Shown here: positions 1 through 64,000 of the stretch, piece after piece | How the letters are laid out: every line of letters starts with the position of its first letter | Position numbering within the stretch: position 1 is the first letter of the stretch | Origin: Aureimonas sp. Leaf427 | GTDB taxonomy: Bacteria; Pseudomonadota; Alphaproteobacteria; Rhizobiales; Rhizobiaceae | Length of the DNA: 64,000 nucleotides | Direction of reading: 5' to 3' | Assembly: GCF_001425485.1 (NCBI RefSeq) | Contig: NZ_LMQW01000034.1 | Coordinates: forward strand, 62,001 to 126,000 | Translations under genes and position numbers: made by a program | The notes under the pieces: model-generated | Told to the model about the DNA's origin: nothing | What the model saw: the letters and a program-made list of their open reading frames with translations, nothing else | The model's database searches: none

Positions 1-127
1 AGGCCCCGTGGAAGCCTGCTCTGGCGAAACAGGCGCGAGCGGCGTCGAGCACCTGCCGGCGACGCTGATCCTGAGCGCTCGACGGGGCGGCGCTTGCCTC
101 CTCCAACACTGCGACAGACGAGGCCAA
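1..127 (-). CDS. TetR-family transcriptional regulator, N-terminal part only (runs off the left edge)
   Basis: The reverse strand reads a TetR-type N-terminus: RRQVLDAARACFARAGFHGA, the first helix of a TetR DNA-binding domain, preceded by a short Ala/Ser-rich leader. The gene starts inside the window and continues beyond base 1, so only about 42 residues are seen and the ligand domain is missing. The start is uncertain: a TTG at 127, a GTG at 109 and a TTG at 106 are all in frame, and none has a clear ribosome-binding site. A perfect 12-bp palindrome lies just upstream and could be its own operator. The regulated genes are probably to the left, outside the window. Confidence 0.68.
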   Translation of the reverse strand, partial: MASSVAVLEEASAAPSSAQDQRRRQVLDAARACFARAGFHGA

Positions 128-148
128 GCGGAGATCCCTAGCGAGAGC

Positions 149-160
149 GAACGATCGTTC
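149..160. promoter_or_regulatory. Candidate TetR operator, perfect 12-bp palindrome
   Basis: GAACGATCGTTC is perfectly self-complementary and lies about 20 bp upstream of the partial TetR gene, between it and the end of the GntR gene. Short palindromes of this kind near a tetR start are commonly autoregulatory operators. No binding evidence exists here, and a 12-bp palindrome could arise by chance. Confidence 0.4.
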
Positions 161-232
161 TCATACTGGATGCTGCAATGCACGTAAAGGCTCGTCCCGT
201 CGCATCGGCGGGCCGCGTCGATCCGTCCGGGC

Positions 233-1198
233 CTACTCGTTGTTCCCGGCTGGCTCGAAGGCCGACGCGGCGGTCGGCCGGGCCGAGACCTCCGCGCGCA
301 CGTCCGCATCGGACGTGTCCGGCACGATCGACTGCAGCAGCGTCTCGCGGGCGGAACGCAGATGGCGGCGGCAGAAGAACTCGACCTCGGTCGAATCGCG
401 GGAGGCGAGGGCGCGGATATAGTCGATATGCTCGGCGAGCGCCGTCCGGTTGCGCTCCTTTTCGCCGGTCTTGTTCCACTGGTAGTGGTAGTGGAAGATC
501 ATCGAGATGACGTCGTAGAAGTCGATCACGAAGCGATTGTGCGAGGCTTCGTGGATCAGGCGGTGAAAGCGCTCGTCGAGATCCGAGAACCGGTCGTAGC
601 GCGTCTCGATCTCCGCCAGGAACTGCCGGTGCTCGGCTTCCATCTGCGCAAGGCGCGTCCAGGCGGCGTCGTCGGGGGGGAGGGCGGCAAAGCGCAGCGC
701 GGCGCGCAGCTCGAACATCTCGCGCACTTCGGTGAGCTCCAGCGCGAACTCGCGCGTGAACCCTTTCAGCACCCACTGGCTGTTCCGCCGCTTCTCGATA
801 AGACCGAAGCGGCTGAAGCGGATCAGGAATTCGCGGACGGCCGAAACCCCGACGCCGAGGTCGCGCGCGATGTCCGCCTCGCTGATCAGATCGCCGGCAT
901 GGGCGTCACCGGCCAGAATCCGGTGCATGAAGCCGCGCTCGATGACGCGCGAGATCGGGTCGGTCTCTTCGGTCGGGAAGTAGTCGGAGGCTTCGGGGCG
1001 CCGCAGCAGCGTCTTCTTGCGCTTGTCCCAGGCGATGAGCCCGACCTCTTCGAGGCGGGCCAGGATCGAGCGGACGGTGGTGCGGCTGATCTCCAGGGCC
1101 GCGCCGAGTTCGGTCTCCGAGGGAAGATCGTCCGCCGCCTCGAGAAGCTGCAGGCTGCGGTTGTAGGAGTCCTTGAAGAGTGTTTTCGGCTTGCTCAC
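233..1198 (-). CDS. GntR/FCD regulator with two tandem winged-helix units
   Basis: A 321-residue DNA-binding regulator. Residues about 1-70 form one GntR-like winged helix (LPSETELGAALEISRTTVRS followed by a wing). Residues about 80-150 form a second one (ISEADIARDLGVGVSAVREF), and the C-terminal two thirds is an FCD-type helical ligand domain with a DLDERFHRLIHEASHN motif that usually binds metal or a carboxylate. Ordinary FadR/FCD proteins have one winged helix and about 230-250 residues, so the extra N-terminal unit is unusual. It is divergent from the mutarotase and ribose-type importer genes and is their most likely regulator. The C-terminal 40 residues are low-complexity. Confidence 0.85.
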   Translation of the reverse strand: MSKPKTLFKDSYNRSLQLLEAADDLPSETELGAALEISRTTVRSILARLEEVGLIAWDKRKKTLLRRPEASDYFPTEETDPISRVIERGFMHRILAGDAHAGDLISEADIARDLGVGVSAVREFLIRFSRFGLIEKRRNSQWVLKGFTREFALELTEVREMFELRAALRFAALPPDDAAWTRLAQMEAEHRQFLAEIETRYDRFSDLDERFHRLIHEASHNRFVIDFYDVISMIFHYHYQWNKTGEKERNRTALAEHIDYIRALASRDSTEVEFFCRRHLRSARETLLQSIVPDTSDADVRAEVSARPTAASAFEPAGNNE

Positions 1199-1365
1199 GC
1201 GAACTCGGGTCTGGGATCGTGACGAAGGCTTTCGCCGCCCTCGGCCGCTATAGCCGATGCGGATGTTTCTTGTCGATGAAAAGCCGTTCGGCTAGGTCTT
1301 GTCAGCCGACCTTATCGCAGATCGCCGGCCGATCGCAGCGCTGCCAGCCACCGGGACCCCCGCTC

Positions 1366-1800
1366 ATGCTCCGCCACATCCATCCGCTTCTCGGACCTGA
1401 ACTTCTCGGCGCGCTGCGGGCGCTCGGCCATGGGGACGAGGTGGTGATCGCCGACGCGAACTTCCCCTCCCATTCGGTCGGTCCAGAGGTCGTGCGGCTC
1501 GACGGGATCGACGCCGTCACCGCCGCCGAGGCGATTCTCACCCATCTGCCGCTCGACACGTTCGAGGACGCAGCCTTCCGCATGGCCGTCGTCGGCGATC
1601 CCGACGCGGTGCCGGAGGTCTGCCGGCTGTTCCAGGACTCGGTGAACCGGCTCGCCGGAGACTTCACCGTCCATGCCGTCGAGCGATTCGCCTTCTACGA
1701 ACGCGCCAAGAAGGCGCAGCTGATCGTCGCCACCGGCGAGCGTCGCCTCTACGGCAATCTCATCCTCAAGACCGGCGTTCTTCCGGAGGACAACCGCTAA
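1366..1800 (+). CDS. fucU: RbsD/FucU-family sugar mutarotase (L-fucose mutarotase type)
   Basis: A 144-residue cytoplasmic protein that should interconvert the anomers of a free sugar before it is phosphorylated or oxidised. The N-terminus (HIHPLLGPELLGALRALGHG, then DEVVIADANFPS) carries the conserved catalytic His and the ADANFP signature of FucU rather than RbsD. The C-terminal YGNLILKTGV matches the active-site edge of the family. The frame stays open upstream, but the ATG chosen gives the standard family N-terminus. It stands first in a likely sugar operon ahead of a ribose-type ABC importer, which suggests the imported sugar is a pyranose such as fucose, galactose or ribose. The exact sugar cannot be read from sequence. 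Confidence 0.88.
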   Translation: MLRHIHPLLGPELLGALRALGHGDEVVIADANFPSHSVGPEVVRLDGIDAVTAAEAILTHLPLDTFEDAAFRMAVVGDPDAVPEVCRLFQDSVNRLAGDFTVHAVERFAFYERAKKAQLIVATGERRLYGNLILKTGVLPEDNR

Positions 1801-1927
1801 TATGTTTGGAACGGATGTTGCAAACCGCTAACATGGCGGATAGCTTCATTCATGTCTTTTACTGGTTAAAGTACAGACCGGCCTTGAAGCCGGCATCCAT
1901 GAAATCAGTTCTGGGAGGAACGTCCGC

Positions 1928-2926
1928 ATGTCCATCGCAGCCCGAGCCATGTCCGCCACCCGCCGCTCGCTTCTGGCCGGCATCGCCCTGTCCGTCGGCG
2001 TCTTCGCCGCCGGCGTGCCCGCCGCCTTTGCACAGAACCCGACGATCCCGATCATCGTGAAGGACACGACCTCCTTCTACTGGCAGATCGTTCTGGCCGG
2101 CGCCCGTCAGGCTGGCAAGGATCTCGGCGTCACCGTTCCCGAGCTCGGCGCGCAGGCCGAAACTGACATCAACGGCCAGATCTCGATCCTTGAGAACGCC
2201 GTCTCCGGTTCGCCCGCCGCCATCGTCATCGCGCCGACCGAGCGCTCCGCCCTCGGCGCTCCGATCACGGAAGCCGCCAAGTCCGTTCCGGTCATCGGCA
2301 TCGACTCCTCGGCGGAATCGGACGCCTTCACCTCGTTCCTGACGACCGACAACGTGCAGGGCGGCCGCATCGCGGCGGACGGCCTCGCGGCGGCCATCAA
2401 GGCCAAGACCGGCAAGGAAGAGGGCGACGTCGCGCTCATCACCAACTCGCCGAATGCTGGCTCGCTGGAAGAGCGCAAGAAGGGCTTCGTCGAGCAGCTC
2501 GCCGCCAAGCATCCGGGCCTAAAGCTCGTCGCGGACAAGTATGCCGACGGTCAGGCCGCGACTGGTCTCAACATCACGACCGACCTTCTGACCGCCAACC
2601 CGAACCTCGTCGGCATCTTCGCCTCGAACCTCATCATGGCCCAGGGCGCAGGGCAGGCGGTCGCCGAGAACGGCGTGAAGGACAAGGTCGCGCTGATCGG
2701 CTTCGACTCCGACGAGCGTCTCGTCGGTTTCCTGAAGGACGGCGTCATCTCCGCCCTCGTGGTCCAGGACCCCTACCGGATGGGCTACGACGGCATCAAG
2801 ACGGCGCTCGCGGCCTCCAAGAAGGAGAGCGTCGAGAAGTTCGTCGACACCGGCGCGAACCTCATCACCACCGAGAACATGAACGAGGCTCGCTCGCAGG
2901 AGCTGCTGAACCCCAAGGTTCAGTAA
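1928..2926 (+). CDS. Ribose-type ABC importer, periplasmic sugar-binding protein
   Basis: A 332-residue periplasmic solute-binding protein of the RbsB/Peripl_BP_4 family. Residues 1-35 are an export signal (TRR, then a hydrophobic stretch ending PAAFA before Q36). The mature part opens with the typical first strand (IPIIVKDTTSFYWQIVLAGA) and has the two-lobe alternation of the family, with IGFDS near the C-terminal lobe. A strong ribosome-binding site (GGGAGGAA) precedes the ATG. It is followed by an ATP-binding gene and a permease gene on the same strand, a complete CUT2 importer. A strong hairpin separates it from the ATP-binding gene. The sugar is not predictable from sequence; the fucU neighbour points to a pyranose. 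Confidence 0.9.
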   Translation: MSIAARAMSATRRSLLAGIALSVGVFAAGVPAAFAQNPTIPIIVKDTTSFYWQIVLAGARQAGKDLGVTVPELGAQAETDINGQISILENAVSGSPAAIVIAPTERSALGAPITEAAKSVPVIGIDSSAESDAFTSFLTTDNVQGGRIAADGLAAAIKAKTGKEEGDVALITNSPNAGSLEERKKGFVEQLAAKHPGLKLVADKYADGQAATGLNITTDLLTANPNLVGIFASNLIMAQGAGQAVAENGVKDKVALIGFDSDERLVGFLKDGVISALVVQDPYRMGYDGIKTALAASKKESVEKFVDTGANLITTENMNEARSQELLNPKVQ

Positions 2927-2944
2927 GGCCCGCCGCCATCGGCG

Positions 2945-2967
2945 CGGCGCCCGCCCTGCGGGCGCCG
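2945..2967 (+). promoter_or_regulatory. Intercistronic hairpin after the binding-protein gene
   Basis: A 10-bp GC-only stem with a 3-nt loop (right arm GCGGGCGCC) sits 20 bp after the binding-protein stop codon and has no T-run. It is therefore unlikely to be a full terminator. It probably protects the 3' end of the binding-protein transcript, so that this protein is made in excess over the ATPase and permease. Confidence 0.55.
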
Positions 2968-3042
2968 ATCCTTGAGCCTTCGCCCGCCGTCCGCCGCCAT
3001 GCGGGGCGGGCGCGGGTCTTCGACAGTTAGGGGAGCCGAGCC

Positions 3043-4569
3043 GTGTCGAGCGCCACCGCATCCGCCGCGTCCAAGCCTGCCGCCGGCCTCGGCGTTCCCA
3101 TCCTGGAGCTGCGTGGGCTCGAGAAGAGCTACGGCCCCGTTCTCGCGCTGAAACCCGCCTCGCTCGCCTTCGAGGAAGGCGAGGTCCATGCCATCGTCGG
3201 CGAGAACGGCGCGGGCAAGTCCACGCTGATCAAGCTCCTGACGGGCGTCATCCGGCGTTCGGGCGGCGACATTCTCTGGCAGGGCCAGACGGTGGCTCTG
3301 GCCGATCCGCAGGAGGCGATCGATCGCGGCATCAACGCCGTGCATCAGGAGGTCGTTCTCTGCCGGCACCTGACGGTCGCCGCGAACATCTTCCTCGGCG
3401 ACGAGCGGACCAAGTTCGGACTTCTGAAGAAGCGCGAGATGACCCGCGCCGCGCAGCAGATCCTCGACGATCTCGGCTTCCAGCTTCCCGCCGACGCGCT
3501 GCTCGGCTCGCTCACCATCGGGCAGCAGCAACTCGTCGCGACGGCGCGCGCCTCGCTGCGCGGCACGCGCTTTCTCATCTTCGACGAGCCGACCGCCTAC
3601 CTCACCCGCCAGGAGGCCGCGCAGCTCTTCGCGCTGATCCGGCGCCTGAAGGCCGAGGGCGTCACCATCGTCTATATCAGCCACCGGATGGAGGAGGTCT
3701 TCGAGCTCGCCGACCGCGTCTCGGTCCTGCGCGACGGAACGCTCGTCGGCACGCGCCTCATCGGCGAGACCGACGATGCCGAGCTCGTCGCCATGATGAT
3801 CAACCGGACGCTGGAGCAGATCTACCACAAGGAGACGATCCCCTTCGGCAAGACGCTGATCGAGACGCGCGGGCTCTCCGGCCCCGGCTTCGAGGACGTC
3901 TCGATCACGGTTCGCGCCGGCGAGATCGTCGGGCTCTACGGCCTCATCGGCGCCGGCCGCTCCGAATTCGCGCTGAGCCTCTTCGGACGCCATCCGAAGA
4001 CGGCCGGCGAGATTCTCTGGAAGGGCGAGCCGGTCGACATCCGCTCCGAGCGGCGGGCGATCGACCTCGGCATCGCGCTGGCGCCGGAAAGCCGCCGCGA
4101 CCAGGGTCTGGCGCTGAACCTGCCGATCGGGCTGAACCTCAATCTTCCGATCTACGACCGGCTGACGCGGGGCCTGACGATCTCCGGCCGCCGCGAGAAC
4201 GAGCATGCGGACCGGCAGATCAAGGATCTCGCGATCAAGACGCCGAGCCGCGCCTCGCTCGCCTCCTCCATGTCCGGCGGCAACCAGCAGAAGATCGTCA
4301 TCGGCAAATGGCTGAACCACGGCGCGGAGATCTTCATCTTCGACGAGCCGACGGTCGGCGTCGATGTCGGCACCAAGGCCGAGATCTACCGCCTCTTCGG
4401 ACGGCTCCTGAAGGACGGGGCGGGGATCCTCCTCATCTCCTCCTACCTGCCGGAGGTCTACGAGCTGGCGGACACGCTGCACGTCTTCCGCACCGGCCGC
4501 CTCGTCGCGACGCGCGAGCATCGCTCGGCCAGCCACGAAGACATTCTCGCCCAGGCCATCGGCGTCTGA
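3043..4569 (+). CDS. Ribose-type ABC importer, double ATP-binding protein
   Basis: A 508-residue cytoplasmic ATPase with two fused nucleotide-binding domains, as in RbsA, XylG and MglA. The N-terminal domain has Walker A GENGAGKST (about residue 55) and Walker B FLIFDEPTAY, but its signature reads LTIGQQQ. The C-terminal domain has the family's usual degenerate Walker A (GLIGAGRSE, no Lys) and an intact SGGNQQK signature followed by FIFDEPTVGVD. This asymmetry is normal for CUT2 ATPases. The start is a GTG with GGGGAG seven bases upstream. It should power the permease encoded 42 bp downstream, fed by the upstream binding protein. Confidence 0.92.
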   Translation: MSSATASAASKPAAGLGVPILELRGLEKSYGPVLALKPASLAFEEGEVHAIVGENGAGKSTLIKLLTGVIRRSGGDILWQGQTVALADPQEAIDRGINAVHQEVVLCRHLTVAANIFLGDERTKFGLLKKREMTRAAQQILDDLGFQLPADALLGSLTIGQQQLVATARASLRGTRFLIFDEPTAYLTRQEAAQLFALIRRLKAEGVTIVYISHRMEEVFELADRVSVLRDGTLVGTRLIGETDDAELVAMMINRTLEQIYHKETIPFGKTLIETRGLSGPGFEDVSITVRAGEIVGLYGLIGAGRSEFALSLFGRHPKTAGEILWKGEPVDIRSERRAIDLGIALAPESRRDQGLALNLPIGLNLNLPIYDRLTRGLTISGRRENEHADRQIKDLAIKTPSRASLASSMSGGNQQKIVIGKWLNHGAEIFIFDEPTVGVDVGTKAEIYRLFGRLLKDGAGILLISSYLPEVYELADTLHVFRTGRLVATREHRSASHEDILAQAIGV

Positions 4570-4611
4570 CGACCCCCGACCCATCCGGCCCGACCCATTC
4601 GGAAGGACACC

Positions 4612-5595
4612 ATGACCCTTCAGTCATCGAACGCCAACGCGGCGGCGGCGGCCGCAAAGCCCCGGCGAAACTGGAATTTCCTCTTCGCGCTGACGCTGCT
4701 CGGCCTGCTTGTGCTGCTCTGGGTGGCGCTCGCCGCCGCGACGCCGAATTTCGCCAGCCAGAACAACATCTCGAACCTTCTGCGCCAGGGCTCGATGATC
4801 GCGATCCTGGCGCTCGGCCAGACCTTCGTCATCATCACCGCCGGCATCGATCTCTCGGTCGGCGCCATCGTCGGCTTCTCGACGACGGTCATCGCCTGGC
4901 TGCTCCAGGCGGGCGTGCCGGTTCCGGTGGCGATCCTCCTGACGCTGCTGATGGGCCTTGCGATCGGCATCTTCCATGGCTTCGGCATTGTGCGGATGGG
5001 CCTGCCGCCCTTCATCATCACGCTGGCCTCGCTGACCGCGCTTCGCGGCATCGGCCTCCTCATCACCAACGGCTCGACGATCTCGATCACCAATGCCGGC
5101 TTCAACGAGTTCTCGCGCAACAACTTCCTCGGCATCCCCAACCTCTTCTGGATGGTGATCGTGGTGGCGGTGCCGGCCTATTTCTTCCTGCATCGCTCGC
5201 GCTGGGGGCGCTATCTCTTCGCGGTCGGCTCCAACCCGGAGGCCGCGCGCCTCTCCGGCGTCAACGTTCCGCGCATGATCTATCTCGCCTACAGCCTCTC
5301 CGCGCTCTGCGCCGCCTTCGTCGGCGTGCTTCTGGCCGCGCGCATCGGCGTCGGCAACGCGACGCAGGCGGAAGGCTGGGAGCTTCAGGCCATCGCTTCC
5401 TCGGTCATCGGTGGCACCAGCCTCTTCGGCGCGGTCGGCTCGGTGCAGGGGCCGCTGATCGGCGCCTTCATCCTCGCCACGATCAACAACGGCGCGAACC
5501 TCCTGAACGTCAATTCCTTCTGGCAGCGCATCATCACGGGCGGGCTGATCATCGTGATCGTCTATTTCGACGGCCTGCGCCGGCGCGGCCGGTAA
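4612..5595 (+). CDS. Ribose-type ABC importer, inner-membrane permease
   Basis: A 327-residue polytopic membrane protein of the RbsC/BPD_transp_2 family. It shows the hallmark ITAGIDLSVGAIVGFS segment near residue 80 and the C-terminal motif VIGGTSLFGAVGSVQGPLIG that contacts the ATPase. About 8-10 hydrophobic segments are visible, consistent with the family. It likely works as a homodimer with the double ATPase encoded just upstream. It is the last gene of the fucU-importer operon and is followed immediately by a strong terminator. A basic cytoplasmic tail (GLRRRGR) ends the protein. Confidence 0.92.
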   Translation: MTLQSSNANAAAAAAKPRRNWNFLFALTLLGLLVLLWVALAAATPNFASQNNISNLLRQGSMIAILALGQTFVIITAGIDLSVGAIVGFSTTVIAWLLQAGVPVPVAILLTLLMGLAIGIFHGFGIVRMGLPPFIITLASLTALRGIGLLITNGSTISITNAGFNEFSRNNFLGIPNLFWMVIVVAVPAYFFLHRSRWGRYLFAVGSNPEAARLSGVNVPRMIYLAYSLSALCAAFVGVLLAARIGVGNATQAEGWELQAIASSVIGGTSLFGAVGSVQGPLIGAFILATINNGANLLNVNSFWQRIITGGLIIVIVYFDGLRRRGR

Positions 5596-5620
5596 GATCT
5601 GAGGGCCGAGAACACGGGAA

Positions 5621-5650
5621 GGGCGGCGATCCGGGATCGCCGCCCTTTTT
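5621..5650 (+). terminator. Rho-independent terminator of the ribose-type importer operon
   Basis: An 11-bp perfect stem (left arm GGGCGGCGATC), a 3-nt loop and then five T residues begin 25 bp after the permease stop codon. The T-run touches the stop codon of the convergent cell-wall hydrolase gene, so the hairpin may serve both strands. Confidence 0.85.
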
Positions 5651-6435
5651 CATTCCTGGACCTGATAGAGCGTGACGCCGCCGCCCGCACCCGGCTCGAT
5701 CGGCGGCAGTGCGCCCGGCGCCATCGGCGCGTCCTCCGGGGTGGGCAGGGCCTGGCCCGTCGCGACCGACGTCCATTCGTGCGAGAAGCTTCTGAGATCG
5801 GCGGCGGGCTGCGGCTCCTGCTGCCATGCCTCGCGGCGGCGGACGGGCTCGGCCATCGGCTCCAGCGTGCCGTAGCGGGCGGGATCGACGGCGCTCGCCT
5901 CGCGGCGCTGGGTCGGCACGTAGTCGAGCCGGGCCTGCTTGCGGCGCACCATGTCCTGCGTTGAGGAGGCGTCGCGGCGCTTCTCGTAGAAGGCGTTGCC
6001 GCCGAGAATCGCGACATAGTGCATGTTGTTGTAGGGGTAGGAGTAGCCGGCGGTGTGGAAGAACATCGCCTTGCCGACCTTCGGGTGGCGCTGGCCCTTC
6101 AGCACGACGCGCGCGGTCTTGTAGGCGAGGTCGCGACCCTTGCCCATCGGCTTGGAGAGAACGCCCGGCGCGAACTGCTTCTTCTGGCCGACGACGCCGC
6201 AGACGGAGTTCGGATATTTGCCCGACTTCAGCCGGTTCATCACGACCGTGCCGACGGCCATCATGCCTTCGGGGCTGGAACGGTTCGACTCGAAGTACAT
6301 GGCGCGCGCCATGCAATCCTGCGCCGACAGGGTTGGCATGCGCGCACAGCCCGACATGAGGGCAAGCGCCAGCAGCGGAGCTGCCCGCAAGGCCGGATGT
6401 CCGAGCGGAAGGAGGCGTCGGGAGCGGGTGGACAT
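5650..6435 (-). CDS. SleB-like cell-wall hydrolase, predicted lipoprotein
   Basis: A 261-residue exported protein. Its N-terminus is a lipoprotein signal: a basic start, then APLLALALMSGC with Cys at the expected lipid-attachment site. Residues about 40-160 match the Hydrolase_2/SleB fold. Visible features are ARAMYFESN with the catalytic-type Glu, GMMAVGTVVMNRLKSGKYPN, and the A-F-H-T/Y-P-Y-N-N segment. SleB-type enzymes are peptidoglycan lytic transglycosylases or amidases; in alphaproteobacteria they occur outside spore formers and probably help remodel the wall. The last 90 residues are low-complexity. It lies alone between two convergent or unrelated transcription units. Confidence 0.82.
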   Translation of the reverse strand: MSTRSRRLLPLGHPALRAAPLLALALMSGCARMPTLSAQDCMARAMYFESNRSSPEGMMAVGTVVMNRLKSGKYPNSVCGVVGQKKQFAPGVLSKPMGKGRDLAYKTARVVLKGQRHPKVGKAMFFHTAGYSYPYNNMHYVAILGGNAFYEKRRDASSTQDMVRRKQARLDYVPTQRREASAVDPARYGTLEPMAEPVRRREAWQQEPQPAADLRSFSHEWTSVATGQALPTPEDAPMAPGALPPIEPGAGGGVTLYQVQE

Positions 6436-6605
6436 GGGCTTCCCGTGTCATGGACAAGACGTCTCAATTTGAACCGCAACCCTTAACGATTCGTCGACGT
6501 CCAGCTTCCCGCAAGCTTTTCATGCGTGCGCGGATCGCAAAGCCGGGTACGCAGCCCGGTCCGACATGGCCTCGAGCGGGCTCGTGTCCGTCGCCGGACA
6601 AATGG

Positions 6606-6640
6606 AAAGGCCCCGAACCTTTCGGTTCGGAGCCTTTTCG
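6606..6640 (-). terminator. Terminator after the membrane-protein gene (probably bidirectional)
   Basis: A 13-pair stem with one mismatch and a 4-nt loop (left arm CCCCGAACC, right arm GGTTCGG) lies just beyond the membrane-protein stop codon. Runs of A and T flank it on the two sides, so it could stop transcription in either direction. Confidence 0.75.
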
Positions 6641-6661
6641 TTTCGTCGTGATCCTGAAGGA

Positions 6662-7573
6662 TCAGATCGTGGTGGCGCGGGCCGGGAGCACGCGGTCGGC
6701 ATAGACCGGGTGGACGACGCCCGAGCGGCCGCCGAGCCAGCCGGCGACGGCGCCGAGAACCAGCGAGAAGAAGGCGATCAGGGCGCCGGTCGAGACGACG
6801 GAGGCAGCCGTGTCGGCGGCCTGGACGGCCTGTTCCTTGGCGGTCGCGACAGCCTGCGTGTAGCGGGCCTCGTAGGTCTGCACGTCCGTGCGAGCCTGCT
6901 CGATCGGGATGTTTCGGGCGCTGGCCAGCGCCGTGGCGGCACGCTCGCGCGCATCGGCCTTTTCGCTCTCGTCGCCGGTGACGACGGCGCGCATGGCGGA
7001 GACGGCCGCGGCGTTCAGCGCCTCGGGGTCCGTGCCGGTCGCGCGGATCTGCTGCTCGAGATCGTCCAGCGGGTTCATTTCGGAGATCGCGGGAGCCGCC
7101 GTCTGCGCGACGGTCTGGCCGATGCCGCCGACCGCCGAGGAGATGCCGCTGAAGGCGCCGCCGATGATGCCGCCGGCAGCGGTCGTCAGAAGGTAGATCA
7201 CGAGGAGCGTGGTCGCCGCCCAGGTGGTGAGGCCGTGGAAGGCTCCGGTCGTCGGGATGGTCTTGCCGGACATGCGGGCCGCGACGTAGCCGCCGGCGAA
7301 GGAGGCGACGATGCCGGAGACGACGTACCAGACGCCGGCGGCGATCGAGAACGTGCTCGCCATCGGGCTGTCGCCGGTGGCCGGGTCGATCGTGGCGACA
7401 CCGATGCCGATGCCGAGCATGGTCAGGAGCACCTGCACGACGATGGCGACGACGATGCCGGCGAAGATGGCGCCCCAGGACACCTTGTTCATCAGCGAAG
7501 CCTTGGCCTCCCCATCGAGCGATGTGCCCAGCGTTCCGTTGGAGCCGAGAACGGCCGATCTTGCTTCACTCAT
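6662..7573 (-). CDS. Membrane protein of unknown function with an internal amphipathic domain
   Basis: I do not recognise a named family. From the ATG giving MSEARSAVLGS the protein is about 303 residues. Residues about 30-60, 75-100 and 115-140 are hydrophobic, Gly/Ala-rich membrane spans (for example GAIFAGIVVAIVVQVLLTM). Residues about 160-255 form a soluble, acidic, Ala-rich helical region, and a final span (IAFFSLVLGAVAGWLGGRSG) lies near the C-terminus. The frame extends 17 codons upstream, but the internal ATG is the better start. Membrane proteins of this layout are common in rhizobia and are sometimes stress-induced; a possible EcfG-type promoter lies upstream. It is monocistronic, with its own terminator. 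Confidence 0.6.
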   Translation of the reverse strand: MSEARSAVLGSNGTLGTSLDGEAKASLMNKVSWGAIFAGIVVAIVVQVLLTMLGIGIGVATIDPATGDSPMASTFSIAAGVWYVVSGIVASFAGGYVAARMSGKTIPTTGAFHGLTTWAATTLLVIYLLTTAAGGIIGGAFSGISSAVGGIGQTVAQTAAPAISEMNPLDDLEQQIRATGTDPEALNAAAVSAMRAVVTGDESEKADARERAATALASARNIPIEQARTDVQTYEARYTQAVATAKEQAVQAADTAASVVSTGALIAFFSLVLGAVAGWLGGRSGVVHPVYADRVLPARATTI

Positions 7574-7637
7574 GGGATACACCTCGAAGACGCCGGTGCT
7601 GTTCGCAAGCCGGACAAATGACACTAGAGGCCTTCGA

Positions 7638-7662
7638 AACGTTCACTGCTCCATAAGGTTCG
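7638..7662 (-). promoter_or_regulatory. Possible EcfG-type (general stress) promoter
   Basis: On the reverse strand CGAAC, 16 bases and then CGTT lie about 65 bp upstream of the membrane-protein start. The alphaproteobacterial EcfG consensus is GGAAC-16/17-CGTT, so four of the five -35 bases and all of the -10 core agree. Chance matches of this quality are not rare, so this is a weak call. Confidence 0.3.
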
Positions 7663-7768
7663 CCTGCGCCGCGAATTCTTTTCGGCAGCCGGCTTTCCTC
7701 GTTCTTGGCGCTGGCCGAGCGGTCTTCGCGCACCTATCTCGCCCCATTCCTTCTCGCACGGGCGTTCC

Positions 7769-8998
7769 ATGAACCTTCGTTTCTCCGCCGAACCCTCCAT
7801 CTCCGAACGCGCTTGCTCCACGGCGGACGAGGCCCTGGCGCTGAGCGCCGTGCCCTCGATCGTCGTCATCGGCGATCTAGTGGAGGGTTGGCCGCCGCGA
7901 CAGGGACGAGGCCTCGATGTGGAGGAGGCGGAGCGATACTGGCGCGAAGCCCCGGTGGAGCAGTGCTTCGGACCGGTCGGCGATCCGATCGCGGCGCGCG
8001 AGACGCTCGCCGTCGTCGGCGGCTATCTGGAGCGGCTGCCGCTCGCCTGCGTCAGCGCCGGCCTCGTGGACCATGCCGAGATCTGGCATCATTGGCGCGG
8101 GGAGGGGCCGGGCCCCTTCCGCCGCGACGGACAGCTACTCGCCCGCCGCGCCTTCAGGATCGACGAAGAGGGCGCGCCCTTCGCCTCCAGCGACATGCTG
8201 GGCTTTCTGCGCGCCCATGGGGCGCCGCATATTCTCGTCGTCCTGGGTCTCGGCGTCGACGAAGCCGTTCTTCGCGCCTGCGGCCGGAGCTTCAAGATCT
8301 ACAACTCGATCGACGCGCCCGCGCTCCGCGTGCCGCCGGAGGTCAGCCGGCATTTCGATCTCGTGCTGACCGGGGCGGAGTGGCAGTCGGAGGCGGTGCG
8401 CGCGCGTCATCCGGACATGGCGACCGAGATCATGCCGATCGGCCCGGAATTCGCCGATCCCGAGACTTTCCGCCCGCTCGGAACGGCAAAGGACTACGAC
8501 CTCGTCTATGTCGCGGCGGCGCAGGGCTACAAGCGGCACGACATCCTCTTCGATGCGCTCGAGCGCCTGCCGCGCTCCATCCGCGCGCTCTGCGTCTTCG
8601 GCTATGGCGAAATGGCGGAGGATCTGAAGCGCCAGGCGGACGAGCGCGGGCTTTCCGTCGATGTCGTCGGCCCGCCCGGCGTGCCTTTCGCCGAGGTCAA
8701 CGCGCTGATGAACCGGGCACGCATCGGCCTCGTCTGCGGCGTCGACGACGGGGCTCCGGCGATCATCACCGAATATATGCTGGCCGGTCTTCCCGTCCTC
8801 GCCAACGAGCGTCTGAGCTGCGGTCTCCAGTTCATCACGCCCGAAACGGGACGGACGGCACCAGCCGAGGGTTTCGCGGACGCGATCACGGACATGCTCG
8901 CCGATCTCGACCGTTTTCGGCCGCGGGAGATCTCGCTGGAACGATGGGTCTGGCCGCACACGGTGGCGCGCCTCACGGCGAGCGTAGGTCCGACTTGA
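7769..8998 (+). CDS. Glycosyltransferase, GT4-like (GT-B fold), first gene of the glycosyltransferase-fusion cluster
   Basis: A 409-residue cytoplasmic protein. The N-terminal half is a variable acceptor-side domain. The C-terminal half is the nucleotide-sugar half of a GT-B enzyme: KDYDLVYVAAAQGYKRHDIL (first strand), ALCVFGYGEMAEDLKRQADE, and PAIITEYMLAGLPVLANERL, which carries one Glu of the EX7E-type motif. No signal peptide or membrane span is visible. The donor and acceptor cannot be assigned. It lies 86 bp ahead of the glycosyltransferase-mutase fusion and probably acts in the same pathway. It is the only protein of the block with no extra enzyme domain. Confidence 0.78.
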   Translation: MNLRFSAEPSISERACSTADEALALSAVPSIVVIGDLVEGWPPRQGRGLDVEEAERYWREAPVEQCFGPVGDPIAARETLAVVGGYLERLPLACVSAGLVDHAEIWHHWRGEGPGPFRRDGQLLARRAFRIDEEGAPFASSDMLGFLRAHGAPHILVVLGLGVDEAVLRACGRSFKIYNSIDAPALRVPPEVSRHFDLVLTGAEWQSEAVRARHPDMATEIMPIGPEFADPETFRPLGTAKDYDLVYVAAAQGYKRHDILFDALERLPRSIRALCVFGYGEMAEDLKRQADERGLSVDVVGPPGVPFAEVNALMNRARIGLVCGVDDGAPAIITEYMLAGLPVLANERLSCGLQFITPETGRTAPAEGFADAITDMLADLDRFRPREISLERWVWPHTVARLTASVGPT

Positions 8999-9036
8999 TA
9001 AAGACCTCCTGACGCGGTCGCCGCCGGAGAACGCAA

Positions 9037-9063
9037 CGGTAAGTCTGACGTTCAGACTTACCG
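9037..9063 (+). promoter_or_regulatory. Perfect 12-bp inverted repeat between the first two cluster genes
   Basis: CGGTAAGTCTGA is followed by a 3-nt loop and its exact reverse complement. It sits in the only real spacer of the cluster, about 20 bp before the TTG start of the mutase fusion and close to its ribosome-binding site (GGAG). There is no T-run. It could be an RNA hairpin that modulates processing or translation of the downstream genes, or a protein operator. Confidence 0.55.
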
Positions 9064-9084
9064 CATTGCACTTCGGAGATCGCC

Positions 9085-11481
9085 TTGCAGCAGCCCGCCG
9101 ACGCACCGGACCCCGCTCAGGGCTCTCACCAGAGCGACGCCGTTCGGTTCGGCAGTGCGGAACCGCCGATCATCTGCTTCTCGCATCTGCGCTGGGACTT
9201 CGTCGTCCAGCGCCCGCAGCATCTGATGCGCCGCTTCGCGGCCGGGCGGCGCGTGTTCTTCTTCGAGGAGCATATCGGCTGCGACCATCCGCTGCCCTAT
9301 CTCGAATACCATCCGTTTCCGGCCGACGGCGTGATCGCGATCCGTCCGCGCCTGCCCCATTGGTGGAGCGAGGCGGAGCGCGAGGCGGGGCTTCGCGACC
9401 TGCTCGCCATGCTGATCGAGACCAGCCTGCCGGCCCCGCCGGTCCTCTGGTTCTACACGCCGATGATGTTCGCCTTCGCGAAAGACGTTCCGGCAGCGGC
9501 GGTCGTCTACGACTGCATGGACGAACTCGCCAACTTCAAGTTCGCCGATCCCCGCCTCCTGATCGAAGAGGCCGCCCTTCTCGCGCGGGCAGACGTCGTG
9601 TTTACCGGCGGCTTCAGCCTCTACGAGGCCAAGCGCGACCGCCATCCGAACATCCACCCGTTTCCCTCGGCCGTCGATGCCGATCATTTCGCCAAGGCGC
9701 GGGCGTCCCGGGCGGTCGCGCCGGAGGATCAGCGCGCGCTGACGCGCCCGGTGCTCGGCTTCTTCGGCGTCGTGGACGAGCGGATCGATCTCGACCTTCT
9801 CGCCCATCTGGCGGCGGCGCGGCCGGGCTGGTCGATCGTGATGATCGGACCCGTCATGAAGATCGATCCGGCGCATCTGCCCCGGCCCGCGAACATTCAC
9901 TGGCTCGGCGGCCGGCATTACAGCGAGCTGCCGGCGTATCTCTCGGGCTGGGACGTGGCACTCATGCCTTTCGCGCTGAACGAGGCGACACGCTTCATCA
10001 GTCCGACCAAGACGCCGGAATATCTGGCGGGCGGCGTGCCCGTCGTCTCCACGGCCATCACGGATGTCGTGCGCCATTACGGGGCGATCGAGGGCGTGCG
10101 GGTCGCCGATCGCGAAGGGTTCGTCGCGGCCTGCGAAGCGATGCTGGCTCTGCCGAAGGCGGGGCCCTGGCGCGAGGAGGCCGATGCGCTGCTCGCCGAG
10201 ATTTCCTGGGAGCGCACGCAGCAGGCGATGGCGGCGCTCCTGACGGACGCGGTCGTGCAGGCACGCAGCACCCGCGCCCATCCGGCGAACGACGAGAAGC
10301 TGGCCGCGCCCGTCGCGCGGGCGGCGGGGCGGCGCAAGCCGGTGGACGTGCTCGTCGTCGGCGCGGGCTTTGCCGGGTCGGTGCTTGCCGAGCGGCTGGC
10401 GGAGGGCTCCGACCAGCGCGTCCTCGTCGTCGACCGGCGCGATCATATCGGCGGCAATGCCTATGACCATGTCGATGCCGCCGGCATTCTGGTCCATCGC
10501 TACGGGCCGCACATCTTCCACACCAACAGCCGTTCGATCGTCGACTATCTCTCCCGCTTCACCGAATGGCGCCCCTACGAGCACCGCGTCCTCGCGAGCG
10601 TCGCGGGCAAGCTTCTGCCCATCCCGATCAACCGGACGACGCTGAACGGGCTCTATGGCCTCGACCTCCAGAACGAGGCGGAGGCGGCGAGCTTCCTCGC
10701 GGCGCGCGCGGAGCCCGTGGCGGAGGTGCGCACGTCCGAGGACGTCGTGGTCGGAACGGTCGGGCGCGATCTCTACGAGACGTTCTTCCGCGGCTACACG
10801 CGCAAGCAATGGGGTCTCGACCCGTCCGAACTCGACCGATCCGTGACCTCGCGCGTGCCGACCCGCACCTCGACCGACGATCGCTACTTCCTCGACACGT
10901 TTCAGGCCATGCCGAAGGCGGGCTACACGGCCATGTTCGAGCGCATGCTGGATCACCGCAACATCGCGGTGGAGACGTCCGTCGAGTTTCGCGACGTGAT
11001 GAAGGAGGTCGATGCCGAGCGGATCGTCTTCACCGGGCCGATCGACGAGTTCTTCGACCATCGCTTCGGGCCGCTGCCCTATCGCTGCCTGACCTTCCGC
11101 CACGAGACGCTGGACCGCGAGACGTTCCAGCCGGTGGCCGTCGTGAACTACCCGTCCGAGGACGTCTCCTTCACGCGCATCACGGAATACAAGCACCTGA
11201 CCGGCCAGAGCCATCCGCGAACCAGCATCAGCTACGAGCACTCGTCCCCGACCGGAGACCCCTATTACCCGGTGCCGCGCGAGGAAAACCAGGCGATCTA
11301 CCGGCAGTACGAGCGGCTGGCGGCGGAACGGCCGGACGTCTCCTTCGTCGGGCGCCTCGCGACCTATCGCTACTACAACATGGACCAGGTCGTCGGTCAG
11401 GCGCTCGCGGCCTATCGGCGGATGAGCGGGCTCGGCTCCGGCGCGCCCCAGGCCCTCGTCACGGCCAGCCCGACGCCTTGA
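9085..11481 (+). CDS. glf: Glycosyltransferase fused to UDP-galactopyranose mutase
   Basis: A 798-residue two-enzyme protein. Residues about 25-390 are a GT-B glycosyltransferase (LRWDFVVQRPQHLMRRF, VVYDCMDELANFKFAD, SPTKTPEYLAGGVPVVS). Residues about 418-780 are UDP-galactopyranose mutase, the FAD enzyme that converts UDP-galactopyranose to UDP-galactofuranose. It has the FAD fold GAGFAGS (about 426-432), HIGGNAYD, RYGPHIFHT, FRGYTRKQWG and the C-terminal RYYNMDQVVGQAL. Stand-alone mutases are about 370-400 residues, so the whole enzyme is present. The start is a TTG with GGAG seven bases upstream. Its stop overlaps the next gene's TTG start (TTGA), so translation is coupled. The fusion suggests galactofuranose is made next to the transferase that uses it. 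Confidence 0.9.
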   Translation: MQQPADAPDPAQGSHQSDAVRFGSAEPPIICFSHLRWDFVVQRPQHLMRRFAAGRRVFFFEEHIGCDHPLPYLEYHPFPADGVIAIRPRLPHWWSEAEREAGLRDLLAMLIETSLPAPPVLWFYTPMMFAFAKDVPAAAVVYDCMDELANFKFADPRLLIEEAALLARADVVFTGGFSLYEAKRDRHPNIHPFPSAVDADHFAKARASRAVAPEDQRALTRPVLGFFGVVDERIDLDLLAHLAAARPGWSIVMIGPVMKIDPAHLPRPANIHWLGGRHYSELPAYLSGWDVALMPFALNEATRFISPTKTPEYLAGGVPVVSTAITDVVRHYGAIEGVRVADREGFVAACEAMLALPKAGPWREEADALLAEISWERTQQAMAALLTDAVVQARSTRAHPANDEKLAAPVARAAGRRKPVDVLVVGAGFAGSVLAERLAEGSDQRVLVVDRRDHIGGNAYDHVDAAGILVHRYGPHIFHTNSRSIVDYLSRFTEWRPYEHRVLASVAGKLLPIPINRTTLNGLYGLDLQNEAEAASFLAARAEPVAEVRTSEDVVVGTVGRDLYETFFRGYTRKQWGLDPSELDRSVTSRVPTRTSTDDRYFLDTFQAMPKAGYTAMFERMLDHRNIAVETSVEFRDVMKEVDAERIVFTGPIDEFFDHRFGPLPYRCLTFRHETLDRETFQPVAVVNYPSEDVSFTRITEYKHLTGQSHPRTSISYEHSSPTGDPYYPVPREENQAIYRQYERLAAERPDVSFVGRLATYRYYNMDQVVGQALAAYRRMSGLGSGAPQALVTASPTP

Positions 11482-14400
11482 GCCTTCGTCCCGACACCGG
11501 CCGGCCGCCGGAGCCGCCGCTGCGCATCTGTCTTGCGACCGACAGCCTGGAGCCCTCCGGCGTCGGCGAGCACATGATCCTGCTCGCCGAAGAGCTCGGC
11601 GCGCGGGCGGAGATCGTCATCGCCGCCGATCCGCGCTCCGGCCTTCTGGAGAAGGCGGCGCGGAAGGGCCTTGCCGTGAAGCGCCTCGGCGCCGATTTCG
11701 AGACTTGGCTCGCGCGGAGCGGGATCGAGGTGCTCCACGTCCATGCCGGTATCGGCTGGGAGGGGCATGATCTGGCGCGCCTTGGACGCAGCGCCGGCGT
11801 CGCCGCGATCCTGCGCACCGAGCATCTGCCGGATGTTCTCGTCGACGAGGCGCAACGGCTGGAGCACGCGGAGAACCTCGCTCATCTCGACCGGCTGATC
11901 TGCGTCTCCGAGGGCGCCGAGGCGACGTTTCGCGCTGCGGGCTGCCCGGACGATCTCCTCGCGACCGTGAGGAACGGCGTGCGCCGCCTTCCATCGACGG
12001 CTTCGCGCGAGGCCGTTCGCAAGGCGCTCGGCGTTGCGCCCGACGCTCTCCTTCTCCTGACGCTCGCCCGCTTCACCGAGCAGAAGGGGCATCGCCATCT
12101 CCTCGAGGCATGGCCCGCCGTTCTGGCGGCCCATCCCTCGGCCGAGCTTCTTCTTGCCGGGTCCGGTCCGCTGGAGGCGCCGATGCGGGCGGAGGTCGAG
12201 GCGGCGGGGCTCGGCGCGTCCGTCCGCTTCCTCGGAACCCGGACCGATGTCGGCGACCTCCTCGCGGCCGCCGATCTCTTCGTCCTGCCCTCGCTGTTCG
12301 AGGGCCTGCCGCTCGTCGTCCTCGAAGCCATGGCCGCGGGACTGCCGGTCGTGGCGACCCGCATTCCGGGCACGGCCGAGGCCGTGGAGGAGGGCGCGAC
12401 CGGCTGGCTCGTCCCGCCCGCCGACAGCCCGGCTCTCTCTCGGGCGCTCGTCGCCGCGCTCGGCGACCTTAAGGCGCGCGCCGCGCGCGGCGCTGCAGGC
12501 CGGGAGCGTTTCGATCATCATTTCAACGCATCGCGCATGGCGGAGGAGACCTTCGGGCTCTACCGCGCGGCGATGCCCTCGCAAAGGCACGGATCGTCCA
12601 TGACCAAGACCCGCATCGGCTTCATCGGCTCCGGCGGCATCGCGCAGCGCCATCTCGGCATTCTCGAAACCTTCGAGGACGTCACGATCGCCGCCTTCGC
12701 CGATGTCGATCGGGGCCGTGCCGAGGAGGCCGCCGCGCGCTTCGGCGCCCGCGCCTTCGCCGACCACGAGGAGATGCTGGCGGCGGTGGAGCTCGACGCG
12801 CTCTACATCTGCGTGCCGCCTTTCGCGCATGGGGCGCCGGAGCGCGCCGCCATCGAAAAGGGTCTGCCCTTCTTCGTGGAGAAGCCCGTGGGCCTCGATC
12901 TCGCGACGGCGGAGGCGATCTCGCGCGACGTGACCGCGGCCGGTCTCGTCACGGCGGTCGGCTACCACTGGCGCTATCTCGACACGGTGGACGAGGCGCG
13001 CCATCTGCTGGCGCGAAACCCGGCCCAGTTGTTGTCCGGCTACTGGCTGGACTCCACGCCGCCGCCGCAATGGTGGTGGCACGAGGACAAGTCGGGCGGC
13101 CAGATGGTCGAACAGACGACCCATCTCCTCGACCTCGCGCGTTTCCTCGTCGGCGAGGTGACGGAGGTCTACGGGCGGGCGGGCCACAAGGACCGGCCGG
13201 AGTTTCCCGGCCTCGACGTGCCGACGGTGACGACGGCGAACCTCACCTTCCAGTCCGGCGTCGTCGCCAACATCTCCTCCACCTGCCTTCTCGGCTGGAA
13301 CCATCGCGTCGGGCTGCACATCTTCGCGGACAAGCTGGCGATCGAGCTGACCGACCGCGACATCATGGTCGATGTCGGCCGGGGCCGTCCCGTGCGCGGG
13401 GCGGACGGCGATCCGGTCTGGCGCGAGGATCGCGACTTCGTCGATGCCGTTCGCGGCGGCGAGAACCGCATCCGCTGCCCCTATGCCGACGCGCTGGAGA
13501 CGCATCGTCTGGCGCTCGCCGTCGTCGAAAGCGCGCGCAGCGGCGAGCCCGTGCGTCTGGAACTGCCGGCGCTCGCGCGGGCGGAGCCGGCGCCCTTGCT
13601 CCCGCAGCCGCGCGCCGAGCCGCCGCAGGGTCTGCCGCCCGGCCACCGCCACATCCGCTCGCTCGGCTTCGAGCGGCCGGGCAAGGCCTATCATTTCCAG
13701 TACGAGGAGGGTCCTCCCGGCGAAGGCCAGGTCCGGCTCGACACGCTCTATACGGGCTTTTCCGCCGGCACGGAGCTGACCTTCTACAAGGACACCAATC
13801 CCTATCTCCATTCGCGCTGGGACGGCGGGCGCTCGGTCTTCGTGCCCGGCGAGGCGAGCCAGCATTTCCCCGTGCCTTTCCTCGGCTACATGGAGGTCGC
13901 GCGCGTGTCGGAGGCTCGCGCGCCGGGCTTTGCGCCGGGCGACGTCGTCGCCTCGACCTATGCCCACAAGTCCGGCCACACGGCCGACCCGTTCCACGAT
14001 CTTCTCGTCAGGATGCCGGCCGGGATCGATCCGATGCTCGGCATCTACGTCGCGCAGATGGGGCCGATCGCGGCGAACGGCATTCTCCACGCCGATGCCG
14101 AGATGGCGGGCGTCAACGTCGCCAAGCTCGGCGAGGGCGTCGCGGGGCGTCCGGTCCTCGTGATCGGCGCCGGTGTCGTCGGCCTTCTGACGGCGCTCTT
14201 CGCCGCGCGTGCGGGCGCGGCCGAGATCGTCGTCGCCGATCCCTCGCCCTTCCGGCGCGAGAAGGCAGAGGCGCTCGGCTTCACCGCCATGGACGAGGAA
14301 CAGGCCTGGGGCTACGCCAAAGCGTACTGGCATCATGGCGGCGGCGATCGCGGGGCGGATTTCGTCTTCCAGACGCGCGCCTCCTCGGCGAGCCTGCACG

Positions 14401-14735
14401 CCGCGCTCCGCGCCCTGCGGCCGCAGGGCACCGTCATCGATCTCGCCTTCTACCAGGGCGGCGCGGACCATGTGCGGCTCGGCGAGGAGTTCCACCACAA
14501 CGGCCTCTCCATCCGCTGCGCGCAGATCAACCGTGTGCCCCGCGGCCTCGGCTTCGCCTGGACGAAGCGGCGTCTCGCCGCCGAGACGATCGGCCTGCTC
14601 GCCGCGCGCGGCGAGGATATCAAGGCGCAGATGATCACCCATGTCGTGCCCTTCGACGAGGCGCCTGCCTTCATCGACCGGCTCGTGGCGGAGCGGCCGG
14701 ACTTCCTGCAGATCGTCTTCAAGGTTCACGCCTGA
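11478..14735 (+). CDS. Three-domain fusion: GT4 glycosyltransferase, Gfo/Idh oxidoreductase, zinc-less medium-chain dehydrogenase
   Basis: One uninterrupted 1,085-residue frame from a TTG that overlaps the previous stop. Residues about 13-365 are a GT4 transferase (LTLARFTEQKGHRHLLEAWP; LFEGLPLVVLEAMAAGLPVV). Residues about 378-695 are a Gfo/Idh/MocA oxidoreductase: IGFIGSGGIAQRHLG nucleotide fold, EKP with Lys469, and EQTTHLLDL with the usual catalytic-region His. Residues about 715-1085 are a medium-chain dehydrogenase with VIGAGVVGLL at about 894. Its catalytic zinc ligands are lost: the usual CGT reads AGT (Ala763) and the usual GHE reads GYM (803-805), as in BchC-like enzymes. An in-frame ATG at codon 375 could start a separate oxidoreductase, but no stop precedes it and its ribosome-binding site is poor. 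Such a pair could oxidise and reduce a sugar moiety during glycan assembly. Confidence 0.85.
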   Translation: MSLRPDTGRPPEPPLRICLATDSLEPSGVGEHMILLAEELGARAEIVIAADPRSGLLEKAARKGLAVKRLGADFETWLARSGIEVLHVHAGIGWEGHDLARLGRSAGVAAILRTEHLPDVLVDEAQRLEHAENLAHLDRLICVSEGAEATFRAAGCPDDLLATVRNGVRRLPSTASREAVRKALGVAPDALLLLTLARFTEQKGHRHLLEAWPAVLAAHPSAELLLAGSGPLEAPMRAEVEAAGLGASVRFLGTRTDVGDLLAAADLFVLPSLFEGLPLVVLEAMAAGLPVVATRIPGTAEAVEEGATGWLVPPADSPALSRALVAALGDLKARAARGAAGRERFDHHFNASRMAEETFGLYRAAMPSQRHGSSMTKTRIGFIGSGGIAQRHLGILETFEDVTIAAFADVDRGRAEEAAARFGARAFADHEEMLAAVELDALYICVPPFAHGAPERAAIEKGLPFFVEKPVGLDLATAEAISRDVTAAGLVTAVGYHWRYLDTVDEARHLLARNPAQLLSGYWLDSTPPPQWWWHEDKSGGQMVEQTTHLLDLARFLVGEVTEVYGRAGHKDRPEFPGLDVPTVTTANLTFQSGVVANISSTCLLGWNHRVGLHIFADKLAIELTDRDIMVDVGRGRPVRGADGDPVWREDRDFVDAVRGGENRIRCPYADALETHRLALAVVESARSGEPVRLELPALARAEPAPLLPQPRAEPPQGLPPGHRHIRSLGFERPGKAYHFQYEEGPPGEGQVRLDTLYTGFSAGTELTFYKDTNPYLHSRWDGGRSVFVPGEASQHFPVPFLGYMEVARVSEARAPGFAPGDVVASTYAHKSGHTADPFHDLLVRMPAGIDPMLGIYVAQMGPIAANGILHADAEMAGVNVAKLGEGVAGRPVLVIGAGVVGLLTALFAARAGAAEIVVADPSPFRREKAEALGFTAMDEEQAWGYAKAYWHHGGGDRGADFVFQTRASSASLHAALRALRPQGTVIDLAFYQGGADHVRLGEEFHHNGLSIRCAQINRVPRGLGFAWTKRRLAAETIGLLAARGEDIKAQMITHVVPFDEAPAFIDRLVAERPDFLQIVFKVHA

Positions 14736-17002
14736 TGGAGGACGAAGCGGAACCCGTCCGTATCCTCTTCGTCTTCGCCTGGCTCGTCGTCGGCGGGGAG
14801 GAGACGGAGGTCCGGCTTCTCGCCGAGCATCTGGACCCCGCCCGATACCGGATCGAGGTCGTCGCCTGCTTTCGCAAGGAGGGGATGCCCGAGCAGACGC
14901 ATCGGCAGCTGGAAGCGCTCGGCGTTCCCGTCGACCGCACGCCCTATGCGCTCTCCTTCGAGGACACGGTCTCCTATCTCGCCGGCAAGCTCCCGGCCTA
15001 CGACATCGTCGTCTCCTGCCAGAACGTCGCCGACATCTATCCGGCGCTGGAGCGCCTGCATTTCAGGCCGCCGCTGATCGAGCATGGCGGGCTCGTCTCC
15101 GAGGCGCTGGGCGGGCCGAAGCACCTGACGGCGCGCTATGTCGGCGTCTGCCGGACGATCCGCGACGCCGCCGCCGCGAGGATGCCCGGGCGGGAGGCCC
15201 ATGCGCTCGAAATCCCCTCCATGGTCGATCTCGGTCCCTTCGACCGGGCGAGCCGGACTGCGGCCCGCCAAGCGCTCGGCCTCGCGCCGCAGACGCCGCT
15301 CGTCGGCTGGCTCGGGCGGCTCGATCCGAAGAAGCGGGTGGAGGACTTCATCGCCGCCGCCGCGCTCGTCCACGCCGCAAGGCCCGATGCGCGCTTCCTC
15401 GTCATCGGCGGGGCCGACGCCTTCCTGCCGCATTACGAGGCGGAGCTGAAGGCGCGGGCGAAGCTGCACGGTCTCGACGGCGCCCTCGTTTTCCTCGGCG
15501 ACCGGGCCGACGTGCCGGAGCTTCTCGCAGCGCTCGACGTCTTCGTCTGGCTGTCGCGCGGCGAGGGCATGCCGCATGTCATCGCGGAGGCCGGCGCCGC
15601 GCGTCTGCCCGTCATCGCGACGCCCGACAACGGGGCGCTGGAGCAGATCGCGGACGGCGAGACGGGTCTTTTCGTGCCGCACGAAGACCCCGCCGCCACA
15701 GCCGCGGCGATCTCACGCCTTCTCGCCGACCCCGCTCTTCGCCGTCGGCTGGGCGAGGCCTTGCGCGCGAAAGTGGTTCGCGACTACGCGGTCGAGGCCG
15801 TCGTCCCGCAATGGGAGGCGCTCTTTGCGGACGTGCTGGCCGAACGCGGGTCGAACCGGTCGGCGCCGCGGCTCTTTTCCAGCTTCTTCCACGGCGGGTT
15901 CGAGTCCTCCTCGCATCGCCGGGCGCACGATCGCCGGCGGGTGGACATGATCGCGGCGACCGACCACGATCGCCATGCCGAAAGCGACTATCGCGCGTTG
16001 GCGGGCCACGGCATCCTGACCGTTCGCGACGGCCTTCGCTGGCATCTGATCGAGCGCAGCCCCGGCGTCTACGACTGGTCGAGCCTGATGGATCAGCTTC
16101 GCGCGGCCGAGGCGACGGGCACGGAGGTCGTCTGGGACATTCTCCATTATGGCTGGCCGGACGATCTCGACATCTGGCGGCCGGACTTCGTGACGCGGTT
16201 CGCGACCTTCGCGCGGGCGGCGGCCGAGGTGATCGCGGCGCGGACGAGCGGCGCGCCGATCTTCGCGCCCGTCAACGAGATCTCCTTCTTCGCCTGGGGC
16301 GGTGGAGATGCCGGCTATCTCAATCCCTTCGCGAACGGCCGGGGCCATGAGCTGAAGGTTCAGCTCTGCCGCGCGGCCATCGCGGCGATGGAGGCGATCC
16401 TGGCCGTGGTGCCGGGGGGGCGCTTCGTCCATGCCGACCCGGTCATCAACGTCATCTGCGATCCCGGCCGGCCGGGCGATGCGCCGCATGCGGAAGGGCA
16501 CAGGCAGGCGCAGTTCCAGGCCTGGGACATGATCGCCGGGCGCTCCTGGCCGCAGATCGGCGGGTGCGAGGCGCTGCTCGATATCGTCGGGGTGAACTAC
16601 TACTTCAACAATCAGTGGATCCACGGCGGCCCGCCGATCGATCTTGGCCATCCGCTCTACAAGCCCTTCCGTCGCATTCTCGCCGAGACCTACGCGCGCT
16701 ACGGCCGCCCGATCTTCGTCGCGGAGACCGGCATCGAGGCGGAGCGCCGGCCCGCCTGGCTCGCCTATGTCTGCGCGGAGGTGCGCGCGGCCATGCGCTC
16801 GGGCGTGCCGGTCGAGGGCATCTGCCTCTATCCCGTGCTCGACCATCCCGGCTGGGACGACGAGCGCTACTGCCCGAACGGCCTGCTTCAGTTCGAGAAG
16901 GGCGAGGGCCGGCGAACCGCCTATGCGCCGCTCGCCGCCGAACTGCAGCGCCAGCGCCGGCTCTTCGAGGCAGAGACGGGGGCGGCGAAGCGCGGCGCCT
17001 GA
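14735..17002 (+). CDS. GT4 glycosyltransferase fused to a clan-A (GH1-like) glycoside hydrolase
   Basis: A 755-residue protein whose ATG shares one base with the previous stop (TGATG). Residues about 6-375 are a GT4 transferase (VGWLGRLDPKKRVEDFIAAA; SRGEGMPHVIAEAGAARLPV). Residues about 390-745 are a TIM-barrel hydrolase of the GH1/clan-A type. The predicted acid/base is Glu515 in APVNEISFF, the predicted nucleophile is Glu664 in VAETG, and VWDILHYGWPDDL resembles the GH1 HWDLP strand. Both catalytic acids are kept, so it should be active as a glycosidase or transglycosidase. No signal peptide is seen, so it acts in the cytoplasm. It is the last gene of the block and is followed by a terminator. 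It may trim or transfer the sugar added by its own transferase half. Confidence 0.85.
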   Translation: MEDEAEPVRILFVFAWLVVGGEETEVRLLAEHLDPARYRIEVVACFRKEGMPEQTHRQLEALGVPVDRTPYALSFEDTVSYLAGKLPAYDIVVSCQNVADIYPALERLHFRPPLIEHGGLVSEALGGPKHLTARYVGVCRTIRDAAAARMPGREAHALEIPSMVDLGPFDRASRTAARQALGLAPQTPLVGWLGRLDPKKRVEDFIAAAALVHAARPDARFLVIGGADAFLPHYEAELKARAKLHGLDGALVFLGDRADVPELLAALDVFVWLSRGEGMPHVIAEAGAARLPVIATPDNGALEQIADGETGLFVPHEDPAATAAAISRLLADPALRRRLGEALRAKVVRDYAVEAVVPQWEALFADVLAERGSNRSAPRLFSSFFHGGFESSSHRRAHDRRRVDMIAATDHDRHAESDYRALAGHGILTVRDGLRWHLIERSPGVYDWSSLMDQLRAAEATGTEVVWDILHYGWPDDLDIWRPDFVTRFATFARAAAEVIAARTSGAPIFAPVNEISFFAWGGGDAGYLNPFANGRGHELKVQLCRAAIAAMEAILAVVPGGRFVHADPVINVICDPGRPGDAPHAEGHRQAQFQAWDMIAGRSWPQIGGCEALLDIVGVNYYFNNQWIHGGPPIDLGHPLYKPFRRILAETYARYGRPIFVAETGIEAERRPAWLAYVCAEVRAAMRSGVPVEGICLYPVLDHPGWDDERYCPNGLLQFEKGEGRRTAYAPLAAELQRQRRLFEAETGAAKRGA

Positions 17003-17019
17003 GCGAGACGCGAAACGCA

Positions 17020-17043
17020 AAGAGCCGGGTTTCCCCGGCTCTT
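17020..17043. terminator. Bidirectional terminator between the glycosyltransferase cluster and fba
   Basis: A 10-bp stem (left arm AAGAGCCGGG) with a TTTC loop lies 18 bp after the hydrolase-fusion stop and 29 bp before the end of the convergent aldolase gene. A-rich sequence lies on one side; the T-run on the other is short. Confidence 0.7.
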
Positions 17044-17071
17044 GCAGTCCTCGGCTGATACGTTGAATCCG

Positions 17072-18112
17072 CTACTTCGCGTAGGACTTCGCCATGACGG
17101 CGAGCGGCTTCACGCGGATCTTGTCGGCATTGCCGGCCGTGCCGAAGGAGACGAAGCGGTCGACGCAGACGGCCTTGGCGGCTTCCATCGCGGGTTTGAG
17201 ATACTTGCGCGGATCGAACTCGCCGGGATCGTTCGCGAAGACCGTGCGGATCGCGCCGGTGATGGCGAGACGAAGGTCGGTGTCGATGTTGATCTTGCGC
17301 ACGCCGTGGCGGATGCCGCGCTGGATCTCCTCGACCGGCACGCCCCAGGTCGGCTTGATCTCGCCGCCATGGGCATTGATGATCTCGCAGAGCTCCTGCG
17401 GCACGGACGAGGAGCCGTGCATCACGAGATGGGTGTTCGGCAGGCGCTTGTGGATCTCCTCGATCACGCCCATGGCCAGCACGTCGCCATCCGGCTTGCG
17501 CGTGAACTTGTAGGCGCCGTGGCTGGTGCCCATGGCGACGGCCAGCGCATCGACGCCGGTCTCGGCGACGAAGCGGGCGGCCTCTTCCGGATCGGTCAGG
17601 AGCTGGTGCTCCTCCAGCTTCTCCGTCGCGCCGTGTCCGTCTTCCTGGTCGCCCATCCCGCTTTCCAGCGAGCCGAGAACGCCGAGCTCGCCTTCCACGG
17701 ACACGCCCGCGGCATGGGCCATCTCGACGACGGTCCGGGTGATGCCGGCATTGTAGGCGTAGTCGGCCGGCGTCGTGCCGTCCGCCTTCAGCGAGCCGTC
17801 CATCATGACGGAGGTGAAGCCGTTCTGGACGGCGGTGACGCAGGTGGCCAGCCCGTTGCCGTGGTCGAGATGCATGACGACAGGGATGTGCGGGTAGAGC
17901 TCCACGAGGCCGTCGATCAGCCGGGCGAGCACGATGTCGTTGGCATAGGCCCGGGCGCCCCGGCTGGCCTGGATGATGACCGGCGAGCCCGTCTGGTCGG
18001 CGGCGGCCATGACGGCGAGGCCCTGTTCCATGTTGTTGATGTTGAAGGCGGGGACGCCGTAATTGTTCTCGGCGGCGTGGTCGAGCAGCTGGCGGAGCGT
18101 GATGCGGGCCAT
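17072..18112 (-). CDS. fba: Class II fructose-bisphosphate aldolase
   Basis: A 346-residue zinc aldolase (cytoplasmic) that joins DHAP with glyceraldehyde 3-phosphate, or with erythrose 4-phosphate to give sedoheptulose bisphosphate. Signatures are VVMHLDHGN (catalytic Asp and zinc His near residue 80), [18 protein letters not shown] with a zinc His, MHGSSSVP and [11 protein letters not shown]. Length and sequence fit the CbbA-type subgroup. It is divergent from a DeoR regulator and the tpiA2-rpiB genes, sharing their intergenic region. A role in handling triose and tetrose phosphates from that locus is therefore likely, rather than being only the housekeeping glycolytic copy. Confidence 0.93.
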
Positions 18113-18345
18113 GATGAAGGGTCTCCCGAAAAGGCTGAAACGTTGCCGTCGCCTGACGCAAGGGGCTGACGGTGCCCTCTGATGCCCCTGACCGCGACGG
18201 CCGAACTCGTCGGATGATTTGTTAGTACGGGGTCCTTCGCGTCACAATAGAATTTCTCAAAATCACATTTCTTATGTTGTAAAAATCGATTGAAATGTTA
18301 AATCCTCTGCATTGAGCGGCCCTCGGGCTGTGGAGAACCTAAGTC
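18113..18345. promoter_or_regulatory. Divergent AT-rich control region between fba and the DeoR regulator
   Basis: The stretch at about 18238-18305 is clearly richer in A and T than anything nearby and contains several related ATTTC/GAAAT words (for example ACATTTC and TGAAATG). DeoR-type repressors often bind repeated words of this kind upstream of their own gene. It presumably holds both promoters. I could not fix exact -35/-10 boxes. Confidence 0.45.
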
Positions 18346-19119
18346 GTGAAGCGCGAACATCGTCGGCGAGACATCATCGATCTGCTCGCCGAAGGCGGTT
18401 CCGCCTCGCTCGACATGCTGGCCCATCACTTCGCCGTCTCGAAGATGACGATCCACCGCGATCTCGACGAGCTGGAGGCCGAGGGCCTTCTGCGCCGGAC
18501 GCGCGGCGGCGCAACGATCGAGGCGAGCACGCAGTTCGAGAGCGACTTCCGCCACCGCACGCAGATCGCGGCGGACGAGAAGCGGGAGATCGCGCGGCGC
18601 GCGGCCGAGTTCATCGAGCCCGGCATGAGCGTCATGGTGGACGACGGCTCGACCTCGCAGACGATCCTGCCCTTCCTCATCGAGAAGCGGCCGCTCACCG
18701 TCATCACCAACAATATGGGCCTGATCACAGAGCTCGCGAGCGAGGCGGGAATCAACCTCATCGCCCTCGGCGGCACGTTCTCCCGCAAGTTCAACGGCTT
18801 CTTCGGCGCGGTGACGGAAGGCGCGCTGAACTCGCTGCGGGCCGATCTCGCCATCATCTCCAGTTCGGCCATCCAGGGGCGGACGGCCTTCCACCAGGAC
18901 CAGGAGGTTCTGGAGGTGAAGCGACGGATGATCGGCTCCTCGGCGCGGCGCTATCTCCTGGTCGATCACGGCAAGTTCGGCCGCACCGCGCTGCATCTCC
19001 TGACCGATCTCGGCGTCTTCGACGGCGTCGTGACGTCGAGCGCGCTGGCCCTCGAGACCGCCGAAAGCCTGCGGCAGGGCGGTGTCACGTTGCATTTCGC
19101 GGAGGAACTGGAAGCATGA
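18346..19119 (+). CDS. DeoR-family transcriptional repressor (EryR-like position)
   Basis: A 257-residue regulator starting at a GTG. Residues 1-60 are the DeoR helix-turn-helix (RRRDIIDLLAEGGSASLDML, AVSKMTIHRDLDELEAEGLL, then RTRGGA). The rest is the DeoRC sugar-phosphate-sensing domain with VMVDDGSTSQ, ITNNMGL, ALGGTFSRKFNGFFG and DHGKFGR. Its stop overlaps the start of the next gene (ATGA), so regulator and isomerase are coupled. The order DeoR-tpiA2-rpiB is the same as the eryR-eryH-eryI group of erythritol catabolism in Brucella, so a tetrose or tetrulose phosphate is a plausible inducer. It probably also controls the divergent aldolase gene. Confidence 0.88.
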   Translation: MKREHRRRDIIDLLAEGGSASLDMLAHHFAVSKMTIHRDLDELEAEGLLRRTRGGATIEASTQFESDFRHRTQIAADEKREIARRAAEFIEPGMSVMVDDGSTSQTILPFLIEKRPLTVITNNMGLITELASEAGINLIALGGTFSRKFNGFFGAVTEGALNSLRADLAIISSSAIQGRTAFHQDQEVLEVKRRMIGSSARRYLLVDHGKFGRTALHLLTDLGVFDGVVTSSALALETAESLRQGGVTLHFAEELEA

Positions 19120-19880
19120 CCGAGACACCGTCCGTCTTCATCGGCACGAGCTGGAAGATGAACAAGCTGCTGGCCGAGGCGCGGCACTTCGCCGAGCGGC
19201 TGGCCGAGGCCTCCGGCGACCCGCGCATTCAGCGCTTCGTCATTCCGCCCTTCACCTGCGTGCGCGAGGTGGCGTCGATCCTCGAGGGGAGCGACGTTCT
19301 CGTCGGCGCGCAGACCATGCATTGGGCCGATCAGGGCGCCTGGACCGGCGAGATATCGCCCCCGATGCTCAAGGATTGCGGCGCGAAGATCGTCGAACTC
19401 GGCCATTCCGAGCGGCGCGCGCATTTCGGCGAGACCGACGAGACGGTGGGCCTCAAGACCGAAGCCGCCGTCCGCCACGGGCTCGTTCCGCTGATCTGCA
19501 TCGGCGAGAGCGGCGAGGACAAGACGGCGGGGCGGGCGGACGCTGTGCTGAAACGCGAGGTCGAGAGCGCGCTCGGCAGGCTGACGGGCGACCAGAAACA
19601 GGCGCCGATCCTCCTTGCCTACGAGCCGGTCTGGGCCATCGGCGAGGGCGGCACGCCGGCCTCGCCCGACTATGCCGACGAGCGGCAGGCCGGGATCGTC
19701 GAGGCGGCGGCCGGAATTCTCGGCCGGCGTGTTCCCTGCCTCTACGGTGGCAGCGTGAACCCCGGCAATGCCGCCGAGCTGATCGTGCGCCCCCATATCG
19801 ACGGGCTCTTCATCGGCCGCTCCGCCTGGAGCGTCGAAGGCTATCTCAACATCCTCGCGCGCTGCGCCGAGGTGCTTTAA
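19116..19880 (+). CDS. Triosephosphate-isomerase-family protein, probably L-erythrulose-1-phosphate isomerase (TpiA2/EryH type)
   Basis: A 254-residue TIM-barrel isomerase. All catalytic elements are present: GTSWKMNK (Lys), ELGHSERR (His), [10 protein letters not shown] (Glu) and YGGSVNPGN (phosphate loop). Because it sits with a DeoR regulator and an RpiB-type gene instead of glycolytic genes, it more likely corresponds to the second TpiA of rhizobia and Brucella. That enzyme (EryH) isomerises L-erythrulose 1-phosphate to D-erythrulose 4-phosphate. Ordinary triosephosphate isomerase remains possible, since motif reading cannot separate the two. It overlaps the regulator by 4 bp. Confidence 0.85.
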
Positions 19881-19956
19881 AACCAAGGGAGACGAAGCGT
19901 TCCGCGAGCCTCTTCCAAGGTCGGGCGCGGCGCTTCCCAGGAGAAGGAACAGTCCC

Positions 19957-20418
19957 ATGAAGATCGCAATCGCCGGAGACAGCGCGGGCGCTCCGCTCGC
20001 CAAGGCCCTCGCCACCTATCTTGAAGGCCGCGACGGCCTGACCGTCTCGGAGGTCTCGACCCCGCCGACCGGCTCCGACGAGGCCTATGCCAACCTCTCC
20101 GAGCGCGTGGCGAGCGGCGTTCTCGACGGCACCTACGATCGCGCGATCCTGTGCTGCGGCACCGGCATCGGCGTCGCCCTGTCCGCCAACAAGGTGCCCG
20201 GCATCCGCGCCGCGCAGACCCACGACACCTATTCCGCCGAGCGCGCCGCTCTCTCCAACAACGCCCAGATCATCACCATGGGCGCCCGCGTGATCGGCAC
20301 CGAACTCGCCAAGAGCATCGCCGACGCCTATCTCGCCGTCGAGTTCGACCCGAACGGTAAGTCGGCCGGCAACGTCCGCGCGATCGACGATCTCGACCGG
20401 AAGTATCACGGCGCCTGA
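19957..20418 (+). CDS. rpiB: RpiB/LacAB-family sugar-phosphate isomerase (EryI/DerI type)
   Basis: A 153-residue cytoplasmic isomerase of the RpiB fold. It has the N-terminal IAIAGDSAG loop, the [20 protein letters not shown] signature with the catalytic Cys, the [16 protein letters not shown] segment, and MGARVIG. In erythritol and threitol pathways this family converts D-erythrulose 4-phosphate to D-erythrose 4-phosphate, which enters the pentose-phosphate pathway. The neighbour order (DeoR, TpiA2, RpiB) supports that role over ribose-5-phosphate isomerisation. It is separated from the isomerase gene by 76 bp with a good AGGAGAAGGA ribosome-binding site. Confidence 0.88.
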
Positions 20419-20552
20419 GACTCTCGGCGCTTTCGCTGGTCGGATGATTCAAGGAGAGCGGGGGTCTCATCAACGCCCGCTCGATGGCCTCATACGTAGA
20501 GCACAGTGGAAGCCGTGCCCTGAAGCTCGCAGACCTCGACGGTGGCGACCAG

Positions 20553-20681
20553 CTTCTTCCCCCTGCGGGGAGAAGTGCCCGGCAGGGCGATGAGGCGCAC
20601 CATCGCGGGCAGAATGCGGCGACGCGCTCGGGCGCCGCCCCCTCATCCGGCTGCCGCCACCTTCTCCCCGGAGGGGAGAAG
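20553..20681 (+). repeat. RIME-like palindromic intergenic repeat, copy A
   Basis: About 129 bp bounded by two hairpins with CTTCTCCCC/GGGGAGAAG arms (the left arm has one extra T). Inside are GGGCGATGAGG and CCCCCTCATCCGGC words, which recur in copy B near 26 kb in the same orientation. It fills the gap between the convergent rpiB and PfkB genes, where it may also act as a bidirectional terminator. The layout resembles the rhizobial intergenic mosaic elements (RIME) as I recall them. Confidence 0.75.
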
Positions 20682-20715
20682 ACTGAAATTCCTTCGAGTC
20701 TGGCGCAACGCGCCG

Positions 20716-21666
20716 TCAACTCGCCGCCTGCGCCAGCCAGCGCGAGACGCTGTCCTGCGTGTGGTCGAACGAGCGGACGCCCGCGTCGGAGCCGAGGCCG
20801 CCGGCGACGAGGGCGGCGACGCCTTGGGCGAAGCGGACGGCGTCCTCGGGGTTCATGCGGTGGTGGAGGGCGGTGATGAAGCCGGCGTCGAAGGCATCGC
20901 CGCAGCCGGTCGTGTCCACGACCTCGATCGGATAGGCGGGCACGCGAAGGCGGGTGCCCTCGGCATCGGCATAGAAGGCGCCGTCGCCGCCGAGGGTGAA
21001 GACGCAGGTCTTGGCGCCCTTGTCGAGATAGAAGGCGGCGCAGTCTTCGGGGCCGGTGAGGCCCGACATGTCCTGCGCCTCTTCGATCGAGGGCATGAAG
21101 TAGTCGATATAGGGCAGGAGCGGCAGGACGAGACCGGCGGTCTCGGCGGAGGCGGCGATGAGGTCGAAGGTGACGGTCCGGCCCCGGCGCTTGGCCTCCT
21201 GGAGGAGCGTCACGCTCCGTTCGCCGTCGAGCTTGCGCAGAAGGCCCGTGCCGCCGAGATGGACGATCGGGGCCGAGAAGACCTGGTCGTAGAGATGCTC
21301 CGGCAGGTCGAAATGGTCGGAGGCGCCGCGCTGGTGCAGCGCGGGGCGCTCGCCGTTCGGGCGGATGTTGAGGATGGTCGCGGAGGTCGGCACGCCCGGC
21401 AGACTCTGCATGGCCGATGTGTCGATGCCGAGCCGGTCCATGGCGCCGATAACGAAATCGGCCTTCTCGTCCTGCCCGACCGCGCCGACGGCGAGGCTCT
21501 TCAGTCCGAGCTTGGCCGTGTTCACCACCACGCCGCCGGCAGTGCCTGCGACGGTCAGCTTGATCTCGTCGATGAACTCGACATTGCCCCGGTCGGGGAT
21601 CTTCGTGACGGGACGGCCGAGAACGTCGAGAATGTAGAGGCCGATGACGGAGACGTCGTAGCGCAT
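20716..21666 (-). CDS. PfkB-family carbohydrate kinase
   Basis: A 316-residue cytoplasmic sugar kinase of the ribokinase/PfkB family. It has an N-terminal GLYILDVLG strand, VAGTAGGVVVNTAKLGL (family signature 1 region) and the C-terminal DTTGCGDAFDAGF motif with the catalytic Asp and anion hole. The substrate is not predictable. It is the last gene of the polyol-type importer operon, 13 bp after the second ATPase, so it probably phosphorylates the imported sugar or a keto product of the imported polyol. The C-terminus ends in an ordinary ATP lid; nothing is truncated. Confidence 0.87.
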   Translation of the reverse strand: MRYDVSVIGLYILDVLGRPVTKIPDRGNVEFIDEIKLTVAGTAGGVVVNTAKLGLKSLAVGAVGQDEKADFVIGAMDRLGIDTSAMQSLPGVPTSATILNIRPNGERPALHQRGASDHFDLPEHLYDQVFSAPIVHLGGTGLLRKLDGERSVTLLQEAKRRGRTVTFDLIAASAETAGLVLPLLPYIDYFMPSIEEAQDMSGLTGPEDCAAFYLDKGAKTCVFTLGGDGAFYADAEGTRLRVPAYPIEVVDTTGCGDAFDAGFITALHHRMNPEDAVRFAQGVAALVAGGLGSDAGVRSFDHTQDSVSRWLAQAAS

Positions 21667-21679
21667 GGCTTTTTGGCCC

Positions 21680-22747
21680 TCAGCTGTCGAAGCGGATGCC
21701 GTCGGCGAAGAGCATGAGGCGCTCGCGCGGAACGGAGAGATGCACGGTGCCGCCGAGCGGGGCGGGCGGGCGGCGCTCGGTGTTGACCTTGATGTCGGTC
21801 TCGCCGATCCGGGCGCGCGTCAGATATCGCCCGGCAATGCCGATCGCCTGATCCATGAGCCGGGCAGGCACGCTGCCGGCGACCGGCTCGCCCGTCATGC
21901 GCACGCGCTCCGGGCGGATGCCGACCGTGATCTTGGCCGAGGTCGGCAGATTCGCGGGGGCGGGCAGGGGTTCGGCGAGGATGGGGGAGGCGACGAGGCC
22001 GTTCGAGAGGGTGGCCGCCACGAAGTTCATGCCGGGATTGCCGAGGAACCAGCCGCCGAACTCCGAGGTCGGCTCGTTGTAGAGCACCTGCGGCTTGTCG
22101 TATTGCAGGATGCGGCCGCTCTTCATGAGCGCGATCCGGTCGGCCAGCGTCATCGCCTCGGTCTGGTCGTGCGTCACGTAGACAATCGTCTGCCGCAGCC
22201 GCTGCGTCACCAGCTTGAAGGCGCGAATGAGCTGGAGCTTGGCGTTGACCTCCACGTTCGTCGTCGGTTCGTCGAAGAGCACGATCTCCGACTGGCGCGC
22301 GACCGCCCGGCCGACCGCCACCTTCTGGCGCGTGCCGGCGTCGAGATCCTCGATGAAGGCATTGCCGAGCGAGCGGATGTCGAGAACGTCCAGAACCTCG
22401 TCCACCCGGCGCTGCCGCTCGGCGGCGGAGACGTCGCGATCGTGGACCATCGGCAGGGCGATGTTCTCGGCGACGGACAGCGTCGGGTACATGACGGGAT
22501 ACTGGAAGACCATGCCGACATTGCGCTTCCTCGGCGGCAGGGCCGTGACGTCGCGTCCGCCGAAGAGGACGCGGCCCGTCGTCGGGCGTTCGAGCCCGGC
22601 GAGCATGCGCATCAGCGTCGTCTTCCCGCAGCCGGACGGCCCGAGAAGGCAGGCGACCTCGCCATCGGCGAAGCGCATGTCGATGTCGTCCACCGCCGTG
22701 AAGGCGCCGAAGCGCTTGGTGACATGCTCGATGGTGATCTCGGCCAT
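21680..22747 (-). CDS. Polyol-type ABC importer ATPase 2 (intact Walker B and H-loop, degenerate signature)
   Basis: A 355-residue ATPase of the MalK/UgpC group with a C-terminal OB-like regulatory domain. Walker A GPSGCGKTT (about residue 37), Walker B IVLFDEPTT with catalytic Glu, and H-loop VYVTHDQTEAM are intact. The ABC signature, normally LSGGQ, reads DAGTR within LDAGTRQKVAVGRAV, and the D-loop is also altered (NVEVN). Its partner, encoded immediately upstream, has the opposite defects. Start ATG overlaps the partner's stop region by one base. The pair recalls GlpS/GlpT of the rhizobial glycerol importer. Confidence 0.88.
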   Translation of the reverse strand: MAEITIEHVTKRFGAFTAVDDIDMRFADGEVACLLGPSGCGKTTLMRMLAGLERPTTGRVLFGGRDVTALPPRKRNVGMVFQYPVMYPTLSVAENIALPMVHDRDVSAAERQRRVDEVLDVLDIRSLGNAFIEDLDAGTRQKVAVGRAVARQSEIVLFDEPTTNVEVNAKLQLIRAFKLVTQRLRQTIVYVTHDQTEAMTLADRIALMKSGRILQYDKPQVLYNEPTSEFGGWFLGNPGMNFVAATLSNGLVASPILAEPLPAPANLPTSAKITVGIRPERVRMTGEPVAGSVPARLMDQAIGIAGRYLTRARIGETDIKVNTERRPPAPLGGTVHLSVPRERLMLFADGIRFDS

Positions 22748-23847
22748 CAGCGCAGCCCTCCGCTCAATCGCTTGTCCAGCCGGGCCCCGGTCGTCCGGTC
22801 GAAGAGCATGATGTCGGCGGGATCGATGGCGAGGCGGAGCTTGGCACCGAGCTCGGGCGGCAGCGCGCCGGACAGAGGCAGGGTCGCGGTCAGCGGATAG
22901 CCGGCGCTCTCCAGATAGACCACCGCCTCGCCGCCGAGGTTTTCGACCAGCGTCACCTCGGCGGGAAGGTCGAGAAGGGTGCCGGACGGGGAGAGCGTGT
23001 CGTCCGATCCGAGCCGCACCGCTTCGGGCCGAAGGCCCGCGACGATCTCGCCGTCGCGAATGCCGGAAAAGCCGCCGGCCGTCAGCGGCCCGGCCTGAAG
23101 CCGGCCTGCGGAAATCGTGCCGGGCACGAGATTGGCATGGGGGAAGCCGACGAGATCGAGCGAGCGGACATGGGCGGGCTCGTCGTAGACCGTGATCGCC
23201 TCGTCGTGCTGCACGACGCGGCCCTTGTCGAGCACGACGAGGCGCTGCGCCATGGTGAGCGCCTCGAGCGAGTCCGAGGTCGCATAGAGGAAGGTCGCCT
23301 TCAGCTCCTCGCGAAGGCTCTTTAGCTCGTCCATCAGGCGCTCGCGCAGCTTGTAGTCGAGCCCGACGAGCGGATCGTCGAGAACGAAGATCTCGGCATT
23401 CTTCAGAAGGCCGCGGGCGACGGCGACGCGCTGCTTCTCGCCGCCGGAGAGCTGGTCCGGCGTCTTCTTCAGAAGGTGGGTGATGGCGAGGATGCCGGCC
23501 GTGCGATCGACGCGCCGGGCGATCTCGTCCTTCGGCGCTTTGGCGAGCGTCAACGGATAGGCCATGTTCTGGGCGACCGTCTGGTGCGGATAGAGGGCGA
23601 AGCTCTGGGGCACGTAGCCGATTGGCCGCTCCGCCGGAGGCAGAGCCGTGATGTCGCGGCCCGATAGGAGGATGCGGCCGGAATCGGGCTTCTCCAGCCC
23701 GACGAGGATGCGGAAGAGCACGGATTTGCCGGAGGCCGGCGGGCCGCAGATGACGGTGAAGCTCTGCGGCTCGACGGTGAGATCGAAGCCGTCCAGCGCG
23801 CGCTTGGCGCCGAAGGTGCAGAAGAGGGACTGGAACTCGACGGACAC
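22747..23847 (-). CDS. Polyol-type ABC importer ATPase 1 (intact signature, degenerate Walker B and H-loop)
   Basis: A 366-residue ATPase with a MalK-like C-terminal domain. The signature QLSGGEKQRVAVARGL is intact and Walker A reads GPPASGKS, but the Walker B end is VLDDPLVGLD, with Asp replacing the catalytic Glu. The H-loop reads YATSDSLEAL, with Ser replacing the switch His. In a heterodimer with the neighbouring ATPase, its nucleotide site would pair with that protein's broken signature to give one inactive site. Its good signature would complete the partner's active site. It lies 6 bp after a small membrane-protein gene. Confidence 0.88.
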   Translation of the reverse strand: MSVEFQSLFCTFGAKRALDGFDLTVEPQSFTVICGPPASGKSVLFRILVGLEKPDSGRILLSGRDITALPPAERPIGYVPQSFALYPHQTVAQNMAYPLTLAKAPKDEIARRVDRTAGILAITHLLKKTPDQLSGGEKQRVAVARGLLKNAEIFVLDDPLVGLDYKLRERLMDELKSLREELKATFLYATSDSLEALTMAQRLVVLDKGRVVQHDEAITVYDEPAHVRSLDLVGFPHANLVPGTISAGRLQAGPLTAGGFSGIRDGEIVAGLRPEAVRLGSDDTLSPSGTLLDLPAEVTLVENLGGEAVVYLESAGYPLTATLPLSGALPPELGAKLRLAIDPADIMLFDRTTGARLDKRLSGGLR

Positions 23848-23853
23848 TTCGGC

Positions 23854-24138
23854 TCAACGCCCCAATTGCGAGAAATAGGGCACGAGGACGATGCCGACGG
23901 AGAAGACGATCGCGACGATGCCGAGGACCATGGCGATGAAGCCGATGCTGTGTCCGGCCGAGGCGTCCTTGCGAAGATTGCCGACCGCGATCTGCAGAAG
24001 GGTCGAGACGACGAGGACGCAGAGGCCGATCTTGTAGAGCGTCAGGTTGTAGCGCTGCGCGATGAGGAGGATGCCGAGGACGAGACTGACGATCAGCGTC
24101 GTCTCCAGCCGTTCGGGGAACGAGCGAGCCTGCTTCAT
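23854..24138 (-). CDS. Small integral membrane protein of the polyol-type importer (DUF2160/GlpU-like)
   Basis: A 94-residue protein with three hydrophobic segments (TTLIVSLVLGILLI, IGLCVLVVSTLLQIAVG, FIAMVLGIVAIVFSVGIVLV). It lies between the second permease and first ATPase genes, with gaps of only 4 and 6 bp, so it belongs to the importer. Rhizobial glycerol importers (GlpSTPQUV) have a small membrane protein of this size (GlpU) in a comparable position. Its biochemical role is unknown; an accessory transporter subunit is the natural guess. Homology to DUF2160 is judged from size and layout only. Confidence 0.7.
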   Translation of the reverse strand: MKQARSFPERLETTLIVSLVLGILLIAQRYNLTLYKIGLCVLVVSTLLQIAVGNLRKDASAGHSIGFIAMVLGIVAIVFSVGIVLVPYFSQLGR

Positions 24139-24142
24139 CGCC

Positions 24143-24970
<828 letters not shown>

Positions 24971-24974
24971 GGCG

Positions 24975-25904
24975 TCAGCCCTCCCGCCGGCGTCGAAGGT
25001 TGAGGACGAAGATGAAGACGCTCGTCATGGCGATCGAGATGAGGAGGAGGAGGACGGAATAGGCGGAGGACCAGCCCATGTTGAAGCTCTCGAAGGCTTG
25101 CTTGTTCAACTCGATGGCGACGAGGCGCGTCTGCTGGCCCGGCCCGCCCTTCGTCATCGGGATGATGAGGTCGAGCGTCTTGAAGCTGTCGATCGTGCGC
25201 AGGAGGATGCCGAGCATCAGGATGAACTTGCCGTGGTGCCAGATCACGAGGCTGAGGCGGCGGTGGAAGGGGATGCGGTCGATCTCGGCCGCTTCCAGCT
25301 CGGCTTTCGGCACCGAGCCGAGGGCGGCCAGCGTCATCAGCGTCATGAAGGGCGTCCACATCCAGCAATCGACGGCCAGCACCGCCCAGAAGGCGATGGC
25401 GGGATTGCCGAGAAAGTCGATCGGGCCGGTGTCGAAGAGGCCGCTCGACATGGCGTTGAGCACGCCGAAGGTCGGATCGTAGATGAAGCGGAAGAAGGTG
25501 CCGGTCGCGACCGGGGTCAGCACCATCGGCGCGAAGAGAAGCGTGAGGGCGAGCCGCCGGCCCGGCATGTCCTTGGAGCCCCAGAACAGGAAGCCCAGCG
25601 CCGCGCCGAGCACGGTCTGGATGCCGACGCCGAAGAGGACGAAGGTGAAGGTGCGCGACAGGTCGTACCAGATCGCGTTCTTGGAATTGAAGATCTGGAT
25701 GAAGTTGCGAAAGCCGACGAAGTCGGGCGGCATGCCGCCGGTCAGCGAAAAATTGTAGAAGGACAGGCCGAGCAGCCAGAGCGTCGGGATCGTGTTGAAG
25801 ACGACGAAGAAGACGATGACGGGCGCGAGCAGCACCGCGACCAGCGTCTTCCTGTTGTCGAGAAGGCGGGAAAGCCCGCGCCTCGGGGCAGCTGTCGTCG
25901 ACAT
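24975..25904 (-). CDS. Polyol-type ABC importer permease 1 (MalF-like)
   Basis: A 309-residue inner-membrane permease with a basic N-terminus (RRGLSRLLDNRKT), a first span VAVLLAPVIVFFVVFNTIP, a periplasmic loop and five further spans. The EAA loop (ELEAAEIDRIPFHRRLSLVI) contacts the ATPases. It pairs with permease 2 to form the channel. The 195-bp gap to the binding-protein gene upstream is filled by a RIME-like repeat, which breaks the otherwise tight operon. Confidence 0.9.
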   Translation of the reverse strand: MSTTAAPRRGLSRLLDNRKTLVAVLLAPVIVFFVVFNTIPTLWLLGLSFYNFSLTGGMPPDFVGFRNFIQIFNSKNAIWYDLSRTFTFVLFGVGIQTVLGAALGFLFWGSKDMPGRRLALTLLFAPMVLTPVATGTFFRFIYDPTFGVLNAMSSGLFDTGPIDFLGNPAIAFWAVLAVDCWMWTPFMTLMTLAALGSVPKAELEAAEIDRIPFHRRLSLVIWHHGKFILMLGILLRTIDSFKTLDLIIPMTKGGPGQQTRLVAIELNKQAFESFNMGWSSAYSVLLLLISIAMTSVFIFVLNLRRRREG

Positions 25905-25938
25905 GGGTGTTCCGTGTTTCTCGAGGTCGAAGCTGCTT

Positions 25939-26062
25939 CTTCTCCCCTGCGGGGAGAAGGTCCCGCCCCTCGGCAGGCTCGGGAGGGGGATGAGGAGGCG
26001 AGCGTGGTGCCCGCCCCCTCATCCGGCCGCTTCGCGTCCACCTTCTCCCCCTGGGGGAGAAG
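25939..26062 (+). repeat. RIME-like palindromic intergenic repeat, copy B
   Basis: About 124 bp with perfect CTTCTCCCC/GGGGAGAAG hairpins at both ends and the same inner words as copy A (GGGGGATGAGG; CCCCCTCATCCGGC). It lies inside an operon, between the binding-protein gene and the permease genes. There the transcribed hairpins could protect or terminate part of the messages. Confidence 0.78.
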
Positions 26063-26099
26063 AATGGCGCTTCATCCTGTCAGGCCGCGAGTTTCGCTC

Positions 26100-27584
<1,485 letters not shown>

Positions 27585-27662
27585 GGAATCCTCCCGATGC
27601 AGCCCAGGGCTGCCGACCGTTTCAACCGACTTCTTGACGAAGCTCTCGTTTCACGACCTTCT

Positions 27663-27719
27663 CCCGAAATCAGCGGTTCGTTTGCTGTTTTCGGGTGTCG
27701 CGAATATTGGTTGGCGACA
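27663..27719. promoter_or_regulatory. Candidate operators in the divergent importer / regulator-DhaK spacer
   Basis: Two inverted repeats lie in the 165-bp spacer: CCCGAAA...TTTCGGG (27663-27695) and TGTCGC, 12 bases, GCGACA (27696-27719), the second centred on AATATT. The region is AT-richer than its surroundings and must hold both divergent promoters. A SorC-type regulator encoded next door is the obvious binder. Half-sites are short, so the call is tentative. Confidence 0.42.
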
Positions 27720-27749
27720 TTATTCAAATCGGATACAACAAAAGTCAAT

Positions 27750-29903
27750 ATGGCTCGCAGCGTTCGTTCCACGTCCCGACTATCGGTCGATGATACTTTA
27801 GGCTCGGTCCGCGCCCGCGCGGCCCGGACGAAGTCCGCGCGGGCCGCCAAGACGGCGGTCGCAGCCGCCGATCCCGATTCTGCGAACGAGCAGATTCCGC
27901 TGCATTTCCGCGACGATCCCCTGCTCTGGGCCGGATGGCTCTATGCCGAGGACGGGATGACGCAGAACGACATCGCCGCGGTGATGGGCGTCTCGCGCGG
28001 GACCGTGAACAACTATCTCTCCGAGGCCCGCAGCCGGGGCATCGTCTCGCTCTCCATGGATCCCGCGCGGCTTTCGGAGTTCGCGATCGCCCAGGGGCTG
28101 AAGCAGCATTTCGGCCTCGACGAGTGCATCGTCGTACCATCGGCCGAATCGGGGCCGCCGCTGCTCGACCGGCTCGGCGTCGCCGGCGCGCGCGTTCTGC
28201 GCGGCCTCGTCAAATCGGGCGATTCGATCGGCGTCGCCTGGGGGCGCACGGTCATGGCGGTCGCCCGGTCCATGGCGCCGGCGCGCATCCGCGACGTCTC
28301 GGTCGTGCAGATGACGGGCGGGCTGACCGCGACCTTCGACTTCTCGCCCGAACTCTGCGTCTCGCGCCTGGCGCAGGCCTTCGGTGCCCGCTCGATCAAC
28401 ATCACGGCGCCCGCTCTCGTCTCCAGCCGCGCGGTGCGCGACATCCTGATGGCGGAAGGAATCGTCGCCGACCAGTTCGCCCTGGCGCGCAAGGTCGACA
28501 AGGTGCTCTTCGGCATCTGCTCGACGCGGCCGGAAAGCCTGATCTACGAGAGCGCGCTCATTACCCCCGACGATCTGGCCGGCGGCGCCGCGAGCCGCGC
28601 GACGGCGGTGGTCGCCAGCCGCCTGATCGACGATCGCGGCCGGCCGATCGAGGGGGTGCTCGACGAGCGCACGATCGGCCTGACGCTGGCCGATCTGAAG
28701 ACCATTCCCGTGCGGATCGCGGTGGCCGGCGGCGCGGACAAGGTGCCGGCGATCCTGTCGACCTTGCGCGGCCGCTACGCCACGATTCTGATCACGGATG
28801 CCGCGACCGGGCACGGCATCCTGGCGGCGGAGGGCGTCGCCGATGCGCTGGCGCCGCGGGGAACCCGCAAGCTACAAGTCCAGGGAGGGACTGCCGTGAA
28901 GACCAAGAAGCTCATCAACGACCCCAAGCACATCATCGAGGAGATGCTGGAGGGCATCGTCAAGGCGCATCCGAACCATGTGCGCCTTCTGGAGGGTAGC
29001 CCGCGCTCGCTGATCGCGGTGAACGGGCCGCGCGCGGGCAAGGTCGGCATCGTGATCGGCGGCGGCTCGGGCCACGAGCCGTCCTTCCTCGGCTTCGTCG
29101 GCAAGGGCATCGCGGATGGCTGCGCGGTCGGCAACGTCTTCGCCTCGCCCCCGCCGGACCCGATTGTGGAGTGCACCAAGGCCGTGAACGGCGGTGCGGG
29201 CGTTCTCTATCTCTACGGAAACTACGCCGGCGACGTCATGAACTTCGACATGGCCGCCGAATTGGCCGGCATGGAGGATATCGAGGTACGCACCGTGGTG
29301 ACGACCGACGACGTCGCCTCCGCGCCGCGCGACCAGCAGGACCGGCGCCGGGGCGTCGCGGGCAATTTCTTCGTGTTCAAGATGGCCGGCGCCGCGGCGG
29401 ACCGGATGATGCCGCTTGCCGAGGTCGAGCGCGTCGCCCGCAAGGCGAACGAGCGCACCTTCACGGTCGGCGTCGCCCTCTCGCCCTGTTCGCTGCCGCA
29501 GACGCTGAAGCATAATTTCGAGATCGGCGAGAACGAGATGGAGATCGGCATGGGCATCCATGGCGAGCCCGGCATCTCGCGCGAGCCGCTGCGCACGGCC
29601 GACGAGGTGACGGACGCCATGCTCGACCGCATCTTCGACGAGCTGAAGGCGGAGACGGGCGGCAAGGTCGCCGTGCTCGTCAATTCGCTGGGCTCGACGC
29701 CGCTGATGGAGCTCTACGTCGTCAACCGCCGCGTGCGCCAGCGCCTGGAAAAGCGCGGCATCGAGGTTCACGCGACCTGGGTCGGCGCCTATTGCACCTC
29801 GCTCGAAATGGCAGGCATGTCGGTGACGCTGGTCCATCTCGACGAGGAGCTGACCGAGCTTCTCGACCATCCGTGCGACTGCGCGATGTTCCGGGCCGGC
29901 TGA
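27750..29903 (+). CDS. SorC-family transcriptional regulator fused in frame to dihydroxyacetone-kinase subunit DhaK
   Basis: One 717-residue open frame with no stop between two complete domains. Residues about 50-380 are a SorC/DeoR-type sugar-binding regulator: helix-turn-helix MTQNDIAAVMGVSRGTVNNY, then an effector domain with GVAWGRTVMAVA and FGICSTR. Residues 383-717 are DhaK, which binds a ketone substrate covalently through His604 (GIHGEPG; His222 if counted from the internal GTG). GGGSGHEPSFLGF forms its substrate loop. A GTG with a strong ribosome-binding site (GGGAGGGA, 5-base spacing) opens DhaK inside the frame, so separate DhaK may also be made. I recall this regulator-DhaK fusion being named in other rhizobia. 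The product would sense and phosphorylate the same ketose. Confidence 0.85.
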   Translation: MARSVRSTSRLSVDDTLGSVRARAARTKSARAAKTAVAAADPDSANEQIPLHFRDDPLLWAGWLYAEDGMTQNDIAAVMGVSRGTVNNYLSEARSRGIVSLSMDPARLSEFAIAQGLKQHFGLDECIVVPSAESGPPLLDRLGVAGARVLRGLVKSGDSIGVAWGRTVMAVARSMAPARIRDVSVVQMTGGLTATFDFSPELCVSRLAQAFGARSINITAPALVSSRAVRDILMAEGIVADQFALARKVDKVLFGICSTRPESLIYESALITPDDLAGGAASRATAVVASRLIDDRGRPIEGVLDERTIGLTLADLKTIPVRIAVAGGADKVPAILSTLRGRYATILITDAATGHGILAAEGVADALAPRGTRKLQVQGGTAVKTKKLINDPKHIIEEMLEGIVKAHPNHVRLLEGSPRSLIAVNGPRAGKVGIVIGGGSGHEPSFLGFVGKGIADGCAVGNVFASPPPDPIVECTKAVNGGAGVLYLYGNYAGDVMNFDMAAELAGMEDIEVRTVVTTDDVASAPRDQQDRRRGVAGNFFVFKMAGAAADRMMPLAEVERVARKANERTFTVGVALSPCSLPQTLKHNFEIGENEMEIGMGIHGEPGISREPLRTADEVTDAMLDRIFDELKAETGGKVAVLVNSLGSTPLMELYVVNRRVRQRLEKRGIEVHATWVGAYCTSLEMAGMSVTLVHLDEELTELLDHPCDCAMFRAG
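28896..29903 (+). CDS. dhaK: DhaK subunit from internal GTG start (alternative product of the fused frame)
   Basis: The stretch just before this GTG carries CAGGGAGGGA, a near-ideal Shine-Dalgarno sequence at 5-base spacing, which an internal coding position would not need. From here the protein is 335 residues, the normal length of DhaK, opening VKTKKLINDPKHIIEEMLEG as usual for the family. Whether the cell makes the fusion, the short form or both cannot be told from sequence. The partner subunit DhaL is encoded immediately downstream. Confidence 0.55.
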   Translation: MKTKKLINDPKHIIEEMLEGIVKAHPNHVRLLEGSPRSLIAVNGPRAGKVGIVIGGGSGHEPSFLGFVGKGIADGCAVGNVFASPPPDPIVECTKAVNGGAGVLYLYGNYAGDVMNFDMAAELAGMEDIEVRTVVTTDDVASAPRDQQDRRRGVAGNFFVFKMAGAAADRMMPLAEVERVARKANERTFTVGVALSPCSLPQTLKHNFEIGENEMEIGMGIHGEPGISREPLRTADEVTDAMLDRIFDELKAETGGKVAVLVNSLGSTPLMELYVVNRRVRQRLEKRGIEVHATWVGAYCTSLEMAGMSVTLVHLDEELTELLDHPCDCAMFRAG

Positions 29904-29911
29904 GGGGGGAT

Positions 29912-30580
29912 ATGGGGGATGAGCATGGGAGAGCGGTCGTGACCGATGTCACCGCCAGGGACCTGATCGCGATGTTCGACGCGATCGGGACGATGATCGA
30001 GACCAACAAGGGCCATCTCAGCGAACTCGACGGGGTCATCGGCGATGCCGACCACGGCGTGACGATGGATATCGGCTTTTCTGCCGTGCGGGAGGCGCTG
30101 GCGGCGCTCGACGCTTCCGCGTCGGACCCGACCACCGTGTTCAACACGGCGGCGAAGTCCTTCCTCAACGCGGTCGGCGCCTCGTCCGGGCCGCTCTATG
30201 CGACCGCCTTCATGCGCGCGGGCGCGGCGGTGAAGGGCAAGGCAAGCCTCGACCGCGACGCGATGGTCGATGCGGTCGCCGCAATGGCCAAGGGCATCCA
30301 GGATCGGGGCAAGGCGACGCGCGGCGAGAAGACGATGGTCGACGCCTGGCTGCCTGGCGCGGAAGCCGCCGAGGCGGCCCGCGATGCCGGCCGGCCGCTG
30401 AACGCCTGTCTCGCCGCCGCCGCCGCCGCGGCGGAAGAGGGCGCCGAGGCGACGAAGGCGATGATGGCGACGAAGGGTCGGGCCTCGCGCCTCGGCGAAC
30501 GCGCGATCGGCCACATGGACCCCGGCGCGGCCTCGGCGGCGCTGATGCTGAAGACGATTGCGGAAACCTTCGCCGGGTAG
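29912..30580 (+). CDS. dhaL: Dihydroxyacetone/erythrulose-kinase subunit DhaL
   Basis: The ATP-binding subunit, about 222 residues, that phosphorylates the ketose held by DhaK. The Mg-binding Asp cluster is in LDGVIGDADHGVTMD. GASSGPLYATAFM, GEKTMVDAW and the late SRLGERAIGHMDPGAAS segment complete the nucleotide site. Two starts are possible: the ATG used here (GAGG six bases upstream) or a GTG at 29939 (GGAG seven bases upstream) that removes nine residues. ATP-dependent Dak-type pairing is suggested because no DhaM phosphotransferase gene is nearby. In tetritol pathways such kinases act on D- or L-erythrulose. Confidence 0.88.
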   Translation: MGDEHGRAVVTDVTARDLIAMFDAIGTMIETNKGHLSELDGVIGDADHGVTMDIGFSAVREALAALDASASDPTTVFNTAAKSFLNAVGASSGPLYATAFMRAGAAVKGKASLDRDAMVDAVAAMAKGIQDRGKATRGEKTMVDAWLPGAEAAEAARDAGRPLNACLAAAAAAAEEGAEATKAMMATKGRASRLGERAIGHMDPGAASAALMLKTIAETFAG

Positions 30581-30596
30581 GCAGAGGGCGGTTCTG

Positions 30597-30620
30597 GCGA
30601 CGCCGCTCGCCCGGCGTCGC
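30597..30620 (+). promoter_or_regulatory. Intercistronic hairpin between dhaL and the class II aldolase
   Basis: A 9-bp stem (right arm CGGCGTCGC) with a 6-nt loop, no T-run, lies in the 60-bp gap. It probably tunes message stability within the operon and is unlikely to terminate it. Confidence 0.4.
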
Positions 30621-30640
30621 GGGATGGGAGGGGAACAGGT

Positions 30641-31321
30641 ATGGCGGACACCGAGGCGGGTTTGCGCCGGCAGATCATCGATCTCTGCCTGGAGATGAAC
30701 CGGAACGGGCTGAACCAGGGCACGGCCGGCAACATCTCCGCCCGGTGGGGCGACCGGATGCTGATCACGCCGAGCGCGACGCCCTACGAGGCGATGCGCC
30801 CCGAGATGATCGCCTCCATGCCGCTCGGCGGCGACGACGCGCCGACTTGGGACGGGCCGCTGAAGCCCTCCACCGAATGGCGCTTCCATCGCGACATCCT
30901 GCGCTCGCGGCCGGATGCGAAGGCGGTCGTCCACGCCCATCCGACCTTCGCCACGACGCTCGCCATCGCCCGCCGGTCGATCCCGGCCTGCCACTACATG
31001 ATCGCGGCCTTCGGCGGCACGGACGTGCGCTGCTCGGATTTCGCGATCTTCGGAACGCCGGAGCTCTCCCGAACCGCATTGAGGGCGCTCGAGGGGCGCT
31101 CGGCCTGTCTTCTCGCCAATCACGGCACGATCGCCGTCGGACCGAGTCTCGAAAAGGCGATGTGGCTGGCGGTCGAATTGGAGACCATCGCCAAGCAGTA
31201 CTATTACAGCCTCCAGATCGAGGGCGGGCCGGTCATCCTCTCGGATGCCGAAATCGCGGAGACGGCGAAGAGCTTTGCCTCCTACGGTCTCCGGGACGAC
31301 CACAAGGCTATCGCCGGCTGA
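30641..31321 (+). CDS. Class II aldolase (L-fuculose-1-phosphate aldolase family)
   Basis: A 226-residue zinc aldolase/epimerase-fold enzyme. Visible elements are GTAGNISAR (phosphate loop), Glu79 in STEWRFH (catalytic acid), zinc ligands His98 and His100 in VVHAHPTF, and His161 in NHGTIAVG. The family cleaves or forms bonds with dihydroxyacetone phosphate or glycolaldehyde phosphate. It ends the regulator-dhaK-dhaL operon, so its substrate should be a phosphorylated ketose made by that kinase. One chemically reasonable idea is retro-aldol cleavage of a tetrulose or pentulose 1-phosphate to DHAP; this is inference only. Confidence 0.87.
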   Translation: MADTEAGLRRQIIDLCLEMNRNGLNQGTAGNISARWGDRMLITPSATPYEAMRPEMIASMPLGGDDAPTWDGPLKPSTEWRFHRDILRSRPDAKAVVHAHPTFATTLAIARRSIPACHYMIAAFGGTDVRCSDFAIFGTPELSRTALRALEGRSACLLANHGTIAVGPSLEKAMWLAVELETIAKQYYYSLQIEGGPVILSDAEIAETAKSFASYGLRDDHKAIAG

Positions 31322-31333
31322 TCCTCACATCCG

Positions 31334-32836
31334 TCAGTGCCCGATGCCGACGGCGGCCTCCGGCTCCTCGCCGGCGGCGGCCGGCTGGGCGGCGCCCGTC
31401 GCGGTGAGGCGCGGCACGAGGAGGGTGAGGAGGAGCGTCGCGACCGAGATCGCGAAGACGCCCCAGAAGGTGACGTGCAGCGAGCCGGCCAGGGCGTCGC
31501 GCGCCATCGTGTCCGCGGCCAGCGCGCCCGGCTTGTCCAGGAGCTCGCGGATGCGGTCGAAGCCGACGGCTCCGCCGTCGCGATGGGCAAGGCCGATGTT
31601 GAAGACCGCGCCGAGCGCGGCCGCGCCGAGGGTCGAGCCGAGATTGCGGGAGAAGATGTTCGACGCCGTCGCCGATCCGCGCTCCGCCCAGCCGACGCTT
31701 CCCTGGATGATGACGATCGCCGCCGTCGACAGGAAGCCCATGCCGAAACCCATGACGACCGAGCCCAGCGCCGCTGCGAGCGGCGACATGCCGGGCGACA
31801 GGAGGACGAAGGGAACGGCGCCGATCGGCAGGAGCGACGCGCCGAAGAGCATGACGCGGCGCAGCCCGAAGCGGCCGAAATTCTTGGCCGCGATCGTCGC
31901 GCCGATCGGCCAGCCGAGCACCATGGCGGTCAGCGTGAAGCCCGCGATCAGCGCGGACTGGCCGAGCACGCCCTGCACGTACATGGGCAGGAAGGTCGTG
32001 AGGCCGATTACCGACATGCCGGAAAGCAGCGTCGCGCCGTTGACGGTGAGGATCGTGCGGCGGGCCCAGAGCTTCAGATCCATCATCGGATCGCGCGCCC
32101 GGCGCTCCCGCACGAAGAAGCCGGCGGCGGCGATGATCGAGACGCCGAGCGCGGCGAGGACGACGAGCGAGCCCGACGTGCCGAGCTCCGTCAGCGAGAT
32201 CATCAGGGCGGCGACGGCGAGGGTGAAGAGAGCGGCGCCCGCAAAATCCAGCGAGCGCTCGCGCGGCTCGATCTTCTCGCGCAGGAAGCGGACGAAGAAG
32301 ACGGCGGCGAGAAGGCCGATCGGGATGTTGATCCAGAAGATCCAGGACCAGGAGAAATCCTCGATGATCAGCCCGCCCGCGAAGGGGCCGACGACCGACG
32401 AGACGCCCCAGACGCTGGCGAGATAGCCCTGGATCTTGCCGCGCTCCTCGACCGAGTAGAGATCGCCGATCACGGTGAGGCCCACCGGCTGGATCGCGCC
32501 GGCCCCGATACCCTGCATCAGCCGGAAGACGATGAGCGAGGGCATCGACCAGGCGAAACCGCACAGGATCGAGCCGACGAGAAAGATCGCGATGCCCGAC
32601 AGCAGCACCGGCTTGCGGCCGAACGTGTCGGCGAGCTTGCCGAAGATCACCGTCGTCGCCGTCTGAGCCAGGAGGAAGGAGGCGAAGACCCAGGAATAGA
32701 GATGGAGATCGCCGAGCTGTCCCGCGATCTGCGGCATGGCGGTCGAGACGATCGTCGCCTCGATGGCGATCATCGCCATGGAGGCCATGACAGCCGCCAG
32801 GATCAGCGGACGGCGCGTTGCTGCGGATGGGGTCAT
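31334..32836 (-). CDS. MFS multidrug exporter, DHA2 (14-span, EmrB/QacA-like) family
   Basis: A 500-residue inner-membrane protein with about 14 hydrophobic spans. Family signatures include the loop-2 GKLADTFGRKPVLL motif, RLMQGIGAGAIQPVG (motif C region is GPFAGGLIIEDFSWSWIFWINIP), and the end-of-half FLREKIEPRER. Such proteins use the proton gradient to export drugs or organic compounds. It is monocistronic, convergent with the aldolase gene 12 bp away, with no visible terminator between them. The substrate and any local regulator are unknown. Confidence 0.87.
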   Translation of the reverse strand: MTPSAATRRPLILAAVMASMAMIAIEATIVSTAMPQIAGQLGDLHLYSWVFASFLLAQTATTVIFGKLADTFGRKPVLLSGIAIFLVGSILCGFAWSMPSLIVFRLMQGIGAGAIQPVGLTVIGDLYSVEERGKIQGYLASVWGVSSVVGPFAGGLIIEDFSWSWIFWINIPIGLLAAVFFVRFLREKIEPRERSLDFAGAALFTLAVAALMISLTELGTSGSLVVLAALGVSIIAAAGFFVRERRARDPMMDLKLWARRTILTVNGATLLSGMSVIGLTTFLPMYVQGVLGQSALIAGFTLTAMVLGWPIGATIAAKNFGRFGLRRVMLFGASLLPIGAVPFVLLSPGMSPLAAALGSVVMGFGMGFLSTAAIVIIQGSVGWAERGSATASNIFSRNLGSTLGAAALGAVFNIGLAHRDGGAVGFDRIRELLDKPGALAADTMARDALAGSLHVTFWGVFAISVATLLLTLLVPRLTATGAAQPAAAGEEPEAAVGIGH

Positions 32837-33427
32837 GGGGGAGGCTCATCGCTTCTTCGAACGCGATGGCCGCGTCGATTTTGATAAGGTCTGCTGATAT
32901 GGCGCCGTCTATCGGACCTTGCGTCCAACGGCCAGCCTCAAACGACACGCTCTACGTTCGCTCGCGGCAATCGGACGCGCCCGGTCCGGCACGATAAAGT
33001 GTGAGGATAGGGTCGGCGGCTTCGGAAACGAGGAGGCGTTCGCGCAAATGATAGAGGCCGGCCCGAAGGTCGCGACCGGAAAGCCAACCTCCACAAAGGG
33101 ACCGCGCGGCCGTCGTCTTCCATGGCCTTGTCTTCAAACGCTAATCTTATCTTGAGGCTCTCTTCCTTTCCGGCCGGCGAGATCGGGGCGCCGGGCAGGC
33201 GGCTTCGCTCGCCTGACATCCTGCGAACGGAGGCGGTCCGGCTGGGGCCGGCGGCGCTTCCTCTCGGGCTTCCGGCCGCCGGCATAATCGTTAGATGGCT
33301 TCTTGACCTGTTGTAACCGGACGTGTTCGGAAGATACGAAAAGGGAACAGAGCGACGATCCGTTCTCGCGATCCGTCGATGGATCACGCGGCCGGTCGTC
33401 CTGACGACGATCCGTCGGTGGCCTCTC
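32837..33427. other. Intergenic region between the MFS exporter and the HWE kinase
   Basis: About 590 bp without a convincing coding frame on either strand; the short frames here lack family resemblance and ribosome-binding sites. It presumably contains the divergent promoters of the exporter and kinase. Stretches near 33140-33180 and 33285-33315 are less GC-rich. I saw no riboswitch, long repeat or terminator. Confidence 0.5.
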
Positions 33428-34531
33428 ATGGGAATGAACCGCGTGCTGGACGACCATCAGGCCGACATCGATCTCGTCGCCGGCATCCCCGCCGTGCCGT
33501 CGATCCTCGATGTCGTCTGCCGCACGACGGGCATGGGATTTGCGGCCATCGCCCGCGTCACCGAGCAGCGCTGGATCGCCTGCTCGACGCGCGACGATAT
33601 CGGCTTCGGCCTGATGCCGGGCGCCGAACTGCAGCTCGACACCACGATCTGCAACGAGATCCGGGGCAATCGCGAGCCCGTCATCATCGAGGACGTAGCG
33701 GAGGACGCGACCTGGTGCCGCCATCACACGCCGGCGCGCTACGGCTTTCGCAGCTACATTTCCTTCCCGATCGTCCTGGCCGACGGCTCCTTCTTCGGCA
33801 CGCTCTGCGCCATCGATCCGGCGCCCCGCCAAGTCTCGTCGATCGAGATCACCAGCACGTTCAAGCTCTTCGCCGAGCTTTTGGCCTTCCACATCGACGC
33901 GACGCGCAAGCTGACGGAATCGCAACGGCTCCTGGACGAACGGCGCGAGGCGGATCGCCGCCAGCGCGTTCTCCAGCGCGAGCTGGCGCACCGGATGAAG
34001 AACACGCTCGCCATGGTGCAGGCGGTGGTCACGCAGAGCCTGCGCAACGCGGCCTCGCTGGAGGAGGCGGCCCATTCCGCCGGCGAGCGGATCGAGGCTC
34101 TCGGTCGCGCGCAGGACATGCTGACCGAGAGCAATTGGGAGACGGCCGACATTCGCGACGTCGTGAAGGCCGCGATCGGCCCGCATCTCGACGGCGGCTC
34201 GCGCTTCGAGGTGGCGGGGCCGGGCGTCGATCTGTCGGCGCAGCAGGGCATGGGCCTCGCCCTCGCGATCCACGAGCTCGCCACGAACGCCGCGAAATAC
34301 GGCGCTCTGTCCAACGAGAACGGCCATATCCGCGTCACCTGGGACCTCAGTGCCGAGGGGGCCTTCGGCTTCCACTGGACCGAGGCGAACGGCCCGCCCG
34401 TCGCGCCGCCCACGCGGCGCGGCTTCGGCACGCGCCTCACCGAACGCGTCGTGCCGACCTATTTCCAGGGCAAGGCCAGCCTGAACTACGAGCCGGCGGG
34501 CGTTGTCTATCATCTGAGCGGCGTGCTCTGA
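33428..34531 (+). CDS. GAF-domain HWE-family sensor histidine kinase
   Basis: About 367 residues, soluble. Residues about 15-170 are a GAF domain (SILDVVCRTTGMGFAAIARV; FRSYISFPIVLADGSFFGTL). Residues about 185-265 are the HWE dimerisation/phosphoacceptor region (LQRELAHRMKNTLAMVQAVV, His as phosphoacceptor). The ATPase domain has HELATNAAKYGAL (N box) and the family-defining FHWTEANGP. HWE kinases in alphaproteobacteria often feed general-stress or light responses. No response regulator is adjacent, so it is an orphan. The start is uncertain: ATGs at 33428 and 33434 and a GTG at 33323 are in frame. Confidence 0.85.
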   Translation: MGMNRVLDDHQADIDLVAGIPAVPSILDVVCRTTGMGFAAIARVTEQRWIACSTRDDIGFGLMPGAELQLDTTICNEIRGNREPVIIEDVAEDATWCRHHTPARYGFRSYISFPIVLADGSFFGTLCAIDPAPRQVSSIEITSTFKLFAELLAFHIDATRKLTESQRLLDERREADRRQRVLQRELAHRMKNTLAMVQAVVTQSLRNAASLEEAAHSAGERIEALGRAQDMLTESNWETADIRDVVKAAIGPHLDGGSRFEVAGPGVDLSAQQGMGLALAIHELATNAAKYGALSNENGHIRVTWDLSAEGAFGFHWTEANGPPVAPPTRRGFGTRLTERVVPTYFQGKASLNYEPAGVVYHLSGVL

Positions 34532-34552
34532 CGCCGCTCGGTCCGGCGTCAG
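34528..34552. terminator. Palindrome holding both stop codons of two convergent genes
   Basis: A 9-bp stem (CTGACGCCG, 7-nt loop, exact complement) contains the TGA of the HWE kinase on one strand and the TGA of gntK on the other. A GC stem at a convergent junction this tight is probably a shared terminator, although it has no T-run. Confidence 0.5.
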
Positions 34553-35091
34553 CTGGCCTTTGCCCCGATCCCGACAGGACCGCTTTCGAACCGCTCGACC
34601 ACCATCCGGCACAGCTCGGCCTCCGGCAGCGAGGCGTCGAGGACCAGCACGTTCGGGCCGGGCTCCGGCACTTCCAGCGCGGCGAACTGGCTGTCGACGA
34701 GCGAGGCCGGCATGTAGTGGTCGGGTCGCCCCGCCACGCGCCGGGTGACGTCGGCTCGCGAAATCTCGAGATGGACGAAGAGGACGGGGGTGCCGCTGCC
34801 GGACAGGACGTCGCGATAGCGTGCCTTGAGGGCCGAGCAGGCGAGAGCGGTGTCCTCGCCCTTTTCGCCGGCAGCTTGGAGAAGCGCGGCGAGGGCCGCC
34901 AGCCAGGGTGCGCGGTCGGCATCCGTCAGCGCGATTCCGGCGCGCATCTTCTCGACGTTTTCGGGCGGGTGGATGTCGTCGGCATCGATGTATCGAAAGC
35001 CGCATCGATCTCTCAGCGCTTCGCAAAGCGTCGATTTTCCACTGCCCGACACACCCATCACGACGGCGATCCGGGCGGGCTTTGCGGACAT
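34549..35091 (-). CDS. gntK: Gluconokinase
   Basis: A 180-residue cytoplasmic kinase that makes 6-phosphogluconate from gluconate and ATP. It shows the P-loop VMGVSGSGKST, YIDADDIHPPENVEKM, the LACSALKARYRDVLSG stretch and GRPDHYMPASLVDSQFAALE, all diagnostic for GntK. The frame is open 29 codons further upstream, but MSAKPARIAVV is the normal family start. It is the last gene of a gnd-idnO-gntK set, which would take gluconate or 5-ketogluconate into the pentose-phosphate pathway. Its C-terminal stop lies inside a palindrome shared with the convergent kinase gene. Confidence 0.93.
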   Translation of the reverse strand: MSAKPARIAVVMGVSGSGKSTLCEALRDRCGFRYIDADDIHPPENVEKMRAGIALTDADRAPWLAALAALLQAAGEKGEDTALACSALKARYRDVLSGSGTPVLFVHLEISRADVTRRVAGRPDHYMPASLVDSQFAALEVPEPGPNVLVLDASLPEAELCRMVVERFESGPVGIGAKAS

Positions 35092-35181
35092 GGGGCGATC
35101 CTTTGGACGATGGCGGTGGGTTGAGGCCGACCCGCAGGATGCGCGTCGAGATGGGCGAGACAGAGGTCGGCCGCGCAAGGC

Positions 35182-35949
35182 TCAGAGCGTGGCGAGCACG
35201 CCTCCGTCGACATAGATGATCTGCCCGTTGACGAAGTCGGAGGCTGCGGAGGCGAGGAAGATCGCAGCCCCCTGCAGTTCCTCGACGCGGCCCCAGCGCC
35301 CGGTCGGCGTTCGCGTCTTCAGCCATTCGGTGAACTTCGGATCGTCGACGAGCGCCTGGTTCAGCGGCGTCTCGAAATAGCCGGGACCGATCGCGTTGAT
35401 CTGCAGCCCATGCCGCGCCCAGTCGGTGCACATGCCCTTGGTGAGGTTCAGGACGGCGCCCTTGGTGGCGGTGTAGGGGGCGATCGAGTAGCGGGCGGCC
35501 TGCGCCTGAAGGCTCGCGATGTTGATGATCTTGCCGCGTCCCCGCGCGATCATCGGCCGGGCCACGGCCTGTCCGACGAAGAAGACGGAATCGACATTGG
35601 CCCGCATGATCTCGGACCAGGTCTCCGCCGCATAGGTCTCCAGCGGCGCGCGCCGCTGGATGCCGGCATTGTTGACGAGGATGTCGATCGGCCCGATCTC
35701 GGCCTCGATCCGCTCGATGCCGGACTGAACCTGACCGATCTCGGTCACGTCGAAGATCGCGGTCTCGACGGCCAAGCCCTCGGCACGCAGTCTCTCCGCC
35801 GCCGCCTCGACCGCCTCGGCCCGGCGCCCGTTGAGGACGATCCGCGCGCCGGCGCGCCCGAGCCCTTCTGCCAGGGCATATCCGATCCCCTGGCTCGAGC
35901 CCGTGACGAGCGCGATCTTCCCCGACAGATCGAAGAGCTTCAGCGACAT
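35182..35949 (-). CDS. idnO: Gluconate 5-dehydrogenase (SDR family)
   Basis: A 255-residue NAD(P)-dependent short-chain dehydrogenase that interconverts 5-keto-D-gluconate and D-gluconate. It opens with the family-typical LFDLSGKIALVTGSSQGIGYAL, with NNAGIQ, the catalytic NIAS serine, and YTATK for Tyr/Lys; GWYFETP-like residues (GPGYFETPLN) match IdnO. The start was set at the second ATG because the ribosome-binding site (GGGAAGG) overlaps the first. Between gnd and gntK it completes a ketogluconate-gluconate utilisation group. Confidence 0.9.
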   Translation of the reverse strand: MSLKLFDLSGKIALVTGSSQGIGYALAEGLGRAGARIVLNGRRAEAVEAAAERLRAEGLAVETAIFDVTEIGQVQSGIERIEAEIGPIDILVNNAGIQRRAPLETYAAETWSEIMRANVDSVFFVGQAVARPMIARGRGKIINIASLQAQAARYSIAPYTATKGAVLNLTKGMCTDWARHGLQINAIGPGYFETPLNQALVDDPKFTEWLKTRTPTGRWGRVEELQGAAIFLASAASDFVNGQIIYVDGGVLATL

Positions 35950-36021
35950 GATCATCCTTCCCGATGCGTGTCTTCTCGGTTCCGACCGATTTCCCGGCGA
36001 GCGTTCGTACCCGCGTTTCGT

Positions 36022-37449
36022 TCAGATCACCGGCCAGACGTGGTGATGCGCCCCGTCCGCGTCGAAGCGGCGATAGGTGTGGGCGCCGAAGAAATCGCGC
36101 TGTCCCTGGACGAGGTTGGCCGTGCCGCGGGCGCGGCGGTAGTCGTCGAAATAGGAGAGGGCGGCGGAAAGCGCGGGGACGGGGAGGCCGGCGAGGACCG
36201 CGCGGGAGACGACGCGCCGCAGGGCCTCCTGGCCGGACGCGACCCGGGCCGAGAAGCTCGGCGCCTGAAGGAGGTTCACGATGCCGTCGCCGGCCTCGTA
36301 GACTTTGGCGATGTCGTCGAGGAAGACCGAGCGGATGATGCAGCCGGCGCGCCAGATGCGGGCGATGTCGCGCAGCGGCAGGTCCCAGCCGTACTCCTCG
36401 GAGGCCGATGCCAGCACGGCGTAGCCCTGGGCATAGGCGATGATCTTCGCGGTCTCCAGCGCCGATTCCAGCTCGGCGATGCTTGCGGCGTCGGCCGCCA
36501 CCGCGCCCGACGTTTCGAGGGCGATGCCGTCGAAGATGCCGGCGGCGGCGATGCGCTCGTCGCGGCGGGAGGAGATGCCGCGCGCGGAGACGGCGGCTTC
36601 GAGCGTCGTCGCGCCGATGCCGAGCTTCTGCGCCTCGATGACGGACCAGCGGCCCGTGCCCTTCTGCCCGGCCTCGTCGATGATGAGATCGACCAGCGGA
36701 CGCCCGGTCTTCTCGTCGGGCTCGGCGAGGACGGCGGCGGTGATCTCGATGAGGTAGGAGGAGAGACCGCGCGTGTTCCAGTCCGCGAAGATCGCGCCGA
36801 TGGCGGGCGCCTCCAGCTTGGCGCCGTCGCGCAGCAGGCCGTAGATCTCGGCGATCATCTGCATGTCGGCATATTCGATGCCGTTGTGGATCGTCTTGAC
36901 GAAATGGCCGGCGCCGTCCGGGCCGAGCCAGGCGACGCAGGGCTCGCCCTCATGCTTGGCGGAGATGGGCTCGAGGATCGGCTGAAGGCGCTGCCAGACA
37001 TCCTTGGCGCCGCCGACCATGATCGAAGGGCCGTGGCGCGCGCCCTGTTCGCCGCCGGAGACGCCCATGCCGACGAAGTGGATGCCCGTGCCCTCGGCGG
37101 CCTTCGAGCGGCGCACCGTGTCGTTGAAGTCCGCATTGCCGCCGTCGATGATGATGTCGCCGGCCTCCAGCAGAGGCGTCAGATGGGCGATCTGCTCGTC
37201 CACCGGCGCGCCGGCATTGACCATGACGAGCACGACGCGCGGCGTCTTGAGGCCGGCCACGAAGGCTTCCAGGGTCTCTTCCGGATGAAGACGGGGGGCG
37301 AGGTCCGGATTGTCGGCGACGAGCCGGTGCGTCTTCTCGGCCGTGCGGTTGAAGATCGCGGTCTCGTTGCCTTTCTCGGCCAGATTGAGGGCGAGCATGC
37401 CGCCCATCGTGCCCATGCCGAGCACGCCGATATCCGCCTTGGTCTTCAT
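36022..37449 (-). CDS. gnd: 6-phosphogluconate dehydrogenase, decarboxylating
   Basis: A 475-residue enzyme of the oxidative pentose-phosphate pathway that turns 6-phosphogluconate into ribulose 5-phosphate plus CO2. Markers are the N-terminal coenzyme fold GVLGMGTMGGMLALNLAEKG, the substrate loop GVSGGEQGARHGPSIMVGG, and GAGHFVKTIHNGIEY with catalytic Lys and Glu. The C-terminal half is the all-helical dimer domain, ending in HHVWP. AGGAGA lies 8-13 bases ahead of the ATG. It leads the gluconate genes on this strand, which would feed it 6-phosphogluconate via GntK. Confidence 0.95.
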   Translation of the reverse strand: MKTKADIGVLGMGTMGGMLALNLAEKGNETAIFNRTAEKTHRLVADNPDLAPRLHPEETLEAFVAGLKTPRVVLVMVNAGAPVDEQIAHLTPLLEAGDIIIDGGNADFNDTVRRSKAAEGTGIHFVGMGVSGGEQGARHGPSIMVGGAKDVWQRLQPILEPISAKHEGEPCVAWLGPDGAGHFVKTIHNGIEYADMQMIAEIYGLLRDGAKLEAPAIGAIFADWNTRGLSSYLIEITAAVLAEPDEKTGRPLVDLIIDEAGQKGTGRWSVIEAQKLGIGATTLEAAVSARGISSRRDERIAAAGIFDGIALETSGAVAADAASIAELESALETAKIIAYAQGYAVLASASEEYGWDLPLRDIARIWRAGCIIRSVFLDDIAKVYEAGDGIVNLLQAPSFSARVASGQEALRRVVSRAVLAGLPVPALSAALSYFDDYRRARGTANLVQGQRDFFGAHTYRRFDADGAHHHVWPVI

Positions 37450-37868
37450 CGTCTGATCTCCTGCGGGCCCGATCGTTCGCGGGCGTTTCGCCGGCCCGTC
37501 CGGCCGGCCTGTCTCGGAACCTTCTTGGGATCGTCATCCCGCCCGCCGAGCGTCGGACGCGCTCTAAATAGGCAAGAACCCATCCGGGAAACAGAGACGA
37601 GTCCATACGGGGGCGCAGGGACAGAGGCTCGATCGGATCGAATGTCGAAGGGGCCGCCGGCTCGTCGGACGCTGGTGCGCCCCATCGGCGTGTCGTCCCT
37701 TTCTCAATTCGGCCATTCTTGCGGTGCCCGTCCGGGCGGTCCAGAGCCCGTCAGGTTCATGCCGAACCGGACAGGCTCTCGATTCCTTTCTTGTCGTTTG
37801 TCTTTCGCGATGCCCGGTTCCCCCTTATCCCTGACAAACTCTGGCGGCCGCCGATTCCGGAGCGCTCA
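37450..37868. other. Divergent intergenic region between gnd and the DUF1007 gene
   Basis: About 420 bp with no credible gene. It includes a patch at 37560-37590 with CTAAATAGG, possibly the -10 side of the gnd promoter, and GC-neutral sequence around 37785-37815 just ahead of the DUF1007 gene. No terminator, repeat or riboswitch was recognised. Confidence 0.45.
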
Positions 37869-38555
37869 ATGCCCATTCGTCCGCGCGGCCTCGGGCCGAC
37901 GATGTCCACGGCTTTCGCCGCGCTCCTGATGGGGGCCTCGGCCGCAGCGGCTCATCCGCATGTCTTCGCGGAGGCGACGATGGAAATCGTCGCGGACAAG
38001 ACGGGACATCTGGAAAAGCTGCACAATGCCTGGTGGATGGACGAGCTCTTCTCCTCCAGCGTCATCGTCGATTTCGACAAGAACGCGAACGGCAAGCTCG
38101 ACAAGGGCGAACTCGCCGCGATCGGCAAGCAGGTGGCGTCCTCGATCCAGGAATGGTCGTTCTACACGTTCGTGCATCGTGGCGCCGACCTCGTCGCGAT
38201 GAAGGCGCCGCCGACGCTCGACGTCGTCTACGACGAGACGCGCCGCAAGCTGCGCTTCTCCTTCGACATGCGACCGTCGAAGCCGCTCGACCTCGAAGGC
38301 GGGACGACGACCTTCTCGGCCTTCGACAACACCTATTTCGTCGCCTTCGACTTCGCCGGGGCGTCCAGCTTCGTCGCCAAGGGCCTGCCGAAGGACTGCC
38401 ATGGCGACATGAGCACGCCGTCCCCGGACGAGGCGGCGAAGTCCTGGATGGCGACGATCTCCGCGCTCGGCAGCAACGACACCGTGCCGGAGGACGGGAT
38501 CAAATTCTCCGAAGTGCTCTCGACCAAGTTCAAGATCGCCTGCGGGGCGGGCTGA
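37869..38555 (+). CDS. DUF1007-family periplasmic protein with an EF-hand-like segment
   Basis: A 228-residue exported protein. A signal peptide (LLMGASAAAA, then HPHVFAEATMEI) matches the DUF1007 entry motif, where the HPHV histidines may bind metal. Residues about 70-85 read DFDKNANGKLDKGEL, an EF-hand-like calcium loop. Such proteins often accompany nickel, cobalt or zinc transporters, but no transporter is adjacent here. Function is unknown. The frame opens further upstream, but this ATG gives the proper signal peptide. Confidence 0.75.
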   Translation: MPIRPRGLGPTMSTAFAALLMGASAAAAHPHVFAEATMEIVADKTGHLEKLHNAWWMDELFSSSVIVDFDKNANGKLDKGELAAIGKQVASSIQEWSFYTFVHRGADLVAMKAPPTLDVVYDETRRKLRFSFDMRPSKPLDLEGGTTTFSAFDNTYFVAFDFAGASSFVAKGLPKDCHGDMSTPSPDEAAKSWMATISALGSNDTVPEDGIKFSEVLSTKFKIACGAG

Positions 38556-38564
38556 GGTTCGGGT

Positions 38565-38599
38565 GCCGGCGGGTTCCGACTCGTCAAAGCCGCCGGCAT
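38565..38599 (+). promoter_or_regulatory. Hairpin after the DUF1007 gene
   Basis: TGCCGGCGG and its exact complement, 17 bases apart, begin 10 bp after the DUF1007 stop codon. There is no T-run, so it is at best a weak terminator or a message-stabilising hairpin ahead of the nucleoside hydrolase gene. Confidence 0.4.
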
Positions 38600-38661
38600 C
38601 GTCCATGGGTGGATCGGCGTGAGGGGGCCCAAGTCCCCGTCGATGGCAGGGAGACGAGGCG

Positions 38662-39603
38662 ATGGCGCGCAAGGCGATCTTCGACACCGATCCGGGGCAG
38701 GACGATGCGGTCGCGATCCTTTCGGCGCTCGGCTCGCCGGAGGAGATCGAGGTTCTCGGCATATCGGTCGTCGCGGGCAACGTGCCGCTGCATCACACGG
38801 TCGCCAATGCGCTGAAGCTCGTCGAACTGGCGGGCCGGCCGGACATTCCCGTTCATGCCGGGGCCGACCGGCCCTTCATGCGGCGTCTGAAGACGGCCGA
38901 GCATGTCCATGGCGAGACGGGGCTGAACGGTCCCGACCTGCCGGCGCCGACGATCGCAGCTGCTCCCCGGCATGGCGTGGACTTCATCATCGAGACCGTG
39001 CGCGCCCACGAGGCCGGCACCGTGTCGATCCTGGCTCTCGGCCCGCTGACGAATGTCGCGCTCGCCATCCTAAAGGCGCCGGACATCGCGGCCCGGCTGG
39101 AGGCGATCGTCCTCATGGGCGGGGCCTATTTCGAGGTCGGCAACATAACGCCGACCGCCGAGTTCAACATCTACGTGGACCCCGAAGCGGCCAAGATCGT
39201 CTTCGCCGCCGGCGTGCCGCTGACCATGCTGCCGCTCGACGTGACGCACCAGATGCGCGCGACCGAGGCGCGGATCGAGGCCTTCCGGGCGATCGGCAAC
39301 CGGTCGGGCGATGCCGTCGCGGCCATGCTGTCCTTCTCGCAGGGGTTCGATCTCCAGAAATACGGCTGGGAGGGCGCGCCGCTGCACGACCCTTGCGTCA
39401 CCGCCTTCCTGGTCCGGCCCGAGCTCTTCGAAGGGCGCCTGATCAATGTGGAGATCGAGACGGCGAGCGAGCTGACGCGCGGCATGACGGTCGCGGACTA
39501 TTGGGGCGTCACGGACCGGCCGAAGAATGCCTTCTTCGTGCGTTCGGGCGATGCCGAGGGGTTCTACGCCTTCCTGGCCGAGCGGATCGCGCGCCTGCCG
39601 TGA
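38662..39603 (+). CDS. Nucleoside hydrolase (inosine/uridine-preferring family)
   Basis: A 313-residue cytoplasmic enzyme that splits ribonucleosides into base and ribose. The calcium-binding DTDPGQDDA motif is at residues 8-16. LALGPLTNVALAI, VLMGGAYFEVGNITPTAEFNIYVDPEAA and the late APLHDPCVTAFL with the usual HD pair complete the active site. Exact base preference cannot be read. It may feed ribose to the nearby sugar pathways. A GGGAGACGAGGCG stretch acts as ribosome-binding site. Confidence 0.92.
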   Translation: MARKAIFDTDPGQDDAVAILSALGSPEEIEVLGISVVAGNVPLHHTVANALKLVELAGRPDIPVHAGADRPFMRRLKTAEHVHGETGLNGPDLPAPTIAAAPRHGVDFIIETVRAHEAGTVSILALGPLTNVALAILKAPDIAARLEAIVLMGGAYFEVGNITPTAEFNIYVDPEAAKIVFAAGVPLTMLPLDVTHQMRATEARIEAFRAIGNRSGDAVAAMLSFSQGFDLQKYGWEGAPLHDPCVTAFLVRPELFEGRLINVEIETASELTRGMTVADYWGVTDRPKNAFFVRSGDAEGFYAFLAERIARLP

Positions 39604-39726
39604 CGCGTTTCGGCTCGACTTTCCCTAAAGTGAGATCGGTGCGGCATTCGGCAATTGGCGGGTTGATTGTGACAGTGAGTTCAGTGATTTGCTGGATGAC
39701 AGTTTGATGACGTAGGAAAACGAGTG

Positions 39727-40008
39727 ATGTCGAAGATCGAAACCCTGGCCGCGGCCGTCAGCACCTGTGCCGTCCCGGGATCGAAACCGAAGGAGATCAT
39801 CGCGGCCGTGCGCGAGCTTCATCCCGAGGCATCCAAGAAGGACGTGGTCCGTGCCGCCTTCTACGCCCTGACCGGCGGCACCCCGCTGGACGGCGAGAAG
39901 AGCCTGCAGATCCACGATCTCGCGATCAGCGAGCGCGTCGCCGACGAGGTTCCGGCCAAGCCCGCGACCAAGGTTCGCAAGGCCCGCGCCAAGAAGCCGA
40001 CCGCCTGA
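39727..40008 (+). CDS. Small basic protein of unknown function
   Basis: About 93 residues, unrecognised. The N-terminal two thirds looks like a compact helical domain (KPKEIIAAVRELHPEASKKDVVRAAFYALTGG). The last 20 residues are a Lys/Arg/Ala tail (KPATKVRKARAKKPTA) of the sort seen in nucleic-acid-associated proteins. The coding pattern is consistent and a terminator follows, so the gene is probably real. An alternative GTG lies one codon upstream. No function is claimed. Confidence 0.6.
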   Translation: MSKIETLAAAVSTCAVPGSKPKEIIAAVRELHPEASKKDVVRAAFYALTGGTPLDGEKSLQIHDLAISERVADEVPAKPATKVRKARAKKPTA

Positions 40009-40025
40009 AGCGTTCTATCTTGAGG

Positions 40026-40055
40026 GCGCGAGCGTGTGATAGAGCGCGCTCGCGC
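40026..40055. terminator. Terminator-like hairpin between convergent genes
   Basis: GCGCGAGCG and its exact complement, separated by 12 bases, lie between the small basic protein gene and the convergent epimerase gene. A short A-run follows on one side. It probably terminates both. Confidence 0.55.
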
Positions 40056-40072
40056 AAAGCCGTCGCTGCCGA

Positions 40073-41053
40073 TCAGGCCGCGACCGCGCCGAGCGTTTCA
40101 GCGCCCGATGCTGGGGCGGTCCGGGCGCGTCGGGCGAGGTCTCGCGCAGCCGCGACGCATTCGGCGGATGCGTGGAGATAACGCGGGTTCAGCTCGATGT
40201 TGAAGACCGCGCCCTCCGGGAAGACGCAGGTTTCCACGATCGCGTCCCAGGGAATGTCGCCCCAGCCGATGGGCAGATGCAGGTCGCCGTGACCGTAGGC
40301 GAGGCGTTCGCCCTCCGTGTACATCCAGAGATCGTCCGGGCGGCCGAAACTGTCGTGCAGATGGAAATGGGGAGCGAAGGGGGCGAGGGTTCCGATCTCC
40401 TCGACCAAGCTGTCGCGCCGTCCCTCCGCATCGAGCTTCAGATAGCTGTGGCTGACGTCGATCGTCGCCTTGACCGCCGGATGGCCGATCGCCGCGAGTT
40501 CGCGGGCGAGCCGCGCCGGGCTCGGCGTATGCGTGAAGCCGTCGAACTCGAAGAGCGTTTCGACACAGAGGACGAGGCCGCGAGCGGCGGCGAGATCGCC
40601 CGCCGCGGCCAGCAGATCCCGCTGGCGGCCGTAGCCCTCTTCGATCGCGTCCATGCGCCGCTCCTTCGTCATGCCGGCGTGGACCACGTAATGCTCCGCG
40701 CCGACGGCGGCCGCGACGTCGAGCGAAGCCTCCAGCACCTCCATGTGCCGGGGAGACCGGATGGCGGGGTCCATCAGGTTGATCGCCAGCGGCCCGTGGA
40801 CCGAATAGGCGACGGAGCGCCCCTCGCAGGCGCGTATCAGCGCGGCGAGCTGGGGCCGGCGGATGCGGCCGCCGACGACGAGATCGTAGTCGAAGGTCGG
40901 CAGTTCGATCAGGTCGACGCCGAGTGCCTCGATCCGGTCGAGTTCGGCCCCGAGATGGCCGAGACCGGGCTCGACCGAGCGGGCCGACATGCCGACCTTG
41001 CAGGCGATCGGCGCCATCCCGGGGCCGCCCTCCGTCCGCCTCTGCGGGATCAT
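40073..41053 (-). CDS. Sugar-phosphate isomerase/epimerase-like TIM barrel (AP endonuclease 2 fold)
   Basis: A 326-residue protein of the xylose-isomerase-like barrel family. Metal-site elements visible include HYVVHAG, LCVETLFEFDG (Glu), KATIDVSHSY (Asp/His), FHLHDSFG (His) and FNIELNPRY (Glu). Reaction and substrate are unknown. The start overlaps the upstream permease stop (ATGA), so it is part of the putrescine/spermidine-type importer operon and probably acts on the imported compound, which would then be a sugar-like molecule. A downstream ATG at 41016 is possible. Confidence 0.8.
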   Translation of the reverse strand: MIPQRRTEGGPGMAPIACKVGMSARSVEPGLGHLGAELDRIEALGVDLIELPTFDYDLVVGGRIRRPQLAALIRACEGRSVAYSVHGPLAINLMDPAIRSPRHMEVLEASLDVAAAVGAEHYVVHAGMTKERRMDAIEEGYGRQRDLLAAAGDLAAARGLVLCVETLFEFDGFTHTPSPARLARELAAIGHPAVKATIDVSHSYLKLDAEGRRDSLVEEIGTLAPFAPHFHLHDSFGRPDDLWMYTEGERLAYGHGDLHLPIGWGDIPWDAIVETCVFPEGAVFNIELNPRYLHASAECVAAARDLARRARTAPASGAETLGAVAA

Positions 41054-41925
41054 GCCTGCGCCTTTGCGGCAGAGCGGCGCCGGCGGGCGATCTCGACGGC
41101 GACCGCACCCGCGACGGCGAGGACCATCATGACGAGACCGAGCGCGTTGACCGCCGGCGTCAGGCCCGCCCGAACCTTGGAGGCGACGAAGATCGTAAGG
41201 GGCGTCTCGACGCCGCGCACGAAGAGGGTCGTGTTGTAGTTCTCGAAGGACTGGAGGAAGGCGATGCCGGCGGCCGCCCAGAGCGAAGGCCTGAGATAGG
41301 GCAGGAGAATGCGCCGGAAGACGAGAAGGCGCGAGGCTCCGAGGCCGAGGGCGGCGTCCTCCATCGTCCGGTCGAAGCGCTGAAGCCGCGCGGCGACCAT
41401 CAGCATCACGAAGGAGATGATGAAGCTGGACTGGGCGAGGATGCTCAAGGCCAGGCCTCCGCCGACGCCGATCCGGCGCCAGAAGAGCAGCGTCGAAATG
41501 CCGATCACGACGCCGGGCGTCAGCAGCGGCGAGACCATCAGCGCGTAGAGGAAGCTCCGCGCCCGGCCGTTGAGGCTGGTCAGAACGAGAGCCGCCGCCG
41601 TGCCGACGGGCAGCGAGATGGCGATGACGCCGGCCGCGATCATCAGCGAACTCAGGAGCGCGCGGCCCATTTCCGCGTCGGTGAAGAGAGCCTCCAGCCA
41701 TTTCGTCGTCGTGCCCAGCCAGGGCGAGATCGTGGGGAAGCTGCTGGCGTTGAACGTGGCAGCCGCCAGAATGCCAAGCGGCAGGAGGAGATAGGTGAAG
41801 AAGGTGGCGGCGTAGAGCCGGAAGGCCAGGCGCGGCATTCCGCGCCCGAGCCGCGAGGCGAGGCCATCGGCGGCGTTCGAGGCGGGGCCGGCGGGGGCGA
41901 TCGTCGGGGTCTGAAGCACGGTCAT
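41050..41925 (-). CDS. Putrescine/spermidine-type ABC importer permease 2 (PotC-like)
   Basis: A 291-residue inner-membrane permease of the PotC/BPD_transp_1 family. It shows a first span FRLYAATFFTYLLLPLGILA, a periplasmic aromatic loop (FPTISPWLGTTTKWLEALF), then five more spans. The EAA loop MEDAALGLGASRLLVFRRI is intact. Both ends overlap neighbours by 4 bp (ATGA), so the operon is translationally coupled. Together with permease 1 it forms the channel. Confidence 0.9.
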   Translation of the reverse strand: MTVLQTPTIAPAGPASNAADGLASRLGRGMPRLAFRLYAATFFTYLLLPLGILAAATFNASSFPTISPWLGTTTKWLEALFTDAEMGRALLSSLMIAAGVIAISLPVGTAAALVLTSLNGRARSFLYALMVSPLLTPGVVIGISTLLFWRRIGVGGGLALSILAQSSFIISFVMLMVAARLQRFDRTMEDAALGLGASRLLVFRRILLPYLRPSLWAAAGIAFLQSFENYNTTLFVRGVETPLTIFVASKVRAGLTPAVNALGLVMMVLAVAGAVAVEIARRRRSAAKAQA

Positions 41926-42803
41926 TTCACCGCACTCGCCAGATCGACGCGGAAGAGGCGCAGCATGCCGAGCACGGCGGCGATGCAGAGGAGGAGCAGC
42001 GTCAGGCCGTAGGCCGCGCCCCTGTTCCAGTTTCCGCTCTCGAAGAACCAGTCGTAGATCAGCTGCGTGAACCAGCGGCTTCCCGGCGCGCCGAGAAGGG
42101 CGGGCGCGATGTAGCTGCCGGCGGCGAGCATGAAGGTGAAGACGCAGCCGGTCGCGATGCCGACCTTGGCATGGGGCAGCACGACGCGGCGATGGATGCG
42201 GATCGTGCCGGCGCCGAGATCGCGTGCGGCCTCGATCTGCGCGCGGTCGAGCGTGCCGATCGAGTTGTAGATCGGGAAGAGCATGAAGAGGAGATAGGCA
42301 TAGGCCATGCCGGCGAGGACGCCGCCGTCGCCGTACCAGCGCATCGGCTCCGACAGGAGGCCGAGACCGGTCAGCATCTGGTTCAGCGGGCCTTCGAAGG
42401 CGAGGATGATGTACCAGGCGAGACCGCGCAGCACCTCGTTCATGAGGTAGGGAACGGCGAGGACGAGCAGCACCAGCCCGACCTGCCGCCGCGTCGCGGT
42501 CTGCGCCAGCCAGTAGGCGAGCGGATAGCAGAGGACGAGCGTGGCGAGCGTGACGACGGCGCTGCCCCAGACGGTCTTCAGGAAGATCCAGACATGGGCG
42601 GGGCGGTCGAGGAGATAGAGAAAGTTCGTGGCCGAGTAGACGTCCTTCGGCCCGCCCAGCTGTGCCGGCGGCAGGTTGGGGCGAAGCGCGAAGTCCAGCA
42701 TGGTGAGGTTCGGCACGAGGACGAGCCCCGCGAGCCAGAGCGCCACGAGGAGAAGGAAGGTCGAGCCGAGCGGCCCGCCGAACCGGCGCAGGATCTCGCT
42801 CAT
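41922..42803 (-). CDS. Putrescine/spermidine-type ABC importer permease 1 (PotB-like)
   Basis: A 293-residue inner-membrane permease. The first span reads GSTFLLLVALWLAGLVLVPN; the EAA loop IEAARDLGAGTIRIHRRVVL is clear in the C-terminal half. A large periplasmic loop precedes span 2, as usual for PotB-type proteins. Start and stop both overlap neighbouring genes by 4 bp. Confidence 0.9.
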   Translation of the reverse strand: MSEILRRFGGPLGSTFLLLVALWLAGLVLVPNLTMLDFALRPNLPPAQLGGPKDVYSATNFLYLLDRPAHVWIFLKTVWGSAVVTLATLVLCYPLAYWLAQTATRRQVGLVLLVLAVPYLMNEVLRGLAWYIILAFEGPLNQMLTGLGLLSEPMRWYGDGGVLAGMAYAYLLFMLFPIYNSIGTLDRAQIEAARDLGAGTIRIHRRVVLPHAKVGIATGCVFTFMLAAGSYIAPALLGAPGSRWFTQLIYDWFFESGNWNRGAAYGLTLLLLCIAAVLGMLRLFRVDLASAVK

Positions 42804-43891
42804 GCGCGCGCATCCAAGGTGCCGAGGACGATCGCGTCCTGCCGGGAGAAGCCGGCGATGAAGGCCTCTCCGATGCCCGGCGCGTCGCCGAGCTGGCGAT
42901 GCGGGATCGACACCTGGACGGCCAGCGGGTTCGCGCCCTGCGCGACGCGTCCATGGGCGGTGGCGAAGGCGCCTTCGAAATCGAAGCGGTCGGAGACGAC
43001 GTTCAGCGTGTTGTCCGCGTCCCGCCGGTTCAGGCCGAGGGCTTCCGGGCGAACGTAAAGGCGCGCCTGCATCTGCGGCCGAAGCCCGGCGCCGGGCCGC
43101 CCGACGAAACGGCCATGGGGCGATTCGAGCACGGCGAAGCCACCCGCGATCTCGACGACCGTCCCGGTCAGGACGTTCGTCTCACCCACGAACTCGGCGA
43201 CGAAGGGCGTCTGAGGATTGGCGTAGAGGTCGAGCGGGGCGCCCACCTGCTGGAGCGCGCCGGCGCTCATCACGGCGACGCGGTCGGACATGGCGAGCGC
43301 TTCGGACTGGTCGTGCGTGATGTAGATGAAGGTGACGCCCGTCCGCTTCTGCAGATCGCGCAGCTCGGCCCGCATATGCTGGCGCAGCTTCAGATCCAGT
43401 GCGGAGAGCGGCTCGTCGAGGAGCAGAACCTCTGGCTCGATGGCGAGCGCCCGGGCCACCGCGACGCGCTGGCGCTGGCCGCCGGACAGCTCGTGCGGCA
43501 GGCGGTCGCCATAGCCGGGCAGGGCGATGAGGTCGAGCAGGCGCTCGGCGGCCTTGCGGCGCTCGGCCTTGGGCACGCCCCGCGCCTCCAGCCCGAAAGC
43601 GATGTTTTCCCACACCGTCATCAGCGGAAAGAGCGCGAGCGACTGGAAGATCATCGCGGTCGGGCGCCGGTTGGCCGGCACGCCCGTCATGTCGACGCCG
43701 CTGAAGAGAACGCGCCCGGCGGTCGGCGCCAGGAAGCCGGATATCATGCGCAGAAGCGTCGTCTTCCCGCAGCCGGAAGGGCCGAGAATGGAGAAGAACT
43801 CGCCGGCGCGCACGTCGAGCGACATGCGCTTGACGGCCTGCGTCTGCGCAAAGCGCATTTCGATGTCGATGAGGCTGACCGCATTGGTCAT
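42800..43891 (-). CDS. Putrescine/spermidine-type ABC importer ATPase (PotA-like)
   Basis: A 363-residue ATPase with GPSGCGKTTLLRM (Walker A), LSGGQRQRVAVARAL (signature), LLLDEPLSALD (Walker B) and IYITHDQSEAL (H-loop), all intact, plus a C-terminal TOBE regulatory domain. The upstream-open frame has no better start; the ATG at MTNAVSLID is chosen. It works with the two permeases encoded downstream and the PotD-like protein upstream. Confidence 0.92.
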   Translation of the reverse strand: MTNAVSLIDIEMRFAQTQAVKRMSLDVRAGEFFSILGPSGCGKTTLLRMISGFLAPTAGRVLFSGVDMTGVPANRRPTAMIFQSLALFPLMTVWENIAFGLEARGVPKAERRKAAERLLDLIALPGYGDRLPHELSGGQRQRVAVARALAIEPEVLLLDEPLSALDLKLRQHMRAELRDLQKRTGVTFIYITHDQSEALAMSDRVAVMSAGALQQVGAPLDLYANPQTPFVAEFVGETNVLTGTVVEIAGGFAVLESPHGRFVGRPGAGLRPQMQARLYVRPEALGLNRRDADNTLNVVSDRFDFEGAFATAHGRVAQGANPLAVQVSIPHRQLGDAPGIGEAFIAGFSRQDAIVLGTLDARA

Positions 43892-43921
43892 GGGAGGCCG
43901 TTCGGAAAGAGGAAAGGCGAG

Positions 43922-43948
43922 GGGACCTCGCGACTGGCGCGAGGTCCC
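43922..43948 (-). promoter_or_regulatory. Intercistronic hairpin after the PotD-like gene
   Basis: A perfect 10-bp stem (GGGACCTCGC and complement, 7-nt loop) begins 15 bp after the binding-protein stop codon, before the ATPase gene, without a T-run. It matches the position of hairpins in the other importer operons here. Confidence 0.55.
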
Positions 43949-43962
43949 GGAATTGCGGCCGG

Positions 43963-45105
43963 TCAGGCGGCGAGGAACTTGTCCTGGTATTCCGTGCGCA
44001 GCTCGACGAACCAGCTTTCCTGGATCGGCCACCACCAGAGCTTGTCCAGCGCGTCGGCCGGATAGGCGTTCGCAAAGAAGGTCTTGCTCTCGGCGGGCAG
44101 CAGGGTCTCGGCACCCTTCGCGGTCGAGTTGACCTTAGCGTAGCTCGCATACATGGCGCCGCCCTCGGGGGTCAGCATCCAGTTGACGAAGGCATAGGCC
44201 TGTTCGAGATTGGCGGCGCCGATGGGGAGCGAGATGCCCTCCATCCAGGTCAGCGCGCCTTCCTTCGGCGCGAGATAGCCGATCGGCATGCCCTCGGCGG
44301 CAAGACCGGCGGCCGAGGAATCCCAGGTCTGGCCGATGACGCAGCCATTGGTGCGGAAGGCGCCCTGGGCCTCGTTCTGGTTCGACCAGAACTGCGCGAC
44401 GTTGGCCTTGTGCGCCACCGCCTCGGCGAGGATCACGTCGTAATTGGCGCGCATCGCCTCTTCGTTCTTGAAGCTGTCGAGGAGGGGCTTGGGCAGCTTG
44501 CCCTCGGCTTCCAGCGCGAGGCCGAGGCCGACGAGACCGGAATGGCCGCGAACGGTCGCCTTGCCCGCCATTTCCGGCTTCCAGAGATCGCGATAGGAGG
44601 CCGTGCCGTAGGCGAGCGGCGCCTTCTCGGTGTTGTAGGCGATGGCCTCGGTGCCCCAGTCGGTCGGCACCTGATAGCGCTTGCCCTCGACGACGGCGCC
44701 GAACTTCTTGGAGCTTTCGATCGCGCTGTCGATGCAGCCGGACCAGTTCACCTTGGCCTCATCGATCGGCTGGACGAGCCCGGCCTCGACGAAGTTCGGC
44801 ACGCGGTCGACGGCCGGCCAGATGATGTCGGCGCCCTGACCCTGGTTCACCTTCATGAGGTTCAGGATCTCGTCATTGGTGCCGTAGGGCATGTACGTCG
44901 TCTTGATCCCGGTCGCCTTCTCGAAGGCGGCCAGCATTTCGGGAGAGACGTAGCCGGCCCATGCATGAAGTTTCAGCTCGCCCGAGCTCGACTGCGCGAA
45001 GGCGCCGCGCGAGAGGAAGGGCATCGCCAGCGCGGTGGCGGCTGCCCCGCGCAGAACGCTGCGGCGGCTGATACCGGATGCGGTGATGGTCGCGCCATGG
45101 TCCAT
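43963..45105 (-). CDS. PotD-like periplasmic binding protein
   Basis: A 380-residue exported protein with a twin-arginine-type signal (SRRSVLRGAAATALAMPFLS, cleaved near AFAQ). The mature N-terminus LKLHAWAGYVSPEMLAAFEK matches the polyamine/spermidine-binding family. The ligand may not be a polyamine: the operon ends with a sugar-isomerase-like gene, and family members bind diverse solutes. A Trp-rich C-terminus (LWWWPIQESW) is notable. Tandem start codons make the exact N-terminus slightly uncertain. Confidence 0.88.
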   Translation of the reverse strand: MDHGATITASGISRRSVLRGAAATALAMPFLSRGAFAQSSSGELKLHAWAGYVSPEMLAAFEKATGIKTTYMPYGTNDEILNLMKVNQGQGADIIWPAVDRVPNFVEAGLVQPIDEAKVNWSGCIDSAIESSKKFGAVVEGKRYQVPTDWGTEAIAYNTEKAPLAYGTASYRDLWKPEMAGKATVRGHSGLVGLGLALEAEGKLPKPLLDSFKNEEAMRANYDVILAEAVAHKANVAQFWSNQNEAQGAFRTNGCVIGQTWDSSAAGLAAEGMPIGYLAPKEGALTWMEGISLPIGAANLEQAYAFVNWMLTPEGGAMYASYAKVNSTAKGAETLLPAESKTFFANAYPADALDKLWWWPIQESWFVELRTEYQDKFLAA

Positions 45106-45442
45106 GGTCGCACTCTCCTCGAAACGGGACGCCGGCGACGGCCTGCGTCTTCCCGAATGAGGCGCCTAGCACTGGATCGTAACAGGGAGACGACGGCCGG
45201 CAGACGGCCGGAGAGCCGATGTCGCCGATCCCTTTCGGGCGTCGCGGTCTTGATAGGCACGAGTGATCGTCATCGGTGCAAAATGCGATGGTTCGGACGC
45301 GAGGGCGCGTGCCCGGCGGAGCGTTCGTGTAAAGAAGGGCCCGTGCCCCCGGCCGACGAGATCGCCGGGAAGGACCGCCCGGGAGGGGCGGCGGGAAGGG
45401 TGGAGGCCCTTCCGGCAAGAGGGAAGAACGGGAGGAACGACC
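45106..45442. promoter_or_regulatory. Divergent region between the PotD-like and epimerase genes, with a 20-bp inverted repeat
   Basis: No gene. A CATCG, ten bases, CGATG inverted repeat (45271-45290) lies in the least GC-rich part, with GC-rich direct words (ACGGCCGG twice) nearby. This could be an operator of a LacI/GntR-type regulator not encoded next to it. The epimerase ribosome-binding site is GGGAGGAAC, just ahead of its ATG. Confidence 0.35.
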
Positions 45443-46339
45443 ATGAACAAGCTCGGAATCCATGCGCTCGTCTGGGAGGCCGGATGGAGCGAGGACGAGT
45501 GCGCACGCGCCATCGCGGCGACGGCCGAGACGGGCTACGACTTCATCGAGGCGCCGGCGCTCGATCCGAGCCTCATCGACCCCGTCTTCACCAGCCGGCA
45601 GCTGGAGAAGGCCGGTATCGGCATCAACTTCTCGCTCGGCCTCGATTTCGACAGCGACATCTCGTCGGGCGATCCCGACAAGCGCCGCCGGGGCCGGCGC
45701 AAGCTGGAGGACGCGGTGGCGGTCTGCCGCGACTGCGGCGGCGAGTATATCGGCGGCATTCTCTACTCCGCCTTCGGCAAGTACGATCGCCCGCCGACGG
45801 CCGACGGCATCGCGCAGTCGGCCGAAACGCTGAACGCGGTCGCCGACATCGCCGCCCGAAGCGGGATCACGCTCGTGCTGGAAGTGGTCAATCGCTACGA
45901 GACGAACATCTGCAACACGGCGGCGCAGGGCGTCGAGATGATGAAGCGCGTGGGCGCGCCGAACGTGAAGGTGCATCTCGACGTCTATCATATGAACATC
46001 GAGGAATCCGACATCGCCGCCGCGATCGTCGAGACCGGCGAGCATATCGGCTACTTCCACACCGGCGATTCGCATCGCGGCTACATCGGCTCCGGCACGA
46101 TCGATCTCGCCGGCGTGTTCCGCGCGCTGGTTCGCGCCAAGTACAAGGGGCCGATCACCTTCGAGAGCTTTTCCTCGCGCGTCGTCGGGCAGCCGCTGGA
46201 GGGCATCCTCGGCATCTGGCGCAATCTCTGGGAGGACGGGCACGATCTGGCGGCCCATGCGCTGATGTACACGAAGGCGCAGCTGAAGGCGGCCGAGGAG
46301 GCGGAGCGGCAGGCGAGCCAGCGCAGCCGTCTGCCGTGA
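45443..46339 (+). CDS. D-tagatose/D-psicose 3-epimerase-family protein
   Basis: A 298-residue metal-dependent TIM barrel that epimerises ketohexoses at C3. Diagnostic residues are the Glu in LEVVNRYETN, the Asp/His in VHLDVYHMNIEE, the His in FHTGDSHRGY and the last Glu in ITFESFSS; these are the four metal ligands and catalytic acids of the family. The substrate could be any of D-tagatose, D-psicose or L-ribulose types. It is transcribed away from the PotD-like importer and probably belongs to the same regulon. GGAGGAAC serves as ribosome-binding site. Confidence 0.9.
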   Translation: MNKLGIHALVWEAGWSEDECARAIAATAETGYDFIEAPALDPSLIDPVFTSRQLEKAGIGINFSLGLDFDSDISSGDPDKRRRGRRKLEDAVAVCRDCGGEYIGGILYSAFGKYDRPPTADGIAQSAETLNAVADIAARSGITLVLEVVNRYETNICNTAAQGVEMMKRVGAPNVKVHLDVYHMNIEESDIAAAIVETGEHIGYFHTGDSHRGYIGSGTIDLAGVFRALVRAKYKGPITFESFSSRVVGQPLEGILGIWRNLWEDGHDLAAHALMYTKAQLKAAEEAERQASQRSRLP

Positions 46340-46382
46340 ACGTCTAGCGAGGCCGCACGGGTGGGAGCGCAGCCGTCGCCGG

Positions 46383-46408
46383 GCGCGCGGATCGCTGGAT
46401 CCGTGCGC
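46383..46408 (+). terminator. Weak hairpin after the epimerase gene
   Basis: An 11-pair stem (GCGCGCGGATC with one G-U pair, 4-nt loop) about 45 bp after the epimerase stop codon. No T-run is present, so termination is uncertain. Confidence 0.4.
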
Positions 46409-46543
46409 CTGCCGGGGGGCGTCGCTTAGAGATTGGTAACCATAAGCGCTCATTGTGAGAACAGCCGATCGCGGCCCGGACCGGATGGTCCCGGAGGCGC
46501 GCGATCGGCCCGTTCGACACGAGACGAGGCGGCGCCCCATCCC

Positions 46544-47851
46544 ATGACACAGGACATCCAGGCGCCAGCCTCGCGCAGATCTCGCCCGGCCAAGCATTCC
46601 AGCCGGCGCTCGAAGCCGGCGGGCACGAGCCTTGCGACGGGCCTCCTCATCGGGGGCGGACTACTCGGCTGCGTCGCGACAGCCTTCGCGCTCTATCTGC
46701 CGCATCCATCGCAGCCGAGCCTTGCGCCGGTCCTGTCGCAGCGCATCGTGCGGCCGGCGCCGATGCCGCGCGTCGTCTCGGCGCCGGATGTGCGCCGTTT
46801 CGACGGAGCCGCCGCGCAGAGCGCTTTGCCGGAAACGATCGCGGCGCTTCAGCATCGCGAGAGCCGGCTGGCGGCCGCGCGCCCCGTCTTCTCGCGGCCC
46901 GAGCAGAAGCGCGCCGCCGAAGCACGCTCCAGGCCGATCGTGGTGCAGAGTCACCGGTTCGATGCCGCCGACGTCGGCCAGTGGGCCGCTTTCGTGCCGG
47001 CCGCGCTGCCGGCGTCCATCGTTGTCGCGGCGGCTTCGAAGGCGCCCGTCGCCGAGGCCGAGCGCGTCCTTGCCGCCGCCGTGCCGGCGCCGAAGGCGGG
47101 CGCTGCCAAGCTTCCGGCAGCGGCCGTGCTTTCCGCCTCGCTGGAGCCGGATCATGTGGAGGTCGCGCTGCCGGATCTGCCGGTGGAGGCACTGGACCCG
47201 CCGCAGAGCGCGCGCGATGCGCTGGAGCGCGAGCTTGCCCTCGCCGTGCCGATGCCGACCGCGCGCCCGTTCCGCCAGGCGGCCGTGGCCGAGCCGGATC
47301 TGCGCAAGCGCAGCCGCGCGCCGGCCGGCCTCCTCGCCTATGCGCGGCCCGATGCCGGCGCGCTCGACGACGAGCCGGCGATGGGGCCGGAGCGGACCCG
47401 GCCGCTGTCGCCTGCCATCGGCGCCGGCACGGCCGTCTACGATATCTCCGCCTCGACGGTCTATCTGCCGAACGGCGAGCGGCTGGAGGCTCATTCGGGC
47501 CTCGGCTCGCTGCGCGACGACGTGCGCTACGTCCATGTGAAGAATCGCGGGCCGACGCCGCCGCACACCTACAATCTGACGATGCGCGAGAGCCTGTTCC
47601 ACGGCGTGGCGGCGATCCGGCTGACGCCGATCGGCGGCGAGCGGAAGATCCACAACCGCAACGGCCTGCTCGCCCACACCTACATGCTCGGACCGCGCGG
47701 CGATTCCAACGGCTGCGTGTCCTTCAAGGACTACAAGCGCTTTCTCGCCGCCTTCAAGCGCGGCGAGATCCGAAAGCTGGTCGTCGTGCCGAGCTACAAG
47801 AACCCCGGCACGCCCCGCATCGCCTCGCTCTTCGGATTCGGCAAGAAGTAG
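46544..47851 (+). CDS. Membrane-anchored protein with C-terminal DUF2778 (Tlde1-like) domain
   Basis: A 435-residue protein. A basic N-terminus (RRSRPAKHSSRRSKP) precedes one membrane span (LATGLLIGGGLLGCVATAFAL). Residues about 60-295 are a long low-complexity Pro/Ala-rich periplasmic linker. The last 140 residues are a DUF2778 domain: VYLPNGERLEAHSGLG, a conserved RYGP-like turn, then HTYMLGPRGDSNGCVSFKDY with the His/Ser-Asn-Gly-Cys site. DUF2778 proteins are related to L,D-transpeptidase-fold peptidoglycan enzymes, including Tlde1 effectors. Here an envelope role is more likely than secretion. The last stop nearly touches the convergent yjfF gene. Confidence 0.8.
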   Translation: MTQDIQAPASRRSRPAKHSSRRSKPAGTSLATGLLIGGGLLGCVATAFALYLPHPSQPSLAPVLSQRIVRPAPMPRVVSAPDVRRFDGAAAQSALPETIAALQHRESRLAAARPVFSRPEQKRAAEARSRPIVVQSHRFDAADVGQWAAFVPAALPASIVVAAASKAPVAEAERVLAAAVPAPKAGAAKLPAAAVLSASLEPDHVEVALPDLPVEALDPPQSARDALERELALAVPMPTARPFRQAAVAEPDLRKRSRAPAGLLAYARPDAGALDDEPAMGPERTRPLSPAIGAGTAVYDISASTVYLPNGERLEAHSGLGSLRDDVRYVHVKNRGPTPPHTYNLTMRESLFHGVAAIRLTPIGGERKIHNRNGLLAHTYMLGPRGDSNGCVSFKDYKRFLAAFKRGEIRKLVVVPSYKNPGTPRIASLFGFGKK

Positions 47852-47855
47852 ATCG

Positions 47856-48830
47856 TCAATGCGCCGGCTGCGCCTGCCCCTTCCGGGTGGCGGAGAGGAG
47901 CAGGCGCTGTAGGACGATGAAGCCGAAGAGGAGGATGCCGATCACGATCTTCGTCCACCAGGAGGAGAGCGTTCCGTCGAAGGTGATGTAGGTCTGTATC
48001 AGGCCCTGGATCAGGACACCGACGAGCGTGCCCGCGACGAAGCCGGAGCCGCCGGTGAGCAGCGTTCCGCCGATGACGACGGCGGCGATCGTGTCGAGTT
48101 CGACGCCGACGGCCGCCAGCGAATAGCCGGCCGCCGTGTAGAGCGAGAAGACGATGCCCGCGATGCCGGCGCAGAGGCTGGACAGCATGTAGATGAGGAT
48201 CGTCGTGCGGGCGACGGGAATGCCCATCAGCTCCGCCGAGACCGGATTGCCGCCGAGCGCATAGACGTTGCGCCCGAAGCGCGTGCGGTGCGCGATCAGG
48301 ATGCCGACCGCGAAGACCGCGAGCATGATCATGGCCACCAGCGTCAGCCGACCCCGGCCCGGCAGCTGCAGGAACATGTCGTTCAGCTGGGCATAGAGCG
48401 GATGGTTGATCGGCACGGACTCGGTCGTGATGATCGAGGCGGCGCCGCGCGCGAGGAACATGCCGGCCAGCGTGATGATGAAGGCGGGGATCTCGAAATA
48501 GTGGATCAGCGCGCCCATCGCCGCGCCGAAGGCGGCGGAGACGATCAGCGCCAGGGCGAAGGCGGCATAGGGGTGGATGCCGTAGCGCTCGATGGCGATG
48601 GCGAGGAAGACGCCGACGAAGGCGATGACCGCGCCGACGGAAAGATCGATGCCGCCGGAAATGATGACGAAGGTCATGCCGACCGCGACGATGCCGAGAA
48701 AGGCGTTGTCGGTGAAGAGGTTGGCGATGACGCGCGTCGAGGCGATGGCCGGGAACTGCGCCGCGCAGAGCGCATAGGCGAGAAGGAAGATGACGACCGT
48801 CGTCGCCAGCGGCAGGAGTCTCGACGTCAT
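47856..48830 (-). CDS. yjfF: Galactofuranose-type ABC importer permease YjfF
   Basis: A 324-residue inner-membrane permease of the CUT2 family: MTFVIISGGIDLSVGAVIAF near residue 65, GNPVSAELMGIPVARTTILI, and the C-terminal IGGTLLTGGSGFVAGTLVGV. The E. coli YtfQ-YtfR-YtfT-YjfF system takes up galactofuranose and also binds galactopyranose. The gene order here (ytfQ, ytfR, ytfT, yjfF, all on one strand) matches it exactly. Its start overlaps the ytfT stop by 4 bp. The C-terminal tail (RKGQAQPAH) is unremarkable. Confidence 0.9.
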   Translation of the reverse strand: MTSRLLPLATTVVIFLLAYALCAAQFPAIASTRVIANLFTDNAFLGIVAVGMTFVIISGGIDLSVGAVIAFVGVFLAIAIERYGIHPYAAFALALIVSAAFGAAMGALIHYFEIPAFIITLAGMFLARGAASIITTESVPINHPLYAQLNDMFLQLPGRGRLTLVAMIMLAVFAVGILIAHRTRFGRNVYALGGNPVSAELMGIPVARTTILIYMLSSLCAGIAGIVFSLYTAAGYSLAAVGVELDTIAAVVIGGTLLTGGSGFVAGTLVGVLIQGLIQTYITFDGTLSSWWTKIVIGILLFGFIVLQRLLLSATRKGQAQPAH

Positions 48831-49900
48831 GGCGCAGCCCGGCCTTTCCCGTTCGGCGTGAGGAAGCCGAGGATCGTCTTGGTCTTGGGGGACTGCGCGA
48901 GGAGGACGCAGAGGACGACCACGGCGCGCACGATGAGATTGAACTCCGGCTGGAAGCCCGAGAGGAGAATGCCGGTGTTCATCGCCTGGATGATCACCGC
49001 GCCGAGCACGCTGCGAAAGAGGCTGAAGCGCCCGCCGAGCAGCGAGCCGCCGCCGAGCACCACGGCGAGGATCGCGTCGAGCTCCAGCCAGAGACCGGCA
49101 TTGTTGGCGTCCGCGCCCCTGATGTCGCCGGCGACGATGAGGCCGGCAATGGCCGCGCAGAGGCCGGAGAAGACGTAGGCGCCCATCGTGACGACGCGCG
49201 TCTCGACGCCGGCATAGCGACTGGCCTGCGCATTGGCGCCGGTCGCCTCCAGGAAGAGGCCGAGCGCCGTGCGGCGCACGATGAGCGTCGTCACGATCAG
49301 CACGGCCAGCGTAATGACGACGGGCAGGGGCAGGGCGAAGAGCGTTCCAGCGGAGAGGCCGATGAGGCCGGGATCGTCGAAGGTGACGATCTGCCCGCCG
49401 GTGATGAGCTGGGCGATGCCCCGGCCCGCGACCATCAGGATGAGGGTCGCGACGATCGGCTGGATGCGCAGGACCGCGACGAGAAACCCGTTCCAGAGGC
49501 CGCAGACGACGCCCGCGCCGAGCGCGGCGGCGATGCAGGTTCCCGTGCCGTAGCCTTCGTTGACGAGCACGCCCGCCGTCGCGCCGACGATCGCCATGAT
49601 CGCGCCGACCGAGAGATCGATGCCGCGCGAGGCGATGACGAGGCACATGCCGATGGCGAGGATCGCGATCGGGGCGACGCGATAGAAGACGTCGACGATC
49701 GAGCCGAACATGCGCCCGTCCTGCAGGCGGATGGAGAAGAAGCTCGGCGAGACCAGCCAGCAGGCCAGAAAGATGAGGGCGAGGGCGACAATCTGCGGCG
49801 CGCTGGCCGCGAGGCCGGCGAGCCTCGGCCTTCGCCTCGCGGCCGGACCGGAGGACGGCGCGGCAAGGCCGGGACTTGCGGGAAGCGGGCTTCGCGTCAT
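48827..49900 (-). CDS. ytfT: Galactofuranose-type ABC importer permease YtfT
   Basis: A 357-residue permease with a 35-residue basic/Pro-rich N-terminal extension, then CUT2 motifs: CLVIASRGIDLSVGAIMAIV and VLGGGSLLGGRFSLFRSVLG. It shows an aromatic FYRVAPIAILAIG entry as in YtfT. It overlaps both neighbours by 4 bp (ATGA junctions), typical of tightly coupled importer genes. With YjfF it makes a heterodimeric channel. Confidence 0.9.
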   Translation of the reverse strand: MTRSPLPASPGLAAPSSGPAARRRPRLAGLAASAPQIVALALIFLACWLVSPSFFSIRLQDGRMFGSIVDVFYRVAPIAILAIGMCLVIASRGIDLSVGAIMAIVGATAGVLVNEGYGTGTCIAAALGAGVVCGLWNGFLVAVLRIQPIVATLILMVAGRGIAQLITGGQIVTFDDPGLIGLSAGTLFALPLPVVITLAVLIVTTLIVRRTALGLFLEATGANAQASRYAGVETRVVTMGAYVFSGLCAAIAGLIVAGDIRGADANNAGLWLELDAILAVVLGGGSLLGGRFSLFRSVLGAVIIQAMNTGILLSGFQPEFNLIVRAVVVLCVLLAQSPKTKTILGFLTPNGKGRAAP

Positions 49901-51444
49901 GGCCGGGCCTCGGCGGCGATCGTGCGGATGATCGTGTCGGCGCTGATCTCGTGCCCCGTCAGATCGCCGACATGGGAGCGGTCGCGCAGCACGCGGATGC
50001 GGCTGGAATAGGCGGTGATCTCCTCCAGCTCCGAGGAGATGACGAGCAGCGCCATGCCCGCCTCGCAGAGGCTCTCGATCAGCCGCACGATCTCGGCATG
50101 GGCGCCGATGTCGATGCCGCGCGTCGGCTCGTCGAGAATGAGGAATTCCGGCTCGGTGGCGAGCCAGCGGGCGAGCAGCGCCTTCTGCTGGTTGCCGCCG
50201 GAGAGAAGCCGGATCGGCGTTTCGGCGTCGCGCGTGCGGATGTCGAGGCTCTTGATGAAGTGATCGGCGAGCCGGTCTTCCTCCGCCCGGCCGAGTGGCT
50301 TCAGCCAGCCGCGCCGGGCCTGGAGGGCGAGCACGATGTTCTCGCGAACGGAGAGATCGCCGACGATCCCTTCCGTCTTGCGCTCCTCCGGGCAGAAGCC
50401 GAACCTCAGCGCGACGGCATCGCGCGGGCTCGCGAGGCGCACGCGACGGCCGTCGATCGTCGCCTCGCCGCTATCGGCCCGGTCGATGCCGAAGATCAGC
50501 TTGGCCGTCTCGCTGCGGCCGGAGCCGAGGAGGCCCGCGACGCCGACGACCTCGCCCCGGCCGATATCGAGATCGAACGGGTTGATCTGCCCGCGCCGGC
50601 CGTAGTCGCGAAAGGACAGGAAGGGTTCGGGCTCCGGCGCCGTCTCGGCGCGGCGCTCGTGCGTGGCTTCGGCGAGATCGCGGCCGAGCATCATGGAGAC
50701 CAGCTCCAGCCGCGGCAGGCCGGCGGTCTCGCGCGTGCCGATGAGGCGGCCGTTGCGCAGGATCGTGATGCGATCGGCCAGTGCATAGACCTGATCGAGG
50801 AAGTGCGTGACGAAGACGATGCCGATGCCGCGGGCCTTCAGGCCCCGCACGGTTTGGAAGAGATGCTCGACCTCGCTGGCGTCGAGGCTCGCGGTCGGTT
50901 CGTCGAGGATGAGGACGCTGGCCGAGAAGTCCACCGCCCGCGCGATGGCGACGAGCTGCTGGATGGCGACGGAGAAGTCCGACAGCGACTTGCGGACGTC
51001 GATATCGACGCCGTAGCTTGCCATGATCTCGCGCGCCCGGCGCTGCATCGGCCCGTTGCGGATGAAGCCGAAGCGGCCGGGCTGGCGGCCCATGAAGAGG
51101 TTCTCGGCGACCGAGAGATTGGGGAGGAGATTGACCTCCTGGTAGACCGTGCCGATGCCGAGATTCAGCGCGTCGGCCGGGCTCTTGGCGTGGATCTCGG
51201 TCTGCCCGAGCAGCACCGAGCCGCCATTGCGCTGGAGCACGCCCGTCACGGTCTTGATCAGCGTCGACTTGCCCGCGCCGTTCTCGCCGAGCAGCGCATG
51301 GACCTCGCCGGCCCGAAGCGTGAAATCGACGCCGTCGAGCGCCTTCACGCCGGGAAAGGTCTTGGTGAGGCCGCGAATGGTCAGGACGTCGCGGGGCGCG
51401 GCGGGCGGCTGCACGGACGATGAGGCCGGTTCGATCGGGGACAT
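49897..51444 (-). CDS. ytfR: Galactofuranose-type ABC importer double ATPase YtfR
   Basis: A 515-residue ATPase with two nucleotide-binding domains. Domain 1: GENGAGKSTLIKTVTG, DFSVAIQQLVAIARAV and LILDEPTASLD. Domain 2: GLLGSGRSETAKLIF (family-typical loss of Lys) and LLSGGNQQKALLARWL with LILDEPTRGID. Frame is open upstream, but the ATG MSPIEP is the sensible start. It should power YtfT/YjfF. A GC-rich hairpin separates it from the binding-protein gene upstream. Confidence 0.92.
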   Translation of the reverse strand: MSPIEPASSSVQPPAAPRDVLTIRGLTKTFPGVKALDGVDFTLRAGEVHALLGENGAGKSTLIKTVTGVLQRNGGSVLLGQTEIHAKSPADALNLGIGTVYQEVNLLPNLSVAENLFMGRQPGRFGFIRNGPMQRRAREIMASYGVDIDVRKSLSDFSVAIQQLVAIARAVDFSASVLILDEPTASLDASEVEHLFQTVRGLKARGIGIVFVTHFLDQVYALADRITILRNGRLIGTRETAGLPRLELVSMMLGRDLAEATHERRAETAPEPEPFLSFRDYGRRGQINPFDLDIGRGEVVGVAGLLGSGRSETAKLIFGIDRADSGEATIDGRRVRLASPRDAVALRFGFCPEERKTEGIVGDLSVRENIVLALQARRGWLKPLGRAEEDRLADHFIKSLDIRTRDAETPIRLLSGGNQQKALLARWLATEPEFLILDEPTRGIDIGAHAEIVRLIESLCEAGMALLVISSELEEITAYSSRIRVLRDRSHVGDLTGHEISADTIIRTIAAEARP

Positions 51445-51539
51445 GAGCTGCCTTCGGGCAAACCGCCGCCGGCATCGGGCTCCGCCGGGGGAGCTGCCGA
51501 GTTTCGGACGGACGGAACCGGGGGACGGATGCCGGGGAC

Positions 51540-51566
51540 CGGCGGGGGGCACGAGCGCCCCCGCCG
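51540..51566 (-). promoter_or_regulatory. Intercistronic hairpin after ytfQ
   Basis: A 9-bp or longer GC-only stem (right arm CCCCCGCCG) lies 25 bp after the ytfQ stop codon in the 147-bp gap before ytfR. It has no T-run, so it likely stabilises the ytfQ message and does not stop transcription fully. Confidence 0.55.
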
Positions 51567-51591
51567 ATCGGACGGGATCAGCGATCCTTGA

Positions 51592-52554
51592 TCAGTAGCC
51601 GAGGCCCTTCTTGGCCTCGAACTCGGCCTCGGCCGTCCCGGGCAGGAGGAGCTTGGACTCCGTCTGGATGAACTTCGGCGGAACCGTGCCCTTGTCCTTG
51701 AAGGCGGCGAGGGCGTCGAAGGCGGGGCCGGCCATGTTCGGCGTCAGCTCGACGCTGGCATTGGACTCGCCGGCCATCTGGGCCTTGAAGATATCGGGCA
51801 CGCCGTCGATCGAGACGACCTTGATGTCGGTGCCGGGCTTCAGGCCCGCATCCTTGATGGCCTGGATGGCGCCGACGGCCATGTCGTCGTTGTGGGCGTA
51901 GACGGCGCAGATGTTCTTGCCGTTGTCCTCGGCCTTGATGAAGCTCTCCATCACTTCCTTGCCCTTGGCGCGGACGAAGTCGCCGGTCTGGCTGCGCGTG
52001 ATCTTGACGTTGTCGTGGCCCTTCAGAGCCTCCTCGAAGCCCTTCTTGCGGTTGATGGCGGGCGAGGAGCCGACCGTGCCCTGAAGCTCGACGACGTTGC
52101 AGGGCTTGTCGCCCACGTCCTTCACCAGCCAGTCGCCGGCGACCTTGCCCTCGTGGACCGTGTCGGAGCCGACGGCGGTCAGATAGAGGCTGTCGTCGGC
52201 GGTCTCGATCGTGCGGTCGAGCAGGATGACCGGGATCTCGGCCTCCTTGGCTTCCTTCAGGACGCTGTCCCAGCCGGTGGCGACGACGGGCGCCATGAAG
52301 ATCGCGTCGACATCCTGCGCGATGAAGGAGCGGAGCGCCTTGATCTGGTTCTCCTGCTTCTGCTGGGCGTCGGAGAACTTCAGCGTCACGCCGCGCTTTT
52401 CGGCTTCCTGCTTGGTGACGGTGGTCTCGGCGGCGCGCCAGCCGGACTCGGAGCCGATCTGCGAGAAGCCCACCGTCATGTCGGCGGCGAAGGCTGCGGT
52501 GCTCGTCAGCGACAGAGCGAAGATCGCGGCGGTGATGTGCTTGGCTTTCGACAT
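51592..52554 (-). CDS. ytfQ: Galactofuranose-binding periplasmic protein YtfQ
   Basis: A 320-residue binding protein with a signal peptide cleaved at AFAA. The mature start DMTVGFSQIGSESGWRAAET, followed by KQEAEKRGVTLKFSDAQQKQENQIKALR, is nearly the textbook YtfQ sequence, so the assignment is firm. E. coli YtfQ binds galactofuranose and galactopyranose. This importer is divergent from an FCD-type regulator, likely its repressor. The genome also encodes a UDP-galactopyranose mutase about 40 kb away, so uptake and synthesis of the same sugar coexist. Confidence 0.93.
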   Translation of the reverse strand: MSKAKHITAAIFALSLTSTAAFAADMTVGFSQIGSESGWRAAETTVTKQEAEKRGVTLKFSDAQQKQENQIKALRSFIAQDVDAIFMAPVVATGWDSVLKEAKEAEIPVILLDRTIETADDSLYLTAVGSDTVHEGKVAGDWLVKDVGDKPCNVVELQGTVGSSPAINRKKGFEEALKGHDNVKITRSQTGDFVRAKGKEVMESFIKAEDNGKNICAVYAHNDDMAVGAIQAIKDAGLKPGTDIKVVSIDGVPDIFKAQMAGESNASVELTPNMAGPAFDALAAFKDKGTVPPKFIQTESKLLLPGTAEAEFEAKKGLGY

Positions 52555-53007
52555 GAACGTCTATCCTCCCATGGGCTCGTCACATTCGTCGTGACCATTG
52601 CTCCCGAAGTCAGGCTTACCACGCCCTCGGGCGGCCTGAAAAGTGTGATGATATCGGATAAGTGTGATTTTTATTCTCGGCGGGGTTCGGCGCCCCGAGA
52701 TGTGCCGAGGGCTTCCGAGGGAGGCGTGGAGGGGAGGGCGTGAGTCGTTCCTCCGTCTGAGGATGCGTCCGCGTCCGTCGATGCAAACTGTGCCTTACGG
52801 CCTGCGCAGCGGCATTCGCGAGCTTCCATGCGAAGGCGGGCGGAGCGCTGCCGGGCACCATGCGCTTTTTCTCTCGACGATCTCAAGACGCTGGACGGCG
52901 CGAGCATCGGCGGATTACGGTGGAGGAGCCGTCGAGGCCGAAAGGGCTCGATGGCTGCATTCATATGACTAATTCCCCTTCACCGATCCGACACCGGAAC
53001 CGCGTTC
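52555..53007. promoter_or_regulatory. Divergent ytfQ / GntR control region with a 9-bp direct repeat
   Basis: About 450 bp between divergent genes. AAGTGTGAT occurs twice, at 52641-52649 and 52660-52668, a 19-bp spacing, within the least GC-rich stretch and about 90-100 bp upstream of ytfQ. Two copies on one helix face could be a regulator or promoter element. The rest (52690-52980) is GC-rich and unremarkable. Confidence 0.4.
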
Positions 53008-53796
53008 TTGCTTCAATCCGCCACGATCCGATTGCCTCTGGCGCAGAATCGCCTGCGCCTCGCGCAGCGACGGGCGAACACGCAGCACCAGAACGTGCTG
53101 CACCGGCTGGGCCTCAGCATCGTCAGCGGCGAGTTCGCCGAGAACGCGATCCTGCCCGGCGACGGCGAACTGCTCGCGCGCTTCGGCGTCTCGCGCACGG
53201 TCCTGCGCGAGGCGATGAAGACGCTCTCGGCCAAAGGCATGATCCATGCGCGGGCGCGCGTCGGAACGCGGGTTCTGGAGCGCCGGCACTGGAACTACTT
53301 CGACCCCGACATTCTCTACTGGCACGCCGAAACGGGGATCGACAAAAGCTTCCTCACCCATCTGGCCGAGATGCGCATGGCCTTCGAGCCGGAGGCGGCG
53401 GCGCTGGCGGCCCGGCGCCGGACAGACGCGCATGTGGCGGAGCTCTTCTCCTGGATCGGCAAGATGGAGACGGCGCAGTCCTCCGGCGGCGACTTCGTGG
53501 AGGCCGATCTCTCGTTCCACATCGCGATCGCGGAAGCCTCCGGCAATCCCCTGATGCGCTCGATGAGCGCGCTGATCGAGGTCGCCCTGGAGATCACCTT
53601 CCTCGTCTCCTCGCCCATTCCGAACACGGTGATGCACGCGCGGTCGGTCGCGCGCCACCGGGCCATCGCGGAGGCGATCGAGGCGCAGGACGACGACGCC
53701 GCCCGTGTCGCCATGCGCGCCGTCATCCGACAGGGTTCCAAGCGCGTCGACGCCGTCATCAAGGGCGCCGACGGCGACCACTGGATCAACGTCTGA
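53008..53796 (+). CDS. FCD-domain GntR-family regulator (likely repressor of the galactofuranose importer)
   Basis: About 262 residues from a TTG start. The winged helix is at residues about 25-95 (VLHRLGLSIVSGEFAENAIL, GELLARFGVSRTVLREAMKT). The FCD domain carries the metal/carboxylate site DLSFHIAIAEASGN and the ARHRAIAEAI histidine. The sequence resembles the DgoR/galactonate-type branch. The exact start is uncertain: the first clear domain residues begin 25 codons in and no ribosome-binding site was obvious. Divergent placement next to ytfQ suggests control of that importer. Confidence 0.8.
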   Translation: MLQSATIRLPLAQNRLRLAQRRANTQHQNVLHRLGLSIVSGEFAENAILPGDGELLARFGVSRTVLREAMKTLSAKGMIHARARVGTRVLERRHWNYFDPDILYWHAETGIDKSFLTHLAEMRMAFEPEAAALAARRRTDAHVAELFSWIGKMETAQSSGGDFVEADLSFHIAIAEASGNPLMRSMSALIEVALEITFLVSSPIPNTVMHARSVARHRAIAEAIEAQDDDAARVAMRAVIRQGSKRVDAVIKGADGDHWINV

Positions 53797-53929
53797 ACCG
53801 CGGCGGTTCGGCGGCCGGCTCGCTCTTCGGCCGGATCGAGTTTCTCCATGGTCCGGGCGGGTCCGGGCTGGCATAGCTGAGACACGGGAGCCGTGGACGG
53901 CTCCGTTCGGATGCGAGGGAGCTGGAAGC

Positions 53930-54631
53930 ATGACGCAGAAGATCGCCATCGTCACCGCGGGCGGAAGCGGAATGGGAGCCGCCGCCGCCCGTCGTCTCGC
54001 CGCGGACGGCTACAAGGTCGCGATCCTCTCCTCCTCCGGCAAGGGCGAGGCGCTGGCCGCCGAACTCGGCGGCCTCGGCATCACGGGATCGAACCAGTCG
54101 AACGACGACCTGAAGCGCCTCGTCGATGGAACGATGGAGCGCTGGGGCCGCATCGACGTCCTCGTCAACAGCGCCGGCCATGGCCCGCGAGCCGCGATCA
54201 CCGAGATCACGGACGAGCAATGGCACACGGGGCTCGACGTCTACCTGATGAACGTCATCCGCCCGACCCGTCTCGTCACGCCGATCATGCAGGCGCAGAA
54301 GGGCGGCGCCATCGTCAACGTCTCCACCGCCTGGACCTTCGAGCCGAGCGCGATGTTTCCGACGTCGGGCGTGTTCCGGGCGGGGCTGGCGGCCTACACC
54401 AAGATCTTCGCCGACACCTACGGCGCCGAAGGCATCCGCATGAACAACGTGCTGCCCGGCTGGATCGACAGCCTGCCCGGCACGGAAGAGCGCCGGGCGA
54501 GCGTGCCGATGGGCCGCTATGGCCGGGCCGACGAGATCGCCGCGACGATCGCCTTCCTCGCTTCGGAAGGCGCGGGCTACATCACCGGCCAGAATCTGCG
54601 CGTCGACGGCGGCGTGACGCGCTCGGTGTGA
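53930..54631 (+). CDS. Short-chain dehydrogenase-like protein lacking the catalytic Tyr and Lys
   Basis: A 233-residue SDR fold: dinucleotide motif TAGGSGMG (second Gly of TGxxxGxG is Ala), VNSAGHG, GGAIVNVSTA, and a normal C-terminus (GYITGQNLRVDGG). The active-site YxxxK reads SGVFR in MFPTSGVFRAGLAAYTK, so Tyr and Lys are Ser and Arg. The family Ser is probably Thr. Such proteins may bind NAD(P) but should not work by the usual mechanism. It sits downstream of the regulator, with its own ribosome-binding site, and may belong to the same regulon. Confidence 0.8.
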   Translation: MTQKIAIVTAGGSGMGAAAARRLAADGYKVAILSSSGKGEALAAELGGLGITGSNQSNDDLKRLVDGTMERWGRIDVLVNSAGHGPRAAITEITDEQWHTGLDVYLMNVIRPTRLVTPIMQAQKGGAIVNVSTAWTFEPSAMFPTSGVFRAGLAAYTKIFADTYGAEGIRMNNVLPGWIDSLPGTEERRASVPMGRYGRADEIAATIAFLASEGAGYITGQNLRVDGGVTRSV

Positions 54632-54665
54632 CGAGCGAAGCCGCGTAGAGCTGGCGCCTGAAAGA

Positions 54666-54707
54666 CGAGCGTGCCGTCGTGGGCCGAAGGGCGCGACGGC
54701 ACGCTCG
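54666..54707. terminator. Bidirectional terminator between two convergent genes
   Basis: A perfect 14-bp stem (arms beginning CGAGCGTGCCGTC and its complement) with a 14-nt loop lies 35 bp after the SDR stop codon and 9 bp before the end of the convergent oxidoreductase gene. It is the most stable hairpin in this part of the window. Confidence 0.75.
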
Positions 54708-54715
54708 ATGGTCGT

Positions 54716-55729
54716 TCAGAAGCCTTCGAGAACGATCTTGCCCTTCGTCCGGCCGCTTTCCGACATTTCGTGAGCGGTTCTCAGATGGGCGGCGTCGATC
54801 GGGCTCAGCGTTTCCGTCACGGTCGTTCGGATGCGGCCTTCGTCGACGAGCCTGGCGACCTCGGCGAGGAGCTTGCCCTGCTCGTCCATATCCGGCGTCT
54901 GGAAGATCGACCGGGTGAACATCAGCTCCCAATGGGTCGAGACGGCCTTCCGCTTGAAGGCGCTGACGTCGAGCGTGGCGGGATCATCGATCAGGCCGAA
55001 GCGGCCCTGGGGCGCGATAAGCTCGGCGATCTCCGGCAGATGGCGATGCGTCTCCGTGGTGGAAAAGACGAAGGCCGGCGCGCCGATCCCGAGCGCCGCG
55101 ACCTGCTCGGCCAGCGGCCGGCTGTGGTCCACGACGTGATGCGCGCCGAGTTCCTTCACCCAGGCCTGCGTCTCCGGGCGGGAAGCGGTGGCGATGACGG
55201 TGAGGTCGGTCAGCGCGCGGACGAGCTGGATCGCGATGGAGCCGACGCCGCCGGCGCCGCCGACGACGAGGATCGCGTTGGCCGCGCCCGGAACGGGTTT
55301 GCGGATGTCGAGACGATCGAAGAGCATCTCCCAGGCCGTGATCGCCGTCAGCGGCAGGGCCGCCGCCTGCGCGTTCGACAGCGTCCGGGGCTTGGGGCCG
55401 ACGATGCGCTCGTCGACGAGATGGAACTCGCTGTTGGCGCCGGGGCGGGTGATCGAGCCGGCGTAGAAGACCTGGTCGCCCGGCTTGAAGCCCGCGACGG
55501 CCTCGCCGATCTCGACGACCGTTCCGACGGCATCCCAGCCCAGCACCTTCCACTCGCCCTCCGGCGGCGTCGCGCTCTTGCGAACCTTGGTGTCGACGGG
55601 ATTGACCGAGATGGCCTCGACGGAGACGAGGAGATCGCGTCCGCCGGCGCTCGGACGCGGCAGTTCGATGTCCTCCAGAGCGTCCGCACGATCGATCGCG
55701 CCGGGGGTCTTGTAGCCGATGGCCTTCAT
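54716..55729 (-). CDS. Zinc-free medium-chain oxidoreductase (quinone oxidoreductase family)
   Basis: A 337-residue NADPH-dependent enzyme of the QOR/ZADH family: SVNPVDTKVRKS, VLGWDAVGTVVEIGE, and the GGAGGVGSIAIQL nucleotide-binding motif. The usual GHE zinc motif reads GWD, as in quinone-oxidoreductase branches. Substrates are typically quinones or activated alkenes. It is divergent from an HxlR regulator by about 110 bp, a pairing well known for redox-responsive quinone reductases (QorR/Qor2, YodB/AzoR type). The stop is close to a bidirectional terminator. Confidence 0.88.
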   Translation of the reverse strand: MKAIGYKTPGAIDRADALEDIELPRPSAGGRDLLVSVEAISVNPVDTKVRKSATPPEGEWKVLGWDAVGTVVEIGEAVAGFKPGDQVFYAGSITRPGANSEFHLVDERIVGPKPRTLSNAQAAALPLTAITAWEMLFDRLDIRKPVPGAANAILVVGGAGGVGSIAIQLVRALTDLTVIATASRPETQAWVKELGAHHVVDHSRPLAEQVAALGIGAPAFVFSTTETHRHLPEIAELIAPQGRFGLIDDPATLDVSAFKRKAVSTHWELMFTRSIFQTPDMDEQGKLLAEVARLVDEGRIRTTVTETLSPIDAAHLRTAHEMSESGRTKGKIVLEGF

Positions 55730-55818
55730 GGACTTCGCTCCTTCAACAGGGATCGTTGATCGCGTCGCTATCTGGTCCTATCCTCGCTGCACGGCAATAC
55801 GCACAAAATCAGCTTATA

Positions 55819-55834
55819 GTACCCAAAAGGATAC
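55819..55834. promoter_or_regulatory. Candidate HxlR operator
   Basis: GTACCCAAAAGGATAC is an imperfect palindrome: GTACCC and the complement GTATCC differ at one position, with a 4-bp spacer. It ends 4 bp before the HxlR start codon, in the divergent control region, and fits the idea of autoregulation plus control of the oxidoreductase gene. Confidence 0.45.
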
Positions 55835-55838
55835 CGTG

Positions 55839-56252
55839 ATGGCCAAGGCCCGGTTCTCGCGTTTCGACTGCAGCCCCGGTTGCGCGGTGGAGGCGGCGGT
55901 CGGGCTCATCGACGGCAAGTGGAAGTCGGTCATCCTCTTCCATCTCCTCTCGGGCACGCTGCGCTTCGGCGAGCTTCGCCGGCATCTGGCCAACGTCACC
56001 CCGCGCATGCTGACGAACCAGCTGCGCGAGCTGGAGGAGGACGGCATCGTGGAGCGCAAGGTCTACGCGCAGGTGCCGCCGAAGGTGGAATACAGCCTCT
56101 CGCCCCTCGGCCGCAGCATGGAGCCGATCCTTCTCGCCCTGAAGGACTGGGGCGATGCCCATCTCGGCCTCTACGGCAAGCCGAGCGCCGGCGACGATCC
56201 CGCTGTCGATGCGAGCGCGGCCGTATCGCACGAAGCCTTGCCTGCCAGCTGA
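55839..56252 (+). CDS. HxlR-family redox-type transcriptional regulator
   Basis: A 137-residue winged-helix protein of the HxlR family: AVGLIDGKWKSVILFHLLSG, then RFGELRRHLANVTPRMLTNQ and QVPPKVEYSLSPLGRSM. Two Cys are near the N-terminus (Cys11 and Cys15 in FDCSPGC); the second is in the position that senses oxidants or quinones in YodB/HypR-type members. It is divergent from a quinone-oxidoreductase-like gene. The start ATG was chosen over the longer open frame because the operator and ribosome-binding region lie just ahead of it. Confidence 0.88.
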   Translation: MAKARFSRFDCSPGCAVEAAVGLIDGKWKSVILFHLLSGTLRFGELRRHLANVTPRMLTNQLRELEEDGIVERKVYAQVPPKVEYSLSPLGRSMEPILLALKDWGDAHLGLYGKPSAGDDPAVDASAAVSHEALPAS

Positions 56253-56433
56253 GACTCGCTGCGGGTGGCAGCTCGTCGTGCATGTGCCGAACCTTGGGAC
56301 ATCCGCTTGTCCGCTTGTCGAGACGGGGCTCGCGCTTCCGTAACGGCCGCGCATCGGACCTAAAGAAACAACGCTCCTCACATTATTGAGGGCAGAACCA
56401 TTGCAACGGCGGGACGATCCGGCTATTTGGTTT

Positions 56434-56454
56434 AGCACTCAAACATTGAGTGCT
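56434..56454. promoter_or_regulatory. Perfect 21-bp palindrome upstream of the SDR gene, likely operator
   Basis: The half-site AGCACTCAA is followed by ACA and then its exact complement. It ends 16 bp before the SDR start codon, where it would overlap the promoter or ribosome-binding region. No TetR/MarR/HxlR gene lies beside it except the upstream HxlR, so the binding protein is unknown. Confidence 0.65.
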
Positions 56455-56470
56455 CATCTGGAGTCTGATC

Positions 56471-57271
56471 ATGTCAGTTCAAACGTCTCTCGGCGTCGCC
56501 GTCGTCACCGGAGCATCCGCCGGCATCGGTGCGGTCTATGCCGATCGCCTTGCCAAGCGGGGCTACGACCTCGTGCTCGTCGCCCGCCGGGGCGACCGTC
56601 TGAAGACGCTTGCCGAGACGATCTCGCAGGCGCACGGCCGGACGGTCGAGACCGTGGCGGCGGATCTGTCCGACGAGGCGGACCTTGCCCGGGTCGAGGC
56701 GCTTCTCTCCGCGCGCAGCGACATCACCGTGCTCGTGAACAATGCCGGGCTCGCGCGCCTTGCGCCTCTCACAACGGCTCCGGCGGCGGATTCGCTGGCG
56801 CAGATCGCGCTCAACATCACGGCGCTGACGCGGCTGACCCAGGCCGTTCTGCCCGGCTTCGTCGAGCGCCGCGCCGGCACGCTCATCAACATCGCCTCGG
56901 TCATGGCCTTTCACGCCATGCCGATCAGCGCCGTCTACAGCGGTTCGAAGGCCTTCGTCCTCACCTTCACGCGCGGGTTGCAGGCCGAGCTCGCCGAGAC
57001 GGGCATCCGCGTGCAGGCCGTCCTGCCCGCCGCCACGGCGTCCGAAATCTGGGACTTGTCCGGCGTACCGCTGGCCGCGCTCGAGGTGGGCACGGTGATG
57101 ACGACGGACCATCTCGTCGACGCGGCGCTCGCGGGTCTCGATCAGGGCGAACTCGTGACCTTGGCCTCCGTCGCCGACGCGACGCTCTGGGACGCCTACG
57201 ACGCCGCCCGCACGAACCTCTTCGCGGCCTCGCAGACCAGCAAGCCGGCGCCGCGATACGTCGCCGCCTGA
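56471..57271 (+). CDS. Short-chain dehydrogenase with a complete active site
   Basis: A 266-residue SDR: TGASAGIG nucleotide motif, NNAGLARLAPL, the catalytic Ser in NIASVMAFHAM and YSGSK for Tyr/Lys. It ends in a longer, Ala-rich tail than most SDRs (ARTNLFAASQTSKPAPRYVA). The substrate is not identifiable. It is monocistronic, under a strong palindrome upstream and a strong terminator downstream. That suggests a tightly switched function, for example detoxifying a specific aldehyde or ketone. Confidence 0.88.
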   Translation: MSVQTSLGVAVVTGASAGIGAVYADRLAKRGYDLVLVARRGDRLKTLAETISQAHGRTVETVAADLSDEADLARVEALLSARSDITVLVNNAGLARLAPLTTAPAADSLAQIALNITALTRLTQAVLPGFVERRAGTLINIASVMAFHAMPISAVYSGSKAFVLTFTRGLQAELAETGIRVQAVLPAATASEIWDLSGVPLAALEVGTVMTTDHLVDAALAGLDQGELVTLASVADATLWDAYDAARTNLFAASQTSKPAPRYVAA

Positions 57272-57278
57272 TGCCGGG

Positions 57279-57310
57279 ATGCCCGCTCGTTCGCGAGCGG
57301 GCATTTCGTT
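57279..57310 (+). terminator. Rho-independent terminator after the SDR gene
   Basis: A perfect 11-bp stem (ATGCCCGCTCG) capped by a TTCG tetraloop and followed by TTTCGTTTCG begins 8 bp after the stop codon. The UUCG loop makes this a very stable hairpin. Confidence 0.85.
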
Positions 57311-57763
57311 TCGCGGCTGTCCCCTCTACCCACCCATGGGTTCACGAAACCGTGATCCTCGATACCGTCGGCCTTACCGATTGTTGATCCGCCTTTTGCC
57401 GCGTCGATCCTCTCGCCGGAAGCGCCTGCAGACAGAACGACGACTCCGCTGCAAATCCTGGGGCTAAGGCTCCGACAGGGCACTGCGAGCGCACTCGTCG
57501 ACGCGCTGTCCCCCGCTGGCCCGCCGGCTGATCTGCCTTGCCGGATACCGTTCCCGCCGAAGCATGGGACAGACCCCCTCGCCGAAACGCTCACTCGCCT
57601 ATAGGGAGACGGGCGGCGGCGTTCGAAGCGCGGGATGCTCTCCGGCTCCCACGATTCTTCTCGCTTTCAGGAGGCCGTTTCGGTCGACGCGCGGTCGTGG
57701 CTTCCTAGGTTAAGGCCCACTCGACGTTCCGACCCCCGCTTCGAACGAGGATCGCCACAGATC
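57311..57763. other. Intergenic region before the cytochrome oxidase operon
   Basis: About 450 bp. No convincing gene, repeat or riboswitch was recognised, although the length would allow a leader RNA. It should contain the promoter of the ctaG-coxB-coxA operon. Confidence 0.45.
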
Positions 57764-58528
57764 ATGCCGCAGACCCTCGTGCCCTATTGCGGCGAACCGC
57801 CGACGCCGGCCGGCCTCGCGGGCGCCTGGAACCTCGATCCGTGGCTGATCGGCGCGCTCGCGCTCTCGGCCCTTCTCCTCGTGCATCTGCGGACCTTGCC
57901 GCAGGACGGAGCCCGGCGCGCGCGGTGGTATGGCCTCGCGCTCGTCGTCCTCTTCGCGGCTTTCGTGTCGCCGCTCTGCGCCTTGTCCTCCGCGCTGTTT
58001 TCGGCACGCGTCGCGCATCACCTGCTGCTGATCTCGGTGGCGGCCCCGCTTCTGGCGCTGGCCTTTCCCGTCCTGCGGGCGACGTCGGGCTCCCGGCTGC
58101 CGCCGCTCGTTCTCATCCACATTGCGACGGTCTGGTTCTGGCATGCGCCGGCCCCCTATGCGGCGGCGCTTTCGAGCGATGCGCTCTACTGGTCGATGGA
58201 GGCGACGCTTCTGGGAACTGCGACGCTCGTCTGGCGCGATCTCGCCTCCGCCCGGACGCCGCCGCTGCGGGCCTGTCTGGCGCATCTCGGCATCATCGTG
58301 GCGATGGGCCTTCTCGGCGCGCTCATCACCTTCGCGCCGGTCCCGCTCTACGCCTACCACGTCCCGACGACGGAGGCCTTCGGGCTGACGGCGCTGGAGG
58401 ACCAGCAACTGGCCGGGCTCCTCATGTGGGTTCCGGCGATCCTTCCCAATCTCGTCGCCGCCCTCATGCGCCTTCGCGAGATCGTGGACGGCGGCGCGCT
58501 TTCCGAGCCGGCGACCGAGCGCTCATGA
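57764..58528 (+). CDS. ctaG: Cytochrome c oxidase assembly protein CtaG (caa3_CtaG family)
   Basis: A 254-residue integral membrane protein with about 6-7 spans. It has the family signatures NLDPWLIGALALSALLLVHL and LFSARVAHHLLLISVAAPLLAL, with conserved His-rich segments (HIATVWFWHAPAPYAAAL), and helps insert copper into subunit I. The frame is open upstream, but the ATG MPQTLVPYCG is the natural start. It heads the oxidase gene group and overlaps the next gene by 4 bp (ATGA). Confidence 0.85.
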   Translation: MPQTLVPYCGEPPTPAGLAGAWNLDPWLIGALALSALLLVHLRTLPQDGARRARWYGLALVVLFAAFVSPLCALSSALFSARVAHHLLLISVAAPLLALAFPVLRATSGSRLPPLVLIHIATVWFWHAPAPYAAALSSDALYWSMEATLLGTATLVWRDLASARTPPLRACLAHLGIIVAMGLLGALITFAPVPLYAYHVPTTEAFGLTALEDQQLAGLLMWVPAILPNLVAALMRLREIVDGGALSEPATERS

Positions 58529-59031
58529 TCACCGTCTGGCTGAAGCTTCTCCACGTCACGTCGCTGGCCATCTGGGCCGGCGGCATTCTTCTGATGCCGA
58601 TTCTTCTCGGCCAGCGGCAGGCGGCGGGCGAGGGCGCGTCGCTGCACCGGCTCCATGCCTTCACGCGCTTTGCCTATATCACGGTGATCTCGCCGGCCGC
58701 CTTCCTCGCCATCGGCTCGGGCACGGCGCTGATCCTCGTGCGCGAGATTTATGTGCCCTGGTTCGCCGTGAAGCTCGTCTTCGTCGGCATCCTCGTCGCG
58801 CTCCATGTCTGGATCGGGCTGCTCGTGCTCTCGATCTTCGACGAGGGCGGACGCTTCGCACGCTGGCGCGTCTATGCAGGCGTCGGAGCGCTCTCGGCGG
58901 TGATGCTCTCGATCTTCTACGTCGTGCTCGCCAAACCGGACATTCCGCTCGACATTCTGCCGGGCTTTCTCTTCCAGCCCGGCGGTCTCAGGACCTTCGC
59001 CGCCGACGTCATTCCTGGTCTGACACCATGA
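58525..59031 (+). CDS. CopD-like small membrane protein of the oxidase operon
   Basis: A 168-residue protein with four hydrophobic spans. The first reads KLLHVTSLAIWAGGILLMPI, with a conserved His. It resembles the CopD/YncB-type four-helix copper-associated membrane proteins. It overlaps ctaG by 4 bp, so it probably works in oxidase copper or heme delivery. Its last 23 bases overlap the convergent DUF2231 gene. Confidence 0.72.
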   Translation: MITVWLKLLHVTSLAIWAGGILLMPILLGQRQAAGEGASLHRLHAFTRFAYITVISPAAFLAIGSGTALILVREIYVPWFAVKLVFVGILVALHVWIGLLVLSIFDEGGRFARWRVYAGVGALSAVMLSIFYVVLAKPDIPLDILPGFLFQPGGLRTFAADVIPGLTP

Positions 59032-59509
59032 TGCCGACGCCATGATGCAGGATCAGCTTTCCGCCGTGCCAGCCCGCGAGCCCCGTGAAGATCGCGCCGA
59101 GAACCGAGAGACCGAGACCGAGCGGCAGCACGGAGGCGGGATCGGCGAGGCGCAGCAGCCAGTTCATGCCGCAGATGGAGATGAACATCATGGCCGCGAT
59201 CGCATGCGTCCAGCTGGCGGCGCGCGAGCGGATGCCGGGAACGAGCAGAAGCTCGGCGGTTCCGACAAGGCCCGCCGCAACGCCGAAGGCGAAGGCGAAG
59301 CCGGCCGACCAGAGGCCGGCGCGCAGCCAGAACTCGTCGGCGCTCCACCAGTAGAAGACGTCGGCGCCGAGCGTCGCGATGGCGAGGGCGATCGGGAAAT
59401 GCACGGCCATGGCATGGATGGGATGGCCGGCGATCGCGACCGCCGAACTCACGTCCTTTTCGGCGACCTTGCGGATCACCGGGCTCGGGTCGGACGTCGT
59501 CTTGCTCAT
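59009..59509 (-). CDS. DUF2231-family membrane protein
   Basis: A 166-residue protein with a predicted four-span layout: HPIHAMAVHFPIALAIATLG (typical DUF2231 opening), AGLWSAGFAFAFGVAAGLVG, SWTHAIAAMMFISICGMNWL and a final span. It runs opposite to the oxidase genes between the CopD-like gene and coxB, and overlaps the former at the 3' ends by 23 bp. Proteins of this family often accompany cytochrome c or oxidase genes, but no function is established. Confidence 0.75.
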   Translation of the reverse strand: MSKTTSDPSPVIRKVAEKDVSSAVAIAGHPIHAMAVHFPIALAIATLGADVFYWWSADEFWLRAGLWSAGFAFAFGVAAGLVGTAELLLVPGIRSRAASWTHAIAAMMFISICGMNWLLRLADPASVLPLGLGLSVLGAIFTGLAGWHGGKLILHHGVGIMVSDQE

Positions 59510-59560
59510 GCTTGCTCCGGTTCAAAGCTCGGGCGCGTCGGCGTCGCCCTTCTCGTTCCC

Positions 59561-60238
59561 GTGGCATCTGGGCTCGCGGGCTGCGCGGGCAACCTCTCGG
59601 CGCTCGATCCGGCGGGGCCTGCGGCGAGATCGACCGCGCTCCTCTGGTGGGTCATGCTGGCTGGCGCCTCCGCGATCTTCGCCCTCGTCATCGCGCTTCT
59701 CGCCCTGGCCCTGCTTCGTCCCGGCATCGGAGAGGCGATCCCGCCGAAGCGCTGGCTCGTCTGGGGCGGGCTCGCCTTTCCCGGCGCCGTCCTTTCCGCG
59801 CTCCTCGTCTTCGCGCTCGCGACCGGCGAGCGGCTTCTGCCGCATCCGGGCAGCGGAGCCTATGTGGTCGAGGCGGTTCCCCGGCAATGGGCCTGGACCT
59901 TCCGCTATCCCGAAGGGCGCGAGAGCGACGGCGTCCTGCATCTGCCGGCCGGCCTGCCCGTCGATATCCGCGTCATCGGCACGGACGTGATCCATTCGTT
60001 TTGGGTGCCACGGCTCGGCGGCAAGATCGACGCGATTCCCGGCCATGTGAACACGATCCGCCTTCTCGCCGACCGGCCCGGAACGTTCGGCGGGGTCTGC
60101 TCGGAGTTCTGCGGGGTCGGACACACTGACATGACCTTCACCGCGATCGCCCATGCGGCGGCCGAGTTCGAGGGCGCGCTCGCCGCCGCGACGACCGCCG
60201 TCACGACCTCGAGCCCATCAGACGAGACCCTTCGATGA
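59561..60238 (+). CDS. Cytochrome c oxidase subunit II (CuA subunit)
   Basis: A subunit of about 225 residues from this GTG. Two hydrophobic spans (TALLWWVMLAGASAIFALVI; WGGLAFPGAVLSALLVFALA) are followed by the periplasmic cupredoxin domain. The CuA ligands are intact: His in VIHSFWVP, then CSEFCGVGHTDM (two Cys, Glu, His, Met). It therefore takes electrons from cytochrome c, not quinol. The start is doubtful: the lipoprotein-like signal (ALLVPVASGLAGC) clearly begins upstream of this GTG, but no ATG/GTG/TTG is in frame there until beyond the divergent DUF2231 gene. Its stop overlaps the next gene's start (ATGA). Confidence 0.82.
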   Translation: MASGLAGCAGNLSALDPAGPAARSTALLWWVMLAGASAIFALVIALLALALLRPGIGEAIPPKRWLVWGGLAFPGAVLSALLVFALATGERLLPHPGSGAYVVEAVPRQWAWTFRYPEGRESDGVLHLPAGLPVDIRVIGTDVIHSFWVPRLGGKIDAIPGHVNTIRLLADRPGTFGGVCSEFCGVGHTDMTFTAIAHAAAEFEGALAAATTAVTTSSPSDETLR

Positions 60239-62823
60239 CCGATGCCGCTTTTCCGCTCGGTCCCGGCAATGCCGAGCGCGACATCGCCGCTCTCGTGTCC
60301 CGGGAAACGCCGGCCCAGCGCGAACTCGAGCGCATCTGGGCGACCCCGCCCGGCTGGGGCCGTCTCTCGGCGGTGAACCATACGGTGATCGGCCGGCGCT
60401 TCATCGTCGCCGCGCTCGTCTTCTTCTCGATCGGCGGCGCGCTCGCCATGCTGATCCGCGCGCAGCTCGCCTCGCCGGACGCGGCTTTCGTCGGACCCGC
60501 GCTCTACAACCAGATCTTCACCATGCACGGCACGGTGATGATGTTCCTCTTCGCCATCCCGATGTTCGAAGGCATGGCGATGTATCTCCTGCCGAAGATG
60601 CTCGGCGCGCGGGACATGGCCTTTCCGCGCCTCAGCGCGCTCGGCTTCTGGTGCTACGTCTTCGGCGGCTCGATCCTGATCGTCGCCCTTGTGGCGGGCT
60701 ACGCGCCGGACAGCGGCTGGTTCATGTACACGCCGCTCTCCTCGGGCCGCCATTCGCCGGGCATCAATGCCGACGTCTGGCTGCTCGGCGTGACCTTCGT
60801 CGAGATTTCCGCCATCGCGGCGGCGGTGGAGCTGACCGTCTCGATCCTGAAGTTCCGCGCGCCCGGCATGAGCCTTCAGCGCATGCCGCTCTTTGCCTGG
60901 TACATTCTCGTGACGGCGGGGATGATGCTCGTCGGCTTTCCGCCGCTGATCCTGGGATCGATCCTCCTGGAGATGGAGCGGGCCTTCGATCTGCCCTTCT
61001 TCGATCCGGCGCGGGGCGGCGACGCGCTGCTCTGGCAGCATCTCTTCTGGCTCTTCGGCCACCCGGAGGTCTACATCATCTTCCTGCCGGCGGCGGGCCT
61101 GATCTCGACCATCCTGCCCGTTCTCGCGCGGCGCGAGATCCTCGGCTATTCCTGGATCGTCGTCTCGATCACGGCCATGGGCTTCCTCTCCTTCGGCCTC
61201 TGGGTCCACCATATGTTCACGGTGGGCATCCCGCATCTGGCCCAGGCTTTCTTCTCCGCGGCCAGCGTCCTCGTCGCGATCCCGACCGGCGTCCAGATCT
61301 TCCTCTGGATCGGCACGCTGATGGCGGGGCGGCCGAGGATGAGCGTGCCGATGCTCTATCTCTGCGGCTTCTTCTTCGTCTTCGTCTGCGGCGGGCTGAC
61401 CGGCGTGATGCTCGCCATCGTGCCCTTCGACTGGCAGGTCCACGACACGCATTTCGTCGTGGCGCACATGCACTACGTGCTCGTCGGCGGCTTCATCTTC
61501 CCCATGCTGGCCGCGGCCTACTACTACCTGCCGCATTTCAGCGGCCGCCAGCCGCTCTACGGCGTCGGAAAGCTGGCCTTCTGGCTCATTTTCCTAGGCT
61601 TCAACGGCACCTTCCTCATCATGCACGTCACCGGTCTGATGGGCATGCCGCGGCGTTGGGCGAGCTTTCCCGCCGGCTATGGCTGGGAGATTCCCAATCT
61701 CGTCTCCTCGATCGGCGGCTTCGTCATGACGGCGGGCTTCGCGCTCTTCGCCGTCGATCTGATCTTCCAGTTCCGGTTCGGCCAGCGTTCCCGGCCCGAT
61801 CCCTGGCAGGCCGCGACGCTGGAATGGGCGACGGCGATCCCGCCGCGCGCCTATGCCTTCGCCGCAATCCCCACCGTCTCCTCGCGCTCCCCGCTGCAGG
61901 ACGATCCGATGCTGCGCGAGGCGATGGAGCGGGGCGAGGGCTATCTGGCGAGGCCGCGCCATGGCTGGCAGGAGACGATGGTCGTCGACATGGCGACCGG
62001 CGAGCCCGACCATATCGCCATCCTGCCGCGCCCGACCTTCCTGCCGCTCTGGACCGGGCTTGCCATCGGCGCCGTCGTCCTGACGCTGCTCTTCAAGACC
62101 TACTGGCTCACGCCGCTGCCGCTCGTTTCCGTCGTCGTCTCTCTGCTTCTCTGGAGCCGTGAGGCCGGAGAGCGCAGCGACCGCGGGCCGATCGATGCCG
62201 GCCTCGGCCTTCGCCTGCCGCTGCACACGGAGGCGGAGCGCCCGGCCTCCTGGTGGGGCACGCTCTTCCTGCTTCTGGCGGACGGCACGGTCTTCGCCTC
62301 GCTGATCTTCGGGGCGCTGTTCCTCTGGCTCGTCGCGCCGGGCTGGCCCGCGCCCTCCGTCGTCGATCTGCCGCCGGCCAAGACGGCGGCGCTCGGCATC
62401 GCCGCGCTTCTGGCGGCGCTCTTCGCCCGCGCGGCCCTTCGCGCCGCGCGCTCCAAACGCTCGCCGTCCTCGCCGGGCCGAGCCGCGTCGGCCCTTGCCG
62501 CGACGGCGGTCGCTCAGGCCTGTGCGGCGGGCCTCGCCGCCTGGATCGTCCTCACCGAGATCCCCGATCCGACATCCCACGCCTATTTCGCGGTGACGGC
62601 GAGCTTCCTCGCCTATGGCGCGCTTCACGCGGGCATCGGGGCCATTCTCGCCGGGCTCGGCGTCTGGCGCTGCGCGGCGGGCTACGTCTCGGCGCGCCGC
62701 ACGGGGGATCTTGCCATCAACATCCTCTGGCACGACTACACGGCGCTGACGACGTGGATCGCGCTCGCCTTCCTCTCCGCCCTGCCGTGGCTGGTGCCGC
62801 TGCGCGAGCTAGCCCGCCCATGA
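60235..62823 (+). CDS. Cytochrome c oxidase subunit I fused to subunit III
   Basis: An 862-residue membrane protein. Residues about 40-580 are subunit I of a heme-copper oxidase: heme ligand His in FTMHGTVMMF, GHPEVYIIFL (CuB His, cross-linked Tyr and D-channel Glu), the second/third CuB ligands WVHHMF, and DTHFVVAHMHYV (heme ligands). The SITAMGFLSFGLWVHH K-channel motif makes it A-type. From about residue 650 on, a seven-span-like subunit III region follows (WWGTLFLLLADGTVFASLIF; HAYFAVTASFLAYGALHAGI; WHDYTALTTWIALAF). Fused subunit I-III proteins are known in some aa3 and caa3 oxidases. It is the main catalytic protein of the operon and overlaps coxB by 4 bp. Confidence 0.92.
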   Translation: MTDAAFPLGPGNAERDIAALVSRETPAQRELERIWATPPGWGRLSAVNHTVIGRRFIVAALVFFSIGGALAMLIRAQLASPDAAFVGPALYNQIFTMHGTVMMFLFAIPMFEGMAMYLLPKMLGARDMAFPRLSALGFWCYVFGGSILIVALVAGYAPDSGWFMYTPLSSGRHSPGINADVWLLGVTFVEISAIAAAVELTVSILKFRAPGMSLQRMPLFAWYILVTAGMMLVGFPPLILGSILLEMERAFDLPFFDPARGGDALLWQHLFWLFGHPEVYIIFLPAAGLISTILPVLARREILGYSWIVVSITAMGFLSFGLWVHHMFTVGIPHLAQAFFSAASVLVAIPTGVQIFLWIGTLMAGRPRMSVPMLYLCGFFFVFVCGGLTGVMLAIVPFDWQVHDTHFVVAHMHYVLVGGFIFPMLAAAYYYLPHFSGRQPLYGVGKLAFWLIFLGFNGTFLIMHVTGLMGMPRRWASFPAGYGWEIPNLVSSIGGFVMTAGFALFAVDLIFQFRFGQRSRPDPWQAATLEWATAIPPRAYAFAAIPTVSSRSPLQDDPMLREAMERGEGYLARPRHGWQETMVVDMATGEPDHIAILPRPTFLPLWTGLAIGAVVLTLLFKTYWLTPLPLVSVVVSLLLWSREAGERSDRGPIDAGLGLRLPLHTEAERPASWWGTLFLLLADGTVFASLIFGALFLWLVAPGWPAPSVVDLPPAKTAALGIAALLAALFARAALRAARSKRSPSSPGRAASALAATAVAQACAAGLAAWIVLTEIPDPTSHAYFAVTASFLAYGALHAGIGAILAGLGVWRCAAGYVSARRTGDLAINILWHDYTALTTWIALAFLSALPWLVPLRELARP

Positions 62824-63176
62824 TCGCCACCCGCCCGGCCGCCCAGCTCATCCTCCTCATGGCGGGTCTCCTCGTCTGGGGCTCCGCCTTCGTCTGGCTC
62901 TACGGCGCCCTGTCGGTTGGCTGCGCCTTCGGATGGGAGGCGCGGATGCTCGGTCCCGTCAGTCTCCAGCGCGCCGTTCTCATCGGCCTCTGGCTCGCGC
63001 ATCTCACGCTGATCGCCATTCTCCTCGCCGTCCTGCACCGCCGGCTGAAGGCATCTGGCGGACACGCCTCGCTGGACGGCTTCTTCGCCCGCGCCGTCTT
63101 CTGGTCGACCCTCGTCGCCCTCGGCGTCACGATCGTGAACTACGCGCCGATCCTCGGCCTCTCGACATGCCTGTGA
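62820..63176 (+). CDS. Small membrane protein at the end of the oxidase operon
   Basis: A 118-residue protein with three hydrophobic segments (LILLMAGLLVWGSAFVWLYG; LQRAVLIGLWLAHLTLIAIL; FWSTLVALGVTIVNYAPIL). Its start overlaps the preceding stop by 4 bp (ATGA), so it is made with the oxidase and may be an accessory or subunit IV-like component. I do not recognise the family. Confidence 0.65.
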   Translation: MIATRPAAQLILLMAGLLVWGSAFVWLYGALSVGCAFGWEARMLGPVSLQRAVLIGLWLAHLTLIAILLAVLHRRLKASGGHASLDGFFARAVFWSTLVALGVTIVNYAPILGLSTCL

Positions 63177-63245
63177 CGGACGGAGGCCGGCGATGAAGAC
63201 GTAAGGCGTCCGCCCGTAAGCAAGACGAGCCGCGACAGTTCGCGG

Positions 63246-63265
63246 GCAGGGCTCCCGAGCCCTGC
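63246..63265. terminator. Hairpin between the oxidase operon and the convergent histidine kinase
   Basis: GCAGGGC and its complement (loop about six bases, arms continue to nine bp) lie between convergent genes. No T-run is present, so it is a likely but not certain terminator. Confidence 0.4.
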
Positions 63266-63297
63266 GGACGGATCGTGACGGCGTTCGCCGCGGACCC

Positions 63298-64000
63298 TCA
63301 CTCGCCGATCATCGCCCGGATGCGGTCGGCGAGGGCGGTCATGTCGAAGGGCTTGGTGACGACCTGCATGCCGGGCGACAGGTGCCCATGGCTGAGCACC
63401 GCATTCTCGGTATAGCCGGTGACGAAGAGGATCTTGAGGTCGGGGCGCAGCTCGCGCGCGGCATCGGCCACCTGGCGGCCGTTCATGCCGTTGGGCAGAC
63501 CGACATCGGTGATCAGGAGATCCAGCCGAACGTCGGAGCGCAGCACCTTCAGCCCCTGCGGCCCGTCTCCCGCTTCGAGCGCGGTGTAGCCGAGGTCTTC
63601 CAGCACATCGACCACCAGCATGCGCACCAAAGGCTCGTCGTCGATCACGAGCACGGTCTCGCCCGATCCGATCGGCTCGATCGCCGACGTGCCGGGGGCG
63701 GCCGTCGCGGCTTCCTCCTCCTCGTGATGGCGGGGCAGGTAGACGCAGACCATCGTGCCCTGGCCGACCTCGGAATAGATCTGCACCTGTCCGCCCGACT
63801 GGCGGGCGAAGCCGTAGATCATGGACAGGCCGAGGCCCGTCCCGACGCCGATCGGCTTGGTGGTGAAGAAGGGATCGAAGGCGCGTTCGATGACGTCGGC
63901 GGGCATGCCGGTGCCATTGTCGGAAACGCACATGGAAATGTACTGGCCGGGCGGAACGTCGCGCTCGCGCGCCGCGCGGTCGTCGAGCCAGCGGTTCGCG
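63298..64000 (-). CDS. Hybrid sensor histidine kinase, C-terminal part (cut by the right edge)
   Basis: The 3' part of a hybrid kinase; the gene continues off the right edge. Visible are the end of the histidine-kinase ATPase domain ([28 protein letters not shown], the N/G boxes), and a C-terminal receiver domain: [16 protein letters not shown] (acidic pocket), [15 protein letters not shown] (phospho-acceptor Asp) and VTKPFDM (Lys). The frame reads through to base 64000 (VPPGQYISM before the ATPase motifs), so the apparent ATG at 63933 is internal. The sensor domain is unknown. Rhizobial blue-light or PAS hybrid kinases often have this C-terminal layout. Confidence 0.85.

Follow-up and report, generated by a model that had tools for sequence, protein, structure and literature searches.

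Four consecutive genes of Aureimonas sp. Leaf427 each encode a glycosyltransferase (GT) domain, which raises the question of whether they serve one pathway and what that pathway would make. The window, a stretch of 64,000 nucleotides (contig NZ_LMQW01000034.1, positions 62,001 to 126,000), carries all four on its forward strand. The first gene, g1 (7769..8998), encodes a GT-B group 1 (GT4-like) glycosyltransferase of 409 aa (Pfam PF00534, E 2.5e-12) and adjoins g2 in relatives. In g2 (9085..11481; 798 aa, TTG start), Pfam and NCBIfam place a GT4-like domain (9085-10284) fused to a UDP-galactopyranose mutase (UGM; 10345-11415, GLF model). The third gene, g3 (11478..14735; 1085 aa, TTG start), joins a GT4 domain (11478-12572) to a Gfo/Idh/MocA dehydrogenase (12612-13556, GFO_IDH_MocA) and a medium-chain dehydrogenase (MDR; 13611-14732, ADH_zinc_N), as judged from Pfam/NCBIfam and conserved residues, and g4 (14735..17002; 755 aa) joins a GT4 domain (14735-15844), its one Pfam-matched part, to a GH1-like domain (15875-16999) recognized by profile and fold, with no signal peptide seen by hydropathy. 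The C-terminal GT-B domain of GT4 (PF00534/PF13692) was found in four of the four proteins. These assignments agree with the initial annotation, which had described a GT domain in every protein, three of them fused to other enzymes, and joins by TTGA (11478-11481, g2/g3) and TGATG (14733-14737, g3/g4). Its term “four-gene block” does not show that g1 stands 86 bases apart from the overlapping g2-g3-g4, with a promoter-like site in that gap. The best NCBIfam matches of the GT domains, TIGR03088 for g3 and g4 and the teichuronic acid protein TuaH for g2, all score far under the curated cut-offs, so that the named specificities do not apply here. A crude hydropathy scan found no signal-like or membrane-like stretches in the four proteins, the single high value being the Rossmann loop of g3. 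By Pfam, the four genes lack a flippase and a polymerase, as had been stated, and an initiating transferase (Wzx/Wzy-type), and the features listed for five plasmid neighbourhoods, from an incomplete gene table, include none of these.

The initial annotation had suggested a search of related genomes for neighbours with the same fusions, and these were found. The GH domain has 477 relatives, and the loci of the best 80 were compared, a sample biased to close relatives. Among these best 80, all eight domains occur in the same order in 51, and 18 are cassettes missing only the UGM. The GT-UGM fusion of g2 is kept in 54 of the 56 loci of this set that have both domains, the GT-GH fusion of g4 in 75/77, and the GT-Gfo/Idh fusion of g3 in 70/73; the Gfo/Idh-MDR fusion is seen in only 50/75, the two being separate frames in sphingomonads. 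Rhizobiaceae, Aureimonas and sphingomonads all have members with the cassette, and many plant-associated bacteria keep the same gene order. The GH domain is present in 32 of 148 genomes of a Rhizobium's genus, 21 of 201 of a Sphingomonas's genus and 14 of 39 of an Agrobacterium's genus (the centre genome counted in each), on plasmids and elsewhere, and no relative of it was found on viral contigs. An accessory, laterally spread cassette is the best explanation. One rival view is that unrelated sugar genes came together here by chance or recently and have no joint function, and the abundance of GT4-type domains (between 0 and 14 matches in each genome of 60 relatives) would favour it. Nevertheless, an eight-domain order that stays identical from one family or order to another, the strong residue conservation in every domain, and the presence of a UGM elsewhere whenever the cassette is without one leave that explanation a negligible probability; we consider it refuted by the 51 loci, and the proposal of one pathway gains support.

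A mutase had been proposed to make the donor sugar. The UGM domain of g2 has conserved motifs, scores over the family cut-offs along the full domain (TIGR00031, 373 bits against 303.75, E 1.5e-111; PF03275/GLF, 259 bits against 26.3, E 2.9e-77) and is the only PF03275 match in the window's genome. All 18 UGM-less cassette genomes encode one stand-alone UGM elsewhere (in a frame of 386-424 aa), and in the 11 searched genomes with a fused UGM, ten with one UGM only and one with two, every copy lies in a long frame (781-1223 aa). Gain and loss of the UGM require at least six changes on the g4 tree. Since a UGM is present elsewhere in 18/18 of these genomes and the changes on the tree are several, the cassette probably needs UDP-galactofuranose, and these sequence comparisons support the donor-sugar proposal. 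As background, a UGM was found in 9 of 53 GH-less relatives, and each of the seven genomes with the GH domain, that of the window among them, has one. Within an Agrobacterium's genus, the figures were 14/14 GH-bearing and 13/25 GH-less genomes (Fisher p 0.0026, with kinship ignored). In our reading, a stand-alone UGM is common in this Agrobacterium-type genus for another reason, and redundancy could thus explain part of the UGM pattern.

The C-terminal 375 aa of g4 gave no Pfam match. The GH1 Pfam model did not match at an E limit of 5, the sole match being PF02449 at E 0.22 (HMMER filters drop most matches above 0.1), and for this reason the domain is called GH1-like and not GH1. By profile comparison the domain is GH1-like, the beta-galactosidase 4ha3 being the best-matching chain at E 1.4e-8. 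Its AlphaFold model has a mean pLDDT of 91.2, and the top 50 Foldseek matches were beta-glucosidases and related glycosidases, of family 1 wherever a family was named (TMq 0.68-0.79, 14-20% identity); the predicted (beta/alpha)8 fold is closest to GH1. The hydrolase had been described as having intact acids, and two Glu residues, in an NE motif (E135 of the domain; 16277..16279, forward strand) and an AETG motif (E284; 16724..16726, forward strand), are invariant in alignments of 15 and of 55 sequences; by analogy to GH1, we take them to be the putative acid/base and nucleophile, respectively. Structure prediction had been proposed earlier for each fusion; the model of the oxidoreductase pair of g3 (pLDDT 76.8, pTM 0.56) was too weak for use in a fold search. 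The catalytic motifs of Gfo/Idh/MocA enzymes are EKP and D/H; this domain of g3 matches PF01408, and its E94-K95-P96 and H175 are invariant in 36 sequences. Zinc-dependent MDR enzymes carry a catalytic zinc Cys/His ligand motif, and in g3 these ligands were not seen in the conserved columns, judged by inspection only, where SAGTEL and GYME stand at the expected Cys and GHE motifs.

A smaller core, consisting of a GT, a UGM and a GH1-like protein, was found in other alphaproteobacteria, often with an MsbA-like ABC exporter. The core survey comprised 27 genomes, with 22 neighbourhoods read besides the window (L035 and L036 included) and four left out. The three components stand together in 20 of the 22 read loci without the full cassette, one of the other two being cut by a contig end. 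They are together also on Azospirillum, Skermanella, Mesorhizobium and Chryseobacterium plasmids, those of Azospirillum and Skermanella with an MsbA/NdvA-like exporter, and a core without exporter lies on one plasmid of another phylum, Bacteroidota. A Methylomagnum gene run with galK and galT inside it speaks for a galactofuranose pathway; against it stand an FAD domain unmatched by the GLF model in Pantoea and Methylomagnum, and a Deinococcus GH fused to an acyl-CoA dehydrogenase with neither GT nor UGM beside it. An MsbA/NdvA-like exporter adjoins the GH gene in 13 of the 25 loci read; eight of the 13 are from one family, so that the core loci are not independent. From this gene context, the product of the exporter-bearing core relatives is probably exported, which makes a purely soluble intracellular product less likely. 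The earlier suggestion was a soluble glycoside or glycolipid head group; the best reading here is an oligosaccharide or glycolipid.

The gap between g1 and g2 may also bear on when the cassette is expressed, and neither the general-stress promoter of the relatives nor the stress-gene setting had been part of the initial annotation. A motif scan found an EcfG/RpoE2-type promoter-like site, AGAAC-N17-GTT (9028..9052, forward strand), one mismatch away from GGAAC-N17-GTT and with 32 bases between its end and the start of g2. By chance alone, 5.4% of regions would hold a site with up to one mismatch. A perfect inverted repeat with 12-base arms and a 3-base loop (9037..9063) overlaps the window's site; a role as general operator was rejected, as other scanned g1-g2 gaps reach only 7-8 base arms. 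The exact motif stands before g2 in 43 of 68 cassettes, where 0.3% (in shuffles) to about 1% is expected by chance, this gap having been chosen after the motif was seen there by eye and then counted. When spacings of 10-25 were compared, only 17 stood out (43 loci; others 0-3). The 68 loci are those of the 80 left after dropping six cut by contig ends, two minimal forms, three without a g1 match, and L056, in which the g2 match is split. In a separate set of divergent core loci, GGAAC-N17-GTT was found in 13 of 14, against 3.4% by chance. Among minimal forms, the exact motif precedes GT-UGM in L038 and L084 (which share a contig), L039 and L121, and GH in L035, while none of the tested starts has it in L036, L037 and L040. 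It is likewise missing from the g1-g2 gap in all 16 sphingomonad cassettes (two have a site with one mismatch), in 4 of 9 named Aureimonas, and anywhere in the stretch read of the full cassettes L187 and L188. A promoter before g1 was rejected, the enrichment there being weak (8/68 relaxed versus 3.5%, 4/68 strict versus 0.7%). The cassette motif agrees with the RpoE2 patterns GGAAC-N18-TT and GGAAC-N16-CGTT as they appear in excerpts of two reports (PMC6011840; PMC3892343).

Consistent with a stress setting, the flanks of the best 80 of 477 loci are enriched in stress genes, with neighbour families checked by Pfam on seven representatives. In this set, DUF892 is near the cassette in 17/80 loci versus about 0.4 expected, with at least nine changes on the tree; catalase is near in 11/80, for which only three changes are needed, and Ku in 4/80. 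A Paracoccus locus contains a ferritin-like protein besides Ku and LigD. The window's genome has one copy of DUF892, which lies on another contig and not near the cassette. The general stress regulon of Sphingomonas melonis, in an excerpt of its description, includes a glycosyltransferase operon alongside catalases, ferritin-like proteins and Ku (PMC6599016). On leaves, Sphingomonas Leaf257 is reported to induce glycosyltransferases strongly (PMC9123166), and these could not be tied to the cassette.

We propose, with a probability of about 0.65, that this accessory cassette makes an oligosaccharide or glycolipid that contains galactofuranose, and that EcfG/RpoE2 controls it in most rhizobial relatives. 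We infer galactofuranose in the product, the order of the steps, the acceptor, the role of the GH domain and a protective function, and the route might run as follows. The UGM would convert UDP-galactopyranose to UDP-galactofuranose and hand it to the fused GT of g2; with the GH1-like enzyme, these two would form the core, and the cytosolic GH1-like domain would work on the growing glycan, either trimming it or acting as a transglycosidase. Three further GT domains (g1, g3-GT, g4-GT) would come with the full cassette, and its Gfo/Idh and MDR pair would oxidise and re-reduce, probably epimerising, one sugar. In many relatives the core-encoded ABC exporter would carry the product outward, and in the four-gene form export would be left to a protein encoded elsewhere.

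Galactofuranose is classically an envelope sugar, and the cassette might instead add a galactofuranose side chain to a known surface polymer (LPS core/O-antigen or exopolysaccharide), needing no lipid-carrier or export genes since it would use intermediates of that machinery. The cytosolic appearance of the GTs, the TuaH match, the lack of initiating transferase, Wzx and Wzy, and flanks that vary between loci (five plasmid loci) would all suit such a role. We nonetheless regard it as rather unlikely: the exporter in 13/25 core loci points to a product that stands alone, the same cassette turns up in Rhizobiaceae, Aureimonas and sphingomonads, and no LPS/EPS genes are among the features given in the incomplete gene table of the five plasmid loci. 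Still more doubtful is a small galactofuranoside serving as a soluble stress solute inside the cell, which the GTs would make and the GH1-like domain would tune or degrade; it would fit the promoter and neighbours, the proteins without visible signal peptides or membrane segments and the exporter-less four-gene form, whereas a small solute would hardly call for four GT domains and a redox pair, and the core is coupled to an exporter. By analogy with the plant enzyme SFR2, a stress-induced remodelling of membranes can also be imagined, which we consider improbable: the UGM and GT would put galactofuranose on a lipid head group, a cytosolic GH1-like transglycosidase would lengthen or rearrange it, the MsbA-like exporter would flip the lipid outward, and the four-gene cassette would be an elaborated form building a longer, redox-edited head group.

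If the proposed galactofuranose pathway is correct, the general stress response of alphaproteobacteria gains a concrete chemical output, a galactofuranose compound that could be sought by mass spectrometry, and an uncharacterised GH1-like family is tied to biosynthesis instead of breakdown, as part of a core that reaches another phylum. The initial annotation knew of no pathway with these fusions, and we found no description of the cassette in open-access PMC papers, a search that mostly excludes subscription literature. UDP-galactopyranose mutase (Glf) pathways build O-antigens and mycobacterial galactan; the cassette resembles them in a UGM over the TIGR00031 curated cut-off with a GT beside or fused to it, and differs in having no polymerase, carrier-linked initiation or Wzx, and in its UGM-GT4-like fusion, its fixed GH1-like partner and the stress-type promoter of its relatives. 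SFR2, a galactolipid galactosyltransferase of the GH1 family, is a transglycosidase in plant membranes, and the two may be likened, by analogy only, as GH1-fold enzymes tied to galactose and stress; SFR2 differs as a plant protein that handles galactopyranose, with neither GT nor UGM fused to it. Excerpts on the EcfG/RpoE2 regulons of Sinorhizobium meliloti, Rhizobium etli and Sphingomonas melonis do not name this cassette (PMC6011840; PMC3892343; PMC6599016), and many of its relatives share their promoter pattern.

The cassette (genes g1 to g4, 7769-17002) was described in the initial annotation as four genes that all carry a glycosyltransferase (GT) domain, three of them fused to another enzyme, and this description was borne out: the domain content of all four genes matches it, and the TTGA and TGATG overlaps are present in the sequence. 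In profile searches g1 is a GT-B enzyme, g2 joins a GT to a UDP-galactopyranose mutase (UGM), g3 carries GT, Gfo/Idh and medium-chain dehydrogenase (MDR) domains, and g4 is a GT with a second domain that has no Pfam match and is GH1-like in its profile and its predicted fold. Among aligned relatives, the two putative catalytic glutamates of the GH1-like domain are invariant, and the Gfo/Idh and MDR domains are both strongly conserved. The nearest match to g4 among named plasmids is from Aureimonas sp. AU20 (77%). Directly downstream of the cassette, on the minus strand, lie a class II fructose-bisphosphate aldolase (17072-18112) and then a DeoR regulator, which appear unrelated to it.

Searching for the GH domain in a set with one genome per species, we found 477 relatives and retained the best 80; these 80 loci were grouped from the domain table, with split matches counted as one domain. 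All eight domains occur in the same order and strand in 51 loci, 18 have everything except UGM, three have UGM and no match to g1 (in one case next to a contig end), two have GT, UGM and GH only, and six are cut by contig ends. Within the same best 80, single open frames join GT to UGM in 54/56 loci, GT to GH in 75/77 and GT to Gfo/Idh in 70/73, and Gfo/Idh to MDR in just 50/75, with sphingomonads among the split-frame cases. Domain order is more fixed than domain fusions.

The listed flanks of the cassette are unlike one another in all five annotated plasmids, a pattern as for a module that moves. Lateral transfer of the cassette is also suggested by a tree of 76 g4 rows (midpoint root), since Aureimonas, including the g4 of the window, is grouped with sphingomonads, apart from the Rhizobiaceae rows (fork support 90). 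The GH domain is patchy in three genera picked because a member carries it (14/39, 21/201 and 32/148 genomes), and class-wide it was found in 5/385 genomes, the window's own counted.

Judged from gene content, the cassette seems to need UGM. Where the cassette lacks UGM (18 genomes), exactly one UGM lies elsewhere in each genome, in a frame of 386-424 aa; in 10 of the 11 fused-UGM genomes searched there is a single UGM, the other genome has two, and every copy lies in a frame of 781-1223 aa. Across 60 relatives, including the genome of the window, UGM is present in 7/7 GH-bearing genomes vs 9/53 others, and across 39 genomes of one genus in 14/14 vs 13/25. UGM presence shows at least six changes on the g4 tree (71 rows scored). 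Two plasmid records with a UGM-less cassette, in which the plasmid alone was searched, have no UGM on that plasmid. Four of six neighbourhoods of stand-alone UGMs (loci L136-L138 and L141) hold chemotaxis or flagellar genes, TPR proteins or giant repeat proteins of up to 2391 aa, with repeats like LSTEQVKALSS; these gene names are our reading of the sequences, made without a family search. Such neighbourhoods look like a separate surface-protein glycosylation locus; with these neighbours, the stand-alone UGM probably has a job different from that of the cassette, and the UGM-less cassette may borrow its UDP-galactofuranose (UDP-Galf).

An order-wide search of 397 genomes found the GH family in 27, and 25 neighbourhoods were read: 20 from the 27, plus five fetched earlier, two of which are also in the 27. 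The full cassette is present in three of the 25, and GT, UGM and GH occur together in 20, with GT-UGM divergent from GH in 14 of these; of the remaining two, one breaks off at a contig end and the other has GH alone (41% identity). An ABC exporter adjoins GH in 13/25 neighbourhoods, eight of the 13 in one family, and that of locus L036, the sole exporter tested against NCBIfam, is like MsbA, NdvA/ChvA and PglK but under their cut-offs. GT, UGM, GH and ABC genes are consecutive on Azospirillum and Skermanella plasmids, and Mesorhizobium and Chryseobacterium (Bacteroidota) plasmids carry GT, UGM and GH. A Pantoea agglomerans plasmid encodes a single 1251 aa protein with GH1-like, GT and amine-oxidase-like FAD domains (L195, 8992-12747), and a Methylomagnum plasmid has one run (L197, 1386-9137) of a GT+FAD protein, its FAD domain again amine-oxidase-like, a glycoside hydrolase that the annotation places in family 2, galT, galK and the GH1-like gene. 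Deinococcus radiodurans is an exception to the core pattern: its plasmid fuses the same GH1-like domain to an acyl-CoA dehydrogenase (L194, 8929-11268), and a PIG-L deacetylase gene follows. In the minimal cassette of Phyllobacterium (L121), we read a transposase-like gene (8818-9921) between UGM and the GH gene, and DUF892-like and catalase-like genes downstream. Locus L084, titled Candidatus Kuenenia, has the same genes as the alphaproteobacterial locus L038 on an equally long contig (37,499), and its title is probably a binning or labelling error.

The gap between g1 and g2 holds GGAAC-N17-GTT in 43/68 cassettes from the best 80 of 477 relatives, compared with chance levels of 1.2% in random windows and 0.3-0.8% in shuffles. 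Three control motifs occur in 0-1 of the 68 gaps, and among spacings of 10 to 25 none besides 17 exceeds three loci. The motif is consistent with the RpoE2/EcfG pattern given in passages of PMC6011840 and PMC3892343. The 43 comprise 5/9 named Aureimonas and 38 titled Rhizobium, Agrobacterium, relatives or 'Rhizobiales bacterium'; 4/5 annotated plasmid cassettes have the motif, the gaps of sphingomonad cassettes have no exact copy (0/16), and in two further full cassettes (L187 and L188) it is found nowhere in the stretch read. Divergent core loci carry GGAAC-N16..18-GTT, on either strand, between GH and GT in 13/14 cases vs 3.4% by chance. The site of the window (9028-9052) is AGAAC-N17-GTT, with one mismatch and a chance of 5.4% per region; therefore the claim of stress control for this genome rests on its relatives. 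A perfect inverted repeat at 9037-9063 (12-base arms, 3-base loop) spans the likely transcription start of g2-g4, and because the other scanned g1-g2 gaps have no arms longer than eight bases, it is perhaps a local operator or attenuator.

Stress genes also neighbour the cassette in some loci. DUF892 occurs in the flanks of 17/80 loci (best 80 of 477), with ~0.4 expected given 73 copies across 30 genomes and a flank length of 835 kb; six of the 17 are sphingomonad loci with a common gene order, and the tree requires at least nine changes. In the same 80, catalase is a neighbour in 11 loci (three changes on the tree) and Ku in four. Pfam confirmed the neighbour families on seven representatives.

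UGM is the source of UDP-Galf, and the GT of g2, because it is fused to and constantly paired with UGM, is the likely Galf transferase. Neither the fused GH1-like protein nor five free ones showed a signal-like stretch in a hydropathy scan; the enzyme is therefore probably intracellular, and a role in synthesis would fit this better than foraging. The best solved relatives of the Gfo/Idh and MDR part by sequence are a myo-inositol dehydrogenase and DgpA, and this part could oxidise, then re-reduce, one sugar carbon. In the core form, the presence of an exporter suggests that the product would leave the cytosol. The glycan system is real and conserved. We found no description of it in open-access papers; the enzyme families are ordinary in themselves, but their fixed combination is new and its regulatory setting unexpected.
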